A stretch of DNA of 64,000 nucleotides, taken from Gammaproteobacteria bacterium (GTDB taxonomy: Bacteria; Pseudomonadota; Gammaproteobacteria; HK1). Location of the stretch: assembly GCA_021773635.1 (NCBI GenBank), contig JAJFJV010000035.1:1-64000 (forward strand), written 5' to 3'. Below the pieces are notes generated by a model. That model worked only from the letters and a program-made list of their open reading frames with translations. It was not told the origin of the DNA and did no database searches. Made by a program: the position numbers and the translations under genes. Positions 1 through 64,000 of the stretch are shown here, piece by piece. Position 1 is the first letter of the stretch, and each line of letters starts with the position of its first letter.

Positions 1-186
1 CAAGGCGGAAAGCGCGGAATACACCTGCTGGTGTCCAAAGCCGTAAAACAGCTCCTGTACCAGTCCGATAAGAAAGATAAAGGCCAGCGCCGCGTAGGCG
101 GCAAGTGCCCCCACGGGCACCGCCAACATTGCCAGCACGACAGAATCTACCGAGGGCCTTGGGTTATTTTCGCCTTGCGAAGTCAT
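1..186 (-). CDS. Membrane protein, N-terminal fragment (possible ClC chloride channel)
   Basis: The gene is cut by the left edge; only about 62 N-terminal residues are present, starting from an ATG at 186. After a polar stretch of about 14 residues comes one long hydrophobic segment (LAMLAVPVGALAAYAALAF) and then an LVQELFYGFG-like motif. ClC-family channels and antiporters often begin with a similar helix and an LVQ-x-x-F/L-F-G-F-G motif, so ClC is the best guess, but the diagnostic GSGIP and GREGP motifs lie outside the window. It runs in the same direction as etfBA with a 16-base gap after etfA, so it may be the last gene of that transcript. Confidence 0.45.
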   Translation of the reverse strand, partial: MTSQGENNPRPSVDSVVLAMLAVPVGALAAYAALAFIFLIGLVQELFYGFGHQQVYSALSAL

Positions 187-202
187 CCCGGTTAAAAGAC
201 AT

Positions 203-1147
203 CTACTGCTCTAGCTTGTCCAGTGCCGCCTCCAGTTCCGGCAGGATCTTGAACAGATCACCGACGATGCCGTAGTCGGCCACCTCGAAAATCGGCGCCT
301 CCTCATCCTTGTTGATGGCGACGATGACCTTACTGTCGATCATGCCGGCAAGGTGCTGGATGGCGCCGGAGATCCCCACGGCTATATAGAGATCAGGAGC
401 GACGATTTTGCCGGTCTGTCCTACCTGATAGTCGTTGGGAACAAAGCCCGCATCCACCGCCGCGCGGGAGGCGCCGATGGCAGCATTGAGGCGATCCGCC
501 AGACCGTCAAGCCGGGCGAATTCTTCCTTGCTACGAAGTCCCCGTCCACCGGCCACGACGACCCGGGCAGCGGTGAGTTCAGGGCGTTCGGAGCGGGTGA
601 ATTCCTCGCCGTGGAAGCGACTGGCAGAAAATTCGGGTGGCGGCTCAACGGTTGCGATCTCGGCCTTGCCACCCCCGGTGGCTGCCGCCTCGAAGGCCGT
701 GGCCCGCACCGTGATCAGCTTGATGGCATCGCTGCTTTGTACCGTCGCCAGGGCGTTGCCCGCGTAGGTGGGCCGCACGAAGGTGTCTGCTGATTCAATG
801 CCGCAGATATCGGCGATCAAGGCGACGTCCAGGAGTGCCGCGGCCCGGGGTAAAACATTTTTTCCGCAGGTGTCGGCGGGGGCAAGAATGTAGTCATAAT
901 CCTTCGCCAGCTCCACCAGCAAGGCTGCAAGATTTTCCGCCAGGGTGTGGGCGTAGTGGGGGGCCTCGGCCACCAGTACCTTATCGACGCCTGCCAGCTG
1001 GCCGGCTGCCTGGGCGGCCTCTTTGCAGTCGGCGCTGGCTACCAGCAGATGTATCTCGTCGGCCAGCCCGGTGGCGGCGGTGAGGGTGTTGAGTACCGCA
1101 GGAGCGATACTTCCGTTGCGGATTTCAGCAAGTATCAAGGCAGGCAT
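203..1147 (-). CDS. etfA: Electron transfer flavoprotein, alpha subunit
   Basis: 314 residues, the usual length for EtfA/FixB. The C-terminal FAD-binding domain is clear: [14 protein letters not shown] near residue 195, [23 protein letters not shown] near 243-265 and the closing [20 protein letters not shown] takes electrons from acyl-CoA and related dehydrogenases and passes them to ETF:quinone oxidoreductase at the membrane. The ATG overlaps the etfB stop by one base (TGATG), so the two subunits are translationally coupled. The matching quinone oxidoreductase is transcribed divergently next door. Confidence 0.96.
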
Positions 1148-1896
1148 CAGATCACCCTCGCTTCGTTATGCAGCCGCTCCACCAGCTCGGCCGCGGTTTC
1201 CAGCTTGATACCGGCCTTGCGCTTGGGTGGTGCAGTGACCTTTATCGTCTTGAGGCGGGGGGCGATGTCCACCTTGAGTTCCTCGGGATCAAGCGGTTCC
1301 AGGGGCTTTTTCTTGGCCTTCATGATATTTGGCAGGGTCGGGTAACGGGGTTCGTTTAGGCGCAGATCGACGCTGACCACGGCCGGCAGGTCCAGATCGA
1401 GAGTTTCCAGGCCACCGTCTACTTCGCGGGTGACGGCGAGCGTGCTGTCATTGAGTTCCAGCCGCGAGGCGAAGGTGCCCTGGGGCCAGCTGAGCAGGCC
1501 GGCGAGCATCTGCGGTGTTTGGTTGTTGTCGTCATCAATGGCCTGCTTGCCGAGCAGCACCAGATCGGCCTCCTCCCGTTCGATCAGGGCACGAAAGAGC
1601 TTGGCCACGGCCAGGGGTTGCAGCTCGGCATCGCTGGTAATGTGAATGGCCCGATCTGCACCCATGGCCAAGGCAGTGCGCAGGGTCTCCTGGGCCTTTG
1701 CCTCACCCATTGAGACCGCGATGATCTCTGTGGCGTGCCCCGCTTCTTTCAGGCGTATGGCTTCTTCCACGGCGATTTCGTCAAAGGGATTCATGGACAT
1801 CTTGACGTTGCTGGTTTCAACGCCGCTTTCATCCGCCTTAACGCGAATCTTTACCTCGTAATCGATGACTCGCTTGACCCCGACCAGTATCTTCAT
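1147..1896 (-). CDS. etfB: Electron transfer flavoprotein, beta subunit
   Basis: 249 residues, full length for EtfB/FixA. It starts [19 protein letters not shown], a standard N-terminus, and has the AMP-binding region [16 protein letters not shown] near residues 119-134 and the recognition-loop motif [23 protein letters not shown]-type sequence near 170-190 that docks partner dehydrogenases. A GGGAG Shine-Dalgarno lies just upstream of the ATG. It is the first gene of etfBA and faces away from the ETF:quinone oxidoreductase gene, so the 120-base gap must hold two divergent promoters. Confidence 0.96.
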
Positions 1897-2017
1897 CCAT
1901 TGCTCCCGGCTAGTTATTCCCCAAGCTCAGAGCTTAGTGGCGGGAATTCATGCCTGCAACGCCCGGCATCCTTCCGGGTCTATACTTCCGGGCAGGTGGT
2001 GCAGAGGGGATCGAAGG

Positions 2018-3628
2018 ATGGCGCGGGAGAGCATGGAATTCGATGTGGTGATTGTGGGCGCCGGTCCCGCCGGGCTCGCCGCGGCCATCCGCCTGCGCCA
2101 GCTGGCCGGGCAGACGGATCGTGATATCACGGTCTGCGTGCTGGAAAAGGGCTCTGAAGTGGGTGCTCACATACTCTCCGGCGCGGTGCTGGATCCCAGG
2201 GCGCTGGATGAGTTGTTGCCTGACTGGAGCGTTGCAGGCGCCCCGGTCACCACCGCAGTACAAAAGGAGCGCTTTCTTTTTCTCGGCAAGCAGCGGGCCT
2301 TCTCCCTGCCGGTGCCTCCGCAGATGCACAGTGCCGGTACTTACGTCATCAGCCTGGGCAATCTGTGCCGTTGGCTGGCGGAGCAGGCCGAGGCCCTGGG
2401 GGTGGAGATCTTTCCCGGCTTTGCCGCTACGGAGGTGCTTTATGGCGAGCACGACCAGGTGATTGGCGTGGCAACGGGCGATATGGGCGTCGCCGGGGGT
2501 GGCTCCCATAAAGCCAACTACCAACAGGGGATTGAACTGCGTGCCCGCCATACGCTGTTCGCCGAGGGTTGCCGTGGTTCCCTGACCCGCGAATTGTTCG
2601 AACGCTGTGCCCTGGATGCAAAAAGCGACCCTCAGATCTTCGGTCTCGGAGTGAAGGAGCTGTGGGACATCGAGCCTGCGCGGAGCCGGCCCGGAGAGGT
2701 GGTACACAGTGTGGGGTGGCCACTGGACCGCAAAACCTATGGGGGAGGCTTTCTCTACCACCTTGACGGTAATCAGGTGGCGGTGGGATTCGTCGTCGGC
2801 CTTGATTACCAGAATCCCCATATGAGTCCTTTCGAGGAATTTCAGCGCTTCAAGACCCACCCGGCCATACGGGATACCTTTGCCGGTGCCCGCCCGGTTG
2901 CCTACGGTGCCCGTGCCCTCAGTGAAGGCGGCTATCAGGCTATCCCGAAGCTCAGCTTTCCCGGCGGCTTGCTCATCGGCGATACCGCCGGTTTTCTCAA
3001 CGTACCACGCATCAAGGGCATCCACTGCGCGATGAAGTCCGGCATGCTCGCCGCCGAGGTCATCGCCGCGGATGCGACGGAGGATTACGCCGTGAAGCTG
3101 CGCGCGAGCTGGCTTGGGGAGGAGCTCTATCGGGCCCGCAACATCCGCCCTGCCTTTCGCTGGGGCTTATACGGCGGGCTGGTCTACGCTGCCATCGATA
3201 CCTATTTATTGCGTGGCCATGCCCCCTGGACCCTGCACCACAAGCCCGATCACACCCATCTTAAAAAGGCCTCGGAGTGCAAGCCGATCCCCTACCCCAA
3301 GCCTGACGGCGAACTTACTTTTGACCGCAGCACGTCCCTGTCGCTTGCCAATATCGGTCACGATGAGGACCAGCCGGTACACCTGCAGTTGGACGAGCCG
3401 GAGCGGGCGTTGCAGGTGAATCTGGCCGACTACGGGGGCCCCGAGGCGCGTTATTGCCCGGCCGGGGTGTATGAATTTGTGGAAGATGACGAGAGCGGTG
3501 GCCAGTGTCTGCAGATAAACGCCCAGAACTGCGTCCACTGCAAGACCTGCGACATCAAGGACCCGGGACAAAACATCCGCTGGGTACCGCCCGAGGGGGG
3601 CAGTGGACCCAGTTATCCCAATATGTGA
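2018..3628 (+). CDS. Electron transfer flavoprotein-ubiquinone oxidoreductase
   Basis: 536 residues from the chosen ATG. It carries electrons from reduced ETF to ubiquinone through FAD and one 4Fe-4S cluster. The N-terminus has the dinucleotide fold VIVGAGPAGLAAAIRL; the middle has GDTAGFLNVPRIKGIHCAMKS-type FAD/quinone-domain sequence; the C-terminus has the ferredoxin-like cysteines (YCPAGVYEF, then NCVHCKTCDIKDP). The frame is open about 50 codons further upstream, but that stretch does not look like protein and the family normally begins close to the GxGxxG fold. The ATG at 2018 has GGGGA about 8 bases upstream. Divergent from etfB. Confidence 0.95.
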   Translation: MARESMEFDVVIVGAGPAGLAAAIRLRQLAGQTDRDITVCVLEKGSEVGAHILSGAVLDPRALDELLPDWSVAGAPVTTAVQKERFLFLGKQRAFSLPVPPQMHSAGTYVISLGNLCRWLAEQAEALGVEIFPGFAATEVLYGEHDQVIGVATGDMGVAGGGSHKANYQQGIELRARHTLFAEGCRGSLTRELFERCALDAKSDPQIFGLGVKELWDIEPARSRPGEVVHSVGWPLDRKTYGGGFLYHLDGNQVAVGFVVGLDYQNPHMSPFEEFQRFKTHPAIRDTFAGARPVAYGARALSEGGYQAIPKLSFPGGLLIGDTAGFLNVPRIKGIHCAMKSGMLAAEVIAADATEDYAVKLRASWLGEELYRARNIRPAFRWGLYGGLVYAAIDTYLLRGHAPWTLHHKPDHTHLKKASECKPIPYPKPDGELTFDRSTSLSLANIGHDEDQPVHLQLDEPERALQVNLADYGGPEARYCPAGVYEFVEDDESGGQCLQINAQNCVHCKTCDIKDPGQNIRWVPPEGGSGPSYPNM

Positions 3629-3640
3629 GCTTTCTGCGGG

Positions 3641-4063
3641 CTATCCTGCCCCCACATAATGCACGCGTAGCCCGGACTTTTTCGCCGCCTGAAGTTGGCG
3701 TTTATCGGCGGATATGAAGCATTCGGCTTGCCACTCAAGGGCGCAGGCGATATGCAGTGAGTCCAGTGAGCGCAGGGCATTTGTTTCCAGCAGAAAGATT
3801 GAGCGCTCGATAACGGCGGGAGACAGGTTGATCACATCCGCGTCCCGGATATCGTCTGCCAATTGGGTTTTGATGGTTGAGTAGTCTGCCGGGGAAAGAG
3901 TCCGCTCCCTACGTTTCCGGTTTAGTGCTGAAATGATTTCGGGAAAACAAATAATGCTCAGCCCCAGCATGGATGCTTGCTGACAATAGCCTTCAATTTC
4001 ATCGCTTCCGTGTTCCTCTATAAAGCGTTTCACAAAGGCCGAGGAGTCAAAGAAGACCCTCAT
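3641..4063 (-). CDS. PIN-domain toxin, VapC-like
   Basis: 140 residues, the normal size for a PIN-domain ribonuclease. The acidic metal-binding residues are all visible: D6 (FFDSSAFVKRF), E42 (FPEIISALNRK), D101 (LRSLDSLHIACAL) and D120 (FISADKRQL). PIN toxins cut RNA, often tRNA, when freed from their antitoxin. The start overlaps the stop of the upstream antitoxin by four bases (ATGA), the standard toxin-antitoxin arrangement. The gene converges on the ETF:quinone oxidoreductase gene with only 12 bases between them. The RNA target cannot be read from the sequence. Confidence 0.9.
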   Translation of the reverse strand: MRVFFDSSAFVKRFIEEHGSDEIEGYCQQASMLGLSIICFPEIISALNRKRRERTLSPADYSTIKTQLADDIRDADVINLSPAVIERSIFLLETNALRSLDSLHIACALEWQAECFISADKRQLQAAKKSGLRVHYVGAG

Positions 4064-4293
4064 CTAGAGTGTTCCCGCTCATCCAGAATGATTTCAGAGA
4101 TGCTCGAACCGCGAATGCTTAGCCGGGGTCTTTGCTGCTTCCAGGAGGCGCGGCGCTTGTCTTCATGTGGCAGCGGCAGAATTTCTGCTATTTCTTTGCC
4201 ATGGCGCAGGACATGGATAATTTCACCCTGTTCTACCGCCGAGAACAGGCTGGATGCGTTTTTTCGGAATTCAGTAAATGTGACGGTTCTCAT
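4060..4293 (-). CDS. Antitoxin, Phd/YefM family
   Basis: 77 residues. The N-terminus (MRTVTFTEFRKNASSLFSAV) and the LRHGKEIAEILPLP stretch are typical of the Phd/YefM DNA-binding fold; the basic and acidic C-terminal tail would wrap the PIN toxin. A start 30 bases further upstream is possible, but the ATG at 4293 has a good GAGGAA seven bases before it and gives the usual family N-terminus. Pairing a YefM/Phd antitoxin with a PIN toxin rather than with YoeB or Doc is a known mixed arrangement. Upstream lies a TGTACA operator that should allow autorepression. Confidence 0.9.
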   Translation of the reverse strand: MRTVTFTEFRKNASSLFSAVEQGEIIHVLRHGKEIAEILPLPHEDKRRASWKQQRPRLSIRGSSISEIILDEREHSR

Positions 4294-4325
4294 GAGATAT
4301 TCCTCGTAAAAGCACCTGAGCAAAA

Positions 4326-4351
4326 TGTACAGATAAGTACATTTATGTACA
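4326..4351. promoter_or_regulatory. Probable autoregulatory operator of the antitoxin (TGTACA repeats)
   Basis: TGTACA occurs at 4326-4331 and again at 4346-4351, with another GTAC at 4337-4340. The three GTAC cores start at 4327, 4337 and 4347, exactly 10 bases apart, so they fall on one face of the helix. TGTACA is the core recognised by E. coli YefM in the yefM-yoeB operator. The site lies 33 bases upstream of the antitoxin ATG, suited to autorepression. Confidence 0.65.
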
Positions 4352-4375
4352 AGGGGGGTTAAAGTAAAGCTCTAC

Positions 4376-4405
4376 TTAGCCATAGTCCACCGCGCGGGCT
4401 ATACT
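4376..4405 (+). promoter_or_regulatory. Possible promoter of glyQS
   Basis: TATACT at 4400-4405 is a good -10 hexamer. Eighteen bases upstream is TTAGCC, a poor -35. It lies 60 bases before the glyQ start, in the gap shared with the divergent toxin-antitoxin pair. No other candidate in this gap looks better. Confidence 0.3.
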
Positions 4406-4464
4406 TCGGCCGGTTTGTAGGGCGCTGTGCGCCTTCCCTTTTACCCCAACATTGCGAGCTTAGA

Positions 4465-5433
4465 TTGTCAGCAAATAGTGCGCCTGCCGCGGCCTACGAT
4501 CTGTCCACTTTTCAGGGGCTGATTCTCGCGCTGCAAGACTTCTGGGCAAAGCAGGGCTGTGCCCTGCAGCAGCCCCTCGACATGGAGGTGGGTGCGGGCA
4601 CTTTCCATCCGGCCACCTTTCTCCGTGCCATTGGCCCGGAGCCCTGGTCTGCCGCTTATGTGCAGCCCTCGCGACGACCCACCGACGGACGCTACGGTGA
4701 AAATCCCAACCGTCTGCAGCACTACTATCAGTATCAGGTGGTCATTAAGCCGTCGCCGCTGAACATCCAGGAACTTTATCTGGAGTCACTTCAGGTTCTC
4801 GGTATCGATCCCCTGGAGCACGATATCCGCTTCGTGGAGGATAACTGGGAGTCGCCAACCCTGGGGGCCTGGGGGCTTGGCTGGGAGGTGTGGCTCAATG
4901 GCATGGAGATCACCCAGTTCACTTATTTCCAGCAGGTGGGTGGGCTCGAATGCCGGCCGGTGACTGCCGAGATCACCTATGGACTGGAACGTATCGCCAT
5001 GTATCTTCAGGAGGTGGACAGCCTGTTTGACCTCACCTGGACCGACGGTCCCCTCGGGCGAGTCAGCTATGGCGACATTTTCCTGCAAAACGAGGCGGAG
5101 ATGTCGGCCTACAATTTTGAGCACGCTGATGTATCCGCGCTGTTCGGCTGGTTTGACAATTGCGAAGCAGAGAGTGCACGCCTGATCGAACTGGACCTTC
5201 CGTTGCCGGCCTATGAAATGGTACTCAAGGCCTCCCATACCTTTAACTTGCTGGATGCGCGCCAGGCGCTGTCGGTCACGGAGCGCCAGCGTTACATCCT
5301 GCGGGTGCGCACCCTCTCCCGGGCGGTGGCCAAGGCTTATTTCCAGCGCCGCGAGGCGCTTGGCTTCCCCATGCTGGGTGCCGCTGGCGAGATGCTGGAT
5401 GAAGGGGCCGTGGTAGTGGAGGAGGTAGAGTGA
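4465..5433 (+). CDS. glyQ: Glycyl-tRNA synthetase, alpha subunit
   Basis: 322 residues. Class II aminoacyl-tRNA synthetase catalytic subunit of the bacterial alpha2beta2 enzyme; motifs include [20 protein letters not shown] and [22 protein letters not shown]-type motif 2 sequence. The only usable start is TTG at 4465, since the family begins a few residues before the [19 protein letters not shown] block and there is no ATG or GTG in frame there. The last bases overlap the glyS start (GTGA), so the subunits are translationally coupled. Confidence 0.96.
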
Positions 5434-7511
5434 GCGAGACCGCGGACCTGCTGGTAGAGATTGGCACCGAGGAGTTGCCACCCAAAGCCTTGCGCAGTCT
5501 TTCCCTCGCCTTTACCGAGGGCGTGCGTGAGGGGCTGGTGCAGGCCGGGCTCGAACATGGCGAGGTGGTTCCCTATGCCACCCCACGCCGCCTCGCAGTA
5601 CTGGTTTCAGATCTGGCCGCGGGTCAGCCCGAGCGCCAGCTGGAGCGGCGTGGTCCTGCTCTCAAGGCCGCTTTCGATGAGGAGGGCGCGCCCACCCGGG
5701 CCGCCACCGGCTTTGCCGGTTCCTGTGGTGTCGATGTTGAGCAGCTGGAAAAGCTGGAAAATGAACAGGGCAGCTGGCTGGTCTTTCGCAGTACCGAGAT
5801 GGGACAGGCCACACCTTCGCTGGTTCCGGGCATCGTGGAAAACGCGCTGGCCGGTTTGCCGATTCCCAAGCGCATGCGCTGGGGGAGTAGCGAAACGGAG
5901 TTTGTACGCCCGGTCCACTGGGTGCTGTTGCTCTACGGGGAGGACGTGATTGAGGCGGAAATTCTGGGTGTCAACACGGGTCGGCGGACCCGTGGTCACC
6001 GTTTCCACCATCCGAATTCAATCTCGCTGGAGCAACCATCGGCCTATGCCCTGCAGCTCTACGGCAGCGCCTATGTGGTGGTTGACTTTGATACCCGCCG
6101 CTCCATGGTGCGCAAGCAGGCCGAGGCCGCCGCCAAAGAGTTTGGCGGCAAGGCGATCATCAATGATGCCCTGCTCGATGAGGTCACCGCGCTGGTGGAA
6201 TGGCCGGTGGCGGTTAGTGGCAGTTTTGATGAGGAATATCTGGAGCTGCCGGACCCGGCGCTTATTGCCACCATGCAGGGCAACCAGAAGTATTTCCCGG
6301 TGGTGGACGACGCGGGCAAGTTGCAGGCCCGCTTTATCACCATCAGCAATATCGAGAGCAGCAACCCGGACGCGGTGCGCTCGGGTAACGAGCGGGTCAT
6401 TCGTCCGCGTTTGAGTGATGCCCAGTTTTTCTACCGCAATGACCTGCGATACTCTCTGGAAGAGCGTCTGGAAGGGCTCAAGACGGTGGTATTCCAGAAG
6501 GATCTGGGCTCCCTGTTTGAAAAGGCCCGGCGGGTTTCGCGTCTGGCCGCCCACATCGCCATCGCCATGGGTGAGACGCCGGAGGCGGTGGAGCTTGCCC
6601 GACGCGCAGGACGCCTGTGCAAATGTGATCTCCTGAGTGAGATGGTGGGCGAATTTCCTGAATTACAGGGCACCATGGGACGTTATTACGCCATTGCCAG
6701 CGGTGAACCCGAGGCGGTTGCGCTGGCCCTGGAAGAGTCCTATGCGCCACGTGTCGCCGGCGCTGCGGTTCCTGCCAGCCCTACCAGCCAGGCAGTTGCC
6801 ATGGCCGACAAGCTTGACACGCTGGTGGGCATCTTCGGTATCGGCCAGGTGCCGAGCGGTGACAAGGACCCCTTCGCCCTGCGCCGGGCTGCACTCGGGG
6901 CCTTGCGCATCATGATCGAGGCAAAATTAGACCTTAATCTGCCCAGGCTGCTGGAGGCGGCGGTAGCGGAATATCCGGAGTCCGTGGATCGTGCAGTCGT
7001 TGATCCCGTCTTTGCCTTCATGAACGAACGCCTGCGGGCCTATTTTCTTGACCGTGGCATCCTGGCCGATGTTTTTTCGGCGGTACAGGCCCGTCAGCCG
7101 GAGCGTCCCTATGATTTCTCCCGGCGGGTGCAGGCGGTGGGTGCCTTCCGCAAGCTGCCGGAGGGTGAGGCCCTTTCGGCGGCAAACAAGCGCATTGGCA
7201 ATATTCTCAAAAAGGCCGAAGGTGAACTGGCGGAACAGGTGGATGACGCCTTGTTTGGTGAGGATGCGGAATGGAATCTGGCAGCCAAGCTGACGGGGCT
7301 TTCCCCACAGGTGAGAAAGCTGCTGGAAGAAGGTGATTACACCGGGGCGCTGACTCGCCTCGCCGGTCTGCGGGAAGCGGTCGATGACTTTTTTGATAAC
7401 GTGCAGGTGATGGCGGAAAATCCGGCGGTCCGGAAAAATCGGCTGACGCTACTGAACAATATCCACGGACTTTTCCTGCAGACTGCAGACATATCCCGCC
7501 TCCAGTTCTAA
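5430..7511 (+). CDS. glyS: Glycyl-tRNA synthetase, beta subunit
   Basis: 693 residues, the usual size. It begins with the family block [17 protein letters not shown], has the central HD-like and B3/4-like region, and ends with the anticodon-binding domain ([21 protein letters not shown]). It starts with GTG overlapping the glyQ stop by four bases. The stop codon touches the left inverted repeat of a MITE-like element, which may act as the transcript end. Confidence 0.97.
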
Positions 7512-7654
7512 ACAGGCTACTGAAAAACTTTCATACGGCACAATGCGGCGTTAAAAATCGGCTCAAAATGCTCATTTACACTGAGTAAATTCCGCCTTTT
7601 CGCCGACTTTTGCCTTGCCTTGTACTCGCCTGAAAATTCTTCAGTAGCCTGTTT
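7510..7654. repeat. MITE-like palindromic repeat, 145 bp
   Basis: The ends are a perfect 15-base inverted repeat (AAACAGGCTACTGAA at 7510-7524 and its complement at 7640-7654), extending to about 23 bases with two mismatches. The interior also folds back imperfectly (AAAATCGGC on the left against GCCGACTTTT on the right), so the whole element can form one long hairpin. It has no coding capacity. It begins inside the glyS stop codon. This looks like a non-autonomous insertion; the parent transposase family was not identified. Confidence 0.8.
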
Positions 7655-7704
7655 GGGACAGGGGTACTGGCCGGGTGCCGGGGCTATTGTGGCGGGGGTG
7701 GGTT

Positions 7705-8952
7705 ATGACTCATCACAGGATGTTCAACCGGCGGCGTTTCCTTTCGCTGCTGGGGTTCATGGGTTTGGGCGGGTGTCGCTATTGGCCCGACCATGGCCTG
7801 CTCAATCCCTGTTTTCCCGATCCGGAACTTCCTGAGGCTCTGGCACGGCACGAGCTGATCCGGGCTGCCTGGGAGGGTATCGATACGGGCCATTGGTGGG
7901 ATGGCCACGTTCATTTGCTGGGTAATGGCGACAGCGGCAGTGGCGCCTGGGTCAATCCACGTTTGCAAAGCCCGCTGCATCCGGTTGAATTTCTCCAGTA
8001 CGGCTTCTACAAAAATGCCGCCTGCGTAGCTGATGCCAAGGGTCTGGATCGGGCGTACGTTGCGCGCCTGAGAGCCTATATGGAGGCCCTGCCGGAAGGG
8101 GCACGTTTGCTGCTGCTCGCCTTTGATTACCATCATGGTGAGGATGGACAGCCACGGCACCAGTTAAGCCCGCTCTATGTTCCGAACACCTATGCGGCGG
8201 CCCTGCACGCGGCACTTCCACAGCACTTTGAATGGGCCGCCTCCATTCATCCCTATCGGCCGGATGCCGTGTTTGCCTTGCAGCAAGCGGCCATGCAAGG
8301 CGCCCGTGCGGTGAAGTGGTTGCCGGCGGTGATGGGCATGGATCCGGCCTCACCCCGTTGTGATGATTTTTATCAGGCTCTGGCGGCACTGAATATTCCA
8401 CTGCTTTGTCACGCCGGGGCCGAGTGGGCGGTTTCCAATAGTGCTGGCAGGGCGCTGGGCAACCCGCTGAAGCTTCGACGGGCACTGGATCACGGGGTGC
8501 GGGTTATCGTTGCCCACTGTGCCTCGCTTGGCAGCGACGTCGATACGGACCGTGGTGTATATGGTCCGGAACTCCCGTCTTTTCAGTTATTTGCACGGCT
8601 GATGGATGAGGCGCGCTATCACGGGCAGGTCTACGGTGATATTTCGGCCCTCACCCAGATAAACCGGGAGCCGGATATTTTGCGCAGTTTATTGACGCGG
8701 GAGGATTGGCATTCGCGTCTGCTCAATGGCTCCGACTATCCTCTGCCCGGCGTATTGCCGCTCTATTCGGTACGCGGTCTGGCTTCATCGGGATTGATCT
8801 CGCAGGCCGAGGTGGAGGTGCTCGCGACCATCCGCCTTTATAATCCGTTACTGGGAGACTTCATACTCAAGCGCCGGCTGGAATATCGTGGTCGACGTTT
8901 TTCCAGTAGTGTGTTCGAAACGCGCAACAAGTTTCTTGCTAAAGCGGGGTAA
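7705..8952 (+). CDS. Tat-exported lipoprotein, amidohydrolase-like TIM-barrel metallohydrolase
   Basis: 415 residues from the ATG at 7705, which has GGGGGTGGG upstream. The N-terminus has NRRRFLSLL, a twin-arginine-like motif, then LGGC, a lipobox, suggesting export as a folded protein and attachment to a membrane. The mature part resembles the amidohydrolase_2 group: WDGHVHLLG near residue 65-75, AVKWLPAVMGMDP mid-protein, LCHAGAEW, VIVAHCAS and NGSDYPLPG, which would supply His/Asp metal ligands. Substrate is unknown; the family includes decarboxylases and lactonases. It is upstream of the gmhB homologue by 6 bases and probably shares a transcript. Confidence 0.75.
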   Translation: MTHHRMFNRRRFLSLLGFMGLGGCRYWPDHGLLNPCFPDPELPEALARHELIRAAWEGIDTGHWWDGHVHLLGNGDSGSGAWVNPRLQSPLHPVEFLQYGFYKNAACVADAKGLDRAYVARLRAYMEALPEGARLLLLAFDYHHGEDGQPRHQLSPLYVPNTYAAALHAALPQHFEWAASIHPYRPDAVFALQQAAMQGARAVKWLPAVMGMDPASPRCDDFYQALAALNIPLLCHAGAEWAVSNSAGRALGNPLKLRRALDHGVRVIVAHCASLGSDVDTDRGVYGPELPSFQLFARLMDEARYHGQVYGDISALTQINREPDILRSLLTREDWHSRLLNGSDYPLPGVLPLYSVRGLASSGLISQAEVEVLATIRLYNPLLGDFILKRRLEYRGRRFSSSVFETRNKFLAKAG

Positions 8953-8958
8953 AGGCAC

Positions 8959-9516
8959 GTGAATTTGGTGATATTGGGTCGGGACGGGGTGATTAGCCGT
9001 CGGGGTATACGGCCACGGACGCCTGAGCAGTGGGAGGCCCTGCCAGGCGCGCTGGAGGCTATAGCGCGGATGAATCACGCGGGCTTTCGGGTCGTGGTGG
9101 CCACCAACCAGCCCAGGCTGGCCCGGCCGGGTTTTAATATTGAGGATCTGAATGGTATTCACGCCAAGCTGCATCGACAGCTGGCGGAAAAAGGCGGTCA
9201 CATCGATGCCTTTTTCTTTTGCCCCCATGATGAAAAGGCGCGCTGCGATTGCCGTAAGCCACGTCCCGGATTGCTTCATGAGATCAGTGAGCGGCTGCGG
9301 ATGAGCGTTGAAGGAGTCCCCATGGTGGGCAGTTATCTTGGAGACATACAGGCGGCGCGAGCAGCGGGTGCGAAGCCTGTCTATCTGCGGGCGGGCGGTT
9401 CAAGCGGGCGTGGATTGAGCGCGGAGCACCTCCAAGGGGTCGCCGTATTCGACGATTTGCCAGGCTTTGCCAGTGCCCTCATAGCGGAGTCGGATCCGGT
9501 GGAGGAAGCAGTTTAG
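8959..9516 (+). CDS. gmhB: GmhB/HisB-N-type HAD phosphatase homologue lacking the nucleophile
   Basis: 185 residues from GTG, normal for D-glycero-D-manno-heptose-1,7-bisphosphate 7-phosphatase, a step of LPS inner-core heptose synthesis. The position between glyS and plsC is the conserved gmhB place. The zinc loop is intact (CPHDEKARCDC: C88, H90, C96, C98), as are TNQ and CRKPRPG. However, the family motif LDRDGVIN reads LGRDGVIS, so the nucleophile Asp7 is Gly7, and the acidic motif VGD-x3-D reads VGSYLGD, so Asp125 is Ser. Both changes should abolish the usual phosphatase chemistry. It is either a pseudo-enzyme or a decaying gene with the frame intact. Confidence 0.82.
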   Translation: MNLVILGRDGVISRRGIRPRTPEQWEALPGALEAIARMNHAGFRVVVATNQPRLARPGFNIEDLNGIHAKLHRQLAEKGGHIDAFFFCPHDEKARCDCRKPRPGLLHEISERLRMSVEGVPMVGSYLGDIQAARAAGAKPVYLRAGGSSGRGLSAEHLQGVAVFDDLPGFASALIAESDPVEEAV

Positions 9517-9530
9517 TGGGAGAGCGTGGC

Positions 9531-10253
9531 ATGTTGATTCTGCGCTCGACGCTCTACGCCATGGGACAGGCCTGCTCCACCATATTGGTCGCGACCCTCG
9601 GGTTGCTCACCCTGCCCTTTCCCTACCGCACCCGCTATCGCTGTATCACCCTGTGGACCCGTTTTAATCTCTGGTGGTTGGAAAAGAGTTGCGGTTTGCG
9701 TTGTGAGATTGAGGGTCTGGAACATGTGCCAGCAGAGCCCTGCATCGTCTTTTCACGGCATGAATCGGCTTGGGAAACGCTGGCCCTGCAAAAGATATTC
9801 AATCCGCAGGTGTGGGTACTCAAGCGGGAAATACTCTGGTTGCCTTTCTTTGGCTGGGCTATTGCCATGTTAAAACCCATTGCCATTAATCGATCCAGTG
9901 CCCGGCGTGCTCTGGTGCAGCTCAAGGAGCAGGGTCGGGCGCGCCTCCAGGAGGGTTGCTGGGTGGTGATTTTCCCCGAGGGTACGCGTCTGGCCCCGGG
10001 CGGGCACCGACGTTATGGGCGTGGCGGCGCGTCGCTGGCCGAGGAGAGTGGTTACCCGGTGGTGCCGGTGGCCCATAACGCAGGTGACTTCTGGCCACGT
10101 AAGAGTTTTCTCAAGCTGCCCGGGACGATTCGCCTGGTGGTGGGTCCGGCGATCGAGAGCAAGGGCCGGAGTGCAATTGAAATCAATGCGCTGGCCGAGG
10201 CCTGGATCGGGGAGACGGTCGCCCGTCTGCGGGATATCCCTGCGAACACCTGA
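9531..10253 (+). CDS. plsC: 1-acyl-sn-glycerol-3-phosphate acyltransferase
   Basis: 240 residues from the ATG at 9531, preferred over a GTG at 9516 because GGGAGAG lies six bases upstream. It makes phosphatidic acid from lysophosphatidic acid at the inner membrane. The acyltransferase motifs are HESAWE (the H-x4-D/E catalytic box) near residue 78, and FPEGTRLAPGG near 150. A hydrophobic N-terminal helix anchors it. It sits 14 bases after gmhB. Confidence 0.92.
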   Translation: MLILRSTLYAMGQACSTILVATLGLLTLPFPYRTRYRCITLWTRFNLWWLEKSCGLRCEIEGLEHVPAEPCIVFSRHESAWETLALQKIFNPQVWVLKREILWLPFFGWAIAMLKPIAINRSSARRALVQLKEQGRARLQEGCWVVIFPEGTRLAPGGHRRYGRGGASLAEESGYPVVPVAHNAGDFWPRKSFLKLPGTIRLVVGPAIESKGRSAIEINALAEAWIGETVARLRDIPANT

Positions 10254-10364
10254 GTTCCAGGGGCTTCCTGTCAGTCAACCTCCGGGTTGCCACTGCGTTT
10301 CTTGTTCTGAGCTTCGGATCAGGCAATGCATTCAGGGTGGCTCGGATGAGAGAGGAGAGCAGCA

Positions 10365-10904
10365 ATAGGGGATTCCACACTGGCTCTGGACCGGTTTCTC
10401 GCTGGGGTTGAGCGTCGTGCCCTGCGCATGGCTGATATCGCAACCGGTAACCGCGAAGAGGCCCTTGATATCGTTCAGGACAGCATGTTGAAGCTCTGCA
10501 CCCGCTATGGCGACCGGCCGGAAGCGGAATGGGGCGCGTTATTTCACGTCATCCTGCAAAGCCGGATCCGCGATTGGTATCGACGGAATCGGGTGCGTAA
10601 TCGCTGGCGTGTCTGGCTCAGGGGCCGTGAGCCGGATGAGGGGGAGGATCTCATTGCCAGGCAGCCGGATCCCGGGCCTGATGTTGAGCGCCAGCTGGAA
10701 CATATGGGGATGGTGGGTGAGTTGGAGGAGGCCTTGCGAGCACTGCCTTTACGCCAGCAACAGTGCTTTTTGCTGCGGGTGTGGGAGGGCATGGGCGTGG
10801 CCGAGACGGCACGGGCAATGAAGTGCTCCGAGGGCAGTGTAAAGACCCATTATTTCCGTGCCATCCGGAAGCTGCGTACCTCACTGGAGGCCTATGCGCC
10901 ATGA
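10365..10904 (+). CDS. RNA polymerase sigma factor, ECF type, with an apparent ATA start
   Basis: About 179 residues. Region 2 ([14 protein letters not shown], then [22 protein letters not shown]) and region 4 ([38 protein letters not shown]-type helix-turn-helix) are clear. The first ATG (10428) would remove the first helix of region 2, including [14 protein letters not shown], which is well formed as protein. Upstream in frame there is no ATG, GTG or TTG before a stop at 10347. A strong AGGAG (10353-10357) is followed seven bases later by ATA at 10365, exactly where the start belongs. Either ATA is used or the base is a mutation or sequencing error. The stop overlaps the next ATG by four bases. 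Confidence 0.8.
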
Positions 10905-11263
10905 GCCATAACGACGAGCAACAGTTTCTCGAAAGGGTACGTTCCAGGCTGGACGAGAGCGTGGCGGAGATGGACCCGCTAAGTTTGCAGCGCTTGCGCA
11001 GCATGCGACGGGAGGCGCTACAGGCGGGGGCCGCGGCGCCACGGTGGTCGGGCGCGTGGTTTGTGCCGGCGGGTGCCATGGGCGCGGTGCTGCTACTCTC
11101 ACTGGTATTCGCCCTTTGGCAGCCGGTTGCAGATATACCATTGTCGGCGGCAGATATGGAGTTGCTGGCAGCAGGGGACAATCTGGAGCTCTATGAAAAC
11201 ATCGAATTCTATCAATGGCTTCCCGCCGTGGAGCCTGCTTCTGATCTGCCTGCTGACGCCTAA
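10901..11263 (+). CDS. Small single-span membrane protein, putative anti-sigma factor
   Basis: 120 residues. The first 45 are charged and helical ([25 protein letters not shown]), then one membrane helix at about 51-69 ([19 protein letters not shown]), then an acidic tail outside. It overlaps the sigma factor stop by four bases (ATGA). A cytoplasmic helical domain, one membrane span and coupling to an ECF sigma gene are what an anti-sigma factor would look like, but no zinc motif is present, so this role is inferred from layout. It resembles the DUF3619 type. Confidence 0.7.
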
Positions 11264-11432
11264 TGTGGATGGGGCTGAAAATGCAGCTGAAGAGAAGCCG
11301 GATATGGCCCTGCTGGAGTTTCTCGGCAGCTATGAAACGGTGGATGGGGCCTGGCTGGATCCGTCATCGCTCTCCGATACAGAGGATTCAAAATCGGAAA
11401 GCGCGGAGGCGAAACGCAATGAACGGCCTTAG
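11193..11432 (+). CDS. Small secreted acidic protein of the sigma factor operon
   Basis: 79 residues. An ATG at 11193 with GGAG five bases upstream lies inside the end of the previous gene in another frame (71-base overlap). The N-terminus has a short hydrophobic core ([10 protein letters not shown]) that could be a signal peptide. The conserved-looking part is MALLEFLGSYETVDGAWLDPSSL; small proteins with an LEFLG-x-[FY/WE]-T-x-DGEW pattern are commonly encoded beside DUF3106 proteins. Function unknown. It ends 14 bases inside the next gene. Confidence 0.65.
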   Translation: MKTSNSINGFPPWSLLLICLLTPNVDGAENAAEEKPDMALLEFLGSYETVDGAWLDPSSLSDTEDSKSESAEAKRNERP

Positions 11433-11976
11433 CAGGATATTGTGGCTGACTTGGCTCGCCGTCTTGTTGGGACCGGCCGCAGGCGCAGCGGAGCAGGGGC
11501 CGGGATGGCAGGAGCTCAGTACAGCCGAGCAAGAGGTCCTGAAACCTTTCCAGTCCCGTTGGCCGCAATTATCGGCAGAGCGCCGGCTTAACTTGCAGAA
11601 GGGCTCACGGCGCTGGGCCGGGATGAGTGCAAAAGAGCAGCGCCGGGTACGTCAGCGTTTCAAGCACTGGCGAGGTCTCCCGCCGGCGGAGCGCCAGCGC
11701 TTACGGGAGCGCTACCAGCGTTTTCGCCGACTGCCGGCTGAGGAGCAAAAGCGGGTTCGTCGTGCCCAGCGCCGTTTCCAGAAGATGCCCCTCGAGCACC
11801 GCCGGCAGCTAAGGAAAAAGTGGCAGGCGATGAGTCTGGATGAGCGCCGCAGCTTTATTCGAAAACGCCGGGGGCAAGGCCGTGCCCATGTGCCCGGTCA
11901 GCAACAGAACAAAGCCGGGCATTCAGGTGGCCGGGTTGCCGCGCCTTCCAAACACGAACGTCGCCCCCGCCGTTAG
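11419..11976 (+). CDS. DUF3106-type basic periplasmic protein
   Basis: 185 residues, starting with a signal peptide (LWLTWLAVLLGPAAGAA). The mature part is strongly basic and repeats a helical unit of about 15 residues: LSAERRLNLQ, MSAKEQRRVRQRF, LPPAERQRLRERYQRF, LPAEEQKRVRRAQRRF, MPLEHRRQLRKKW, MSLDERRSF. This is the DUF3106 pattern. The regular charge suggests an extended helical solenoid that could bind nucleic acid, LPS or another anionic polymer, but no function is established. It is the last gene of the sigma operon. Confidence 0.85.
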   Translation: MNGLSRILWLTWLAVLLGPAAGAAEQGPGWQELSTAEQEVLKPFQSRWPQLSAERRLNLQKGSRRWAGMSAKEQRRVRQRFKHWRGLPPAERQRLRERYQRFRRLPAEEQKRVRRAQRRFQKMPLEHRRQLRKKWQAMSLDERRSFIRKRRGQGRAHVPGQQQNKAGHSGGRVAAPSKHERRPRR

Positions 11977-12053
11977 CCCCAGGGACGGGGTGTATGTCGC
12001 CAGTTCGCCGGGAGCGGATGGTGACGAGCCCCAGGGACGGGGTGTATGTCGCC
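11975..12053. repeat. Two identical 27-bp repeats, 52 bp apart
   Basis: The same 27 bases occur at 11975-12001 and 12027-12053, each starting AGCCCCAGGGACGGGG. Each copy contains CCCC-AGGGAC-GGGG, a short hairpin. The pair fills the gap between two convergent genes, a usual place for REP-like elements. Confidence 0.8.
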
Positions 12054-12067
12054 CAGCCGCCGGACGT

Positions 12068-13126
12068 TTAGCCGAAATTTATTTTCGCTTCGAGGTTGGT
12101 GCGGGAATCGGCGTTGGCCAGGGCCTCCTCCAGGGTTATCCGTCCTTCCTTATAGAGACTATGGAGCGCGGAATCGAAGGTTTGCATGCCCTTGGTGCCA
12201 CTGGCCTCCATGGCCTCCTTGATGGCATCAATTTCCCCTTTCAGAATCAGTTCGGAAATATGCGGGGTGTTGATGAGCACCTCAATGGCGGCACAACGTT
12301 TACCGTTAACATCCCGCACCAGGCGCTGCGAGACCACTGCACGTAAATTCAGCGCGAGGTCCATGAATAGCTGGCGGTGGAGGGTCTGGGGAAACATGTT
12401 AATGACCCGTTCCATGGTCTGATTGGCGTTGTTGGCATGCAGGGTGGAGAGCGCAAGGTGCCCCGTATTGCACAGTTCCAGCGCCGACTCCATGGTTTCC
12501 TGGCCACGAATCTCGCCGATGAGGATGACATTCGGTGCCTCGCGCAGGGAGGCCCTCAGGGCATTTTCATAGCTCGTTGTATCAACCCCGACTTCACGCT
12601 GGTTGACGATCGATTTGTAGTTGGGGTGATAGAACTCAATGGGATCCTCAATGGTAAGGATATGCCCGGCCGAATTGCGGTTACGGTAATCGATCATGGC
12701 GGCCAGGGTGGTTGATTTACCTGAGCCGGTGGCACCCACCACGAGGATCAGTCCACGCGGTTGGGCGATGAGATCCTTGAGGATGAGGGGCAGGCCGAGC
12801 TCCTCGATGCCGGGAATTTTTGAGGGAATCAGCCGCAGCACCATGGCCACCTCGCCACGCTGGCGAAATACGTTGACCCGGAAGCGGGCGCTGCCGTCGG
12901 CGAGGGCGATGGCAAAATCACTCTCCATCTCCTGTTCGAAGGTGGTGGTCTGGGCTTCATTCATGATCCCGTAGGCCGCGGCCTTCGACAGCTCTCCCGT
13001 GAGCAGGCTCTTGCCCACCGAGGTGACCATACCCTCAAGCTTGATCTTCACCGCTGCCCCGGCGGTGAAAAACAGGTCCGAGGCGTTCTTTTCCACCATC
13101 AGTTTGAGATAGGGGGTGATATCCAT
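12068..13126 (-). CDS. PilT/PilU-family type IV pilus ATPase, third paralogue
   Basis: 352 residues from the ATG at 13126, which has GGAA upstream; the open frame continues further but the added sequence does not resemble the family. Walker A is GATGSGKSTT, the Asp box is ILTIEDPIEF, Walker B is VILIGEIRGQETM and the His box is HLALSTLHANN. PilT-family hexamers drive pilus retraction. It is closer in sequence to the PilU-type neighbour than to PilT: it shares FRVN/FRCN, the EVGVDT stretch and HANNANQ. It lacks the PilU C-terminal extension. It follows pilU by 61 bases. Confidence 0.88.
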   Translation of the reverse strand: MDITPYLKLMVEKNASDLFFTAGAAVKIKLEGMVTSVGKSLLTGELSKAAAYGIMNEAQTTTFEQEMESDFAIALADGSARFRVNVFRQRGEVAMVLRLIPSKIPGIEELGLPLILKDLIAQPRGLILVVGATGSGKSTTLAAMIDYRNRNSAGHILTIEDPIEFYHPNYKSIVNQREVGVDTTSYENALRASLREAPNVILIGEIRGQETMESALELCNTGHLALSTLHANNANQTMERVINMFPQTLHRQLFMDLALNLRAVVSQRLVRDVNGKRCAAIEVLINTPHISELILKGEIDAIKEAMEASGTKGMQTFDSALHSLYKEGRITLEEALANADSRTNLEAKINFG

Positions 13127-13187
13127 AGTTATTCCAGTGGGTGCCCAATACCGGTTAGCACAATCTGCAGACCGGGGTTCATCGGTT

Positions 13188-14363
13188 TCAGCGCAAGATG
13201 CCGCCTTGCTGCTGTTCTTCCTCGCTCTCTTCCATGGCGAGATGATCGAGGCCGTCCAGTGCACCCTTTTCCCTTGCGGCCTTGCCTTCCAGCTTGATCC
13301 GCAGGCGCAGCTCATTCATCGAGTCGGCATTGCGCATGGCATCATCAAGGGTGATCTTGTCATCTTCGTAAAGATCAAAGAGGGCCTGGTCAAAGGTCTT
13401 CATTCCGAGTTCGTTGGACTTCTTCATGATGGCCTTGATCTCGTGCAGCTCGCCCTTGAGGATGAGATCCTTGATAAGCGGCGAATTAAGCAAGATCTCA
13501 ATGGCGGCGACGCGGCCCTTGCCATCTTTGGTTTTTAGCAGGCGCTGGGAAATGATGCAGCGCAGGTTGGCCGAAAGGTCCATGAGTAGTTGCTGCTTGC
13601 GCTCCTCGGGGAAAAAGTTGATGACCCGGTCGAGAGCCTGATTGGCATTGTTGGCGTGCAAGGTAGCAAGCGCCAGATGTCCGGTTTCGGCAAACTGGAT
13701 GCCATAGCCCATGGTTTCGCGGTCACGGATCTCGCCAAGCATGATGACATCCGGGGCCTGACGCAGGGTGTTCTTGAGCGCAATATCCCAGTCCTCGGTA
13801 TCTACTCCGACCTCACGCTGCATGATGATGCAGCCCTTGTGGGAATGGACATACTCGATGGGGTCTTCAATGGTGATGATGTGGCCCTTGGAATTTTCGT
13901 TGCGGTAATCGACCATGGCTGCGAGGCTGGTGGATTTACCGGAACCGGTGCCACCCACCATGATCACCAGGCCGTTCTTGGCCATGACCACGTCTTTCAG
14001 CACCTCGGGTAGCCCCAGACCGTCGATATTGGGGATATCCGTAGTGATGGTACGCATCACCAGCCCCGAGCAGCCCTGCTGGATGTAGGCATTGCAGCGA
14101 AAACGCCCTATGCCCGGAGGGGCCACCGCAAAATTACACTCTTTGGTGGCGTCAAACTCCTTGAGTTGGCGATCGTTCATGATCGCGTAGGTCAGGGCCT
14201 GGGCATTATCAGCGCTCAGGGCCTGTTTGGAGACCGGGGTGATCTGGCCATCCACCTTGATGGCGGGCGGAAAGCCCGTGGTGATAAAGAGATCCGAGCC
14301 GCCCTTCTTAATCATCAGCTTAAGAAGGTCCAGCATGAATTTGATTGCCTGCTCTCGTTCCAT
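13188..14363 (-). CDS. pilU: Type IV pilus retraction ATPase PilU
   Basis: 391 residues. Walker A GGTGSGKSTS, Asp box IITIEDPIEYVH, Walker B VIMLGEIRDRETM, His box HLALATLHANNANQ. The extended Glu/Gln-rich tail (MEESEEEQQQGG) and the ISQRLLKTKDGKGRVAAIEILLNSPLIKDLI block are usual for PilU, which assists PilT in retraction under load. It lies 25 bases after pilT in the same direction. Confidence 0.93.
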   Translation of the reverse strand: MEREQAIKFMLDLLKLMIKKGGSDLFITTGFPPAIKVDGQITPVSKQALSADNAQALTYAIMNDRQLKEFDATKECNFAVAPPGIGRFRCNAYIQQGCSGLVMRTITTDIPNIDGLGLPEVLKDVVMAKNGLVIMVGGTGSGKSTSLAAMVDYRNENSKGHIITIEDPIEYVHSHKGCIIMQREVGVDTEDWDIALKNTLRQAPDVIMLGEIRDRETMGYGIQFAETGHLALATLHANNANQALDRVINFFPEERKQQLLMDLSANLRCIISQRLLKTKDGKGRVAAIEILLNSPLIKDLILKGELHEIKAIMKKSNELGMKTFDQALFDLYEDDKITLDDAMRNADSMNELRLRIKLEGKAAREKGALDGLDHLAMEESEEEQQQGGILR

Positions 14364-14388
14364 GGTTCCGCTCCCGAAAGTGCGTGTG

Positions 14389-15426
14389 CTACTGGATGGA
14401 ATCCTTGTTGGCGGCCTTGGAGGCGGCCTCTTTGCGTGATACCTGGTTTTCGTTTACCAGCCGTTGCAGATCCTGGTCCAGGGTCTTCATGCCGTGGGCC
14501 TGCCCGGTCTGGATGGCAGAGTACATCTGCGCGATCTTGGCCTCACGTATAAGGTTACGGATAGCCGGTGTCCCGATCATGATCTCGTGGGCCGCCACCC
14601 GGCCACCGCCGTTTTTCTTCAACAGGGTCTGGGAGATAACCGCGCGCAGGGATTCCGACAGCATGGCGCGGATCATGTCTTTTTCTGCCGCTGGAAAGAC
14701 GTCGACGATACGGTCGATGGTCTTGGCCGCCGAGCTGGTATGCAGGGTACCGAAAACCAGGTGCCCGGTTTCCGCCGCGGTGAGTGCCAGGCGAATAGTT
14801 TCCAGATCGCGTAATTCGCCCACCAGGATAACGTCCGGATCCTCGCGCAGGGCCGATCGCAGGGCCTCATTGAAGCCCAGGGTATCGCGGTGCACCTCAC
14901 GCTGGTTAATCAGGCACTTGTTGCTGGTGTGTACAAACTCGATAGGGTCCTCGACGGTGAGGATATGGCCGTATTCCGTCTTGTTCTTGTGGTCGACCAT
15001 GGCCGCCAGGGTGGTGGATTTACCGGATCCCGTGGGCCCGGTCACCAGTACGACGCCACGGGGATAGTCAGCGATATCCTTGAAGATCGACGGACACTTG
15101 AGATCCTCCAGGGTGAGGATATCCGAGGGAATGGTACGGAATACTGCGCCGGAGCCACGCTGATGATTGAATGCGTTGACCCGGAAACGCGCGAGGCCCG
15201 GGATCTCGAAGCTGAAATCGGTTTCGAGAAATTCCTCGTAATCCTTGCGCTGTTTGTCATTCATGATGTCGTACACCAGATCGTGTACGGTTTTATGATC
15301 CAGCGCTGGCAGGTTGATGCGGCGAACGTCGCCATCGACCCGGATCATTGGCGGCATGCCCGCCGACAGGTGGAGATCCGAGCAGCCATTCTTGACGCCG
15401 AACGCAAGCAGTTCGCCAATATCCAT
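14389..15426 (-). CDS. pilT: Twitching motility ATPase PilT
   Basis: 345 residues, full length. Walker A GPTGSGKSTT, Asp box ILTVEDPIEFVH, Walker B VILVGELRDLETI, His box HLVFGTLHTSSAAKT, and the PilT-specific AIRNLIREAKIAQMYS-type motif near residue 290. It powers depolymerisation of type IV pili, needed for twitching and often for DNA uptake. First gene of the pilT-pilU-pilT-like run, divergent from yggS as in Pseudomonas. Confidence 0.96.
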   Translation of the reverse strand: MDIGELLAFGVKNGCSDLHLSAGMPPMIRVDGDVRRINLPALDHKTVHDLVYDIMNDKQRKDYEEFLETDFSFEIPGLARFRVNAFNHQRGSGAVFRTIPSDILTLEDLKCPSIFKDIADYPRGVVLVTGPTGSGKSTTLAAMVDHKNKTEYGHILTVEDPIEFVHTSNKCLINQREVHRDTLGFNEALRSALREDPDVILVGELRDLETIRLALTAAETGHLVFGTLHTSSAAKTIDRIVDVFPAAEKDMIRAMLSESLRAVISQTLLKKNGGGRVAAHEIMIGTPAIRNLIREAKIAQMYSAIQTGQAHGMKTLDQDLQRLVNENQVSRKEAASKAANKDSIQ

Positions 15427-15544
15427 CCCGCTAACCTCCTTCTATAATTCGATTACCAATCTGGCCGGATCGTGTGACCAGGCATTCCGTTTTCGGCCAT
15501 CCGTAGATAGACAGTTTCCTAGTTTAGTCGCTGGACGACAACAG

Positions 15545-16249
15545 ATGAACAGTATTGCAGATTCATGGCATGCGGTCAGGCAGCGCCTCACCGCGGCAGA
15601 AGAGTGTTTTGAACGTGAACCGGGAAGCGTCGGCCTGCTCGCGGTGAGCAAAGGCCAGCCGGCTGGGGCGATACGTGAAGTGGCAGCGCTCGGACAGCAA
15701 TCTTTTGGTGAAAGCCGGGTGCAGGAGGCGCTACCGAAGCTGGAGGTGCTGGCGGCGCTCGGGCTGGAATGGCATTTCATTGGTCCGGTGCAGTCCAATA
15801 AAACCCGTGCCATCGCCGAGCACTTTAGCTGGGTGCATAGCGTGGAGCGGGAGAAGATCGCTGTGCGTCTTAGCGAGCAGCGCATTACCAGTGGATTGGC
15901 GCCACTGAATATTTGTGTCGAGCTTAACGTCAGTGGTGAGGAGAGTAAGTCGGGAGTGGCGCCAGAGGGGCTGGAGATGCTGGTGGAGCGGATCAAGGAA
16001 TTGCCGGGGCTGACACTGCGGGGATTGATGGCAATTCCACAGGCGAGTACCGACCCCGAGTACCAGCGCGCCCAGTTCGGATTATTGCGAGCGGCGCTGG
16101 AAAGATTGAATGCCCAGGGAATGCAACTCGATACCTTGTCCATGGGCATGAGTGGTGACCTGGAAGCGGCGGTGGCAGAGGGTGCAACCATGGTACGGGT
16201 GGGCCGCGCAATTTTTGGAGCTCGTGTTGTCGCTGGCCAGGACATTTGA
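15545..16249 (+). CDS. yggS: PLP homeostasis protein, YggS/PROSC family
   Basis: 234 residues from the ATG at 15545. The lysine that holds pyridoxal phosphate is in GLLAVSKGQP; the family blocks FGESRVQEALPK, WHFIGPVQSNKTRAIAEHF and MGMSGDLEAAVAEGATMVRVGRAIFG are all present. YggS binds PLP without catalysing a reaction and affects vitamin B6 and amino acid balance. Upstream of proC as in many gammaproteobacteria. Confidence 0.95.
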   Translation: MNSIADSWHAVRQRLTAAEECFEREPGSVGLLAVSKGQPAGAIREVAALGQQSFGESRVQEALPKLEVLAALGLEWHFIGPVQSNKTRAIAEHFSWVHSVEREKIAVRLSEQRITSGLAPLNICVELNVSGEESKSGVAPEGLEMLVERIKELPGLTLRGLMAIPQASTDPEYQRAQFGLLRAALERLNAQGMQLDTLSMGMSGDLEAAVAEGATMVRVGRAIFGARVVAGQDI

Positions 16250-16375
16250 TTCCAGCACACGCTGTTTTCCACTCCCCAGAGGGCGTATCTCCAGGACGGC
16301 GGGCAGTGCTTTCCGCCATGGAAGGAATGGCCGATAATGGCCGCTCTTTTGACTGAAGGCGGACCCTGGATACCG

Positions 16376-17203
16376 ATGAGTCAGCAACAAATCAGCTTTA
16401 TTGGTGGTGGCAATATGGCGACTGCACTGCTTGGCGGTCTGGTGGCCCATGGTTGGCCAGTGGCGGCGATTCGGGTAGTGGAACGAAGTGCCGACAAGCG
16501 TGCCGACCTGAGCGCCCGCTTTGGTGTTCAGGTATTTTCCGAGGCAGGCCCGGCGGTGGCCGCGGCCGACATACTGTTGTTTGCGGTCAAGCCCCAGGGG
16601 TTGGCGGAGGCGGTGGCAGAATTGGCGGATGCCATTAGCGCGGTACAACCGCTGGTCATCTCTATTGCTGCCGGGGTGCGTGAGCCGGATATCAGGCGCT
16701 GGCTGGGTTACGACGCAGCCATCGTGCGCACCATGCCCAACACCCCGGCCTTGCTTGGCAAGGGAGCCAGCGCTCTCTATGCCAATCCCTTTGTGGATAC
16801 CGAACAGCGGGCGGTGGCAGTGGAAGTCCTCCAGGCGGTTGGTCTTGCCCTGTGGGTGAAAGATGAGGCCGAACTGGATGCGGTCACCGCGCTTTCCGGC
16901 AGCGGTCCGGCCTACTTTTTTCTGCTGATGGAATTAATGGCAAAGACGGGGGAGGAACTGGGGCTTGCCCCGGAGACGGCGCTGCAGCTCACCTTGCAGA
17001 CCGCCCTGGGCGCGGCAACGATGGCGCAGGACGGTGAGGCTCCGCCAGCGGAATTGCGTCAGCGGGTGACCTCCCCCAAGGGCACCACCGAGCGTGCCTT
17101 GCAGTCGCTGGAGCGGGACGAACTGGAGGCTATCGTGGCGCGTGCCTTACGGGCTGCCCGTGACCGTTCGGTGGAGTTGGGTGATGTATTGGGGGCAGCG
17201 TGA
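16376..17203 (+). CDS. proC: Pyrroline-5-carboxylate reductase
   Basis: 275 residues from the ATG at 16376, chosen because the family starts a few residues before the Rossmann motif (ISFIGGGNMATALLGGL). An ATG 39 bases upstream is possible. Other signatures: RTMPNTPALLGKGASAL, and the C-terminal LSGSGPAYFFLLMELM and VTSPKGTTERAL. It reduces pyrroline-5-carboxylate to proline. The stop overlaps the yggT start. Confidence 0.95.
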   Translation: MSQQQISFIGGGNMATALLGGLVAHGWPVAAIRVVERSADKRADLSARFGVQVFSEAGPAVAAADILLFAVKPQGLAEAVAELADAISAVQPLVISIAAGVREPDIRRWLGYDAAIVRTMPNTPALLGKGASALYANPFVDTEQRAVAVEVLQAVGLALWVKDEAELDAVTALSGSGPAYFFLLMELMAKTGEELGLAPETALQLTLQTALGAATMAQDGEAPPAELRQRVTSPKGTTERALQSLERDELEAIVARALRAARDRSVELGDVLGAA

Positions 17204-17781
17204 TGGGTGGTGCGTCCTACGTTGGCAATGCCGCCACCTTTCTCATTGGCACCCTGTTTGGAATTTATATCCTGATCCTGATGATGCGCTTCTTGCTGCA
17301 ATGGGTGCGGGCGGACTTCTACAATCCGGTGTCCCAGTTTATCTACCGTGCTACCGAGCCCGCGCTGCGTCCGTTACAGCGCGTTGTTCCAAGGGCCGGA
17401 GGCATCGACATTTCGCCGCTGTTGCTGATGCTGTTGCTGAAGGCCGCCGAGTTGTGGATTACCTTTATGATTCTGGGGCATGGCCCACGACTACCGGGTC
17501 TGCTGGTGCTTGCTCTCGCCCACCTGCTATCCCTGCTGCTGCACGTGTTTCTGGTGGCGATTCTGGTACAGGTGGTGCTGAGCTGGGTGAATCCGGGTGC
17601 CTACAATCCCGTTACCCAGATTATTTTCCGCCTTACCGAGCCCTTGCTGGGGCGCGCCCGGCGACTCCTTCCACCCATCTCCGGGCTGGATCTCTCTCCC
17701 ATTCTGGTTCTGATCGGTCTGCAACTTACCAATATGCTGCTAATCGTCCCGATCATGGATCTGGGGCGCGGGCTGCTGTGA
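17203..17781 (+). CDS. yggT: YggT family integral membrane protein
   Basis: 192 residues with two copies of the YggT unit: hydrophobic helix, then a conserved stretch ([22 protein letters not shown]-type near residue 40 and [21 protein letters not shown] near 133). About four to five membrane helices. The role is unclear; the family is linked to membrane integrity and division in other bacteria. The ATG at 17203 follows GGGGG and overlaps the proC stop; a GTG three bases earlier is possible. Confidence 0.9.
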
Positions 17782-18089
17782 CTACACCCTGGTATCGCTG
17801 GGAGGGAAACACCCTGTTGCTCTCCATCCGTGTGCAACCGCGGGCGAGTCGTAGCGAGGTGGTGGGGCCGCTGGGCAAGTTATTGAAAATTCGGCTGGCC
17901 GCACCGCCGGTAGAGGGGGAGGCCAATCGTCAGCTCATCCGCTTTTTGGCGCGTGAGTTTCGTCTGCCCAAGTCGCGCGTGCGTTTGCTGCGCGGGGAGA
18001 GCGGGCGGACCAAATCGGTGGCGGTGGATGAGCCCCGGGTTGTTCCATCGTGGTTAGGGGCCGCTGACGGTAACGCCGACTATGCCTAA
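17778..18089 (+). CDS. yggU: DUF167 / YggU family protein
   Basis: 103 residues from a GTG that overlaps the yggT stop (GTGA). The family pattern is clear: [36 protein letters not shown] and [16 protein letters not shown]. Small basic alpha/beta protein of unknown function, usually found beside yggT. It overlaps metX by eight bases. Confidence 0.9.
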
Positions 18090-19233
18090 AACGATTCCTG
18101 GTGATTCCGTTGGCCTGGTGATTCCATTGAGTCATCGTTTTGACGAGCCCCTGCCGCTCGATTGTGGCCGCAGCCTGGCCAGCTACGAGCTGGTCTATGA
18201 GACCTACGGTGAACTCAACCAGAGCGGCTCCAATGCAGTGCTTATTTGTCATGCCCTGAGCGGTGACCATCATGTTGCCGGCTACCACAGTGTGGATGAC
18301 CGCAAACCGGGCTGGTGGGAAACCTGCATTGGTCCGGGCAAGGCTATTGATACCAATCGTTTCTTCGTGGTGGCGCTGAATAACCTGGGTGGTTGCAATG
18401 GTTCCACCGGGCCCACCAGCATCAATCCGGAAAGCGGTGAGCCCTATGGCCCCGATTTCCCCATTGTGACGGTGCGCGACTGGGTGCGGAGCCAGGAACG
18501 TCTGGCGCGGGCATTAGGTATCGAATGCTGGGCTGCCGTGGCCGGGGGAAGTCTGGGAGGGATGCAGGCGATGCAGTGGGCCATCGACTTCCCCGATCAA
18601 ATTCGCCATGCCATCGTTATCGCCGCGGCCCCCAGATTGTCAGCGCAGAATATCGCCTTCAATGAGGTGGCCCGGCAAGCCATCCGCACCGACCCGGAGT
18701 TTCACGAGGGCCATTATTATGCCCATGGCGTGGTGCCCCGGCGTGGTCTGATGCTGGCACGCATGCTTGGCCACATTACCTATCTTTCCGACGATGCCAT
18801 GCACCAGAAATTTGGTCGCGAGCGTCCGGAGGATTCCCTCCAATATGGTTTCGATGTGGACTTTCAGGTGGAAAGTTACCTGCGCTATCAGGGGGCTTCC
18901 TTTGTGGATCGCTTTGATGCCAATACCTACCTGTTGATGACCAAAACACTGGATTACTTTGATCCGGCGTCGGACTACGAACACGATCTCAGCGTGGCGC
19001 TGGAGCAGGCCAAGGCCAGCTTTTTCGTGCTTTCTTTTACCAGTGACTGGCGCTTTTCTCCGGAGCGTTCGAGGGAAATCGTCAAGGCGCTGGTCGCCGC
19101 TCGCCGGCAGGTGAGTTATGCCGAAGTGGAAGCAGAGCACGGGCACGACGCCTTTCTCATGCCCATCCCCTATTACCTGGATGTATTCAAGGGTTATATG
19201 GATGCGATTTCTCTGGAGGGCGGTGAAGAATGA
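18082..19233 (+). CDS. metX: Homoserine O-acyltransferase
   Basis: 383 residues, alpha/beta-hydrolase fold. The nucleophile is Ser157 in [13 protein letters not shown]; the catalytic Asp and His are expected in SDWRFSPE and [10 protein letters not shown]. The oxyanion and substrate block is [18 protein letters not shown]. It acylates homoserine in methionine synthesis. MetX proteins can use either acetyl- or succinyl-CoA, and the donor cannot be told safely here. The stop overlaps the metW start by four bases. Confidence 0.93.
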
Positions 19234-19844
19234 GTGCCCTGCGTACCGACCTGGCCTTAATTCAGGAGTGGATTACCCCGGGTAGTCGAGTGCTGGATCT
19301 TGGCTGTGGTGACGGTACTTTTCTTGCCTATCTACGGGACCAGCGACGGGTTTCCGGCTATGGCCTCGAAATTGATGATGCCAATGTGAGCCGTTGTGTG
19401 CGTGCCGGCATCAATGTTATTCAGGCCGATCTGGATGCCGGGCTGGCGGATTTCGGTACCGATTCCTTTGACTTTGTCATCATGACCCAGACCTTGCAGT
19501 CGGTGCATCGGCCAGAGCGGTTGCTGGAGGAAATGTTGCGGGTGGGGCGTGAAGGCATCGTCACCTTTCCCAACTTTGGCCACTGGGCCCTGCGCCTGCA
19601 ACTGGCGTTGTGGGGGCAGATGCCCATCACGCCAGTGCTGCCGGGCAAGTGGTACAACACCGCCAACATTCGTCTATGCACCCTCAAGGATTTCGAACGC
19701 CTGCGCGAGGCGCACGGGATTGAGGTGTTAAGGCGAGCGGTGGTAGATCTCAAACATCGCGAAAGCCTGGGGATGCGTTTGTTGCCGAATTTGCTGGGGG
19801 GGGTGGCCATATACCACCTGCGCCGCGGGCAGAGCAGCCACTAA
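19230..19844 (+). CDS. metW: Methionine biosynthesis protein MetW
   Basis: 204 residues with a class I methyltransferase fold: [16 protein letters not shown] is the SAM-binding motif, followed by [16 protein letters not shown] and the MetW-specific ending ([23 protein letters not shown]). It is coupled to metX by an ATGA overlap, and MetX-MetW pairing is widespread; MetW is needed for full MetX activity in other bacteria. A hairpin follows 31 bases after the stop. Confidence 0.93.
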
Positions 19845-19875
19845 TTTTTCCGTCTGCACTGCCTTCGTTCCCTGG

Positions 19876-19911
19876 ATTACCCGTTGTCACGGGTAATGAC
19901 GGTGTTTTTTT
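19876..19911 (+). terminator. Probable terminator after metW
   Basis: A perfect 8-base stem (ATTACCCG at 19876-19883, CGGGTAAT at 19890-19897) with a six-base loop, then GACGGTG and seven T residues. The T tract is not directly against the stem, so efficiency is uncertain. It separates metW from the convergent xthA. Confidence 0.55.
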
Positions 19912-20713
19912 ATGGGCTTTTACCAGAGCTTATTTTCGCGGGCAGCGGGTAGTCATAGTCGATGGTGAGCGGGGCGTGGTCGGAAAAACGCTCATCCCGG
20001 TAGATGTCAGCGCCACATGCCCGTGACCCCATCTCTGGCGTGGTGACCTGATAGTCGATGCGCCAGCCCGTGTTATTGGCCCAGGCCTGGCCGCGATTTG
20101 ACCACCAGGTGTATTCGTCAGGTTGCTGGTTCACCACCCGAAAGGCATCGACGAAGTCAGCCTCGTCAAACAGTTTATCCATCCACGCCCGTTCCTCCGG
20201 CAGGAAACCGGAGTTTTTCTGATTACCCCGCCAGTTTTTGATGTCGATTTTCTTGTGCGCGATGTTCCAGTCGCCACAGACGACAAGCTGGCGTCCTTCG
20301 TCCCGAAGCGCCTGCAGGAAGGGCAGAAAGCGGTCGAGGAAGTGATATTTTATGGCTTGGCGCTCCTCCTTCGAGGAGCCCGAGGGCAGATAAACGGAGA
20401 TTACGCTCAGCTCACCGAAGCGGGCCTCGATATAGCGCCCCTCCGCATCCATATCGGGCCAGCCAAGGCCACGGATTAGCTCATCCGGTGGCTGGCGGCT
20501 GTAAAGCGCGACGCCGGAATAGCCCTTTTTCTCTGCGGCATAGTAATCACACTGGTAGCCGGCCGGGTAAAACTGCGGATCCGTCAGTTGTTCTTCCAGG
20601 GCGCGCACCTCTTGCAGGCAGATGACATCGGCATTCTGCTTTTCCAGCCAGGGGAAGAATCCCTTGCGGGCAGCCGCCCGGATGCCATTGACGTTGACGC
20701 TGATGATGCGCAT
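19910..20713 (-). CDS. xthA: Exodeoxyribonuclease III
   Basis: 267 residues from the ATG at 20713; the frame is open upstream but the family starts with MRIISVNVNGIRAA. Motifs: DVICLQEVRA (metal Glu), YSGVALYSR, GDWNIAHKKIDIKN (Asp and Asn), and FSDHAPLTIDYD (catalytic Asp-His). It nicks abasic sites and removes 3' blocks in base excision repair. Divergent from pyrE, as in many proteobacteria. Confidence 0.95.
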   Translation of the reverse strand: MRIISVNVNGIRAAARKGFFPWLEKQNADVICLQEVRALEEQLTDPQFYPAGYQCDYYAAEKKGYSGVALYSRQPPDELIRGLGWPDMDAEGRYIEARFGELSVISVYLPSGSSKEERQAIKYHFLDRFLPFLQALRDEGRQLVVCGDWNIAHKKIDIKNWRGNQKNSGFLPEERAWMDKLFDEADFVDAFRVVNQQPDEYTWWSNRGQAWANNTGWRIDYQVTTPEMGSRACGADIYRDERFSDHAPLTIDYDYPLPAKISSGKSP

Positions 20714-20831
20714 AGATATTGCCTTACAGTAACAAGTTGGAGCGCGTAGCATACTCGAGAGCGACTTCCCCTTTTCGTCATTGTGGCGGTGCGTTAGGGT
20801 AGTGCTTTCAATCATTCGGCGGATCTCAAAA

Positions 20832-21491
20832 GTGCACGACTACCAACAGGAATTTATTGCCTTCGCTCGTGACAAGGGGGTGCTGCGCTTTGGCGAGTTT
20901 CAGCTCAAGTCAGGACGTCTGAGCCCCTATTTTTTCAATAGCGGAGCCTTCAACAGTGGCAGCAGCCTGGCTTGTCTTGGGCGCTACTATGCTGCTGCCC
21001 TGCATCACTCCGGTCTGGAATTCGACATGCTCTACGGCCCAGCCTACAAGGGCATACCACTGGTATGTGCCGTGGCCATCGCCTACGCTCAGGAATATGA
21101 CCGCGACCTTCCTTACGCCTTTAACCGCAAGGAGGCCAAGGATCATGGCGAGGGCGGCGCTCTGGTCGGGGCACCGCTGGAGGGTAAAGTGGTGATTGTC
21201 GACGATGTGGTGTCCGCTGGCACCTCAGTGCGAGAGTCCATCGAGTTGATTAATGCGGCCGGGGCAACGCCGGTGGGCGTGGCGGTTTCGCTGGACCGCC
21301 AGGAGCGTGGCGAGGGTGAGCTTTCGGCGATTATGGAACTGGAGCAGACCTTTGATCTCAAGGTGACCCCCATAATTACCCTGCAGCAGATTATTGAAAG
21401 CGTTACCGGCGACTCGCAGGATGCGCTGCTATTACAGCGGATTAAGGATTATCAGTGTCGTTACGGTGTCGCCAAGGGTAGGCGGGCGTGA
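20832..21491 (+). CDS. pyrE: Orotate phosphoribosyltransferase
   Basis: 219 residues from a GTG at 20832, which gives the family N-terminus (HDYQQEFIAFARDKGVLRFGEF). The PRPP-binding motif is VVIVDDVVSAGTSVRES; NRKEAKDHGEGG is the flexible loop with the catalytic Lys. It makes orotidine monophosphate in pyrimidine synthesis. An upstream in-frame ATG exists but the extra residues are unlike the family. A MITE-like repeat begins nine bases after the stop. Confidence 0.95.
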   Translation: MHDYQQEFIAFARDKGVLRFGEFQLKSGRLSPYFFNSGAFNSGSSLACLGRYYAAALHHSGLEFDMLYGPAYKGIPLVCAVAIAYAQEYDRDLPYAFNRKEAKDHGEGGALVGAPLEGKVVIVDDVVSAGTSVRESIELINAAGATPVGVAVSLDRQERGEGELSAIMELEQTFDLKVTPIITLQQIIESVTGDSQDALLLQRIKDYQCRYGVAKGRRA

Positions 21492-21499
21492 AGTTTAGC

Positions 21500-21665
21500 T
21501 AAGGAACCTCTGATCTATTCGTGAACTTGTAATCTTGCGCCCAAAATGCCCATCTTTGTCGTTGCTGCTCTTCGCAATAGCCAGCTATTACGTGCGATCA
21601 GCGCCTCAAAGCTGAACATTTTGAATCGCAATCTACTTCGTCCAGAATAAATCAGAGGTTCCCTA
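21500..21665. repeat. MITE-like repeat, 166 bp
   Basis: The ends form a 21-base inverted repeat with two mismatches (21500-21520 against 21645-21665; core GGAACCTCTGAT). There is no reading frame of note inside. Different in sequence from the element at 7510, so it is a second family. It fills the gap between pyrE and rubrerythrin. Confidence 0.78.
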
Positions 21666-21684
21666 AAAATATCGGGGGTGGGAG

Positions 21685-22263
21685 ATGACGCAGAATATTA
21701 AGGGTACACAAACGGAGAAAAATCTGCTGATTGCGTTTGCCGGTGAATCCCAGGCGCGCAATCGCTACACTTATTTTTCTGGTGCTGCGAAAAAAGAAGG
21801 CCTGGTTCAGATTGCCGATATCTTTGAAGAGACGGCGAATCAGGAGAAGGAGCATGCCAAGAGATTCTTCAAGTTTCTTGAAGGTGGCGAGGTGGAAATT
21901 ACCGAGTCCTTTCCAGCCGGAAAAATTGGCTCGACGCTTGAGAATTTGCGTGCCGCGGCGGCCGGTGAGGAGCACGAGTGGACCGAGATGTATCCGGGCT
22001 TTGCGCGAGTAGCCCGGGAGGAAGGTTTTGAGAATGTGGCGCGTGCCTTCGATGCCATATCTATTGCCGAGAAGCAGCACGGCAAGCGCTACCGGGAGCT
22101 TGCTGATAACCTTGAGGCGGGCAAGGTATTCAAGAGAAATGGCCGTGTTACCTGGCGCTGTCGGAATTGCGGTTATTTACATGAAGGGGAAGAGGCGCCC
22201 AACGTATGTCCGGCCTGTTTGCACCCCCAGGCCCATTTTGAATTGTTGGGAGAGAACTGGTAG
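21685..22263 (+). CDS. Rubrerythrin
   Basis: 192 residues. The N-terminal four-helix di-iron domain shows E-x2-A-R-N-R-Y (GESQARNRYTYF), ETANQEKEHAKRFF and the later EKQHGKRYREL, supplying the Glu/His ligands. The C-terminal rubredoxin-like domain has CRNCGYLHEG and CPACLHPQAHF with four iron-binding cysteines. It is a cytoplasmic peroxidase that protects against hydrogen peroxide at low oxygen, which suggests the organism meets microaerobic or anoxic conditions. Confidence 0.95.
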   Translation: MTQNIKGTQTEKNLLIAFAGESQARNRYTYFSGAAKKEGLVQIADIFEETANQEKEHAKRFFKFLEGGEVEITESFPAGKIGSTLENLRAAAAGEEHEWTEMYPGFARVAREEGFENVARAFDAISIAEKQHGKRYRELADNLEAGKVFKRNGRVTWRCRNCGYLHEGEEAPNVCPACLHPQAHFELLGENW

Positions 22264-22309
22264 TCAGGGCAAGCCAACTACTAAAATTTCAGCTGGAGAG
22301 GAGTGATAT

Positions 22310-22471
22310 ATGGAACTGGTCAAAATTCTATTGGCAATATTTTTACCGCCGGTAGCGGTTTTTCTTCAAGTGGGTATCGGCAAGCATTTCTGGATAAATA
22401 TCTTGCTCACCCTGCTGGGATATATTCCGGGCATCGTGCACGCGGTATGGGTCATCGCCAAGAAAAAATAG
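22310..22471 (+). CDS. YqaE/Pmp3 family small membrane protein
   Basis: 53 residues, two membrane helices: MELVKILLAIFLPPVAVFL with the family PP motif, a short polar turn (GIGKHFWIN), then ILLTLLGYIPGIVHAVWVI and a basic end (AKKK). This is the Pmp3/YqaE pattern, linked to membrane potential and stress tolerance. An excellent GGAGAGGAG precedes the ATG by six bases. It follows rubrerythrin by 46 bases and may be co-transcribed with it. Confidence 0.9.
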   Translation: MELVKILLAIFLPPVAVFLQVGIGKHFWINILLTLLGYIPGIVHAVWVIAKKK

Positions 22472-22791
22472 AGTGCATTTAATATGGGGTCGGCTTCGTA
22501 ACCGGCTACCATTACATTCAGGTTGGCCAGCTGAATGTTTGTATTCCAGGGCTTTGAAATAATTATGTCGTATCACTGATGTCCCGTTAACTTTCAGTGA
22601 ATTCGACTAAAAGGCTTAAGGATAATAGCCAAATCGATGTATAGAAGTTTTCGAGACAAAAAAATCAAAAAGAGAGCCCCGTCATTCCGGGCGGCGTTTT
22701 TTGCTGACCCGGAATCCAGGTTTTTCAAGTGCTTATCTGGATACCGGTTCAAGCCCGGTATGACGGGTATTTGGTTAACGGGACAGCTGTG
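22472..22791. other. Gap of about 320 bp between the Pmp3-like gene and the cytochrome gene
   Basis: The first 200 bases hold no gene with coding character and no clear promoter or terminator. The right part holds a palindromic repeat, listed separately. Confidence 0.6.
22681..22764. repeat. Palindromic GTCATTCC repeat, copy 1
   Basis: It begins GTCATTCCGGG and ends CCGGTATGAC, with GGAATCCAGG and its partner TCTGGATACC inside, so the two halves fold onto each other. The same end sequences recur at 49201-49360. This type of short dispersed palindrome is common between proteobacterial genes. Confidence 0.75.
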
Positions 22792-23406
22792 ATGTCGTAT
22801 ATGAAATCGCGATTGCTGGCTGCTTTTTTTTATCTTTTGGCGGCTGGCGCTTGTGTACAGAATCCGGGCATCGGAAGTTCTGAAAAATCCCTTGCACCGA
22901 TGGGAACGACGATCGACGTCGCCTATGCTGCCCGCCTCTGGCGGGTGATGACGGCGGCAAGATTGGTTGGCGTTAATGCCAGTCCGTTGAAGCCGTTTTT
23001 TGGTGGTGCGAAGCCCCACGGAATGATTCTGGAAATTGGCTATAAAAATATCCAGGTCGATGACCATACCGGTTTTGTGGTGGTTAAGAAGAACTACGAT
23101 GGTGAGGGTGTGTCGGAAGCGGCCGTGGCCAGAAACCGGGCCAAATATCTCTCCTCTATTACGGTGATGTTTCAGCGTGAAGCCGGATATGACGAGGATA
23201 ACCAGAACTGGTTCTGGGTTAAGTATCGGCCCAATGGCGATTTGTTCAAGAAAAACATCAAGGGAAAAAATCTGCCGCTTGCCGGAAGAATTTTCAAGGG
23301 TAAAAGCCGTGATGAAAATGGTGGCTGCATCTACTGCCACAGTTCGGCGGGTGGCGGCAACTACATCTTCTATCGCGAGATCCCCTTTCCCGGCACTCGC
23401 CGATAG
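22792..23406 (+). CDS. Cytochrome P460-like c-type haem lipoprotein
   Basis: 204 residues. The N-terminus has a signal peptide ending in a lipobox (FYLLAAGAC). The mature part has one haem-binding CxxCH (GGCIYCHSSAGGGNY, near residue 182) at the C-terminus and the pattern ITVMFQREAGYDEDNQNWFWVKY that resembles cytochrome P460 and its relatives. P460 enzymes oxidise hydroxylamine and some relatives bind nitric oxide; here the reaction is unknown. The ATG at 22792 has GGGA eight bases upstream; another ATG nine bases later is possible. The next gene starts 41 bases downstream. Confidence 0.72.
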   Translation: MSYMKSRLLAAFFYLLAAGACVQNPGIGSSEKSLAPMGTTIDVAYAARLWRVMTAARLVGVNASPLKPFFGGAKPHGMILEIGYKNIQVDDHTGFVVVKKNYDGEGVSEAAVARNRAKYLSSITVMFQREAGYDEDNQNWFWVKYRPNGDLFKKNIKGKNLPLAGRIFKGKSRDENGGCIYCHSSAGGGNYIFYREIPFPGTRR

Positions 23407-23447
23407 CGCTAATATTCCGTGTGAATTGTAAATATTCTGGAGTTGGT

Positions 23448-24077
23448 ATGAACAGCCTCATATTGCGTCGTTTTCTGGTGGTTTCGTTGCTGGCCTTAAT
23501 GGTGGCACCCATTGGCGTGTCAGCGCGAATCAAGTGCTGGACTAACAAGGAAGGGGTGCGGGAATGTGGTAACAGGGTACCCCCGGAATATGCTCAAAAG
23601 GGACATCAGGAAGTCAGTAAGCACGGGATTACAACCAAGCGGCAGCAGCGCGCAAAAACTCCCGCGGAACTGGAGGCCGAGAAGCAGAAAGAGATAGCGG
23701 CGGAAGAGCTAAAGCGCAAGGCGCGTGAGCAGGCGGCACATGATCGCGTATTGCTGGATACCTTCACCACGGCAAAGGAGCTGGAGATTGCCCGGGATAG
23801 TAAAATCGAGGTGATCGATGCCCGCATTGCGCATACCGAAAACCGTATAGACCGTCTTCAGGAAAACCGGGGAATTATGCAGAAAGAGGCGGCTCGCCTG
23901 GAACGTAGCGGCAAGCCGGTGCCAAAAAAACTTAGTGACGATATCCGGCGAGTACAGCGCCAGATTAAGGAAAACCATGGCTTCGTAGCCGAGCGCGAGC
24001 AGGAAAAGAAGGAAGTGGATGCCCAGTTCGAGCGGGATTTAAAACGCTATCGGCAACTGAAGCAGCAGCGACACTGA
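23448..24077 (+). CDS. Periplasmic coiled-coil protein with DUF4124-like N-terminus
   Basis: 209 residues from the ATG at 23448 with GGAG upstream. Signal peptide (FLVVSLLALMVAPIGVSA), then a short domain with two cysteines (IKCWTNKEGVRECGNRVPPEYAQKGH) that resembles DUF4124. From about residue 65 to the end the protein is a charged coiled coil rich in Glu, Lys, Arg and Gln. Probably periplasmic and oligomeric. No function is known; its only informative neighbour is the cytochrome just upstream. Confidence 0.78.
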   Translation: MNSLILRRFLVVSLLALMVAPIGVSARIKCWTNKEGVRECGNRVPPEYAQKGHQEVSKHGITTKRQQRAKTPAELEAEKQKEIAAEELKRKAREQAAHDRVLLDTFTTAKELEIARDSKIEVIDARIAHTENRIDRLQENRGIMQKEAARLERSGKPVPKKLSDDIRRVQRQIKENHGFVAEREQEKKEVDAQFERDLKRYRQLKQQRH

Positions 24078-24103
24078 ATTATGTTATGCGCTTGCCAGCC
24101 TGG

Positions 24104-24697
24104 CTAAGCACCTGTACTCAAGGCGGTTGCCAGCAGGACTTGCTGCTCTTCCCAGGATGCGACGGGTGAGTCACGGAAGTCACTGCGTACGAAGCGCATC
24201 ATGCGGCCTTCGGCAAAGGCCAGTAGCAGGTTTGCGCGAACACTGACCTCGGATGGCGTCAGTCTGGCGCCTGTTCTTTCTCCCTCCCGCAGGACCTGTT
24301 TGAATTGGGTTTCCAGGCGGTCAAAGAATTGCCGCACCCGTGTGCGCAGCCGCTCGTGCTCCCCGATCAAGGCGTCACCCAGCAGTACCCGGCTGATGCC
24401 GGGGTTGCGGGCGGCGAAGCTCAGTACCACCTGAAGGATTTTGAGGCATTGGCTATCGGCATCGCCCGGCTGCTCCAGGATGCGTGCTACCAGGCCAAAC
24501 ACGGATTCTTCGGCAAAGACGATAAGCGCCTCAAACATTTGCGCCTTGCTGCGAAAATGCCGGTAGAGTGCGGCCTCGGAAAGCCCTAATAGCTCCGCCA
24601 GGCGCGCTGTAGTGACCCGCGCACCCGGATGTACCTCGAGTTCCCGGGCGAGTACCTCAAGGATTTGCTGGCGGCGCTCGCCGCGTTTGGCGGTCAT
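24104..24697 (-). CDS. slmA: Nucleoid occlusion factor SlmA
   Basis: 197 residues, TetR fold. The N-terminal helix-turn-helix reads RVTTARLAELLGLSEAALYRHFRSKAQMFEALI, which is very close to SlmA of enterobacteria, and the C-terminal part keeps FAEGRMMRFVRSDF. SlmA binds DNA sites around the chromosome and blocks FtsZ ring assembly over it. It follows argB by six bases; the dut-slmA neighbourhood matches E. coli. Confidence 0.92.
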   Translation of the reverse strand: MTAKRGERRQQILEVLARELEVHPGARVTTARLAELLGLSEAALYRHFRSKAQMFEALIVFAEESVFGLVARILEQPGDADSQCLKILQVVLSFAARNPGISRVLLGDALIGEHERLRTRVRQFFDRLETQFKQVLREGERTGARLTPSEVSVRANLLLAFAEGRMMRFVRSDFRDSPVASWEEQQVLLATALSTGA

Positions 24698-24703
24698 TTA
24701 CAG

Positions 24704-28086
<3,383 letters not shown>

Positions 28087-28161
28087 AATTTGGTGATTCC
28101 CTGGATGCTGGCAGTTTAAGGACCCGAAATGGCAACATTATTACCGCCCGAGTCCTAAGTA

Positions 28162-28638
28162 TCAGGCACGGCCGGAATGTCCAAACCCGCCTGCGCCCCG
28201 GATGCTGTCTTCGAAGTCAGCGACTACCTCGAATTCTGCTTGCACCACGGGCACGAAGACCATCTGGGCAATACGGTCGCCCGGGTGGATGGTAAAGGAC
28301 TCATTAGCCCGATTCCAGCAAGAGACATAGACCTGCCCCTGATAGTCGGAGTCGATAAGGCCTACCAGATTACCCAGCACGATGCCGTGTTTGTGGCCAA
28401 GCCCTGAGCGCGGCAGCAGCACGGCGGCAAGGCCCGGGTCGCCAATGTGGATCGCCATCCCCGTGGGAATGAGATGAGTACTGCCCGGTATGACTTCCAG
28501 AGCCTCGTCAACGCAAGCGCGCAGATCGACGCCGGCGGAACCGGCGGTGGCATGGTGTGGAACGGGAAACTCGGTGCCAATGCGTGGGTCGAGGATTTTA
28601 AGCTGGATTTTTGTTTCTGTACTGTTCGTCGATGACAT
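28162..28638 (-). CDS. dut: Deoxyuridine 5'-triphosphate nucleotidohydrolase
   Basis: 158 residues from the ATG at 28638. All five dUTPase motifs are visible: [42 protein letters not shown] and [12 protein letters not shown] (the ordered tail). It hydrolyses dUTP to limit uracil in DNA and make dUMP. Its 5' end overlaps the coaBC end by about 40 bases, the classic coaBC-dut arrangement. Confidence 0.96.
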
Positions 28639-29794
28639 CAATTAATTGCTCCGCCAGAGTTATTTTTGTGTCCGCCCCGAGGTCCTTGCTGCCATCACGC
28701 CAGTAGAGGATCAGGTGATTGCGATCGCCCTCAAAGCCGAGCCCGGGAAGATTCACCGTGTTGGCGGCAATGAGATCCAGGGATTTCCCCGTGAGCTTGG
28801 CGCGTGCATGTGCTTCCAGTTTTTCGGTTTCTGCGGCAAAGCCAACGGTGAACGGAGGTGCCGGCAGGGCAGAGACCTCGGCAAGAATATCAGGCGTCCG
28901 GGTCAGTTTCAGGGTGAGGGTATCTGCGCTTTTCTTGAGCTTCTGGGCCCCCGCCTCTATGGGCGCATAATCGGCCACCGCCGCGCAGGCGATGAAGATA
29001 TCCGCCTCGGCGACCCGGGCCATGACCTCGGCGTGCATCTCTTGCGCCGTCGTGATTCCGGTGCGGCGGATGCCCGCAGGCGCCGGCAATGCAGTGGGGC
29101 CACTGATCAGACTGACTTCGGCCCCACGTGCGGCGGCTGCGGTGGCGATGGCGTAGCCCATTTTTCCGGAGCTGCGATTGCTGAGAAAGCGCACCGGGTC
29201 CAGTGCCTCTCGGGTGGGGCCGGCGGTGATCAGTACGCGCCGACCACGCCAGGATTCGTCGAATAATTGCCGGATGATATCGTTGGGCTCCAGCATCCTT
29301 CCCGGGCCGGTCTCGCCACAGGCCTGAGAACCGGAGCCGGGTCCAAGCAATCGTACGCCCCGTTCGGAAAGCAGCGCGGCATTGGCCTGGGTGGCAGCAG
29401 CAGACCACATCGCCCGGTTCATGGCCGGACAGAGAATGAGCGGTACGGTGCTGGCAAGGCAAAGGGCCGATAGCAGATCATCGGCCAGACCATGGCTGAG
29501 CCTGGCCATGAAATTTGCGGTAGCGGGTGCCACCAGTATGTGATCTGCCCAGCGTGCGAGTTCAATGTGTCCCATGGCCGCCTCGGCGTCCGGGTCCAGC
29601 AGCTCCCGATGCACCGGCTGCCCGCTTACCGCCTGCAGGGTCAGGGGGGTGATGAATTCGCAGGCCGCAGCGGTCATGACGACCCGCACCTCACAGTCCC
29701 GGTCGCGTAGCCGGCGCACCAGCTCTGGTGCTTTGTAGGCGGCAATGCCTCCGGTGATACCCAGCAGGATGTGTTGTTTCGCGGCTTTATCCAT
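28598..29794 (-). CDS. coaBC: Bifunctional phosphopantothenoylcysteine decarboxylase/synthase
   Basis: 398 residues from the ATG at 29794. The flavin CoaC domain has [11 protein letters not shown], the His of the active site within [19 protein letters not shown], and PAMNRAMW. The CoaB domain starts near residue 185 ([31 protein letters not shown]-type) and keeps NxVN near the end (IAANTVN). It makes 4'-phosphopantetheine for coenzyme A. Divergent from radC, as in E. coli. Confidence 0.95.
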
Positions 29795-29843
29795 TTGCGC
29801 TACAGTGTACCGCACGTCGATCTAGTGGCGACACGGAGGTTGC

Positions 29844-30518
29844 ATGGCGATCAGGGACTGGCCCGAGGCGGAACGCCCACGGGAAAAATTACTGGCGAGG
29901 GGCGCACAAGCGCTGTCCGATGCCGAATTACTGGCGATATTTCTGCGTACCGGGGTCAAGGGCAAGACCGCGCTGGATCTTGCTCGAAAGCTGCTTACAG
30001 ATTTCGGCGGTTTACGTCCGCTGCTGGAAGCTGAGCAACGCTGCTTCTGCAAGGGTCATGGCCTCGGGGCTGCCAAATATGTCCAGCTAAGAGCTTGCAT
30101 GGAGATGGGCCGACGATATTTGGCCACCCGTCTGCCCCATGGCGATGCGCTGACCTCGCCGGCGGACACCCGGGGCTACCTCTCCGCCCAACTGCGTCAT
30201 TACAGCCACGAGGTCTTTGCCTGCCTGTTTCTCGATAACCGCAACCGCGTGCTCAGTTTCGATGAAATGTTTTTTGGCACCATCGATGGTGCCAGCGTGC
30301 ATCCGCGGGAGGTGGTAAAACGGGCGCTCAAACACAATGCCGCGGCGGTCATTCTGGCGCACAACCACCCTTCCGGTGTTGCCGAGCCGAGCAGTGCCGA
30401 TCGCAGTATCACCCGTCGCCTGGCCGATGCGCTGGCACTGGTGGATATCCGCCTGCTGGACCATTTCGTCATCGGCGACGGGGAAACCGTTTCCTTTGCC
30501 GAGCGCGGGTTGTTGTAG
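29844..30518 (+). CDS. radC: RadC family JAB1/MPN-domain protein
   Basis: 224 residues; ATG preceded by GGAGG at five bases. The N-terminal helix-hairpin-helix region ([15 protein letters not shown]) is followed by the metal-binding JAMM motif [14 protein letters not shown] and [11 protein letters not shown]. Once thought to be a repair gene, its biochemical role is unsettled. In enterobacteria rpmB and rpmG come next; here they lie 14 kb away. Confidence 0.95.
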
Positions 30519-30626
30519 TCGGCGCTGTGGTCCGTACCCGCCACCCATTTTATTGAGCTTTATCCTCTTTAGGGCGACAAGTAGAATTTCGCTACCTTCA
30601 CGCATGGCCAGTCGGGAATCCACCTC

Positions 30627-31679
30627 ATGAATCAATTTGTCGGGCTGTGTCTGGCTACCTTCCTGGTCGTTTGTGGTGGCTCGGCACATGCACAGCTGTT
30701 GATGGAGTCAAAGCGGGCCGCCACTTGCAGCGTGACATTCGAAAACGATTTGTTTGGCCCCTCGGACCGGGATTACACCAACGGCGTCATGCTGTCCTGT
30801 CTGTCGCGAGACGTGGGCGAGTATGCCGAGGTCAACCGTTTTGCGGCATGGTTGGACGGTCTCCTGGGTGAGGTGCCATATTTTCGCCGTGCCCCTGCGG
30901 ATGAGTCCCGGAAACTACTCAACGTGGGGGTATCCGTCGGGCAGAAAATCTATACCCCGACCGATCTCCGGCGTAGCGATCTGATTCAGGATGAGCGCCC
31001 CTACGCTGGCTGGCTTTATTTTGGTACTGCGCTCCACAGTCGTAACGAAAGACAGATGGATACCGCCGAGTTGCAACTGGGTATCGTTGGTCCGTGGGCG
31101 CTGGGGCGGGAGGCACAAAATGGAGCGCACGGCCTTTTTGGAGTTGCGCAGGCCAATGGTTGGGATAATCAGCTGCGGAGCGAGCCGGGCATTATGCTGG
31201 TGCTGGAACACCGGGAAAAAACGCCGCGTCTGTCTTTAGGCGGGCACCTGGCCATGGATGCAATTGGCCATGCCGGTGTAGCGCTCGGGAATGTCCTGAC
31301 GGCGGCCAGTGCCGGTGCCGAGTTGCGGGCTGGCTGGCGTATTCCCCGGGATTTCGGCACTAGCCTGATCCGGCCCGGTGGTGATGTCGGTGGACCGGTC
31401 TCGCCCGGAGAGCGGCGGCCCGCAGATCGATTGGCCCTGTACGGCTTCACGGCGGTGTCGGGGCGCTATGTACTGCGCGACATCTTTCTCGATGGCAACA
31501 GCTTTCGTTCCAGTCATTCGGTGGACAAGAAGCCGAAGGTGGCGGATTTCATCCTCGGCTTCGGGGTGGCCTATAAAAGGTTCAAATTAACGCTCTCGCG
31601 AGTGTACAGAACGCGCGAATTCAATGGTCAGGCCAAAGCCCACAGTTTTGGTTCGGTTAATCTGGCGGTAAATTTCTAG
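30627..31679 (+). CDS. lpxR: LpxR-type lipid A 3'-O-deacylase (DUF2219 outer-membrane barrel)
   Basis: 350 residues with a signal peptide (CLATFLVVCGGSAHA). The mature N-terminus has FENDLFG (N40, D41) and RDYTNG (T51), the pattern of calcium-binding and catalytic residues in LpxR, and then GGHLAMDAIGHAGVALGN, which may carry the catalytic His. It ends in an aromatic residue (LAVNF), typical of a beta-barrel. LpxR removes the 3'-acyloxyacyl chain from lipid A at the cell surface. It begins the accessory block between radC and rpmB. Confidence 0.85.
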   Translation: MNQFVGLCLATFLVVCGGSAHAQLLMESKRAATCSVTFENDLFGPSDRDYTNGVMLSCLSRDVGEYAEVNRFAAWLDGLLGEVPYFRRAPADESRKLLNVGVSVGQKIYTPTDLRRSDLIQDERPYAGWLYFGTALHSRNERQMDTAELQLGIVGPWALGREAQNGAHGLFGVAQANGWDNQLRSEPGIMLVLEHREKTPRLSLGGHLAMDAIGHAGVALGNVLTAASAGAELRAGWRIPRDFGTSLIRPGGDVGGPVSPGERRPADRLALYGFTAVSGRYVLRDIFLDGNSFRSSHSVDKKPKVADFILGFGVAYKRFKLTLSRVYRTREFNGQAKAHSFGSVNLAVNF

Positions 31680-31914
31680 GACATTGATGCGTTGCCCGCG
31701 TTGCTACCCGACACCACATTCTTTCTACGCTGGTAACGCCAAAAGAAACAGGAAGTTCCTCCCGGAAGCTGCTTTACTTGGAGTGAGGTAGTGGAAAGTG
31801 AATGGCCGACGTCCAGGCTGGCACAATCAAATTGTGGTGCGGGCTTTGGGTGGGGCTTTCGGGAAGCAGGGCACGTGGCAGGGTGCCGGTAAACAGGGCA
31901 AGGAGCGTAGTCTG

Positions 31915-32298
31915 ATGTCGATGACGGGAATCTGGAGTTCGGAAATATTTGGCCTCTATGGCTGGGAGAATACCGGGGTATTGATCTTTGAACATGGCCA
32001 GGCCATGGGTGGGGGGAATCATCACTATTCGGAGGGTAGTTACAAGATGTCCAAGGGGTGCCTTTCCCTCTCGTTGACCTTTCATTACCACGGCCATCCG
32101 CGGACGCTTTTCGGAGAGGCGAAAAAGGAGTTCAGCGTGATGTTGGAGAGCAAGACGCTCGAGGATGACGTGGTGATTGGCTCACTGTTCCGGCCGAATC
32201 GGCCGGATATGGCCGTTACCTGTCGTCTCAAACGCAGGGGAAAGTTGCCAAGCTCCGGCCGGAAGAGGACCCGCAAATGTTCGAAGCTGCGGAAGTAG
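31915..32298 (+). CDS. Small cytoplasmic protein, GrlR-like beta-barrel pattern
   Basis: 127 residues from the ATG at 31915, which has AGGAG nine bases upstream; the frame opens earlier but without a plausible start context. No signal peptide. The pattern GIWSSEIFGLYGWENTGVL, HGQAMGGGNHHYSEGSYKM, LSLSLTFHYHG resembles the GrlR/NegA-type small barrel (G-x-W/Y, GGxxxYYxGxY, then beta strands), a family of negative regulators, but similarity is only by eye. The C-terminus is strongly basic (RKRTRKCSKLRK). It overlaps the start of the polyphosphate kinase-like gene by 22 bases, so the two are coupled. Confidence 0.55.
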   Translation: MSMTGIWSSEIFGLYGWENTGVLIFEHGQAMGGGNHHYSEGSYKMSKGCLSLSLTFHYHGHPRTLFGEAKKEFSVMLESKTLEDDVVIGSLFRPNRPDMAVTCRLKRRGKLPSSGRKRTRKCSKLRK

Positions 32299-33761
32299 GT
32301 CGCAAGGTCTCGAAGCGGGAATTCAAGGCGCAGGAACCCGGCCTGCATACGGATCTGCTGACTATCCAGCGCAAGCTGCGGGAGTCGGATATTCCGGTCA
32401 TCGTTATCGTGTCCGGTGTCGAGGGCGCAGGCAAGGGTGAGGTGGTCAATCGCCTGAACTACTGGCTGGATGCCCGCGGCATGCAGACCTTCGCCTACTG
32501 GGACGAAACCGACGAGGAGCGCCAGCGTCCCCGCTTCTGGCGCTTCTGGCGTTCCCTGCCCCCACGGGGAACCATCGGTGTCCTTTTTGGTTCCTGGTAC
32601 ACGCGGCCGATCATCGACCGCGCCCTCGGTAAAATCCGCGCTCCGGAATTTGGGCAGGAGCTCAATCGTATCGTCGAGTTCGAGCGTACGTTGAGCGAGG
32701 ACGGGGCGCTGATCGTCAAGTTCTGGTTTCACCTGTCCAAAGAGGCGCAGCAATCCAGGCTACGCAAGGACAGCAAGCAGGACAAGAAGAACTGGAATGT
32801 CTCTCCGTTGGCGAAAAAATTCGCCAAATCCTACAAACAGTTTTCCCGGGTTTCCGAACAGGCTATCCGGGAGACTGATATGGGCCACTCTCCCTGGCAC
32901 ATCATCGAGGCCGGAGACCGTCGCTACCGTGACCTGAGGGTGGGCACAATTCTGCTCAAGGCCCTGGAGGAGCGCCTCGGGGAGCAGGACGACATACAAA
33001 GCCACGAAGCCGGGCCGGAGCCCGCGCCGCCTCCCACCGCCCGCGCCGCACTCACGGTACTCGATCATCTGGATCTCAGCCCCAGCCTGAGTGACGAAAA
33101 ATATGACAAGCAGCTGTTGCGCTATCAGCGCCAGCTCAATGCGCTGAGCTGGAAGGCGCGGGAACAGAAGCGTTGCGTGGTGGCCATGTTTGAGGGCTGG
33201 GATGCCGGCGGCAAGGGAGGGGCCATACGCCGCATTACCGCCGCCATAGACGCCCGGCTTTATCGGGTTATTTCCGTGGCGGCCCCCACCGACGAGGAAA
33301 AGGCACAACACTACTTATGGCGCTTCTGGCGTCAGCTGCCGCGCTCCGGTTACATGACCATCTACGACCGTTCCTGGTACGGACGGGTGCTGGTGGAGCG
33401 CGTGGAGGGTTTCGCCAGCCACCATGAATGGTCGCGCGCCTACCAGGAGATCAACGACTTCGAGCAGCATCTCGCGGACCACGGCACCATCCTGCTCAAA
33501 TACTGGCTTCATATCAGTAAGGACGAACAGCTACGCCGCTTCAAGGAGCGCGAGAAGATCCCCTGGAAGGCGCACAAAATCACGGACGAAGACTGGCGCA
33601 ACCGCGAGAAATGGGATGCCTACGGCGAAGCGGTCAACGAAATGGTCGCCCACACCAGCACCGAATACGCGCCGTGGAACCTGATTCCGGGTAACGACAA
33701 GCGCTATGCGCGGGTGGAGGTGCTCAAGCGCCTGTGCAAGCGGTTGAAGGAAGCGCTTTAG
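32277..33761 (+). CDS. pap: Polyphosphate:AMP phosphotransferase, double PPK2 domain
   Basis: 494 residues with two PPK2 domains. Domain 1 has Walker A GVEGAGKGEV (about 47-56), a lid with RPRFWRFWRSLPPRG and FGSWYTRPI; domain 2 has FEGWDAGGKGGAI (about 304-316), YLWRFWRQLPRSGYMTIYDRSWYGRVLVERVEGF-type sequence, and DEDWRNREKWDAY. Two-domain PPK2 proteins transfer phosphate from polyphosphate to AMP, giving ADP. Domain 1 has Val-Glu in place of the usual Trp-Asp in the P-loop, so domain 2 is likely the main catalytic site. ATG with GAGGA upstream. Confidence 0.9.
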   Translation: MFEAAEVGRKVSKREFKAQEPGLHTDLLTIQRKLRESDIPVIVIVSGVEGAGKGEVVNRLNYWLDARGMQTFAYWDETDEERQRPRFWRFWRSLPPRGTIGVLFGSWYTRPIIDRALGKIRAPEFGQELNRIVEFERTLSEDGALIVKFWFHLSKEAQQSRLRKDSKQDKKNWNVSPLAKKFAKSYKQFSRVSEQAIRETDMGHSPWHIIEAGDRRYRDLRVGTILLKALEERLGEQDDIQSHEAGPEPAPPPTARAALTVLDHLDLSPSLSDEKYDKQLLRYQRQLNALSWKAREQKRCVVAMFEGWDAGGKGGAIRRITAAIDARLYRVISVAAPTDEEKAQHYLWRFWRQLPRSGYMTIYDRSWYGRVLVERVEGFASHHEWSRAYQEINDFEQHLADHGTILLKYWLHISKDEQLRRFKEREKIPWKAHKITDEDWRNREKWDAYGEAVNEMVAHTSTEYAPWNLIPGNDKRYARVEVLKRLCKRLKEAL

Positions 33762-34094
33762 GCAGGCAATGCATTAATCTGGTAGATGAAAGCGGGAGTC
33801 AGGGACCGATTCTCGTAACCATGTGGACGGCTACAGTGAAGTCCGGCTATTTCAATCGGATTATGTAGAAAAGATTCGACATAATCCGGGGGGTTAAATA
33901 ACGCCGATTACCGGAACGAAAAGGAGAATAAGGCTATAACATATTGATAAATATAAACGTATTGTCGTCATGAAGAAAAAAGAAAGATGTTGAGCGCGCA
34001 CATCGATCCGTTTATTACCGAATCGGTATTAATAATTAAACGAGAAAACTTTCCACATAAATCCTGTTAGATTCTTAGAGTAGAAAACGAAACT
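33762..34094. other. AT-rich gap of 333 bp upstream of the Shedu gene
   Basis: No coding frame. From about 33890 the sequence becomes clearly richer in A and T than the surroundings. It holds a long hairpin (33857-33888), a TACCGA-A-TCGGTA palindrome at 34016-34028, and GTTAGAT at 34066-34072, a match to the GTTRRRY recombination core of integron cassettes. No convincing promoter was found. Confidence 0.6.
33857..33888. repeat. Perfect-armed 32-bp hairpin
   Basis: CGGATTATGT at 33857-33866 is exactly complementary to ACATAATCCG at 33879-33888; inside, GAA and TTC also pair across an AAGA loop with one mismatch between. No T tract follows, so it is a poor terminator on the plus strand. It may mark the left border of the accessory islet or be a recombinase target. 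Confidence 0.7.
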
Positions 34095-35252
34095 ATGGAT
34101 GACGATTATCAGAACCCCCTGCCGGGGAAAACCTACATAAGCCCATCACTCCAAGCTTTTGGGGATAAGGAGCGAAGGGTTCGTATCGCTTCCAAAATAC
34201 TGCCCTCTGAAGATGGCTATGAATATGCAAAGGAACGCGACGAAGTAGTTTTAAGAAAGAAGCCAGATGCAAAGACGTATATAACAGCAAAGTTCCTCGA
34301 AGATACAAGGCAGACCTTTGTCTTAACTGTCCAAAAGTTTGTATCACAAACGGGGCAGCCGTATGGGTCTGGGTTTTCATTTGTAGGTGAAGAAATAGGT
34401 CGTTTCTGTGAATTTCTAGCAAATATCCAATCTGTTGATTTCAAGAATAGAGCCAAAGTAAATATTTCTGATGACGATCGGCGTAAAATAGTCTTAACTA
34501 TTCATCAGGCAAAAGCCTTCCTTTCAGATAATCAAGAATTGTTTTCAGAAGTCCTAAAATCGGAGGTAACTACTGAAGACCTTGTTGCTGTCGGTTTCCG
34601 AAAGAAACAATTGAGTGTCTATCACAGACTGTTAAATGACCAAAGTTATTTCGACGATTTAAAGAAAATGAAGAACTGCTCAAATGAGGATCTATGGCAA
34701 AAATACTTTGAAAAGAATCCCTGGGTATTTGGCTATGGTCTCGGTTATATATTCTTATCCAGCCTTGACGACAAAAAACTAGAGCAAGTAGTTCAGGGGT
34801 ATAGCGTAGATTCACATGGTAAGCGTGTTGATGCGCTTATGAAAACAAAGGGTATTATTTCTAACCTTTGTTTCGTTGAAATTAAGACTCACACGACAGC
34901 ACTATTAGAAGCTAAGCCTTATCGGTCTGGCTGCTGGGCTCCTTCAAAAAAATTGGCGGGCGCTATTGCGCAGGTCCAAGGCACAGTAGCCTCTGCCGTG
35001 GAAAATCTATCTATTAGAATTAACCCAAGCGATAGTGAAGGCAACCCGACTGGCGAAGAAATCTATAACTATCAACCTAAATCCTATTTGGTAATAGGGA
35101 GTATGGGTGAGTTTGTGTCAGAGCAAGGCGTAAACAAAGACAAGCTGAGGTCTTTTGAATTGCTTCGTAAAAATACCTCTAACCCTGAAATTATCACATT
35201 TGATGAACTTTATGAGCGAGCAAAATTCATTGTCCAGCACAATCAAAGCTGA
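34095..35252 (+). CDS. sduA: Shedu anti-phage defence nuclease (SduA)
   Basis: 385 residues. The C-terminal part is a DUF4263-type PD-(D/E)XK nuclease: WQKYFEKNPWVFG (about 201-213), KRVDALM (D246), FVEIKTH (E262, K264) and IAQVQG (Gln 293/295), the signature of Shedu proteins. The N-terminal 190 residues (TFVLTVQKFV, FVGEEIGRFCEFLANI) would be the regulatory or sensing part. Shedu is a one-gene defence system; related proteins form tetramers that cut DNA. The gene is AT-rich beside its neighbours, a sign of recent gain. The stop codon lies within the left arm of an attC-like site. Confidence 0.88.
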   Translation: MDDDYQNPLPGKTYISPSLQAFGDKERRVRIASKILPSEDGYEYAKERDEVVLRKKPDAKTYITAKFLEDTRQTFVLTVQKFVSQTGQPYGSGFSFVGEEIGRFCEFLANIQSVDFKNRAKVNISDDDRRKIVLTIHQAKAFLSDNQELFSEVLKSEVTTEDLVAVGFRKKQLSVYHRLLNDQSYFDDLKKMKNCSNEDLWQKYFEKNPWVFGYGLGYIFLSSLDDKKLEQVVQGYSVDSHGKRVDALMKTKGIISNLCFVEIKTHTTALLEAKPYRSGCWAPSKKLAGAIAQVQGTVASAVENLSIRINPSDSEGNPTGEEIYNYQPKSYLVIGSMGEFVSEQGVNKDKLRSFELLRKNTSNPEIITFDELYERAKFIVQHNQS

Positions 35253-35318
35253 CAAAGCGCTGCTGTCGGACAATTTTTCCGATTTTCTCCCAAATTGCCG
35301 CAGAGCGCGGCGTTAGCT
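35247..35318 (+). other. attC-like recombination site after the Shedu gene
   Basis: Outer arms AGCTGAC (35247-35253) and GTTAGCT (35312-35318) pair in 6 of 7 positions plus a G-T. Next come unpaired spacers AAA and GGC, then inner arms GCGCTGC (35257-35263) and GCAGAGCGC (35300-35308), which pair fully with a single unpaired A. The centre can pair further (CAATTT with AAATTG). This is the attC layout of outer arms, unpaired spacer, inner arms and an extrahelical base, with a plausible size of 72 bases. Against it: the third base of RRR in GTTRRRY is C, and the bulged base lies on the right arm, where attC sites usually carry it on the left. Confidence 0.45.
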
Positions 35319-35337
35319 GCTGAAAAATGAGGTGCAA

Positions 35338-35718
35338 ATGAAAGCGCTATTGGTCATCTTGTTGCTTTGTTTCGCAAATTTAGGATTCGCTCAGGAGTAT
35401 TCCTGCTCATCTTTTCTTGAAATAGAAAAGGATTTCAGCGAGAGATTGCCTATGAAGGTCGACGAGATAACCACTCTGGTTGAGTTCAGTGTTAACTGCG
35501 AAACAAAGATTGTTAAATACATTAAACATCTTTCGGTAGAGCGAAGTTCCCTTGCGTCAGGATTCCAGCAGAGGAAGCAAAGGCAATATCTGAATGTACA
35601 CTGTAACAAGCAGGGTCTGGCGTCGCACGGGTGGTCTTCTGCGGACTTTGTTTATGATCGAAATATGGGTCTCATGTTGGAGTTGAAAGCGACCCCGGCG
35701 TTGTGTGCTAGCCGTTAA
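35338..35718 (+). CDS. Small secreted protein of unknown function
   Basis: 126 residues from the ATG at 35338 with GAGG five bases upstream. A signal peptide is clear (LLVILLLCFANLGFAQ). The mature protein of about 108 residues has four cysteines (CSSF, NCET, HCNK, ALC), which could make two disulfides in the periplasm. No family was recognised. It starts 25 bases after the right end of the attC-like site, the usual spacing of a gene cassette start, but no second attC was found before malate synthase. Confidence 0.7.
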   Translation: MKALLVILLLCFANLGFAQEYSCSSFLEIEKDFSERLPMKVDEITTLVEFSVNCETKIVKYIKHLSVERSSLASGFQQRKQRQYLNVHCNKQGLASHGWSSADFVYDRNMGLMLELKATPALCASR

Positions 35719-35767
35719 TAACAGCTATTAGGGACAGGTCTTTCGTTGTGCATTCCCAACAGAAAAC

Positions 35768-37942
35768 CTACGTGAGTCGCTTCTTCGCCTCTCTCCTCCG
35801 GGCGTGCAGTAAAAACTCTGTATATCCATTGGGCTGTTCCCTCCCCTTGAATACCAGATCACAGGCGGCCTGGAAGGCGATGCTGTGGTCGAAGTTCGGG
35901 GCCATGTTGCGGTAATTCGGGTCGCCGGCGTTTTGCTTGTCTACCATGCCCGCCATGCGTTTCAGGGTGGTCATCACCTGTTCTTCGTCGCAGATGCCGT
36001 GATGCAACCAGTTGGCGATGTGCTGGCTGGAGATGCGCAGCGTGGCGCGGTCTTCCATCAGGCCGATGTCGTGGATGTCCGGCACCGTGGAACAACCCAC
36101 ACCCTGCTCGACCCAGCGCACCACGTAGCCGAGAATTCCCTGGGCATTGTTGTCCAGTTCCTGTTGGATATCCTCAGCGCCAAGTGGCGCGTTACCGAGC
36201 AATGGCAGGCGTAGCAAATCATCAATGCTGGCACGGGGGCGATTGGTAAGTTCTTGCTGACGGGCATCGACGTCGACGCGGTGATAGTGCATGGCATGCA
36301 GGGTGGCGGCAGTGGGTGAGGGCACCCAAGCGGTGTTGGCGCCGGCCAGCGGGTGGCCGATCTTCTCTTCCAACATCTGCGCCATTCTCGCCGGCATCGG
36401 CCACATGCCCTTGCCGATTTGCGCCTTGCCCCGGAGCCCGCAGGCGAGGCCCACATCCACGTTGGCGTCTTCGTAGGCACTAATCCAGGCTTCGTTCTTC
36501 ATCGCCGCCTTGCGCACCATGGCGCCCGCTTCCATGCTGGTGTGGATCTCATCGCCGGTGCGATCCAGAAAGCCGGTGTTGATGAAGACCACCCGCTCCC
36601 TGGCGGCGCGGATGCATGCCTTCAGGTTTAAAGTAGTGCGGCGTTCCTCGTCCATGATGCCGAGCTTGAGGGTGTGGCGCGGGAGACTGATACCATCTTC
36701 GATGCGGGCAAATAAATCATTGGTGAAGGTAACTTCTTCAGGGCCGTGCATCTTCGGCTTGACGATATAGATGCTGCCGGTCCGCGAATTATGCAGTTTT
36801 CCGCTGCCCTTGAGATCGTGCAGGGCGATGAGCGCGGTCATCATGCCATCGAGGATGCCCTCCGGGATTTCCTCGCCCTGAGCGTTCAGCACCGCGTCGG
36901 TCATCATATGGTGGCCGACATTGCGCAGGAACATCAGGCTGCGGCCCGGCAGGCTGAAGGCTGTGCCGTCCGGCGCGCTGTAGCCACGGTCCGGTTTCAG
37001 GCTGCGGGTGAGGGTTTTTCCGCCCTTGTCAAAGGTGGTGGTGAGATCGCCTTTCATCAGGCCGAGCCAGTTGCGGTAGACCAGTACCTTGTCCTCCGCG
37101 TCCACCGCTGAGACCGAGTCCTCGCAGTCCTGGATGGTGGTGATGGCGGACTCCAGGATCACGTCCTTCACGCCTGCCGGATGGCTCTTGCCAATCACAT
37201 GCTTGCGGTCGATCTGGATCTCGATATGCAGGCCGTGGTTTTTTAGCAGAATGCTTGTGGGTGCATCGGCCACGCCGGTATAGCCAATGAACTTTTCGGT
37301 TTCCACAAGCATGGTTTCCTCACCTTCTGCCAGTGCTGTGTGGAGGTGGCCATTTGCTACGCGGTAGGCCCTTACCTCGCCATAACTGGCACCGATGAGC
37401 GGAACTGCCTGATCCAATAAGGCAGTGGTGCAGGCCACTACCCGGGTGCCGCGCACCGGATTGTAGGCCGCAGTACGCTCTGCACCGTCCGACTCCGGGA
37501 TGGCATCGGTACCGTAGAGCGCGTCGTAGAGACTGCCCCAGCGGGCGTTGGCCGCATTCAGCGCGTAACGCGCAATGGTTACCGGCACCACCAGTTGCGG
37601 GCCGGCGATGCGATTAATCTCGGGATCGACTCCCGTGGTGGTGATATGGAAGTCATCACCCTCGGGCAACAGATAGCCAATTTCATACAGGAAATCCTTG
37701 TAGGCGGCGGTGTCGAAGGCATGCTCGCGGTGCGCCCGATGCCAGGCATCGATACGCGTTTGCAGTGCATCGCGTTTTTCCAGCAACGCCCGGTTACGCG
37801 GGGTGAGGTCGATGAGGATGGCTTCCAGTGCGGACCAGAAATCCGTGGCCGTAATACCGGTGCCCGGTGTGATCTCGTCGACGACCAGTTGGTAGAGTTC
37901 TGCGGCGATCTGCAGGCCGCCTGCATGAATACGTTCCGTCAT
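35768..37942 (-). CDS. glcB: Malate synthase G
   Basis: 724 residues, full length for the G isoform. It condenses glyoxylate with acetyl-CoA to give malate. Motifs: [35 protein letters not shown]-type region [38 protein letters not shown] (catalytic region) and [14 protein letters not shown]. It starts 15 bases after dctM ends, so it appears to be the last gene of the TRAP operon. No isocitrate lyase is in the window, which points to glyoxylate coming from another source. Confidence 0.95.
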
Positions 37943-37957
37943 CTGTGTATCACCTCC

Positions 37958-39322
37958 CTAGCCATAGACGAGGCGCGGCAACCACAACACCACCTCGGGG
38001 AAAATGATGCAGATAGCGAGTCCCACCGCCTGCAGCACCAGGAAGGGCAGCGAGGAGCGGTAGATCTGCCCCATGGTGACCTCCGGCGGCGCCACACTTT
38101 TCAGATAGAACAGCGCGTAACCGAAGGGCGGGCTGATGAAGGACATCTGCATATTCACCATGTAGACCACGCCAAACCACAGCGCCATGTCTTCCGGAGC
38201 CACGCCGGGCATCCCGAACACACCGTCGAAGCTCATGGTCTTCATCAGCGGGATGAAGATCGGCACCGCCAGCAACAGGATGCCGACCCAGTCGAGAAAC
38301 ATACCGAGTATCACCAGGATGACCATCATCAACACCAGGATGCCGTAGGGACCGAGTCCCGTGCCAAGGATGCTTGCGTTGATGAATTCCTGGCCGCCGT
38401 TGACCACATAAAAGCCCACGAACAGGGTGGCCCCGAAGATGATCCACAGCACCATGCCGGTCACCTTCAGCGTGGTCATTACGGCAGAGCGCACATTTTC
38501 CAGCGACAGTCGGCGGTGCATGGCCGCCACTACCAGTGCGCCAAAGGTCCCCACGCCCGCAGCCTCCACCGGCGTGGCGATGCCGGCAAAGATGATGCCG
38601 AGCACCAGGGTGACCAGTGCCAGGGGCGCGAACATATTGCTCAGTAGCCGGATCTTCTCACGCGTATCGACCCGTTCTTCTGGCGGCAGCGGGGGGCCGG
38701 CGGAGGGGATGATGTAACAAACTCCGGTGACATAGAGGATATACATGCCCGAGAGTATGAGGCCGGGAATCACGGCGCCGATAAACAGCTCACCCACGGA
38801 CTGCTGGGCGATAACCGCAAACAGGATGGCGAGGATCGACGGCGGGATGAGGATGCCCAGAGTGCCGCCGGCCAGGATCGATCCGCAGGCTATGGTGGGA
38901 TGGTACTTGCGGCGGATCATCGCCGGCAGGGCGATCATACCCATGGTCACCTCGGTGGCGCCGATGACTCCGCACATGGCCGCCAGCAGTGTGGAGGCAA
39001 TGATGGTGGAGGTGGCCAGCCCGCCGCGCAGGCTGCCGAGCAGCTTGTACACCATGTCGAACAGTTCTTCGATGATGCCGGCACGCTCGAGCATGGAGGC
39101 CATGAAAATGAACAATGGAATGGCGGAGAGCTGGTAGTTGGTCATCAGCGGTAAGATCCGCGATGGCAGGATATTGAGCATCTGTGCATCGCCGAACACG
39201 AACAGAAATACGCAGGCGAGGCCGCCAGTGACAAAGGCCAGTGGCAGCCCGGCCATCAGCAGCACCAGCAGCGAGCCGAACATCAGCACGGTCAGCCACA
39301 GGATGTCGATTTCAAGCCCCAC
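37958..39322 (-). CDS. dctM: TRAP transporter large permease
   Basis: 454 residues, about twelve membrane helices; starts with GTG inside the end of dctQ (11-base overlap). Sequence blocks such as PLFIFMASMLERAG, GVIGATEVTMGMIALPAMIRRKY and LAGGTLGILIPPSILAILF are typical of the DctM channel subunit, which couples solute uptake to sodium. Closest in style to the mannitol/chloroaromatic-annotated branch; that label does not fix the substrate. Confidence 0.93.
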   Translation of the reverse strand: MGLEIDILWLTVLMFGSLLVLLMAGLPLAFVTGGLACVFLFVFGDAQMLNILPSRILPLMTNYQLSAIPLFIFMASMLERAGIIEELFDMVYKLLGSLRGGLATSTIIASTLLAAMCGVIGATEVTMGMIALPAMIRRKYHPTIACGSILAGGTLGILIPPSILAILFAVIAQQSVGELFIGAVIPGLILSGMYILYVTGVCYIIPSAGPPLPPEERVDTREKIRLLSNMFAPLALVTLVLGIIFAGIATPVEAAGVGTFGALVVAAMHRRLSLENVRSAVMTTLKVTGMVLWIIFGATLFVGFYVVNGGQEFINASILGTGLGPYGILVLMMVILVILGMFLDWVGILLLAVPIFIPLMKTMSFDGVFGMPGVAPEDMALWFGVVYMVNMQMSFISPPFGYALFYLKSVAPPEVTMGQIYRSSLPFLVLQAVGLAICIIFPEVVLWLPRLVYG

Positions 39323-40463
39323 GATCCGGGCTCCCGTCGAGTCGCGTCGCCGCGGGTTCCATCAGTACGGCGATGTCCTTGAGTACCTGGGCGACGCCCT
39401 GCAACAACAGCAGCAGTGCGCCCAGCGGCAGTGAAAACTTGATTGGCCAGTAGGAGATGGCCCATTCACTGAAGGAGACCTCTCTGACTTCGTAAGAGTC
39501 GTAAAAGAAGGTCCAGCCTACAAACATCAGGGTGATGGCAAAGATGAAAAAGAATATCGAGGTGAGCAGGTCCATGAAGGCCTTGCAGCGTGGCGGCAAG
39601 CGCAGATAGAGCACATCGACACGAACATGGTTGCCTTCGCGCAGCACGAATCCACCAGCCAGCAGATACTGCATCCCGAACATCAGGAACATGCCCTCGT
39701 GGGCCCAGTTGGTGGGCGAGTTGAAAACGTAGCGGGCGACGACTTCGTAGTAATAGACCACCACCGCGATAATCGACCAGTAGGCGACGAACTCTCCCAC
39801 CAGGCCGTTGATACGGGATATGGCACGGCCGAAGGCAAAGGGCTCGGGAGCGGGCTCCACTTCGCTTTCAAGCGGGCAATGAAAGCAGGCATCGTTGCGG
39901 TGAGGAGCCTCCAGCTCATTACGTGCCCGCACCAGTTTTGGCAGCCGGGCGGCATCGATGAGCATCAGTAGCAGCAATACGCCACCCAATAATTTGGCAA
40001 TGGTGATGGTGCGTTGGTGGGCTTCCCCGGCGGTCAGCTGTTCGGCCTTCAGCCCGATTAAGCGCTGGCGGGCCTTTTCCAATTTCGCGGGGGCACCACG
40101 GCGTCCCTTTTTGACCGCCTTCTGCGCGCGGACGATGCGAGATTCCACCATGTTGACCGCGTTGTTAGCGCCAGAAACTGCGTCCCGGCTACTGCGTACC
40201 TGGGTATTTACCGCGAGGATGCCGATGAACAGCGCGATGAAGATCAGTGCTCCGGCGCTCTTCAGATAGAGTCGGTGGATTCCCAGAAAGCCGCCGACGA
40301 TGAGAAAGAAATAGCCTATTGGTAGCGATACGGACGGTTGTGAAAGGCTGTGTCCGGGTTCGGAGGCGCTGGTATTGTGATAAATCAGCAATGCCATGAG
40401 CGGGAACAGCAAAAGCCCGCCCCAATACAACCAGTGGGGGAGCACGAAGGTGAGTTCTGGCAT
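39312..40463 (-). CDS. dctQ: TRAP transporter small permease with extra N-terminal domain
   Basis: 383 residues, about twice the usual DctQ length. Residues from about 213 on are a normal four-helix DctQ (NSPTNWAHEGMFLMFGMQYLLAGGFVLREGNHVRVDV-type). The first 210 are extra: a helix (11-28), a TM2-like pair with GYFFLIVGGFLGIHRLYLKSAG (50-69) and a following helix, a basic coiled coil (about 95-150), another helix (157-171) and CFHC at 193-196. TM2-type G-x-x-G-x-H-R-x-Y is visible by eye. The extra part might be a regulatory or assembly module. Confidence 0.88.
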   Translation of the reverse strand: MPELTFVLPHWLYWGGLLLFPLMALLIYHNTSASEPGHSLSQPSVSLPIGYFFLIVGGFLGIHRLYLKSAGALIFIALFIGILAVNTQVRSSRDAVSGANNAVNMVESRIVRAQKAVKKGRRGAPAKLEKARQRLIGLKAEQLTAGEAHQRTITIAKLLGGVLLLLMLIDAARLPKLVRARNELEAPHRNDACFHCPLESEVEPAPEPFAFGRAISRINGLVGEFVAYWSIIAVVVYYYEVVARYVFNSPTNWAHEGMFLMFGMQYLLAGGFVLREGNHVRVDVLYLRLPPRCKAFMDLLTSIFFFIFAITLMFVGWTFFYDSYEVREVSFSEWAISYWPIKFSLPLGALLLLLQGVAQVLKDIAVLMEPAATRLDGSPDRGA

Positions 40464-40580
40464 GGTGTGGATTCCGCCGGGTCAGCCGGTACGCTGTGGA
40501 CATGTCCAGGTCGTTGTAAAGGGGGCATCGCGGCATGAAGCGAGCGATGCCCCCGATCGGTTTTCCCCCTGTGGGGATGC

Positions 40581-41726
40581 CTACATCTTCAGGCTCTGGC
40601 CCTTGATCATGTCGGCATCCACGTAGCCGAGTGATCCGGAGCGCATGTAGTCGAGCTGAATCTTGAAGGCGCGGGAGGCATATTTATCCTTGTTTGCCCA
40701 ATTGAACCACAGCGGCACCGCCAACTCGGTGAAGGCTTCAACATCATCCTGGGAGAGCCGGGTGACCTCGGTACCGGCCTCGTCGAACTTCTTCCAGGCC
40801 TTCTGATCCGCGGCCTGAATGCCCGCATGATGTATATCGGAATAGACGTGTACCTCGGACTCCACGAAGCGTTTCATCGCCGGTGACAGCTTGTTCCAGG
40901 ATTTCTGGCCCACGGTGAGGTCCATGAGATCGACTGGCTGGTAGATCGACATGAAGCCCGCGGGTCCCATGGAAATGTACTTGGTGACCTGATGGAAGCC
41001 CAGCGCATGGTTGATGGCCGGTCCCACGTAGTCCGCCACGTCGATGGTGCCTTTCTCCAGTGCAGCAAAGATCTCGGAGCCGGGCAGCAGCGTGGTTTTA
41101 GCGCCCGCTGCCTGGAACAATTCGGCGACCATGCCGCCGGGCAGGCGCATCTTGCGGCCGCGGAAATCGTCAATAGAGCGGATCGGCACCTTGGAGTGAA
41201 TGATATTGGGTCCGTGATGGACCGGGCCGACGTAGTAGAGGCCCATCCTGCCAAAGGCCTCCCGGGCAAGTTCCAGACCGCCGAGGGCATAGTAGAAGAC
41301 GTCCCATTCGTGGGGGTTCCTGAGGCCGAGGGGATAGGAACTGAGGAACACTGCCACCGGCATACGGCCGGCCCAGTAAAGGGTGAAGGGGTTCATGGCA
41401 TCGAGCACGCCATTTTTGACCGCGTCGAAGAGCTGGAACTCGCCGACCACATCCTTGGCACCAAAGGGTTTGAAGGCCAGCTCACCGCCGGTTTTTTCAA
41501 CGATGCCGTTACACCAGTCCTTGAAGATATCGAGGCCGATACCGCCGGGCCATGAGGTCTGGATCTTCCAGGTAGTGGTACGGGCGGCCTCTGCATTGCC
41601 GATAAACGGCGCCCCGGCAACGGCGACTGCACCGGCCGCGGCGGCACCTGTCAGAAAGCTACGGCGACCGGTTTTTGCCGGCGGACTCTTGTCGGAAAGG
41701 TTCCCTGTTTTCTGCTTGCTGGTCAT
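40581..41726 (-). CDS. dctP: TRAP transporter solute-binding protein, Tat-exported
   Basis: 381 residues. The signal peptide is of twin-arginine type (TGRRSFLTGAAAAGAVAV ... NAEA). The mature domain is a DctP fold: WKIQTSWPGGIGLDIFKDW, HHGPNIIHSKVPIRSIDDFRGRKMRLPGG (with the Arg that binds the substrate carboxylate expected in KMRLPGG), and EKGTIDVADYVGP. It captures the organic acid in the periplasm for DctQM. Separated from dctQ by about 117 bases, long enough for an extra regulatory site, though none stands out. Confidence 0.92.
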   Translation of the reverse strand: MTSKQKTGNLSDKSPPAKTGRRSFLTGAAAAGAVAVAGAPFIGNAEAARTTTWKIQTSWPGGIGLDIFKDWCNGIVEKTGGELAFKPFGAKDVVGEFQLFDAVKNGVLDAMNPFTLYWAGRMPVAVFLSSYPLGLRNPHEWDVFYYALGGLELAREAFGRMGLYYVGPVHHGPNIIHSKVPIRSIDDFRGRKMRLPGGMVAELFQAAGAKTTLLPGSEIFAALEKGTIDVADYVGPAINHALGFHQVTKYISMGPAGFMSIYQPVDLMDLTVGQKSWNKLSPAMKRFVESEVHVYSDIHHAGIQAADQKAWKKFDEAGTEVTRLSQDDVEAFTELAVPLWFNWANKDKYASRAFKIQLDYMRSGSLGYVDADMIKGQSLKM

Positions 41727-41830
41727 GACGTCTCCTCCAATCAGTTCTGATTTGTAATATCTAAAAGAGCATTTTTAATCCTTTGTTATTGAACGTGCGG
41801 ACACCAGGATGGCGGAATCCATGTTTAAAC

Positions 41831-41862
41831 GTAGCAGTGCATGCTACATTTCACAATGTGAA
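41831..41862. promoter_or_regulatory. Palindromes in the dctP-iclR divergent gap
   Basis: Two inverted repeats lie side by side: GTAGCA-GTGCA-TGCTAC at 41831-41847 and TTCAC-AAT-GTGAA at 41850-41862. IclR-type regulators bind short AT-containing palindromes of this size, and the gap is shared by the TRAP operon and the iclR-otnKC operon, so one of these is a likely operator. Confidence 0.45.
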
Positions 41863-41886
41863 TATCAATTTCATTGTACGAAAGCC

Positions 41887-42675
41887 ATGAGTCCAAAAAG
41901 TTCATCGATCCAGGTGATTGACCGTGTGGCGCGGCTGCTTGATGCCATTGCCCGGCATGAGGAGCCTGTCGGCCTGAAAGCATTGGCCGCAGGAGCGGAT
42001 CTCCATAGCTCGACTGCTTTTCGCATTCTTGGTGCGCTGGCGGAGCATGGCTTTGTGGAAAAAGCGGAGGCGGGAGGCTATCGGCTTGGTGGCAGGCTCG
42101 TCGATCTGGGTGGACGGGCAAGTGCTCGCGTGGATGTGCGTCAGGAGGCGCGGGAAATTATGGAGGCCTTGCGCGACCAGGTGGGAGAAACCGTTAACCT
42201 CACTATTCGCGAAGGGGATGAGGTGGTTTATGTGGAGCGCGTGGTTGCCAGGCGGATGATGCGGGTTGAGCAGGTTATCGGTAGCCGGGCGCCGCTGCAT
42301 CTCACCGCCGTAGGCAAGGCAATGCTCGGGGAGATGAGTGCGCGGGAAGTTCGTGACTACGTCAAACGAACGGGAATGCCGCACTATACGGTGCACAGCA
42401 TACGTTCCCATTCCGGGCTACAGAAAAGTATTCGCGTGGCCCGGGAGCAGGGTTATGCCCTGGATAATGAGGAGGCCGAGATCGGTGTCGGCTGCATCGG
42501 GGTGATTATCCATGACGGGCATGGATCCATGGTGGCCGGGCTTTCCGTGTCCTGCCCCATAGAGCGGCGCCAGACCGCGTGGATTGGGCTGGTAAAAAAG
42601 GCCGGAGAGCAGATTTCAAAGCGGCTCGGCTATCGTCCCGCAAAGGTGTCTGGCGCCAAAGGGTGTGGCGCATAG
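41887..42675 (+). CDS. IclR family transcriptional regulator
   Basis: 262 residues from the ATG at 41887; upstream residues in frame do not fit the family. N-terminal winged helix (VIDRVARLLDAIARHEEPVGLKALAAGADLHSSTAFRILGAL-type), then the effector domain with SRAPLHLTAVGKAMLG and GVGCIGVIIHDGHGSMVAGLSVSCP. It is divergent from the TRAP operon and three bases upstream of the kinase gene, so it most likely controls both and responds to the transported acid or a product of it. Confidence 0.92.
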   Translation: MSPKSSSIQVIDRVARLLDAIARHEEPVGLKALAAGADLHSSTAFRILGALAEHGFVEKAEAGGYRLGGRLVDLGGRASARVDVRQEAREIMEALRDQVGETVNLTIREGDEVVYVERVVARRMMRVEQVIGSRAPLHLTAVGKAMLGEMSAREVRDYVKRTGMPHYTVHSIRSHSGLQKSIRVAREQGYALDNEEAEIGVGCIGVIIHDGHGSMVAGLSVSCPIERRQTAWIGLVKKAGEQISKRLGYRPAKVSGAKGCGA

Positions 42676-42678
42676 CTT

Positions 42679-43956
42679 ATGCCGGCGTTACTGGGCTGTA
42701 TTGCGGACGATTTCACCGGCGCCACCGATCTGGCGGGTACCCTGGTGCGGGCCGGCATGCGCACGGTACAAATGATTGGTGTGCCTGGTCCCGGGAAAGT
42801 GCCAGCGGATGTGGATGCCATCGTCATCGCACTGAAATCCCGCACTGTGCCGGCGGCGGACGCGGTAGCACAGTCGCTGGAGAGCCTTGAATGGCTGCGT
42901 GCCGCCGGCTGTCGTCAGTTTGTATTCAAGATGTGCTCTACCTTCGATTCCACCGATGAGGGCAATATTGGCCCGGTATCCGAGGCCTTGCTGGCCGCAC
43001 TGGATACAGATTTTGCTCTGGTCTGCCCGGCCTTTCCGCGCAATGCACGCCAGGTATTCAAAGGTTATCTCTTTGTCGGTGACGGTTTGCTTAGTGAGAG
43101 CGGCATGGAGCAACACCCGCTCACCCCCATGACCGACTCCAATCTGGTGCGGGTGCTGGATCGTCAGTCCCGGGGACCCGTCGGACTGCTTTCCTGCGAT
43201 ACAGTTCGGCAAGGAGCAGGGGCGGTGGCAGCGGCTTGCGAGGCGCTGCGTACCAGCGGAGTTCACCTGGCCATAGCGGATACGCTTGGGGAAGAGGATT
43301 TGGGGGTGCTTGCCACGGCAGCACGGGACCATCCGCTGGTGGTGGGTGCTTCCGGCATCGCCACCGGCCTTGCAGAAAATTTTCGTCGCCAGGATTTGCT
43401 GGGCCATGAAGCGGTAGCCGATCAATTGGCGCTACCCGTTGGCAAGGCGGTGGTACTGGCCGGCAGTTGTTCGCGGGCGACCCGGGAGCAGGTAGCCCGG
43501 GCCGCGGCCCATTATCCCTCTATTCAGCTCGATCCCTTGCGGCTTGCGGTGAATGGAGATGCAGTGGCTGATGTGCTTGGGCAAGTGCAGGAGCATCTAA
43601 AGGAGGGACCAGCGCTTATTTATTCCACCAGTGAGCCGGAGACCCTGCAGGCAGTGCAGGACAAACTCGGGGTAACGCGGGCGGCAGCGGTGATAGAGTC
43701 CACCATGGCCGATCTGGCGCGGGGATTGGTGGCGGCTGGTGTGACCCGGCTGGTGGTGGCCGGGGGCGAGACCTCCGGTGCGGTAGTCGGGGCGCTGGGT
43801 ATCCGCAGGCTGCGCATCGGCACGGAGATCGACCCCGGGGTGCCGTGGACCCTGAGCCTGGATGAACCAGCCATCGGGCTGGTGCTCAAGTCGGGTAATT
43901 TTGGTGGCAAGGATTTTTTTCTGAAGGCTTTGGGCCAGAGGCAGTGCAATGACTGA
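42679..43956 (+). CDS. otnK: Four-carbon acid sugar kinase, OtnK-like (DUF1537)
   Basis: 425 residues. N-terminal DUF1537 domain: CIADDFTGATDLAGTLVRAG; then KMCSTFDSTDEGNIGPV and CPAFPRNARQVFKGYLFV, which match 3-oxo-tetronate 4-kinases. C-terminal nucleotide-binding domain: VAGGETSGAVVGALG and LKSGNFGGKDFF. OtnK phosphorylates 3-oxo-tetronate on C4 in tetronate breakdown. Pairing with the aldolase gene next door, by an eight-base overlap, fits an OtnK-OtnC pair. The dehydrogenase (LtnD) and isomerase (OtnI) that usually accompany them are absent. Confidence 0.88.
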   Translation: MPALLGCIADDFTGATDLAGTLVRAGMRTVQMIGVPGPGKVPADVDAIVIALKSRTVPAADAVAQSLESLEWLRAAGCRQFVFKMCSTFDSTDEGNIGPVSEALLAALDTDFALVCPAFPRNARQVFKGYLFVGDGLLSESGMEQHPLTPMTDSNLVRVLDRQSRGPVGLLSCDTVRQGAGAVAAACEALRTSGVHLAIADTLGEEDLGVLATAARDHPLVVGASGIATGLAENFRRQDLLGHEAVADQLALPVGKAVVLAGSCSRATREQVARAAAHYPSIQLDPLRLAVNGDAVADVLGQVQEHLKEGPALIYSTSEPETLQAVQDKLGVTRAAAVIESTMADLARGLVAAGVTRLVVAGGETSGAVVGALGIRRLRIGTEIDPGVPWTLSLDEPAIGLVLKSGNFGGKDFFLKALGQRQCND

Positions 43957-44584
43957 AAATGAAGCACGGAAAAATATGGTGGCACTGGCGCGTTCATTAT
44001 TTGAACGGGGATTGAGCGGCGGCAGCTCCGGAAATATGAGCATGCGCTTGGAGGATGGCTGGTTACTAACTCCTACCAACTCCAGCATGGGGACCCTGCA
44101 AGCAGAGGCGTTGTCCCGGGTAGACGATAACTGGCGTCATGTAGATGGTGACCAGCCTACCAAGGAGGTCTTTTTGCATCGGGCGATGTACGAGGCCCGT
44201 ACCTCGGCCGGCGCGGTGGTGCATCTGCACTCCACCCATGCGGTGGCGGTCTCCTGTCTTGCCAATACCGACCCTGTGGATGTTCTGCCTGCACTCACGC
44301 CCTACTTCGTCATGCGTATCGGACGCCTGCCGCTGATCCCCTATCATCGGCCCGGCGACGAGACACTGGCCGAGCCGGTACGGGAACTGGCACGCGAACA
44401 TACGGCGGTATTGCTCGCCAATCATGGTCCGGTGGTGGCGGCAAAATCCCTCGATGCGGCGGTGAGTGCCTCCGAGGAGCTGGAGGAGAGTGCACGGATA
44501 TTTCTGCTGTTGCAGAACTGCAAAACCCGAGGCCTTGATGCTGCCCAGGTCGAGGAGTTGCGCCAGCGTTTCCCCATACCCTGA
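43949..44584 (+). CDS. otnC: Class II aldolase/adducin protein, OtnC-like
   Basis: 211 residues. Zinc ligands H92 and H94 (VVHLHSTHAVAVS) and H159 (LLANHGPVV), the candidate acid-base Glu73 (TKEVFLH), and the phosphate-binding GLSGGSSGNMSMR near the N-terminus are present. OtnC decarboxylates 3-oxo-tetronate 4-phosphate to dihydroxyacetone phosphate; family members also cleave sugar phosphates by retro-aldol, so the exact reaction remains open. Last gene of the iclR operon. Confidence 0.87.
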   Translation: MTENEARKNMVALARSLFERGLSGGSSGNMSMRLEDGWLLTPTNSSMGTLQAEALSRVDDNWRHVDGDQPTKEVFLHRAMYEARTSAGAVVHLHSTHAVAVSCLANTDPVDVLPALTPYFVMRIGRLPLIPYHRPGDETLAEPVRELAREHTAVLLANHGPVVAAKSLDAAVSASEELEESARIFLLLQNCKTRGLDAAQVEELRQRFPIP

Positions 44585-44647
44585 GCTTCCATGGTGTTTT
44601 GCCCCGGGGTGTTGAACGGGAATTCGCCGCCGATGACGTCCCTTGTC

Positions 44648-44676
44648 TTGCATCGGTTCTCCGGGATTGGTATAAA
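44648..44676 (+). promoter_or_regulatory. Promoter of rpmB-rpmG
   Basis: TTGCAT (44648-44653), a 17-base spacer and TATAAA (44671-44676): a near-consensus sigma-70 promoter, 55 bases before the rpmB start. It is one of the best promoters in the window, as expected for ribosomal protein genes. Confidence 0.65.
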
Positions 44677-44731
44677 GCGCGGCTCATTTTGCATATTCGT
44701 TTCAGGGGCGTTGCCCCGAGAAGGCCATCCC

Positions 44732-44968
44732 ATGTCCAGAGTCTGTCAGGTAACCGGCAAGCGCCCGGTAGCGGGAAACAATGTTTCCCACGCCAAAAAC
44801 AGGAACCGTCGGCGTTTCCTGCCAAACCTCCACCACCACCGCTTCTGGGTTGAGAGCGAGAACCGTTGGGTAAAGCTTCGGGTCTCCAGTAATGGCATGC
44901 GGATTATCGATAAGAAGGGTATCGATACGGTTCTTTCCGATCTGCGTGAGCGCGGGGAGAAAGTCTGA
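44732..44968 (+). CDS. rpmB: 50S ribosomal protein L28
   Basis: 78 residues from [20 protein letters not shown], the standard N-terminus, with [16 protein letters not shown] and [16 protein letters not shown]. Part of the large subunit. The stop overlaps the rpmG start by one base (TGATG). Confidence 0.97.
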
Positions 44969-45123
44969 TGCGGGAAAAAATCAAGCTCGTTTCCTCGGCT
45001 GGCACCGGTCATTACTACACCACCACCAAGAACAAGCGCACCATGCCGGACAAGATCGAAATGAAGAAATATGATCCGGTGGTCCGCAAGCACGTGGCCT
45101 ACAAGGAAGCCAAGATCAAATAG
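44968..45123 (+). CDS. rpmG: 50S ribosomal protein L33
   Basis: 51 residues: [20 protein letters not shown] at the start and a basic end (VAYKEAKIK). This is the cysteine-free form of L33, the type that does not bind zinc. Coupled to rpmB; a strong terminator follows 21 bases after the stop. Confidence 0.96.
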
Positions 45124-45144
45124 GGCGTGCTTCCGTGCTTGAAG

Positions 45145-45171
45145 AAAACCGCCTGCAGGGCGGTTTTTTTT
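45145..45171 (+). terminator. Strong intrinsic terminator after rpmG
   Basis: AAAACCGCC (45145-45153) pairs with GGCGGTTTT (45159-45167) around a five-base loop, and the T run continues to 45171. Eight Ts in a row follow the GC stem. Confidence 0.9.
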
Positions 45172-45205
45172 CGTCTGCTGTACGCTTGGAAAGAACCGCG
45201 TTGCA

Positions 45206-46186
45206 ATGAATAATACCGCCTCTATGAAAAGCGAAACTCTCGTTAGCGCCGCTCATCTCAGCCGCTATTTCGGCAAGCTGGCGGCGGTGGATGACCTCAG
45301 CCTGGAGCTCCAGCGTGGCGAGGTGCTGGGCTTTCTCGGCCCCAACGGGGCGGGTAAAACCACGACCATGCAAATGCTCTGTGGAACCCTCGCCCCCAGC
45401 ACCGGGCGTATCAGCATTGCCGGTGTGGATCTGCTGGAGCAACCTCGCCTGGCCAAACGCCAGCTCGGCTTTCTGCCTGAGCAACCACCACTGTACCGAG
45501 AACTGACGGCGGATGAATTTCTTCATTACTGCGGTCGTTTGCGCGGTATGTCGCGGGCGCAAACCGGTGATGCGGTGATTCGGGTAAAAGGGCGTTGCGG
45601 CCTTGAATCCAGTGGTTCTCGTCTTATCGCCAATCTTTCCAAAGGCTATCAGCAGCGTGTCGGCATCGCCCAGGCAATTTTGCACCGACCTGCAGTTGTG
45701 GTACTGGACGAGCCCACGGTCGGGCTGGATCCCATTCAGATCCGCGAAATACGGGATTTGATCCGTGAGCTGGGCGAGGATCACGGCGTGATTCTCTCTA
45801 CGCATATTCTTCCGGAGGTGCAGGCGGTTTGTGACCGGGTGCAGATCATTCATCAGGGGCGCCTGGTGCTCAATGAAAACCGGGAGCAGCTGGCTCGCCG
45901 CACGGGACAGCGGGTATTGCGTCTGGGCTTGCACCGGCCGCCGGCGCAAGAGGTGCTGGGAGCGCTGGCCGGTGTGCAGCAGGTGGAAGCCCTGTCCGAG
46001 GGACATTGGCGTCTGACCTTCAGCACGGATCATGGCGATGCCGGGGAACTGGCAGCCCGGGCTGCGGCGGAGGATTGGGGGCTGTTTGAGCTGGTCTCCG
46101 AGCAGCGTTCGCTGGAGGAGATCTTTGTGGAACTCACCTGTGGCGAGTCTTACGCGGAAAATGAAGTGCCGGCGGAGGTAGCCTGA
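45206..46186 (+). CDS. ABC transporter ATP-binding protein, GldA-like
   Basis: 326 residues. Walker A GPNGAGKTT, Q-loop FLPEQPPLYRELT, signature LSKGYQQRVG, Walker B VVVLDEPTVGLDP and switch His in LSTHILPEV. The C-terminal 90 residues are an extra domain as in GldA-type proteins. It energises the membrane parts encoded next. In Bacteroidetes, GldAFG supports gliding; in gammaproteobacteria the cargo is not known. An alternative ATG is 18 bases downstream. Confidence 0.9.
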   Translation: MNNTASMKSETLVSAAHLSRYFGKLAAVDDLSLELQRGEVLGFLGPNGAGKTTTMQMLCGTLAPSTGRISIAGVDLLEQPRLAKRQLGFLPEQPPLYRELTADEFLHYCGRLRGMSRAQTGDAVIRVKGRCGLESSGSRLIANLSKGYQQRVGIAQAILHRPAVVVLDEPTVGLDPIQIREIRDLIRELGEDHGVILSTHILPEVQAVCDRVQIIHQGRLVLNENREQLARRTGQRVLRLGLHRPPAQEVLGALAGVQQVEALSEGHWRLTFSTDHGDAGELAARAAAEDWGLFELVSEQRSLEEIFVELTCGESYAENEVPAEVA

Positions 46187-46188
46187 GT

Positions 46189-46941
46189 ATGCTTAGCATC
46201 GCCGCACGGGAACTGCGCAGTCTGTTTCTCTCCCCCCTGGCCTGGGTAATTCTCGCCGTGGTGCAGGCGATTCTGGCTTATGTGTTTCTCATTCAGGTAG
46301 AGGTATTTCTCCAGTGGCAGCCGCGGCTGGCGGGATTTCCCGGCGCGCCGGGTCTCACTGCCATCGTGGTGGCTCCGGTATTCCATACCGCCGCTATCGT
46401 GCTCATGCTGGTGACCCCCTTTCTCACCATGCGCCTGCTGAGCGAGGAGCGTCGCAGTGGCACCCTGGCCCTGCTGCTGTCGGCACCGGTTTCGGTTGCC
46501 AGTATTGTGCTGGGAAAATTTCTTGGGGTAATGGCCTTCCTGGGATGCGCCCTCATTCTGGTGGCCTTGTTACCATTTTGGCTATTGTTGGGGGGCAGCC
46601 TGGATTTTGGCCTGCTCGCCGCCGGCTTCCTCGGGCTGGTGCTGCTGGTTGCCGCCTTCAGCGCAGCCGGTCTGTTTATGTCGTCCCTCACCGCCCAGCC
46701 CACCATTGCCGCGGTCAGTACCTTTGGCCTGCTGCTACTGCTGTGGTTGCTGGACTGGGGTAGTACGACCGGGGCTCAGGGGGCCGGTGAATTATTTGGC
46801 TACCTTTCCCTGCTGACCCACTTTGAGGCCCTGCTGCAGGGGATTTTCGATACCCGCGATGTGCTCTATTACCTCATCTTTACGGCGCTTTTCCTGTTAC
46901 TGGGAATCTGGCGTCTGGATGGCGAGCGTCTGGCGCCGTGA
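46189..46941 (+). CDS. ABC transporter permease, GldF-like
   Basis: 250 residues, about six membrane helices. It begins with SIAARELRSLFLSPLAWVILAV and contains MRLLSEERRSGTLALLLSAPVS, the conserved cytoplasmic element of ABC-2 type permeases. Starts two bases after the ATPase gene ends. Confidence 0.9.
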   Translation: MLSIAARELRSLFLSPLAWVILAVVQAILAYVFLIQVEVFLQWQPRLAGFPGAPGLTAIVVAPVFHTAAIVLMLVTPFLTMRLLSEERRSGTLALLLSAPVSVASIVLGKFLGVMAFLGCALILVALLPFWLLLGGSLDFGLLAAGFLGLVLLVAAFSAAGLFMSSLTAQPTIAAVSTFGLLLLLWLLDWGSTTGAQGAGELFGYLSLLTHFEALLQGIFDTRDVLYYLIFTALFLLLGIWRLDGERLAP

Positions 46942-46960
46942 GGCAGGGGGAGCGATCATC

Positions 46961-48322
46961 ATGGAACTGAATTCCCGGCTGCATTTTCAGTTACGGTTAC
47001 AGAACAGCCTGCGGGTGATATTGCTGCTGGTTATCTGCGGGCTGCTGGCCTGGCTCAGTAATCGCTATACGCATTCCTTTGACTGGACCGCTAACGCGCG
47101 CCACACCCTCTCGGAAAGCAGCCGACAGCTGCTTGAACAACTTTCGGGTCCGGTACAAATCACCGCCTATGCCCGTGAGGACGAAATGCTACGGCGGCGC
47201 ATCGCCGATTTGGTGGGTCGCTATCAGCGCCACAAGCTCGATCTCAAACTGGAATTCGTCAACCCGGATACAGTGCCCGATCAGGTGCGTAAACTGGGCA
47301 TTACTCTGTCCGGGGAGCTGCGGATCGAATATCAGGGCCGCAGCGAACAGCTAACCGAGCACACCGAGCAGGCACTCAGCAATGCCCTGCAACGGGTGGC
47401 GCGGGCCGGCGAGCGCTGGGCGGCCTATCTGGTGGGTCATGGCGAGCGCGAACTGGAGGGTGAGGCGAACCACGATCTGGGGGCCTGGGGGCGTTATCTC
47501 AGCCAGCGTGGTTACCAGTTACGGGCGCTGTCGCTGGTGGAGGCAGGAGATGTTCCCGCCAATACCTCGGTACTCATTATCGCCTCGCCCACCGTAGCCT
47601 TGCTCCCGGGCGAGGTGAAACTGGTGGTGGACTATCTGCAGGCGGGTGGCAATTTGTTGTGGTTGCATGAACCGGGTGAGATGCAGGGATTGAAGCCCGT
47701 CGCTGACTTGCTGGGAGTGGCCTTCGAGTCGGGGGTCGTGGTGGATGCCAACACTCGTGTTTATGGCATTCGCGAGGTGGACTTTGCCCTCGTAAGTAGC
47801 TACCCACCTCACGCTTTAACCCGCAATTTCAACCTGCTGACCCTGTTCCCAAAGGCCACGGCGCTACGCGTCACGCCCGCCGATGACTGGAGGGATACCG
47901 GAGTGTTGGTAACAGGTGATCGGAGCTGGGCCGAGAGCGGTGAGATTGCCGGTGAGGTTCGCTTCGATGAAGGCCAGGATGTGCGTGGACCGCTCACCAT
48001 CGGGAGCGTGCTGGAGCGCAGCCTGCCCGCGAACGGGGCCACGGAAGCACGCCAGCAACGGGTGATGGTGGTGGGTGACGGTGATTTTCTTTCCAATACC
48101 TACCTTGGCAATGGCGGTAACCTTGATCTTGGTATGGCGATCATCCATTGGCTCAGCAGTGATGATGGTCTCGTCAGCATCCCCACACGTACGGCCACGG
48201 ATCTCAGCCTGGAGCTGTCGCCGCGTTTGGCGGCCGTCATTGGTTTTGGCGCGCTCTTTGGTCTGCCACTGCTGTTGCTCGCTACCGGCTTTACTATCTG
48301 GCTGCGGCGTCGCCGGCGTTAA
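46961..48322 (+). CDS. GldG-like auxiliary membrane protein of the ABC system
   Basis: 453 residues from the ATG at 46961, which has GGGGGAG upstream. A membrane helix near residues 19-35, a large outside domain (start FDWTANARHTLSESSRQLLEQL, the GldG/IFT52-like domain, with VVDYLQAGGNLLWLHEPGE), then a C-terminal helix near 430-448. The stop overlaps the next start by one base. Expected to sit on the outer face of the permease complex. Confidence 0.85.
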   Translation: MELNSRLHFQLRLQNSLRVILLLVICGLLAWLSNRYTHSFDWTANARHTLSESSRQLLEQLSGPVQITAYAREDEMLRRRIADLVGRYQRHKLDLKLEFVNPDTVPDQVRKLGITLSGELRIEYQGRSEQLTEHTEQALSNALQRVARAGERWAAYLVGHGERELEGEANHDLGAWGRYLSQRGYQLRALSLVEAGDVPANTSVLIIASPTVALLPGEVKLVVDYLQAGGNLLWLHEPGEMQGLKPVADLLGVAFESGVVVDANTRVYGIREVDFALVSSYPPHALTRNFNLLTLFPKATALRVTPADDWRDTGVLVTGDRSWAESGEIAGEVRFDEGQDVRGPLTIGSVLERSLPANGATEARQQRVMVVGDGDFLSNTYLGNGGNLDLGMAIIHWLSSDDGLVSIPTRTATDLSLELSPRLAAVIGFGALFGLPLLLLATGFTIWLRRRRR

Positions 48323-49179
48323 TGTCCGGCCGCTGGCTACAAAATCTCGCCCTCTTCGGTTTTGCCGCCGTGCTGGGGCTGGTGGTTTTTTTCGAGCCGG
48401 GCAAAGACCCGGTACCACCACCTACCCTGTTAACAGAACTTACGGGCGATGGGCTGACACGGATAGGCATCGAGCGTCCCCGGCAGCCGTCCGTCGAACT
48501 GTCTAAAAAAGATGGAAATTGGCGTTTGCTATCTCCCGTTGCCGTAGGAGCCAACGGCACGCGCATCGAATCCCTGATAAAAGTGTTGGCGGCTCACAGC
48601 CACAGCCACTTCCCGGTCATTGAGAAGGAGCTGGGGCGTTTTTCCTTGGCGCCTCCGAAGGCCACGCTGATGCTCAATGGCACCGCCTTGCTGTTTGGCG
48701 ACACCGAGGCGCTGAATGGCCACCGTTATGTGCGGGTGGGCAATGACATTCATTTAACTACCGATGCCTACTACCATCACCTCATCGCCACCTGGCCATC
48801 CTTTGTGTCACTGCGGTTGTTGCCGGCTGGCGCGAAACTGACGGGATTGAGATTGCCCGGGTTGGAGCTTCATCGTGAGGCTGGTGCCTGGCAATTGGCA
48901 CTGGCACCAGAGGCCGTGTCTGCCGATGCCATCGAGGCGCTGGTACAGGCCTGGCAGAATGCCCAGGCCCTGCGGGTGACGGCAATGGTGGCGGGACTCA
49001 AGGTGGATGGGGTCATTCGGCTGAAGTTTTCCGGTCAGCAGACGGCACTTGAATTTGAGCTGGTGAAAACCGCCAGCGATCTCATTCTTCGGCGACCGGA
49101 CCTGGGTATTCAGTACCACCTTCCAACGGCGGCTGGCAGCCGTCTGCTGATGCTGCCGGCAGACGTGGAGAGCCCTTAA
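48322..49179 (+). CDS. DUF4340 domain protein
   Basis: 285 residues with one N-terminal helix (NLALFGFAAVLGLVVFF), then a periplasmic domain made of repeated beta units: TRIGIERPRQPSVELSKKDGNWRLL, then a copy near residue 170 (TGLRLPGLELHREAGAWQL). DUF4340 proteins regularly follow GldG-type genes. Fourth gene of this operon; convergent with tatC across a palindromic repeat. Confidence 0.85.
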   Translation: MSGRWLQNLALFGFAAVLGLVVFFEPGKDPVPPPTLLTELTGDGLTRIGIERPRQPSVELSKKDGNWRLLSPVAVGANGTRIESLIKVLAAHSHSHFPVIEKELGRFSLAPPKATLMLNGTALLFGDTEALNGHRYVRVGNDIHLTTDAYYHHLIATWPSFVSLRLLPAGAKLTGLRLPGLELHREAGAWQLALAPEAVSADAIEALVQAWQNAQALRVTAMVAGLKVDGVIRLKFSGQQTALEFELVKTASDLILRRPDLGIQYHLPTAAGSRLLMLPADVESP

Positions 49180-49200
49180 GGCACGGCTTTTTCAACCATC

Positions 49201-49360
49201 GTCATTCCTGCGAAAGCAGGAATCCAGGGCGTAACGGCGATGCAATGAGTTCTTTGAGGTCTGGCGATAGCTACGACTTTATCAAGTTGGCAGGATGGCT
49301 CTATTGTCGGCTCTTCGTTCCCTGGATACCGGATTTCCGCTTCGCTGCATCCGGCATGAC
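49201..49360. repeat. Palindromic GTCATTCC repeat, copy 2
   Basis: It starts GTCATTCCTGCGAAAGCAGG and ends CCGGCATGAC, with AATCCAGG near the left end matched by CCTGGATACC near the right. The first and last 25 bases match the style of copy 1 at 22681. The centre is about 75 bases longer. Lies between convergent genes. Confidence 0.78.
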
Positions 49361-49391
49361 GAAGGGGGCAAGTCGGCTCACAGGTTACTTG

Positions 49392-50123
49392 CTAATCGGA
49401 ACCCTTTTCCTCCGCCGGGACATCCTGCTTCACGTAAAAGCGCGAGAGCTGCGCGCCCAGTTCAAACAGTAGCCACATGGGGATGGCCAGCAGGGTCTGG
49501 GAGATGATGTCCGGCGGGGTCAGCAGCATGCCGACGATGAAGGCGCCGACGATGACGTAGCTGCGCTTGGCAACCAGCGCCTCGGGGGTGGTGAGCCCGG
49601 CCCACACAGCGAGGATAGTGGCGATGGGTATCTCGAAGGCGAAGCCGAAGGCAAAGAAGATCTTGAGGACGAAGTCCAGGTAGCGGCTGATATCGGTCAT
49701 CACCGCGACCCCCTGGGGGGCGATGCCTATCAGAAAGGCGAAGACCAGCGGAAACACCACAAAGTAGGCGAAGGCGATGCCGAGGTAGAAAAGGATACTG
49801 CTGGTGAGCACCAGCGGCAGCATCAGCCGTCGTTCGTGGGCATAAAGCCCCGGTGCGATGAAACCCCAGAGCTGGTAGAGCATCATCGGCATGGAGATAA
49901 AGACCGCGCTCACCAGGGTGAGTTTGAAGGGGATGAGAAAGGGGGAGGCCACTTCCGTGGCAATCATGCTGGCGCCTTCCGGTAGCAGGCGCAGCAGGGG
50001 GGTGGCGAGCAGGGTGTAGAGATCGTTACTGAAGGGCAGCAGTACGAGCAGCACCGCGAGTACGGTAAGGACGTAGCGCAGCAGGCGATCCCGAAGTTCC
50101 GTGAGGTGTGCGACGAGGCTCAT
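49392..50123 (-). CDS. tatC: Sec-independent translocase protein TatC
   Basis: 243 residues from the ATG at 50123 (MSLVAHLTELRDRLLR). The conserved first-loop and helix blocks are present (FIAPGLYAHERRLMLP, with the Glu that helps bind the twin-arginine signal; FAFGFAFEIP). Six membrane helices. It forms the receptor with TatB. Two Tat-type signal peptides occur in this window (the amidohydrolase and DctP). Confidence 0.95.
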   Translation of the reverse strand: MSLVAHLTELRDRLLRYVLTVLAVLLVLLPFSNDLYTLLATPLLRLLPEGASMIATEVASPFLIPFKLTLVSAVFISMPMMLYQLWGFIAPGLYAHERRLMLPLVLTSSILFYLGIAFAYFVVFPLVFAFLIGIAPQGVAVMTDISRYLDFVLKIFFAFGFAFEIPIATILAVWAGLTTPEALVAKRSYVIVGAFIVGMLLTPPDIISQTLLAIPMWLLFELGAQLSRFYVKQDVPAEEKGSD

Positions 50124-50139
50124 TTCCGCCCCGCCGTAT

Positions 50140-50487
50140 TCAGGCCGGGGCGCTGCCATCTTTCTTGTCCGTGGATGTATCGCCGTTGGTATCGGTGTTT
50201 GTGTTTGGAACGTCGGCGAGCTCCCGGGATGCCTCACTGAAGGCCTCACGGGTTTCGTCAATCATCTCGTAAACGTCGTTGAGGGCCTCGGGTTTTTCCT
50301 GCAGGTCGTCAAAATCATCCGCCGGAAACTCATTCTCCAGGTCGTTTTTGACCGAACTCACGAAGCCGCGCAGCTTGCGTACCCAGCCGCTGGTGGTGCG
50401 CACCAACCCGGGCAGGCGTTCGGGACCCACCACCAGTAGTGCGACGACGCTAATCAGCGCCAGTTCCCAGAAGCCAATATCAAACAT
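50140..50487 (-). CDS. tatB: Sec-independent translocase protein TatB
   Basis: 115 residues. The N-terminal membrane helix MFDIGFWELALISVVALLVVGPERLP is the family signature, followed by an amphipathic helix and an acidic, disordered tail (NTNTDTNGDTSTDK). Lies 16 bases before tatC. Confidence 0.94.
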   Translation of the reverse strand: MFDIGFWELALISVVALLVVGPERLPGLVRTTSGWVRKLRGFVSSVKNDLENEFPADDFDDLQEKPEALNDVYEMIDETREAFSEASRELADVPNTNTDTNGDTSTDKKDGSAPA

Positions 50488-50530
50488 GGGGAATTAAAAG
50501 GTAGGGAGGGGCACGCCCGCGTACGGCGGG

Positions 50531-50767
50531 CTAACTGGCCGCTGTTTTGTCCTTGTCTTCGGTGGGTTCACTGCTTTTGTTGGCCGCTGAATTTTCCTCG
50601 GCCAGCTGCTCCGCTTCCGGGGCGTCCTCCGCCTTGCCCTTCATGGAGGAGCGGAAGCCGCGGATTGCACCACCCAGGTCGCCGCCGATATTGCGCAGCC
50701 GCTTGGTGCCGAAAAGCAGCAATACGATGACCAGGACGATTAATAATTGCCAGATGCTGGGTGCCAT
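50531..50767 (-). CDS. tatA: Sec-independent translocase protein TatA
   Basis: 78 residues: short N-terminal membrane helix ([20 protein letters not shown]), the FG hinge, the amphipathic helix ([14 protein letters not shown]) and a charged tail. GGAGAA precedes the ATG. TatA forms the pore-like assembly. Confidence 0.95.
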
Positions 50768-50791
50768 AGGTCTTCTCCGTAGGTAATTTGC

Positions 50792-51115
50792 TTAGCCGGA
50801 CGTCGAGCGTGAGGCTTTTTCTTCCAGCCCCGAGAGCCCGAAGCGCCGATCCAGTTCGGCGAGTACATCGGTGGGGCTGAGATCCCGTTCACTCAGCATG
50901 ACCAGGGTGTGGAACCAGAGATCGGCAGTTTCATAGATGACCGCCTGCTGATCTTCATCCTTGCCGGCAATGACTACTTCCACGGCTTCTTCACCCACCT
51001 TTTTAAGGATGGTGTCCCGCCCGCGGGCGTAGAGTGAGGCGACATAGGAGGATTTTGGATCAGCGCCTTTGCGGGCCTCCAGTACCTTTGCCAGTCGCTC
51101 CAGGGTATCGCTCAT
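50792..51115 (-). CDS. hisE: Phosphoribosyl-ATP pyrophosphatase
   Basis: 107 residues, MazG-like helical fold. [24 protein letters not shown] and [18 protein letters not shown] (the metal-binding E-x2-E and later E/D residues) mark the HisE family. Second step of histidine synthesis. It is separated from hisI by the SYLF gene. Confidence 0.94.
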
Positions 51116-51124
51116 AACTTTCGC

Positions 51125-51817
51125 TCACTTTACGCGGGTGTGTTTGCCCACCAGTTTCATCAGCCGTTTCATGCCACCCGGAATTTTAGACATTCTTTTG
51201 CCGTTGAAAATATCCCCGGCGCTGATGGCGGGTGCCCCATAGTAATCGCCGTTAGCGCCATGGTCGATCTCCAGGGCCGAACCTTCGAGGGAGACCCCGG
51301 CGAACAGTCCGCGACTGCGTGAATAGGAATAGATTTCGGCCTTCAGCTGCAGGTCGGTTGCCGCCTCCACGCTGCGTCCCACAGGGCCCGCGGCCACCGC
51401 TGCATCGGCACCCAGGGTAAATTTTCCGTTGATCAGGTTATCCACCCCGCGGGGGCTTTTGAACACCAGTATGATATCGCTGGATTGGGCGCCAAACTGG
51501 AAACCGATGCTACCGCCGGTCAGCTTCATCAGGGAGCCGTGGCTCCAGGCGCCGCCCTTGCCCTTGCGCACCAGCAGCACGCCCTTGCCCATGCGTCCAC
51601 CGATGACGAATCCCACCTTGAGCACTTCCGGGACAATTGCGATGGCGTAGCTGTCGGCCAAGAGGCTCGGAGGAACGCTTTGCTCCGGTATTGCCATGAT
51701 TTCCTTAAGCACATCGGTGGCGATGCTGACCGTCTCCTGCGGATTGGCGGCGGCCGCCGCGCTGAGTAGCCAGAGCCCGAGCAGCAAGTAACTTGTCCTA
51801 ACGGGTGCCCGGGTCAT
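51125..51817 (-). CDS. SYLF-domain (Ysc84-type) lipid-binding protein
   Basis: 230 residues with a signal peptide ([16 protein letters not shown]). The SYLF domain covers most of the rest: [49 protein letters not shown] and [24 protein letters not shown]. The eukaryotic Ysc84 domain binds phosphoinositides; bacterial roles are largely unknown. It overlaps the hisI stop by four bases, so it is co-translated within a histidine-tat operon. Confidence 0.9.
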
Positions 51818-52200
51818 TTGTTTTTCCCGTAGATGGCGGCCGGGTCTTTGATCACCGGATCGACACTAATCCAGGCTTCGCCATCCAGGCGCTTGTAGAA
51901 ACAGCTCCGGCGTCCGGTATGGCAGGCGATTTCGCCAATTTGCTCAACCCGCAACAGCAGCACATCGTTATCACAATCGAGGCGGATTTCGCTCACCCGT
52001 TGCACGTGCCCGGATTCCTCGCCCTTATACCAGAGGCGGTTGCGGGAACGGGACCAGTACACCGCACGACCTTCCCGGGCGGTGCGCGTGAGGGCCTCCT
52101 GGTTCATCCACGCGAGCATCAGGATCTCACCACTTTTCGCATCCTGGGCGATGGCGGGTATCAGCCCCTGCTCATTCCAACTTATTTCATCCAGCCACAT
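51814..52200 (-). CDS. hisI: Phosphoribosyl-AMP cyclohydrolase
   Basis: 128 residues from the ATG at 52200 ([20 protein letters not shown]). Zinc and metal motifs are clear: [45 protein letters not shown] and [10 protein letters not shown]. It opens the purine ring in histidine synthesis. Upstream in-frame ATGs give residues unlike the family. Confidence 0.95.
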
Positions 52201-52372
52201 AGTATGTCCGACAGTTTTCCGCATGCATCCGAATCGGGGCCATAATACACCCAAAGCACGGGAATTCCTGTGCGGGTGCGGGCCTGTCCGGGCAGGCTAT
52301 TGTGGTGTTTTCCCTTAACCTTGGGAGCAACCGGATGTCGCAATTGGACAAGCTGTCAGCGGGAGATGAACC

Positions 52373-53341
52373 ATGGCAAGTCGTCGTCTGACAATCGTTG
52401 GTGGCAGTGGTTTTGTCGGCATGCACCTGGTGGCCGCGCTGGCACATACTGACTGGCGGGTCCGGGTGCTGACGAGGGAGCGGAAACGGCATCAGGAATT
52501 GCTGGTGTTTCCGCACGTTGAGCTGGTGGAATGCGCAGTGCACGATGGCGAGGCGCTGGCAGCCGCGCTTGATGGCTGCGATGCGGTGATCAACCTTGCG
52601 GGCATACTCAATGAATACGCTCGTCCAGGCGCCGATTTCCGGAGTGTTCATGTGGAACTGCCACGCAAGGTGGCCGAGGCCTGCCTTGGCCTGGGTATCC
52701 ACCGCCTGATACACATGAGTGCGCTCAATGCCGATCCGGAAGGACCCAGCCGGTATCTCAAAACCAAGGGTGAGGGGGAAAACCTGGTTCACGACAGCGC
52801 GGACGAGCGCCTTGCGGTAACGAGTTTGCAGCCGTCGGTGATTTTCGGGCCCGGCGATCGCTTCTTTAACCGCTTCGCGCAGTTGTTGGCGCTGACGCCA
52901 CTTGTTTTTCCTTTGGCTGTGCCCGAGGCCAGCTTTGCGCCGGTCTATGTAGGGGATGTGGTGGCGGTAATACTCAATGCACTGGATGATTCCGCTACCC
53001 GGGGGCGACGGCTTCAGCTCTGCGGTCCCGAAAGCTTTAGCCTGCGTGAGCTGGTGGAGTATACCGGGCGCCTGAGCGGTCATCCCCGCAGGGTGATCGG
53101 GCTGGGGGATGGATTATCCCGCTTGCAGGCCCGGGTGCTGGAGCACTTACCAGGAAAACCTTTCAGCTATGACAACTATCTTTCGCTCCAGGTGCCGAGT
53201 GTGTGTCGCGACAATGCCTTTGCCGAGGTGGGGATAGATCCCGCTGCTATCGAGGCCGTGGTTCCAGGTTATCTGGGGCCGACACAGCCCGCGGGCGCGC
53301 CTGGGGGACGGCTGTCGGTCCGGCACGGTGGAAAGCATTGA
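52373..53341 (+). CDS. Complex I NDUFA9-like NAD(P)-binding protein
   Basis: 322 residues, extended short-chain dehydrogenase fold. The N-terminal motif is LTIVGGSGFVGMHLVAAL; HMSALNADPEGPSRYLKTKGEGE holds the YxxxK; SLQPSVIFGPGDRFFNRFA is typical of the atypical SDR group that contains mitochondrial NDUFA9. No reaction is established for the bacterial members. The stop overlaps the cca start by four bases. Confidence 0.85.
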   Translation: MASRRLTIVGGSGFVGMHLVAALAHTDWRVRVLTRERKRHQELLVFPHVELVECAVHDGEALAAALDGCDAVINLAGILNEYARPGADFRSVHVELPRKVAEACLGLGIHRLIHMSALNADPEGPSRYLKTKGEGENLVHDSADERLAVTSLQPSVIFGPGDRFFNRFAQLLALTPLVFPLAVPEASFAPVYVGDVVAVILNALDDSATRGRRLQLCGPESFSLRELVEYTGRLSGHPRRVIGLGDGLSRLQARVLEHLPGKPFSYDNYLSLQVPSVCRDNAFAEVGIDPAAIEAVVPGYLGPTQPAGAPGGRLSVRHGGKH

Positions 53342-54537
53342 AGGAGCTGCGAGCCTATCTGGTGGGTGGTGCGGTGCGAGACCACCTGCTGGGGTGCCCG
53401 GATACCGATCGGGACTGGGTGGTGTTGGGCTCCACTGCAGATGAAATGAAGGCCCGGGGTTTTCGCCAGGTGGGGCGGGATTTTCCGGTATTCCTGCACC
53501 CGGAGAGCCGCGAGCAGTATGCCCTCGCCCAGGGGGTGGGTGGGGCAGCCAGTGTCGACACGACGCTGAAGGAGGATTTGGGGCGCCGGGATCTCACCAT
53601 CAACGCGATGGCCATGGATGCCGAGGGTGTGCTGACAGATCCGTTCAACGGCCGTGGGGATCTGGAGGCGGGCGTATTGCGTCACGTGTCGGAGCATTCC
53701 TTTGGCGAGGATCCCCTGCGGGTGTTGCGGGTGGCCCGTTTTGCCGCCCGTTATGATTTCGCCGTGGCGCCGGAGACCGGGGCGCTGATGCAAAGCGTTA
53801 CTGCGACGGATGAATTTTCGGAGCTGCCGCCGGAGCGCCTGTGGTCCGAGATTGAGGCTGCCCTCGGGGAGCCGCAGCCACGGCGTTTTGTCGATACCCT
53901 GCGGGCTTGCGGGGCCCTGGCCCGGGTGCTGCCGGAGGTGGATGCCATGTTCGGGGTGCCCCAGACTCCACGGCATCATCCGGAGGTGGATACCGGTGTG
54001 CACGTGATGCTGGCGCTGGAGATGGCGGTGCGCCTGCAGGCCGATACGCTCACGCGCTTCGCCATACTGGTGCACGACCTCGGCAAGGGAACGAGTCCGC
54101 GCGCCATCTGGCCCCATCATTACGGACATGAGGGTCGCAGCGTTGCCCTGGTGCGCGCGCTCTGCCAGCGGCTGCGGGTGCCGCGGGCCTATCGCGATAT
54201 GGGAGTGCTCACTGCCCGTTACCATACCCACTGCCATCGCCTGCGCCAGCTACGACCGCAAACCATATTAAAACTGCTGGAGGCCATGCGGGTGGTGCAT
54301 GGCGACGAACAGTTGCGGCGCTTCCTGCTCGCCTGTGAGGCGGATTCCAGAGGTCGTCAGGGACATGCCGAGGGAAATTACCCCCAGGCTAAACTGCTGG
54401 CCGCGGCGGGTGATGCCGTAAAGGCCATTCGGGCAGAGGATTGCACCCCCCAGGGCAATGGCAAGATGGCAATGGCCAAGGCGCTGCGCAGCGCCCGGCT
54501 GGCGGCAATTTCTGCGGTGATGGAGCCGGCAAGATAA
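53338..54537 (+). CDS. cca: CCA-adding tRNA nucleotidyltransferase
   Basis: 399 residues. It starts with TTG at 53338 (TTGA overlap with the previous stop); the family sequence KELRAYLVGGAVRDHLLG begins right there. DTDRDWVVLG carries the catalytic Asp pair, RRDLTINAMAMD and the RVLRVARFAARYDF helix follow. The C-terminal HD domain is present (HVMLALEMAVR, HDLGKG, RYHTHCHR), as in the E. coli enzyme, where it gives phosphatase/phosphodiesterase activity. It completes tRNA 3' ends. Confidence 0.93.
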   Translation: MKELRAYLVGGAVRDHLLGCPDTDRDWVVLGSTADEMKARGFRQVGRDFPVFLHPESREQYALAQGVGGAASVDTTLKEDLGRRDLTINAMAMDAEGVLTDPFNGRGDLEAGVLRHVSEHSFGEDPLRVLRVARFAARYDFAVAPETGALMQSVTATDEFSELPPERLWSEIEAALGEPQPRRFVDTLRACGALARVLPEVDAMFGVPQTPRHHPEVDTGVHVMLALEMAVRLQADTLTRFAILVHDLGKGTSPRAIWPHHYGHEGRSVALVRALCQRLRVPRAYRDMGVLTARYHTHCHRLRQLRPQTILKLLEAMRVVHGDEQLRRFLLACEADSRGRQGHAEGNYPQAKLLAAAGDAVKAIRAEDCTPQGNGKMAMAKALRSARLAAISAVMEPAR

Positions 54538-54581
54538 ATAGGCTCAGGGGTCCGCCCTACGTGTTGTTGGTCGAGCAGTCC

Positions 54582-55379
54582 CTAAATAAAAAGGATCAGC
54601 AGTCCAATGCCTAGGGCGAGGCGGTAGAGAATGAAGGGCAGCATGCCGACACGCTCGAGCAGGCGCAGGAAGGCATGGATGCAGGCGTAGGCGCTGACCC
54701 CGGCGAGTACGACACCGAGCGCCAGTGTGCTCCAGTCAATACTGTTTCCGTGTTGTATCAGCTCCAGGGTTTTTAGTCCGCCGGCCAGCACGATGACTGG
54801 GATGGATAGCAGGAAGGAAAAGCGCGCAGCCGCTTGCCGATCCAGGCCCAGAGCCAGCCCCGCAGTGATGGTAATGCCCGAGCGAGAGGTGCCGGGGATC
54901 AGGGCCAGGGCCTGGGCGCAACCGATTATCACCACATCCCGCCAGGCCAGGCTGTGCTCATCGCGCTCGCGTGCGCCACGGGCATCGCTCCACCATAGCA
55001 GCAGGCCAAAGAACAGGGTGGCGGTGGCGATGACCAGCGGTCCGCGCAGACTGTTTTCTATCCAGTCGCCGAGCAATAATCCGGCCAGCCCCACCGGCAC
55101 CGTGCCCCAGAGGATGGCCCAGGCCAGACGAGACTCCCCCACCCGTTGTCGCTGGACCACTGATAGCCCCCAGTCACACGTCAATACCACCAGCTCGCGG
55201 CGGAAATAACTGAGCACCGCACTTAGCGTGCCCACGTGTACGGCCACGTCAAAGGCGAGCCCCTGGTCGGGCCAGCCCAGCAGCCTCGGCACCAGGATAA
55301 GGTGCGCGGAACTGGAAATCGGCAGAAATTCCGTGAGTCCCTGCACCAGCGCGAGTACGGCAGCTTGTAACCAGTCCAA
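54582..55379 (-). CDS. uppP: Undecaprenyl-diphosphatase
   Basis: 265 residues, seven to eight membrane helices. The two active-site regions are GLTEFLPISSSAHLILV near the N-terminus and LIPGTSRSGITI near residue 158, both in standard BacA/UppP form. It recycles the lipid carrier for peptidoglycan and O-antigen. Converges with cca across 44 bases. Confidence 0.96.
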   Translation of the reverse strand: MDWLQAAVLALVQGLTEFLPISSSAHLILVPRLLGWPDQGLAFDVAVHVGTLSAVLSYFRRELVVLTCDWGLSVVQRQRVGESRLAWAILWGTVPVGLAGLLLGDWIENSLRGPLVIATATLFFGLLLWWSDARGARERDEHSLAWRDVVIIGCAQALALIPGTSRSGITITAGLALGLDRQAAARFSFLLSIPVIVLAGGLKTLELIQHGNSIDWSTLALGVVLAGVSAYACIHAFLRLLERVGMLPFILYRLALGIGLLILFI

Positions 55380-55398
55380 TGTGTTTCCCTCGTGACAG

Positions 55399-56613
55399 TT
55401 AAAGACGGTTGCGCAGGTCCTGCCCGGTAAAGCCGCTCAGCGGCTGTTCAAGTTCTCGTCCAAGGGCGATGGCCTTGAAGCGTTCACCCATTTCGGTCGG
55501 CAGGGTCAGGGTTTTCAGTTCCTGGATGCGTTTCAGGTAGGCCATTTGGTCGGTGGAATCAGTGCGTGCCAGCTGTTCTTCCAGCCCGCTTCCCATGAGA
55601 AACCACGCCTGGGTGGTGTAGCCTGCGAGCTCCAGCCCTGCATTTATGCCGGCTTCCGCTACGGCACTGAAATCGACGCTGGCGGTGATGTCCTGCAGGC
55701 CAGGCAGTATCAACGGGTCGAAATGGGCGTGGTGGCGATAGTGGCAGACCAGGGTGCCTTGACGGCGCTCGGGATGGTAGTACTCGGTGCGGGTATAGCC
55801 GTAATCAAAGAGCAGTATCGCCCCGGCCGCGAGGCAGTCGGAGAGGGAATGGACCCAAGCTCCGAGATGGGGGCAAAGCTCGCTGTGATAACCAGGCAGT
55901 AGCCGGTGGCCCAGATTCTTTTCAATGTCGGTAACGGCGGTGGACAGGGCCGCGGATTGGGGTCCACGGCGCCAGCTGAAATTCTCGCCATCGCTACATA
56001 CTTCCAGGGGATGCGCGCCGTTAGCATCTATTTCGAAGCAATCTACCGTGAGGGCATCGAGTACCTCATTCCCCAAAATGACGCCGTGGAGCGGTTCCAC
56101 GGGCAGCTGATCGAGCCACTCGATGCGTTGATATAAATGAGGCAGGCGTTCCTTGAGGGTGTGTTGCTGGCGTGCCCGCAGGCCGCCGCTTAGCTCCAGG
56201 ATAAGGTAGCGCTTCGGTAGTTGTCCGAGCCTTTCCAGCTCCTCCAGCAAATCCGCAGCGAGGCGGCCCGTGCCAGCACCCAGTTCCAGGATCTCGCCCG
56301 CTTTCCCGAAAGGCTCCAGCAGTTCGGCTACCTGGGTAGCGACACAGCACCCGAACAGAGATGAAATTTCTGGCGCGGTAACAAAATCACCCGCCGCTCC
56401 CAGTTGATTGGCACCCGCACTGTAGTAACCGAGAGCGGGGTTATAGAGAGCCTGCTCCATGAAGCGTGAAAAAGGCAGGGCGCCGCCGCTGGCTGTGATT
56501 TCTGCATGGATACGATTAGCGAGCTCGGCACTGCGGGCACTGGCTTCGGCGTCCGGTGAGGGTAGTCCAGACGTGGTGTTGTGCGCTGCTTTCCTGGGGC
56601 TATTGTTTGGCAT
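55399..56613 (-). CDS. MidA/NDUFAF7-type SAM-dependent methyltransferase (DUF185)
   Basis: 404 residues. Family blocks: LPFSRFMEQALYNPALGYYS, GDFVTAPEISSLFG, EILELGAGTGRLAADLL (SAM-binding) and GVILGNEVLDALTVDCF. Mitochondrial NDUFAF7 methylates an arginine of the complex I NDUFS2 subunit; the bacterial target is not established. Divergent from the pteridine reductase gene. Confidence 0.9.
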   Translation of the reverse strand: MPNNSPRKAAHNTTSGLPSPDAEASARSAELANRIHAEITASGGALPFSRFMEQALYNPALGYYSAGANQLGAAGDFVTAPEISSLFGCCVATQVAELLEPFGKAGEILELGAGTGRLAADLLEELERLGQLPKRYLILELSGGLRARQQHTLKERLPHLYQRIEWLDQLPVEPLHGVILGNEVLDALTVDCFEIDANGAHPLEVCSDGENFSWRRGPQSAALSTAVTDIEKNLGHRLLPGYHSELCPHLGAWVHSLSDCLAAGAILLFDYGYTRTEYYHPERRQGTLVCHYRHHAHFDPLILPGLQDITASVDFSAVAEAGINAGLELAGYTTQAWFLMGSGLEEQLARTDSTDQMAYLKRIQELKTLTLPTEMGERFKAIALGRELEQPLSGFTGQDLRNRL

Positions 56614-56663
56614 GGTGCTCGTTGGGCCTTATCCTGCCGTAATGGACCCGACAGGAGATATAA

Positions 56664-57422
56664 ATGGCGGATTATAGCGCCGGATTGACCGGCAAGGTGG
56701 CCCTGGTGACGGGGGGTGGACGTCGCGTGGGTGCCGGCATCGTGCGTCATCTCCATGGTCGCGGCATGAACGTTGCCCTGCATTACCGTCATTCCCTGGG
56801 CCAGGCCGAGGTGCTGGCCGCAGAGCTTAATGCGGTACGACCAGACTCGGTTTATTTGCTCCACGGCGATTTGCTGGACCTCGACCTGCTAGACGAGATG
56901 ATACAGCAGGTGTTGGCCCGCAGCGGGCGGCTGGATGCACTGATAAACAATGCCTCCAGCTTTTTCCCCTCACCCGTGGGCAGGGTGAACGAGGCGCAGT
57001 GGGACGATCTCATGGGCACCAATCTGCGCGCCCCTTTCTTTCTTGCGCAGGCGGCGGCACCTCATCTTGCCGCCTGTGATGGGTGCATCGTCAACATCGC
57101 AGACATCCACGGTTTTCGCCCGCTCAAGGGTTATCCCGTTTACAGCATGGCCAAGGCGGGCCTGATCATGTTGACCCACTCCCTTGCCCGGGAACTGGGG
57201 CCCAGTGTGCGGGTAAATGCCGTAGCACCAGGCGCGATCCTGTGGCCCGAGGACGGCCTTGATGAAGTGACACGTCAACGGGTGGTGGCGCGGACTGCCC
57301 TCAAGCGGCGCGGCTCGCCGGAGGATATCGCCCGCACGGTAGGTTTTCTGGTCGCGGAGGCCACCTACGTCACTGGCGAGGTGATCAACGTGGATGGCGG
57401 GCGGCTGCTGGGCGGAAGTTAG
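56664..57422 (+). CDS. Pteridine reductase, FolM-like short-chain dehydrogenase
   Basis: 252 residues; ATG with GGAGAT upstream. The cofactor motif is ALVTGGGRRVGAGIVRHL; the double Arg after TGG marks pteridine reductases, which prefer NADPH. INNASSFFPSP, then Y-x3-K in YPVYSMAKAGLIML, and TGEVINVDGG. It probably reduces dihydropteridines or dihydrofolate, which suits the folK-folB genes nearby. It converges with the NUDIX gene, their stop codons overlapping. Confidence 0.87.
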   Translation: MADYSAGLTGKVALVTGGGRRVGAGIVRHLHGRGMNVALHYRHSLGQAEVLAAELNAVRPDSVYLLHGDLLDLDLLDEMIQQVLARSGRLDALINNASSFFPSPVGRVNEAQWDDLMGTNLRAPFFLAQAAAPHLAACDGCIVNIADIHGFRPLKGYPVYSMAKAGLIMLTHSLARELGPSVRVNAVAPGAILWPEDGLDEVTRQRVVARTALKRRGSPEDIARTVGFLVAEATYVTGEVINVDGGRLLGGS

Positions 57423-58012
57423 TCCGTGCCGCTGATTTCCTGGCTGGTGATGCGAAAATGCGGATCGCCCGGCCTGCCCTCGCGCTTCAGGATGTCGCCG
57501 CTGTGGACGCGCAGGCGATGGTTTGCGCGGTCCTGCCGGTAGAGCTCCAGGGTTTTGCGTATCGCCGGGAAGGCGAGTTCGTTCCATGGAATATCGCTGA
57601 AATCGAATAGCCTGACCTCCAGGCTTTCGTATCCCGGAGCGTATTGTTTTTCCAGTAATTTTCCACAATAGATGAGGTAGATCTGGCTGATGTGGGGAAT
57701 GTTGAGGAAGGAAAACAGCGGCCCTATTTCTACCTGGGCGCAGGCCTCTTCAAGGGTTTCCCGTGCCGCACAGGCAGTCGTGGTCTCGCCGTTTTCCATG
57801 TAACCGGCGGGGAGCGTCCAGTAGCCGTGGCGGGGTTCGATGGCGCGCCGGCAGAGCAGAATGCGTCCCTCCCACTCGGGAATGCAGCCAGCCACCACCT
57901 TGGGATTCTGGTAGTGAATATATCCGCATTGCCGGCATACATGGCGGAGCCGGTCGTCACCTTCCGGGATGGCCTGGCTGACAGGGCCGCCACACTCGCT
58001 GCAAAATTTCAC
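57419..58012 (-). CDS. NUDIX hydrolase with zinc ribbon
   Basis: 197 residues from a GTG at 58012, chosen because it starts right at the zinc ribbon (KFCSECGGPV, then CRQCGYIHY). The NUDIX box reads GYMENGETTTACAARETLEEACAQ, a full G-x5-E-x7-RE-x2-EE pattern. NUDIX with this ribbon resembles NudC-like or ADP-ribose pyrophosphatases, but the setting suggests it may act on dihydroneopterin triphosphate in folate synthesis; this is only an inference. Overlaps the folK stop by four bases. Confidence 0.88.
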   Translation of the reverse strand: MKFCSECGGPVSQAIPEGDDRLRHVCRQCGYIHYQNPKVVAGCIPEWEGRILLCRRAIEPRHGYWTLPAGYMENGETTTACAARETLEEACAQVEIGPLFSFLNIPHISQIYLIYCGKLLEKQYAPGYESLEVRLFDFSDIPWNELAFPAIRKTLELYRQDRANHRLRVHSGDILKREGRPGDPHFRITSQEISGTD

Positions 58013-58527
58013 CGTCCGCCATGCCCTTCTGCGGATTGCCCCGGCGCGGTGGATATCAGCCGCATTTCCCCCGCGGATGGTGCGTGCTCCCGCCACAGTG
58101 CGGCAAAGCTGAGATTGGAGAGCGGATGACGCAGCTCACCGGCAAGCTCGGCCAGCGGGCACAGTACGAAGGCCTCGCGAAGGATCTCATCGCGGGGAAG
58201 TTCCAGACCGGGTCCATGGCTCACCAGATCACCGTAGAGGATGAGATCGAGATCCATGGTTCTCGGCCCAAAGCGGGGGGCCCGTCGATCACGTTGGCAG
58301 CTGTCCTCCACCCCGTGTAATTCGGCCACTACCGCTCGTGGGGATGCCGCCGTATCAAAGCTCACCACCAGATTGTGGAAGGGGGCGCCGTCAAAACCCA
58401 CGGCGGGAGTTTCGTAGATCGACGACTGTGTCAGCCCCGAGTAGCGTGCTGCCAACAGCTCAAGGGCCTGCGGAATATAGCGTTCGGGATCAATGTTGCT
58501 GCCAACACTGACAAAGGCGCGGACCAT
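58009..58527 (-). CDS. folK: Hydroxymethyl-dihydropterin pyrophosphokinase
   Basis: 172 residues from the ATG at 58527 (MVRAFVSVGSNIDPERYIPQ). Family motifs: SVGSNI, FHNLVVSFDT, DRRAPRFGPRTMDLDLILYGD (metal-binding Asp pair) and PRDEILREAFVLCPLAEL. It pyrophosphorylates the pterin before DHPS in folate synthesis. The folB stop lies one base before its start. Confidence 0.94.
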   Translation of the reverse strand: MVRAFVSVGSNIDPERYIPQALELLAARYSGLTQSSIYETPAVGFDGAPFHNLVVSFDTAASPRAVVAELHGVEDSCQRDRRAPRFGPRTMDLDLILYGDLVSHGPGLELPRDEILREAFVLCPLAELAGELRHPLSNLSFAALWREHAPSAGEMRLISTAPGQSAEGHGGR

Positions 58528-58528
58528 G

Positions 58529-58885
58529 CTATTTCCGTTCGCCGCGTTCGATGATGACACCCACATCCCGGGCACCCTTGACCGCTCCCGGTTTACTTAC
58601 GCGCAGTCGCAGCCAGGGGACATTGAACTCCGTGCGGATAAGCTCGGCCACCCGTTCCGCCAGGGTTTCTACCAGCTCGAAGGGGTTGTCCCTGATGAAG
58701 CCACCCACCCGTTGGGCCACTGCCTTGTAGTTGAGAGTGTCCTCAATGCGGTCGCTGGCAGCGGCGCGGGCAATGTCCGCACCCATTTCCAGATCCAGCT
58801 CCACGGTCTGGCGGATACGCTTTTCCCATTCATAGATGCCGATGACCGCGTCGACACGCAATTTGCTGATGTAGACGATATCCAT
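58529..58885 (-). CDS. folB: Dihydroneopterin aldolase
   Basis: 118 residues from the ATG at 58885 (MDIVYISKLRVDAVIGIYEWEKR). The conserved Tyr and Glu are in DTLNYKAVAQRV and FELVETLAERVA, and the Lys in VSKPGAVKGARDVGVII. It removes the side chain from dihydroneopterin. Operon folB-folK-nudix. Divergent from plsY. Confidence 0.95.
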   Translation of the reverse strand: MDIVYISKLRVDAVIGIYEWEKRIRQTVELDLEMGADIARAAASDRIEDTLNYKAVAQRVGGFIRDNPFELVETLAERVAELIRTEFNVPWLRLRVSKPGAVKGARDVGVIIERGERK

Positions 58886-59035
58886 GGGCTGTATGTTAAC
58901 CCGTGAAACGGGCTGTGCCAGTGGCAGCAGCTTGCCGGGCAGCTTGACCCCCTCCCGTGGTCGGGGGTTCAATAGCCGCTGATTATTTCGGGCGGCTGCA
59001 CAGGTTTTCCTTTGCCGGTGCCCCTGCAGGTATTC

Positions 59036-59650
59036 ATGTTAGAAACAGTTTTTCTCGTTGGCGGCGCCTACCTCGTCGGTTCCCTTGCCTCTGCAATTAT
59101 CATCTGCAAGCTCATGGGCTTGCCTGATCCACGCTCTGTGGGCTCGGGAAATCCTGGTGCCACTAATGTGCTGCGCAGTGGCGGCAAGAAGGCGGCAGTG
59201 CTGACCCTGGTGGGGGATGTACTCAAGGGCTGGCTGCCGGTGATCGTTGGCCATCTGCTTGGCGTGTCTCCGGAGCTGCTGGCGGCGATAGCCTTCGCTG
59301 CCTTCTGTGGCCACCTGTTTCCGATTTTTTTTAGTTTTAGGGGCGGCAAGGGCGTGGCCACTGCCTTTGGTGCATCGCTGGGCCTGAGTGGCTGGCTGGG
59401 TCTGGCGGTATTGCTGACCTGGTTAGTGATGGCGGCCTTGAGCCGTTATTCCTCACTATCTGCCCTAATTAGTGCGCTGCTCGCACCGGTGTATGCCTGG
59501 CTTCTGACCGGTGAGATGGCCTATGTGGTGGGGGTGGGTCTCACCAGCCTGATTCTGGTGTGGCGGCATCGCAGCAATCTGCAGCGGCTAATGAATGGGG
59601 CCGAGGATAAAATTGGTGCAGCTAAAGAGCCGCCAGAGCCCGATGTTTGA
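59036..59650 (+). CDS. plsY: Glycerol-3-phosphate acyltransferase PlsY
   Basis: 204 residues, about five membrane helices. The three PlsY motifs are visible: GSLASAIIICKL, GSGNPGATNVLRSGG and the GHLFPIFFSFRGGKGVATAFG block. It transfers acyl from acyl-phosphate to glycerol-3-phosphate, the first step of phospholipid synthesis before PlsC, also in this window. ATG at 59036 after CAGG. Convergent with tsaD. Confidence 0.95.
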   Translation: MLETVFLVGGAYLVGSLASAIIICKLMGLPDPRSVGSGNPGATNVLRSGGKKAAVLTLVGDVLKGWLPVIVGHLLGVSPELLAAIAFAAFCGHLFPIFFSFRGGKGVATAFGASLGLSGWLGLAVLLTWLVMAALSRYSSLSALISALLAPVYAWLLTGEMAYVVGVGLTSLILVWRHRSNLQRLMNGAEDKIGAAKEPPEPDV

Positions 59651-59678
59651 GGGTTTCCGGAGCGTCACTGGGTAGTCG

Positions 59679-60707
59679 TTATCTCGTAGGGCGGGTTGGA
59701 GGCCTGAGCATGTCCAGGGACCAGCGGGGGCGGACGCTAAAGCCTGCTCCTACTGCTTCTCCAGCTTGCAAACGGCGGTAGCCGGCGTAGGCCACCATGG
59801 CGCCATTGTCGGTGCAAAATTCTGCGCGTGGGAAATAAACCCGGGTGCCGGTTTTTTCCGCCAATCCGGCGAGTGCCGCGCGCAAGCGTTGATTGGCTCC
59901 CACCCCGCCGCCCACCACCAGAGCACGTGCGCCGCTTTGCTCCAGGGCGCGCTTGCATTTGATTCGCAGCGTATCCACCACCGCATCTTCAAAGCCCCGG
60001 GCGATATCGGCACGTGTCTGTGGATCAGATGGGGCCTTGCGGATGGTGTTCATGGCATGGGTCTTGATGCCGCTGAAGCTGAAATCCAGACCCGGACGAT
60101 CGGTCATGGGGCGTGGAAAGTGGAAGCGCCCCGGCTGGCCTTGCGTTGCCAGTTTTGCCAGCGCCGGGCCACCGGGATAATCCAGCCCCAACAGCTTTGC
60201 AGTTTTATCGAAGGCTTCACCCACTGCATCATCTAGGCTTTCGCCCAGCAGGGTGTAGTGGCCGACGGCCTCAACTTCGATGAGCAGCGTGTGACCGCCG
60301 GATACCAGCAGTGCGACAAAGGGAAAGTCCGGAGGATCGGGTTCCAGCATGGGCGCCAGCAAATGGGCTTCCATATGGTGCACTGCCACCGCCGGGATAT
60401 CCCAGGCCAGTGCCAGCGAGCGGCCCACGGCGGCGCCTACCAATAATGCTCCCACCAGGCCGGGACCCGCGGTATAGGCAATGCCGCCTATTTTTGTCTC
60501 ATCACTGTTTGCCTCGGCCAGGACCTCACGGATCAGGGGGATGGTGCGCTGGATATGATCGCGGGAGGCGAGTTCCGGGACCACGCCACCGTAACGCGCA
60601 TGCAGAGCGACCTGGCTGTGCAGGGCATGGGCCAGCAGCCCGCGCTCACCGTCATACAGGGCGATTCCGGTTTCATCACAGGAAGTTTCAATACCTAAGA
60701 CTTGCAT
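59679..60707 (-). CDS. tsaD: tRNA threonylcarbamoyladenosine transferase
   Basis: 342 residues. [15 protein letters not shown] at the start, the iron-binding [36 protein letters not shown] and [12 protein letters not shown]. With TsaB, TsaC and TsaE it makes t6A on ANN-decoding tRNAs. Divergent from rpsU, the usual arrangement. Confidence 0.96.
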
Positions 60708-60733
60708 GGTGCCCCGTAGGTGAACATAAGTGC

Positions 60734-60763
60734 TTTACAGCCTTTGAGTAAAATACGTAAAAT
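60734..60763 (+). promoter_or_regulatory. Probable promoter of the rpsU-yqeY-dnaG run
   Basis: TTTACA (60734-60739), an 18-base spacer, TAAAAT (60758-60763), about 65 bases before rpsU and pointing away from tsaD. Confidence 0.5.
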
Positions 60764-60828
60764 TGGCCGTTTGGATCCTCGGCCCGGGATGTGCCGCGGA
60801 CGTGTTTAACAGTTTGAGAGGAAACAGT

Positions 60829-61047
60829 ATGCCCACTGTGAGTGTTAGAGAGAATGAGTCCTTTGATATCGCCATGCGGCGCTTCAAGCGGTCCTGCGAA
60901 AAGGCGGGGACCCTGACCGAGGTGCGACGGCGCGAATTTTATGAAAAACCCACCGCAGTGCGCAAACGCAAAGCCGCGGCCGCAGTCAAGCGTCATCAGA
61001 AAAAGATCTCTCGCGAGCTGGAGCGTATGGCTCAGCGCCGCTACTGA
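60829..61047 (+). CDS. rpsU: 30S ribosomal protein S21
   Basis: 72 residues, highly basic: [27 protein letters not shown] and a basic tail ([12 protein letters not shown]). GAGAGGAAAC precedes the ATG. First gene of the macromolecular synthesis operon, which links translation, replication priming and transcription. Confidence 0.97.
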
Positions 61048-61085
61048 TTTAACTTCTGTTTAGCTCCCTCTCCGAATTTTCTGCC

Positions 61086-61553
61086 GTGACCGAGAAACAG
61101 ACCCTCCGTGAGCGCATCCTGGCTGATACCCGGGAAGTCATGCGGGCCCGGGATAAAGACCGGCTCGCGGTGTTGCGCATGGTGACCGCCGCGGTGAAGC
61201 AGATAGAGGTGGACACCCGTCAGGTACCCGGGGACCCGGAGGTATTGGTGGTTCTGGGCAAGATGCTCAAGCAGCGCAGGGATTCGCTGGAGCAGTTCCA
61301 AAAAGCCGGGCGAGACGATCTCGCCAAGCAGGAATCTTTCGAGATAGAAGTCATTGAGGCTTATATGCCTACGGCCCTTGATGATGCTGAGATTGATCAG
61401 GCTATCGCTGCTGCCGTGGCAGAATCGGGGGCAGCCTCCATGCGTGACATGGGCAAGGTCATGGGGCTTCTCAAGTCCCGGCTTGCGGGTCGTGCCGATT
61501 TCGGCCAGGTTAGTGGCCGGGTAAAACAGCAACTCTCCAAACTGGCAGGCTGA
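61086..61553 (+). CDS. yqeY: GatB/YqeY domain protein
   Basis: 155 residues from GTG. Entirely helical YqeY domain: KDRLAVLRMVTAAVKQIEVDTR, YMPTALDDAEIDQAI, MRDMGKVMGLLKSRLAGRADFGQVSGRVK. The domain resembles the tRNA-binding end of GatB; whether the free protein acts on tRNA is unsettled. A frequent guest between rpsU and dnaG. Confidence 0.93.
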   Translation: MTEKQTLRERILADTREVMRARDKDRLAVLRMVTAAVKQIEVDTRQVPGDPEVLVVLGKMLKQRRDSLEQFQKAGRDDLAKQESFEIEVIEAYMPTALDDAEIDQAIAAAVAESGAASMRDMGKVMGLLKSRLAGRADFGQVSGRVKQQLSKLAG

Positions 61554-61643
61554 TAGAGCCTCGCTCTCCCGCACCAGGGATTTGCCCGCCTGCTACACTT
61601 TCGTGACTCTGCAGGCTCCCTAATCTGAAGCATCGAGGCGGAT

Positions 61644-63416
61644 TTGGCCGGACTCATTCCCCAGGAATTTATCGACGATCTGGTTGCCAGAGTCGATATC
61701 GTCGAGTTGATCGATGAGCTTGTTCATCTGAAGAAAGCCGGGCGTGAGTACAAGGCCTGCTGTCCTTTCCACGATGAAAAAACCCCCTCTTTTACGGTCA
61801 GTGCGGACAAGCAGTTCTACCATTGCTTTGGCTGTGGTGCGCACGGCACGGCAATCGGTTTTCTCATGGAATACAGCCACCTGGACTTTGTCGAGGCGGT
61901 GGAGGAATTGGCTTCCCGTGTTGGCATGGATATACCACGGGGCGGGGATACGCCGCGTCCCCGCGGGCCGGATAGCACACCGCTTTACGCCATGCTTGAG
62001 CAGGCCCGGGGCTATTTTCGGCAGCAGTTAGCGGGTCACCCGGCCGCTCCCGAGGCAAGACATTATCTGGAGCGCCGTGAACTCGATGCCAAGATACTGG
62101 AGCGCTTTGAAATTGGTTACGCACCCCCGGGCTGGAATAATTTGCTGCGCGTTCTCGGAAAGGCTCCCGAGGCCGGACAGCAATTGCTGGACGCAGGTCT
62201 TATAACCGAGGGTTCCCGAAACGAGCCTTACGACCGTTTTCGCGATCGGGTGATCTTCCCTATCCGCGATCGCCGGGGGCGAGTGGTGGGTTTCGGGGGC
62301 CGGGTGCTTAAGGACGATACACCCAAATATCTCAATTCCCCGGAAACACCGGTATTTCATAAGGGCCGGGAGCTCTACGGTCTCTATCAGGCCTTGCAGA
62401 TCCAGGGGCACTGGCCGCGTCTGGTCGTGGTGGAGGGCTATACCGATGTGTTGGCCCTGGCCGCACGGGGTATCGATTATGCGGTGGCTACCCTGGGTAC
62501 CGCGGTGACCGAGGAGCACCTGAAGCCGCTGTTCCGGCTCGCCGATGAGGTGGTTTTTTGCTTCGATGGTGATCGCGCGGGCCAGAAGGCCGCGTGGCGA
62601 ACGGTGGAAGTGGCTCTGCCCGCATTACGGGATGGTTGTCAGGCGGCCTTTGTGTTTCTCCCGGAAGGCGAAGACCCGGATTCCCTCATCCGCCGCCTGG
62701 GCCCCGAGGATTTTGAGCAACGAGTTGCCTCGGCCTCCGGTTTGACGGAATTTCTGTTTTCCCACTTGCAGGAACAGGTGGATCTCAGCAGCCTGGACGG
62801 GCGCGCACGCCTGGCCGGTCTCGCCCGTCCGCTGGTGGAGAAAATTCCCCCGGGAGCCCTGCGCCAGCTGGTGATCAAGCGTCTGGGCAGCCTGACCGGG
62901 CTGGAATCGGCCGAGATCGATGAGGTGGTCGGGAGGCCGTCCAGCCCCACACGACCCTCACGCCCACGCATATCCCAATCCACCGATCGCCAAAGGCCAT
63001 CGTTGGTGCGTTCAGCCATCCAATTGCTGATTCACCACCCGGAAGTGGGTGCGACGGCGGCTATCCCCGTTGATCTCGATAAGCTGGAACTGGCGGGGAC
63101 ATCCTTGCTATTGGAGATACTCGGGCTGTTAGCCGAAAAGCCTTCGCTTTCCACGGCAGGCATCCTTGAGCATTTTCGCGACCGTCCCGAGGGTCGTCAC
63201 TTGACCCAACTGGCTACCCTGGCTCCCCCCGCCCTCTCGTCGGAAGGACTGAGCCAGGAATTGCAGGATATTCTTGCGCGTCTGCTACGAAAACTGGAGG
63301 AGCAGCGTTACCGGCATCTCGCCCAAAAATGTGGCAACACTGCACTGAGTGAGGCGGAGAAGGAGGAATACCGGCGTCTGTGCTCGGCAATGCCCGGGGG
63401 CGAAAATCCCGGGTGA
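61644..63416 (+). CDS. dnaG: DNA primase
   Basis: 590 residues from a TTG at 61644 with GAGG five bases upstream. The zinc finger is CCPFHDEKTPSFTVS ... FHCFGCGAHG-like (C, H, C, C); the catalytic TOPRIM domain has VVVEGYTDVLAL and FCFDGDRAGQKAAWR; the C-terminal helical domain binds DnaB. It lays RNA primers for replication. Confidence 0.95.
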   Translation: MAGLIPQEFIDDLVARVDIVELIDELVHLKKAGREYKACCPFHDEKTPSFTVSADKQFYHCFGCGAHGTAIGFLMEYSHLDFVEAVEELASRVGMDIPRGGDTPRPRGPDSTPLYAMLEQARGYFRQQLAGHPAAPEARHYLERRELDAKILERFEIGYAPPGWNNLLRVLGKAPEAGQQLLDAGLITEGSRNEPYDRFRDRVIFPIRDRRGRVVGFGGRVLKDDTPKYLNSPETPVFHKGRELYGLYQALQIQGHWPRLVVVEGYTDVLALAARGIDYAVATLGTAVTEEHLKPLFRLADEVVFCFDGDRAGQKAAWRTVEVALPALRDGCQAAFVFLPEGEDPDSLIRRLGPEDFEQRVASASGLTEFLFSHLQEQVDLSSLDGRARLAGLARPLVEKIPPGALRQLVIKRLGSLTGLESAEIDEVVGRPSSPTRPSRPRISQSTDRQRPSLVRSAIQLLIHHPEVGATAAIPVDLDKLELAGTSLLLEILGLLAEKPSLSTAGILEHFRDRPEGRHLTQLATLAPPALSSEGLSQELQDILARLLRKLEEQRYRHLAQKCGNTALSEAEKEEYRRLCSAMPGGENPG

Positions 63417-63475
63417 GATCGAGAGCCAGCACCTGCAGATAGCCTGATCATAAGATCTCATGGCGAGGCCTGTTG

Positions 63476-63484
63476 TGCTATAAT
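63476..63484 (+). promoter_or_regulatory. Extended -10 promoter for rpoD
   Basis: TGC-TATAAT at 63476-63484 is a perfect extended -10. There is no good -35 at the right distance, as is usual when TGn is present. It is 55 bases before the rpoD ATG, so rpoD can be transcribed apart from rpsU-dnaG. Confidence 0.6.
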
Positions 63485-63538
63485 GGCCCGTTAATCTTTC
63501 CGCCCATATGCCGCAACGTTGGCTACGTGTCCATCCCT

Positions 63539-64000
63539 ATGAATCTGAAGAAGCAGCAGTCCCAGCTAAAGATCCTGATCGCAAAAGGCAAGGAGCAGGG
63601 GTACCTCACGTACCACGAGGTCAATGACCACCTGCCCGAGGAAATCGTCGATCCGACCCAGATCGAAGATATCATCCGCATGATCAACGACATGGGCATT
63701 ACCGTGCATGAGGTTCCGCCTGATGCCGATGCCCTGTTAATGATGGATAAGGCGGTGAGTACTGACGATGATGCGGCGGCGGAAGCGGCGGCGGCGCTTG
63801 CCAACCTCGACAGCGAATTCGGACGGACCACGGATCCGGTACGCATGTATATGCGTGAGATGGGCACCGTGGATCTGCTGACTCGCCAGGGCGAAATCAA
63901 GATTGCCAAGCGTATCGAGGCCGGGCTGTTGCAGGTCTATGCGGCGCTGGGTTCCTGCCCGATGACCATTACCGAACTGCTCACCACTTACCAGCGGGTC
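63539..64000 (+). CDS. rpoD: RNA polymerase primary sigma factor, N-terminal part
   Basis: Cut by the right edge after 154 codons. Region 1.1 is complete (LKILIAKGKEQGYLTYHEVNDHLPEEIVDPTQIEDIIRMINDMGI-type), then an acidic Ala-rich linker, and region 1.2 (RTTDPVRMYMREMGTVDLLTRQGEIKIAKRIE-type). This is the housekeeping sigma-70. A GTG 12 bases upstream is an alternative start. Confidence 0.96.
   Translation, partial: MNLKKQQSQLKILIAKGKEQGYLTYHEVNDHLPEEIVDPTQIEDIIRMINDMGITVHEVPPDADALLMMDKAVSTDDDAAAEAAAALANLDSEFGRTTDPVRMYMREMGTVDLLTRQGEIKIAKRIEAGLLQVYAALGSCPMTITELLTTYQRV

What the first reader, a model, noticed from the sequence alone, without database searches (positions are those of the whole stretch)
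34060..35330. Shedu defence gene packaged like an integron gene cassette
GTTAGAT (34066-34072) precedes the Shedu ATG by 22 bases, and the Shedu stop codon lies in the left arm of an attC-like foldback that ends in GTTAGCT. The implied cassette (about 34067-35312) would hold one promoterless gene and its attC. A second small secreted gene starts 25 bases beyond. No integrase gene is in the window, so this would be a cassette outside an integron or a remnant. Two details are off: GTTAGCT breaks the RRR rule and the bulged base is on the right arm.
Basis: partly seen in the sequence, partly recalled or inferred. Interest (0 to 1): 0.72.

Follow-up and report, generated by a model that had tools for sequence, protein, structure and literature searches.

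The report
Shedu cassette in an integrase-less integron
A phage-defence gene (Shedu) sits as a genuine integron cassette at one of several scattered copies of the integron's capture site, far from the single integrase gene that presumably serves them all; similar scattered capture sites turned up in 9 of 21 other integron-bearing bacteria tested, which may explain where many 'integrase-less' cassette clusters come from.

Summary
Window 34067-35312 is a one-gene integron cassette: Shedu (PF14082; PADLOC SduA) plus an attC. A covariance model trained on 10 other attC sites, the window's excluded, gives one hit in 64 kb, exactly 35247-35318 (E 2.5e-5).

The genome's only integron integrase is on another contig, beside the same ~230-bp sequence. 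Three congeneric genomes hold 17 copies (13 full length) but one full intI each. Identity is 91% in the last 20 bp and falls to background right after G|TT. Ten full-length copies lack an adjacent intI. At one intI-less locus shared by two species both flanks match, yet everything from G|TT on differs.

Of 21 other integron-bearing gammaproteobacterial genomes, 9 also have extra attI copies; all seven copies in the first five of these head attC arrays without intI. In one closed genome two cassettes are 100% identical between the intI array and a solo array.

Best reading: several attI platforms served in trans by one integrase. Trans activity is inferred, not shown. Nearest precedent found: one CALIN with its own attI in a Shewanella prophage.

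The parts
33821..33836 (.). ATGTGGACGGCTACAG, one base off a LexA box CTGTN8ACAG; possible remnant of the promoter of a lost intI
   Evidence: Intact LexA boxes lie between intI and attI in L040, L142, L141 and L143. Position fits, but a 16-base near-match is weak evidence on its own.
33838..34066 (+). attI (integron attachment site); crossover between G34066 and T34067
   Evidence: Model R1: 170 bits, E 5e-50; the same sequence adjoins intI at G000:C9. R1 was built with this copy included; independent blastn E values to near-full-length sister copies are 1e-13 to 1e-41.
33857..33888 (.). inverted repeat CGGATTATGT...ACATAATCCG near the 5' end of attI, conserved in most copies; role unknown
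   Evidence: alignment A1
34067..35312 (+). integron gene cassette, 1246 bp, one gene and one attC
   Evidence: left edge at the G|TT of attI; right edge at the G|TT of the attC
34095..35252 (+). Shedu (SduA) defence gene, 385 aa
   Evidence: Pfam PF14082 114 bits (cut-off 27); PADLOC SduA 573 bits
35247..35318 (+). attC: R'' AGCTGAC 35247-35253, R' GTTAGCT 35312-35318; stem with three unpaired bases, all on the left arm
   Evidence: R2 E 2.5e-5, only hit in 64 kb; fold; top hit of the two-arm scan
35313..35736 (+). remains of a second cassette starting TTAGCT, with the small gene 35338-35718 (looks secreted, no Pfam family); its attC was not found, so the right end is approximate
   Evidence: sequence; homology with G002 resumes at about 35737-35748

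Best explanation
The locus is a solo attI platform: an integron attachment site without its own integrase gene, holding a Shedu cassette. The genome has one integron integrase (IntI, on another contig), next to a homologous attI and a long cassette array. IntI most likely captures circular cassettes by recombining the folded bottom strand of their attC with any of the dispersed attI copies, cutting between G and TT, and so stocks several platforms in trans. Solo platforms descend at least partly from whole integrons that lost intI, because several keep intI pieces. Shown by sequence: attI identity, the junction at G|TT, the attC, one full intI per genome, and different cassette contents at an orthologous intI-less locus. 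Inferred: that IntI acts in trans on this copy, and that Shedu is expressed and protects the cell.
For: IntI: TIGR02249 452 bits, cut-off 265; one full copy in each of the three congeneric genomes. attI: 17 copies, 13 full length, three beside intI. Junction: pairwise identity 0.91 in the last 20 bp, 1.0 for TT, then 0.48, 0.33, 0.31 and 0.25. Cassettes: 24 forward against 2 reverse attC hits downstream of these attI copies; first-cassette start complementary to its own R'' at 7/7 positions in six loci. Turnover: G001 and G002 share the sdaA-attI region collinearly with no intI, largest gap 28 bp, then differ for 2.1 and 1.8 kb before the flank returns at 85-92% identity. Other genomes: seven solo attI copies in 5 of 9 genomes, every one followed by forward attC sites, with no intI hit; extra attI copies in 4 of 12 more. 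Two cassettes, 405 and 628 bp, are 100% identical between the intI array and a solo array of one closed genome, edges at cassette boundaries. intI remnants or intI-flank sequence at some solo copies. Shedu is absent from the two sister genomes.
Against: No experiment. The window's cassette start and R'' agree at only 5 of 7 positions and the next attC is missing, so this platform may be decaying. Three solo copies in the genus (L030, L031, L034) showed no attC downstream. No cassette of the focal genome was found identical in two arrays. No consensus sigma-70 promoter was found in attI.
Confidence: 0.8

Rival explanations
1. Fossil: a complete integron once stood here, lost intI, and the remaining attI and cassettes are frozen; nothing acts on them in trans.
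For: intI fragments beside some solo copies; degenerate LexA box, imperfect R''/R' pair and missing second attC in the window. Published CALINs are thought to be degraded integrons (PMC9024848).
Against: The last 22 bp of attI are intact. Cassette contents differ at an orthologous intI-less locus between species, and identical cassettes occur in an intI array and a solo array of one closed genome. These are other loci, so the window copy itself could still be a fossil.
Confidence: 0.15
2. Off-target insertion: IntI put the cassette into an ordinary genomic attG site.
For: attG insertion is established (Loot 2024, cited in PMC12444791); the G002 locus between the same two genes looks cassette-like without an attI.
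Against: attG sites are short and unrelated; here about 230 bp upstream are homologous to the intI-proximal attI.
Confidence: 0.02
3. The 230-bp repeat is an unrelated dispersed repeat (MITE-like) and the GTT edge is chance.
For: Dispersed, contains an inverted repeat, 5' edge fairly constant.
Against: Three copies lie exactly between intI and its array; similarity ends at G|TT in 14 copies; attC arrays follow most copies, in one direction.
Confidence: 0.01
4. attI moves as a unit of its own (without intI), and the solo copies are not decayed integrons. This concerns how the copies arose, not how they work, and is compatible with the best explanation.
For: In G096 and G098 the strongly similar part is only 58-67 bp; several copies in the genus share the same short upstream block.
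Against: Weaker similarity runs on towards the intI start by eye, and three platforms keep intI remnants or intI flank, which fits loss of intI.
Confidence: 0.2

Closest known systems
Sedentary chromosomal integron
   Same: intI, apparent LexA box, attI, cassettes with attC, crossover at G|TT
   Different: several attI platforms for one intI; the window's platform is remote from intI
CALIN / SALIN (attC sites lacking integrase)
   Same: cassette(s) without a neighbouring intI; one attC, so by count a SALIN
   Different: a full-length attI heads the array, which the definition does not include and which IntegronFinder does not look for outside class 1 (PMC9024848)
[quoted passage not shown]
   Same: integrase-less array headed by the same attI as the complete integron
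   Different: one case with a 28-bp attI inside a prophage; here many chromosomal platforms per genome and several genera
Delta-attI cassettes of mobile integrons (PMC12901181)
   Same: attI sequence away from its usual place
   Different: from the abstract, those are attI pieces that form part of cassettes of mobile integrons, not platforms heading remote arrays
Defence genes as integron cassettes (Vibrio and mobile integrons; Shedu reported among Xanthomonas cassettes, PMC12444791)
   Same: phage-defence gene carried as a cassette
   Different: another host and a solo attI; the cargo itself is not new

Membership tests
Integron gene cassette | single ORF with an attC at its 3' end | tested here: met
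Integron gene cassette | both edges at G|TT crossover points | tested here: met
   attI side; attC side
Integron gene cassette | cassette start (TTRRRY) complementary to its own R'' | tested here: inconclusive
   5 of 7 positions, against 7 of 7 in six sister loci
Integron gene cassette | excision and insertion by an integron integrase | not testable with these tools
   needs a recombination assay
Complete integron | intI adjacent to attI | tested here: not met
   no intI in the window; intI is on contig C9
Complete integron | attI at the head of the array | tested here: met
CALIN | at least two attC sites without a nearby intI | tested here: not met
   one attC only in the window; sister loci such as L037 and L039 qualify
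attG insertion | insertion point unrelated to attI or attC | tested here: not met
   full attI upstream
Integron integrase (IntI) | integron integrase family score over the curated cut-off | tested here: met
   TIGR02249 452 against 265 bits
Shedu (SduA) | SduA C-terminal (DUF4263) domain | tested here: met
   activity not tested

The most novel reading that the evidence does not exclude
Many 'integrase-less' cassette clusters in Gammaproteobacteria are working platforms: each has its own attI copy, and one IntI elsewhere in the genome loads and reshuffles them in trans, so an integron is often a distributed multi-platform system.
Probability: 0.6. Interest if true: 0.82.

Novelty: new variant of a known kind. 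Interest (0 to 1): 0.7.

Why it matters
CALINs are about as common as complete integrons (2961 against 2760 in PMC9024848), and their origin is put down to off-target insertion, loss of intI or rearrangement (PMC8618304). attI is not searched for outside class 1, so attI-headed arrays are counted as plain CALINs. If a genome's single IntI serves several attI platforms, each with its own first-position cassette and possibly its own promoter, the number of expressible first cassettes rises, and CALINs become part of the working system. It would also offer an explanation for CALINs at conserved loci, as in Xanthomonas (PMC12444791), which attG insertion does not predict.

Tried and rejected
Rfam search of the region: only a chance lncRNA match. 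First attC heuristics were too loose or too strict; replaced by a two-arm model trained without the window and by a covariance model. The exact 20-bp attI pattern in genome and viral collections found, besides the genus, a few single hits in other bacteria that I did not follow up; the viral hit is unrelated by eye. A clean empty site for the window locus: G002 has other DNA between the same genes, and G001 has a different gene order. The first text search for dispersed attI was useless (word-start 'atti' matched 'attitude'); repeated as whole words it found one paper on SGI1 that I did not read. Sigma-70 consensus scan of attI: nothing. G293 extra hits look like attC or cassette DNA, not attI, and were not counted. 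G143's weak extra hit was not counted either. An identical cassette shared between platforms in the focal genus was not found; G002 has a homologous pair at 78%.

Full report
What is there. The window is G000:C29:1-64000 of a 2.55-Mb draft genome. Its two closest genomes in the tool, G001 and G002, match the contig lengths of the uncultured gammaproteobacterial MAGs OFTM67 and OFTM50. Between a polyphosphate-kinase-like gene (ends 33761) and a malate synthase gene (35768-37942, minus strand; both named from the sequence, not tested) lie a Shedu gene and a small gene for a secreted-looking protein. Shedu is confirmed by Pfam (PF14082, 114 bits) and PADLOC (573 bits). Of 321 genomes sampled from the class (G000 among them), only one other had a homologue at E <= 1e-40 (39% identity), and neither sister genome had one.

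The attC. I trained a two-arm score on 12 attC sites of the genus, leaving the window out; 35247-35318 is the best of all candidates on both strands of the 64 kb, though at 31.1 it is at the low end of genuine sites (30-53) and a chance candidate scored 29.6. A covariance model from 10 short attC sites (window excluded, 12 pairs) is cleaner: one hit in the whole window, 35247-35318, E 2.5e-5; calibration of that model was short, so the E-value is rough. With the same model all 22 hits in 17 other loci lie on the cassette strand. The DNA fold puts the three unpaired stem bases on the left arm.

The attI. A DNA search with 33700-35900 showed that 33845-34070 recurs in the three genomes of the genus, including directly upstream of an integron integrase. 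The alignment of the copies is sharply conserved up to TTTCCACATAAATCCTG and then different at every locus after G|TT. Measured over 14 copies, mean pairwise identity is 0.91 in the last 20 bp, 1.0 for TT, 0.48 for the next four bases and 0.25-0.33 beyond. The model search finds 17 significant copies: 4 in G000, 4 in G001, 9 in G002, of which 13 are full length; none in the 14 other genomes of the family. Each of the three genomes has exactly one full IntI, beside one attI, so ten full-length copies are without an adjacent intact intI. intI fragments or intI-flanking sequence remain at L039, L032 and L041. A LexA box CTGTN8ACAG lies between intI and attI in G002 (L040) and in three unrelated genomes; the window keeps a version with one change.

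Cassettes. Downstream of these attI copies the scan finds 24 attC on the forward strand and 2 on the reverse; upstream, 1 on either strand. In six loci the first cassette's start is exactly complementary to its own R''; in the window 5 of 7. The window therefore has one complete cassette and the remains of a second.

Do solo platforms still exchange cassettes? At the sdaA locus of G001 and G002 the region from sdaA to attI is collinear in both, with no intI and no gap over 28 bp, so the absence of intI is most simply ancestral. From the crossover on the two have nothing substantial in common for 2.1 and 1.8 kb, after which the flank is again 85-92% identical. G001's array there shows no recognisable attC, so part of this difference may be decay or other insertion. 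The strongest case is in another genome: in the single-contig G098, two cassettes that are neighbours in the intI array (405 and 628 bp) are found 100% identical, separated by another cassette, in a solo-attI array, with ends at cassette boundaries.

How general? Of 321 gammaproteobacterial genomes sampled, 119 have IntI. I took the attI regions of 9 and then 12 of the genomes with the best IntI matches (not a random sample) and searched each genome for further copies. Five of the first nine have extra copies (seven loci); all seven are followed by attC sites in the forward orientation, with no IntI hit nearby. In the second set, G184, G037, G324 and G084 have extra copies, but four of the five copies I looked at lie at contig ends, where arrays could not be seen; the G324 copy has attC downstream. 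Total 9 of 21.

Mechanism. IntI normally recombines the folded bottom strand of attC with double-stranded attI (established knowledge). Nothing in that reaction requires intI to be linked to attI, and laboratory assays supply intI, attI and attC on separate molecules (PMC9892861). I therefore think the single IntI loads all attI copies in trans. How the attI copies spread is open: loss of intI from duplicated integrons is supported by the remnants; independent spread of attI is not excluded.

Known or new. Cassettes carrying defence genes are known, Shedu included (PMC12444791). CALINs are said to be mobilisable in trans (same paper). One CALIN with its own attI has been noted in a Shewanella prophage (PMC9892861). 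In the searched library I found no description of several attI platforms per genome as a recurrent arrangement; subscription papers are largely missing, so this is not proof of novelty. I rate it a new variant of the integron, with a known kind of cargo.

Noticed in passing
L134-L140 (G137, G096, G098, G142, G180): Solo attI copies heading attC arrays without intI in five unrelated gammaproteobacterial genomes, three of them single-contig assemblies.
   Followed up: partly
L137 and L142 (cassette-oriented coordinates: 4879-5283 and 5873-6500 in L137; 3425-3829 and 3824-4451 in L142): Two cassettes 100% identical between a solo-attI array and the intI array of the same closed genome (G098).
   Followed up: yes
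L037 6233-6694 and L042 3872-4333 (G002): Homologous cassettes (about 78% DNA identity) at two different attI platforms of one genome.
   Followed up: partly
window 35601-35706: Weak attC-like candidate (score 28.4) overlapping the end of the second small gene; not found by the covariance model.
   Followed up: partly
L038 3950-4510 (G002): Between the same two genes as in the window G002 has a broken carboxymuconolactone-decarboxylase-like gene starting after GTTAGCT and ending near GGCTAACAAGG, cassette-like but without attI; similar stretches of about 40 bp flank it.
   Followed up: partly
L034, L042, L037, L043, L036, L045, upstream of attI: Six attI copies share an upstream block reading ATGAGCGGTTCA... 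(reverse strand) that may be a truncated intI start (MSGSFRETV) or another short gene.
   Followed up: partly
L134 5547-8115 and L141 7585-5017 (cassette-oriented coordinates): A 2.57-kb segment 99.96% identical in inverted orientation near both the solo and the intI-proximal platform of G137; could be an insertion element.
   Followed up: no
L035 (G001:C4:189307) and L045 (G002:C11): Partial attI copies with only the 5' part; in L035 it is followed by ...AAATCCTGTTAGG, as if internally deleted.
   Followed up: no
G000:C36 (L003): A 290-aa tyrosine recombinase with partial similarity to IntI (99 bits, below cut-off) on a 3.4-kb contig.
   Followed up: no
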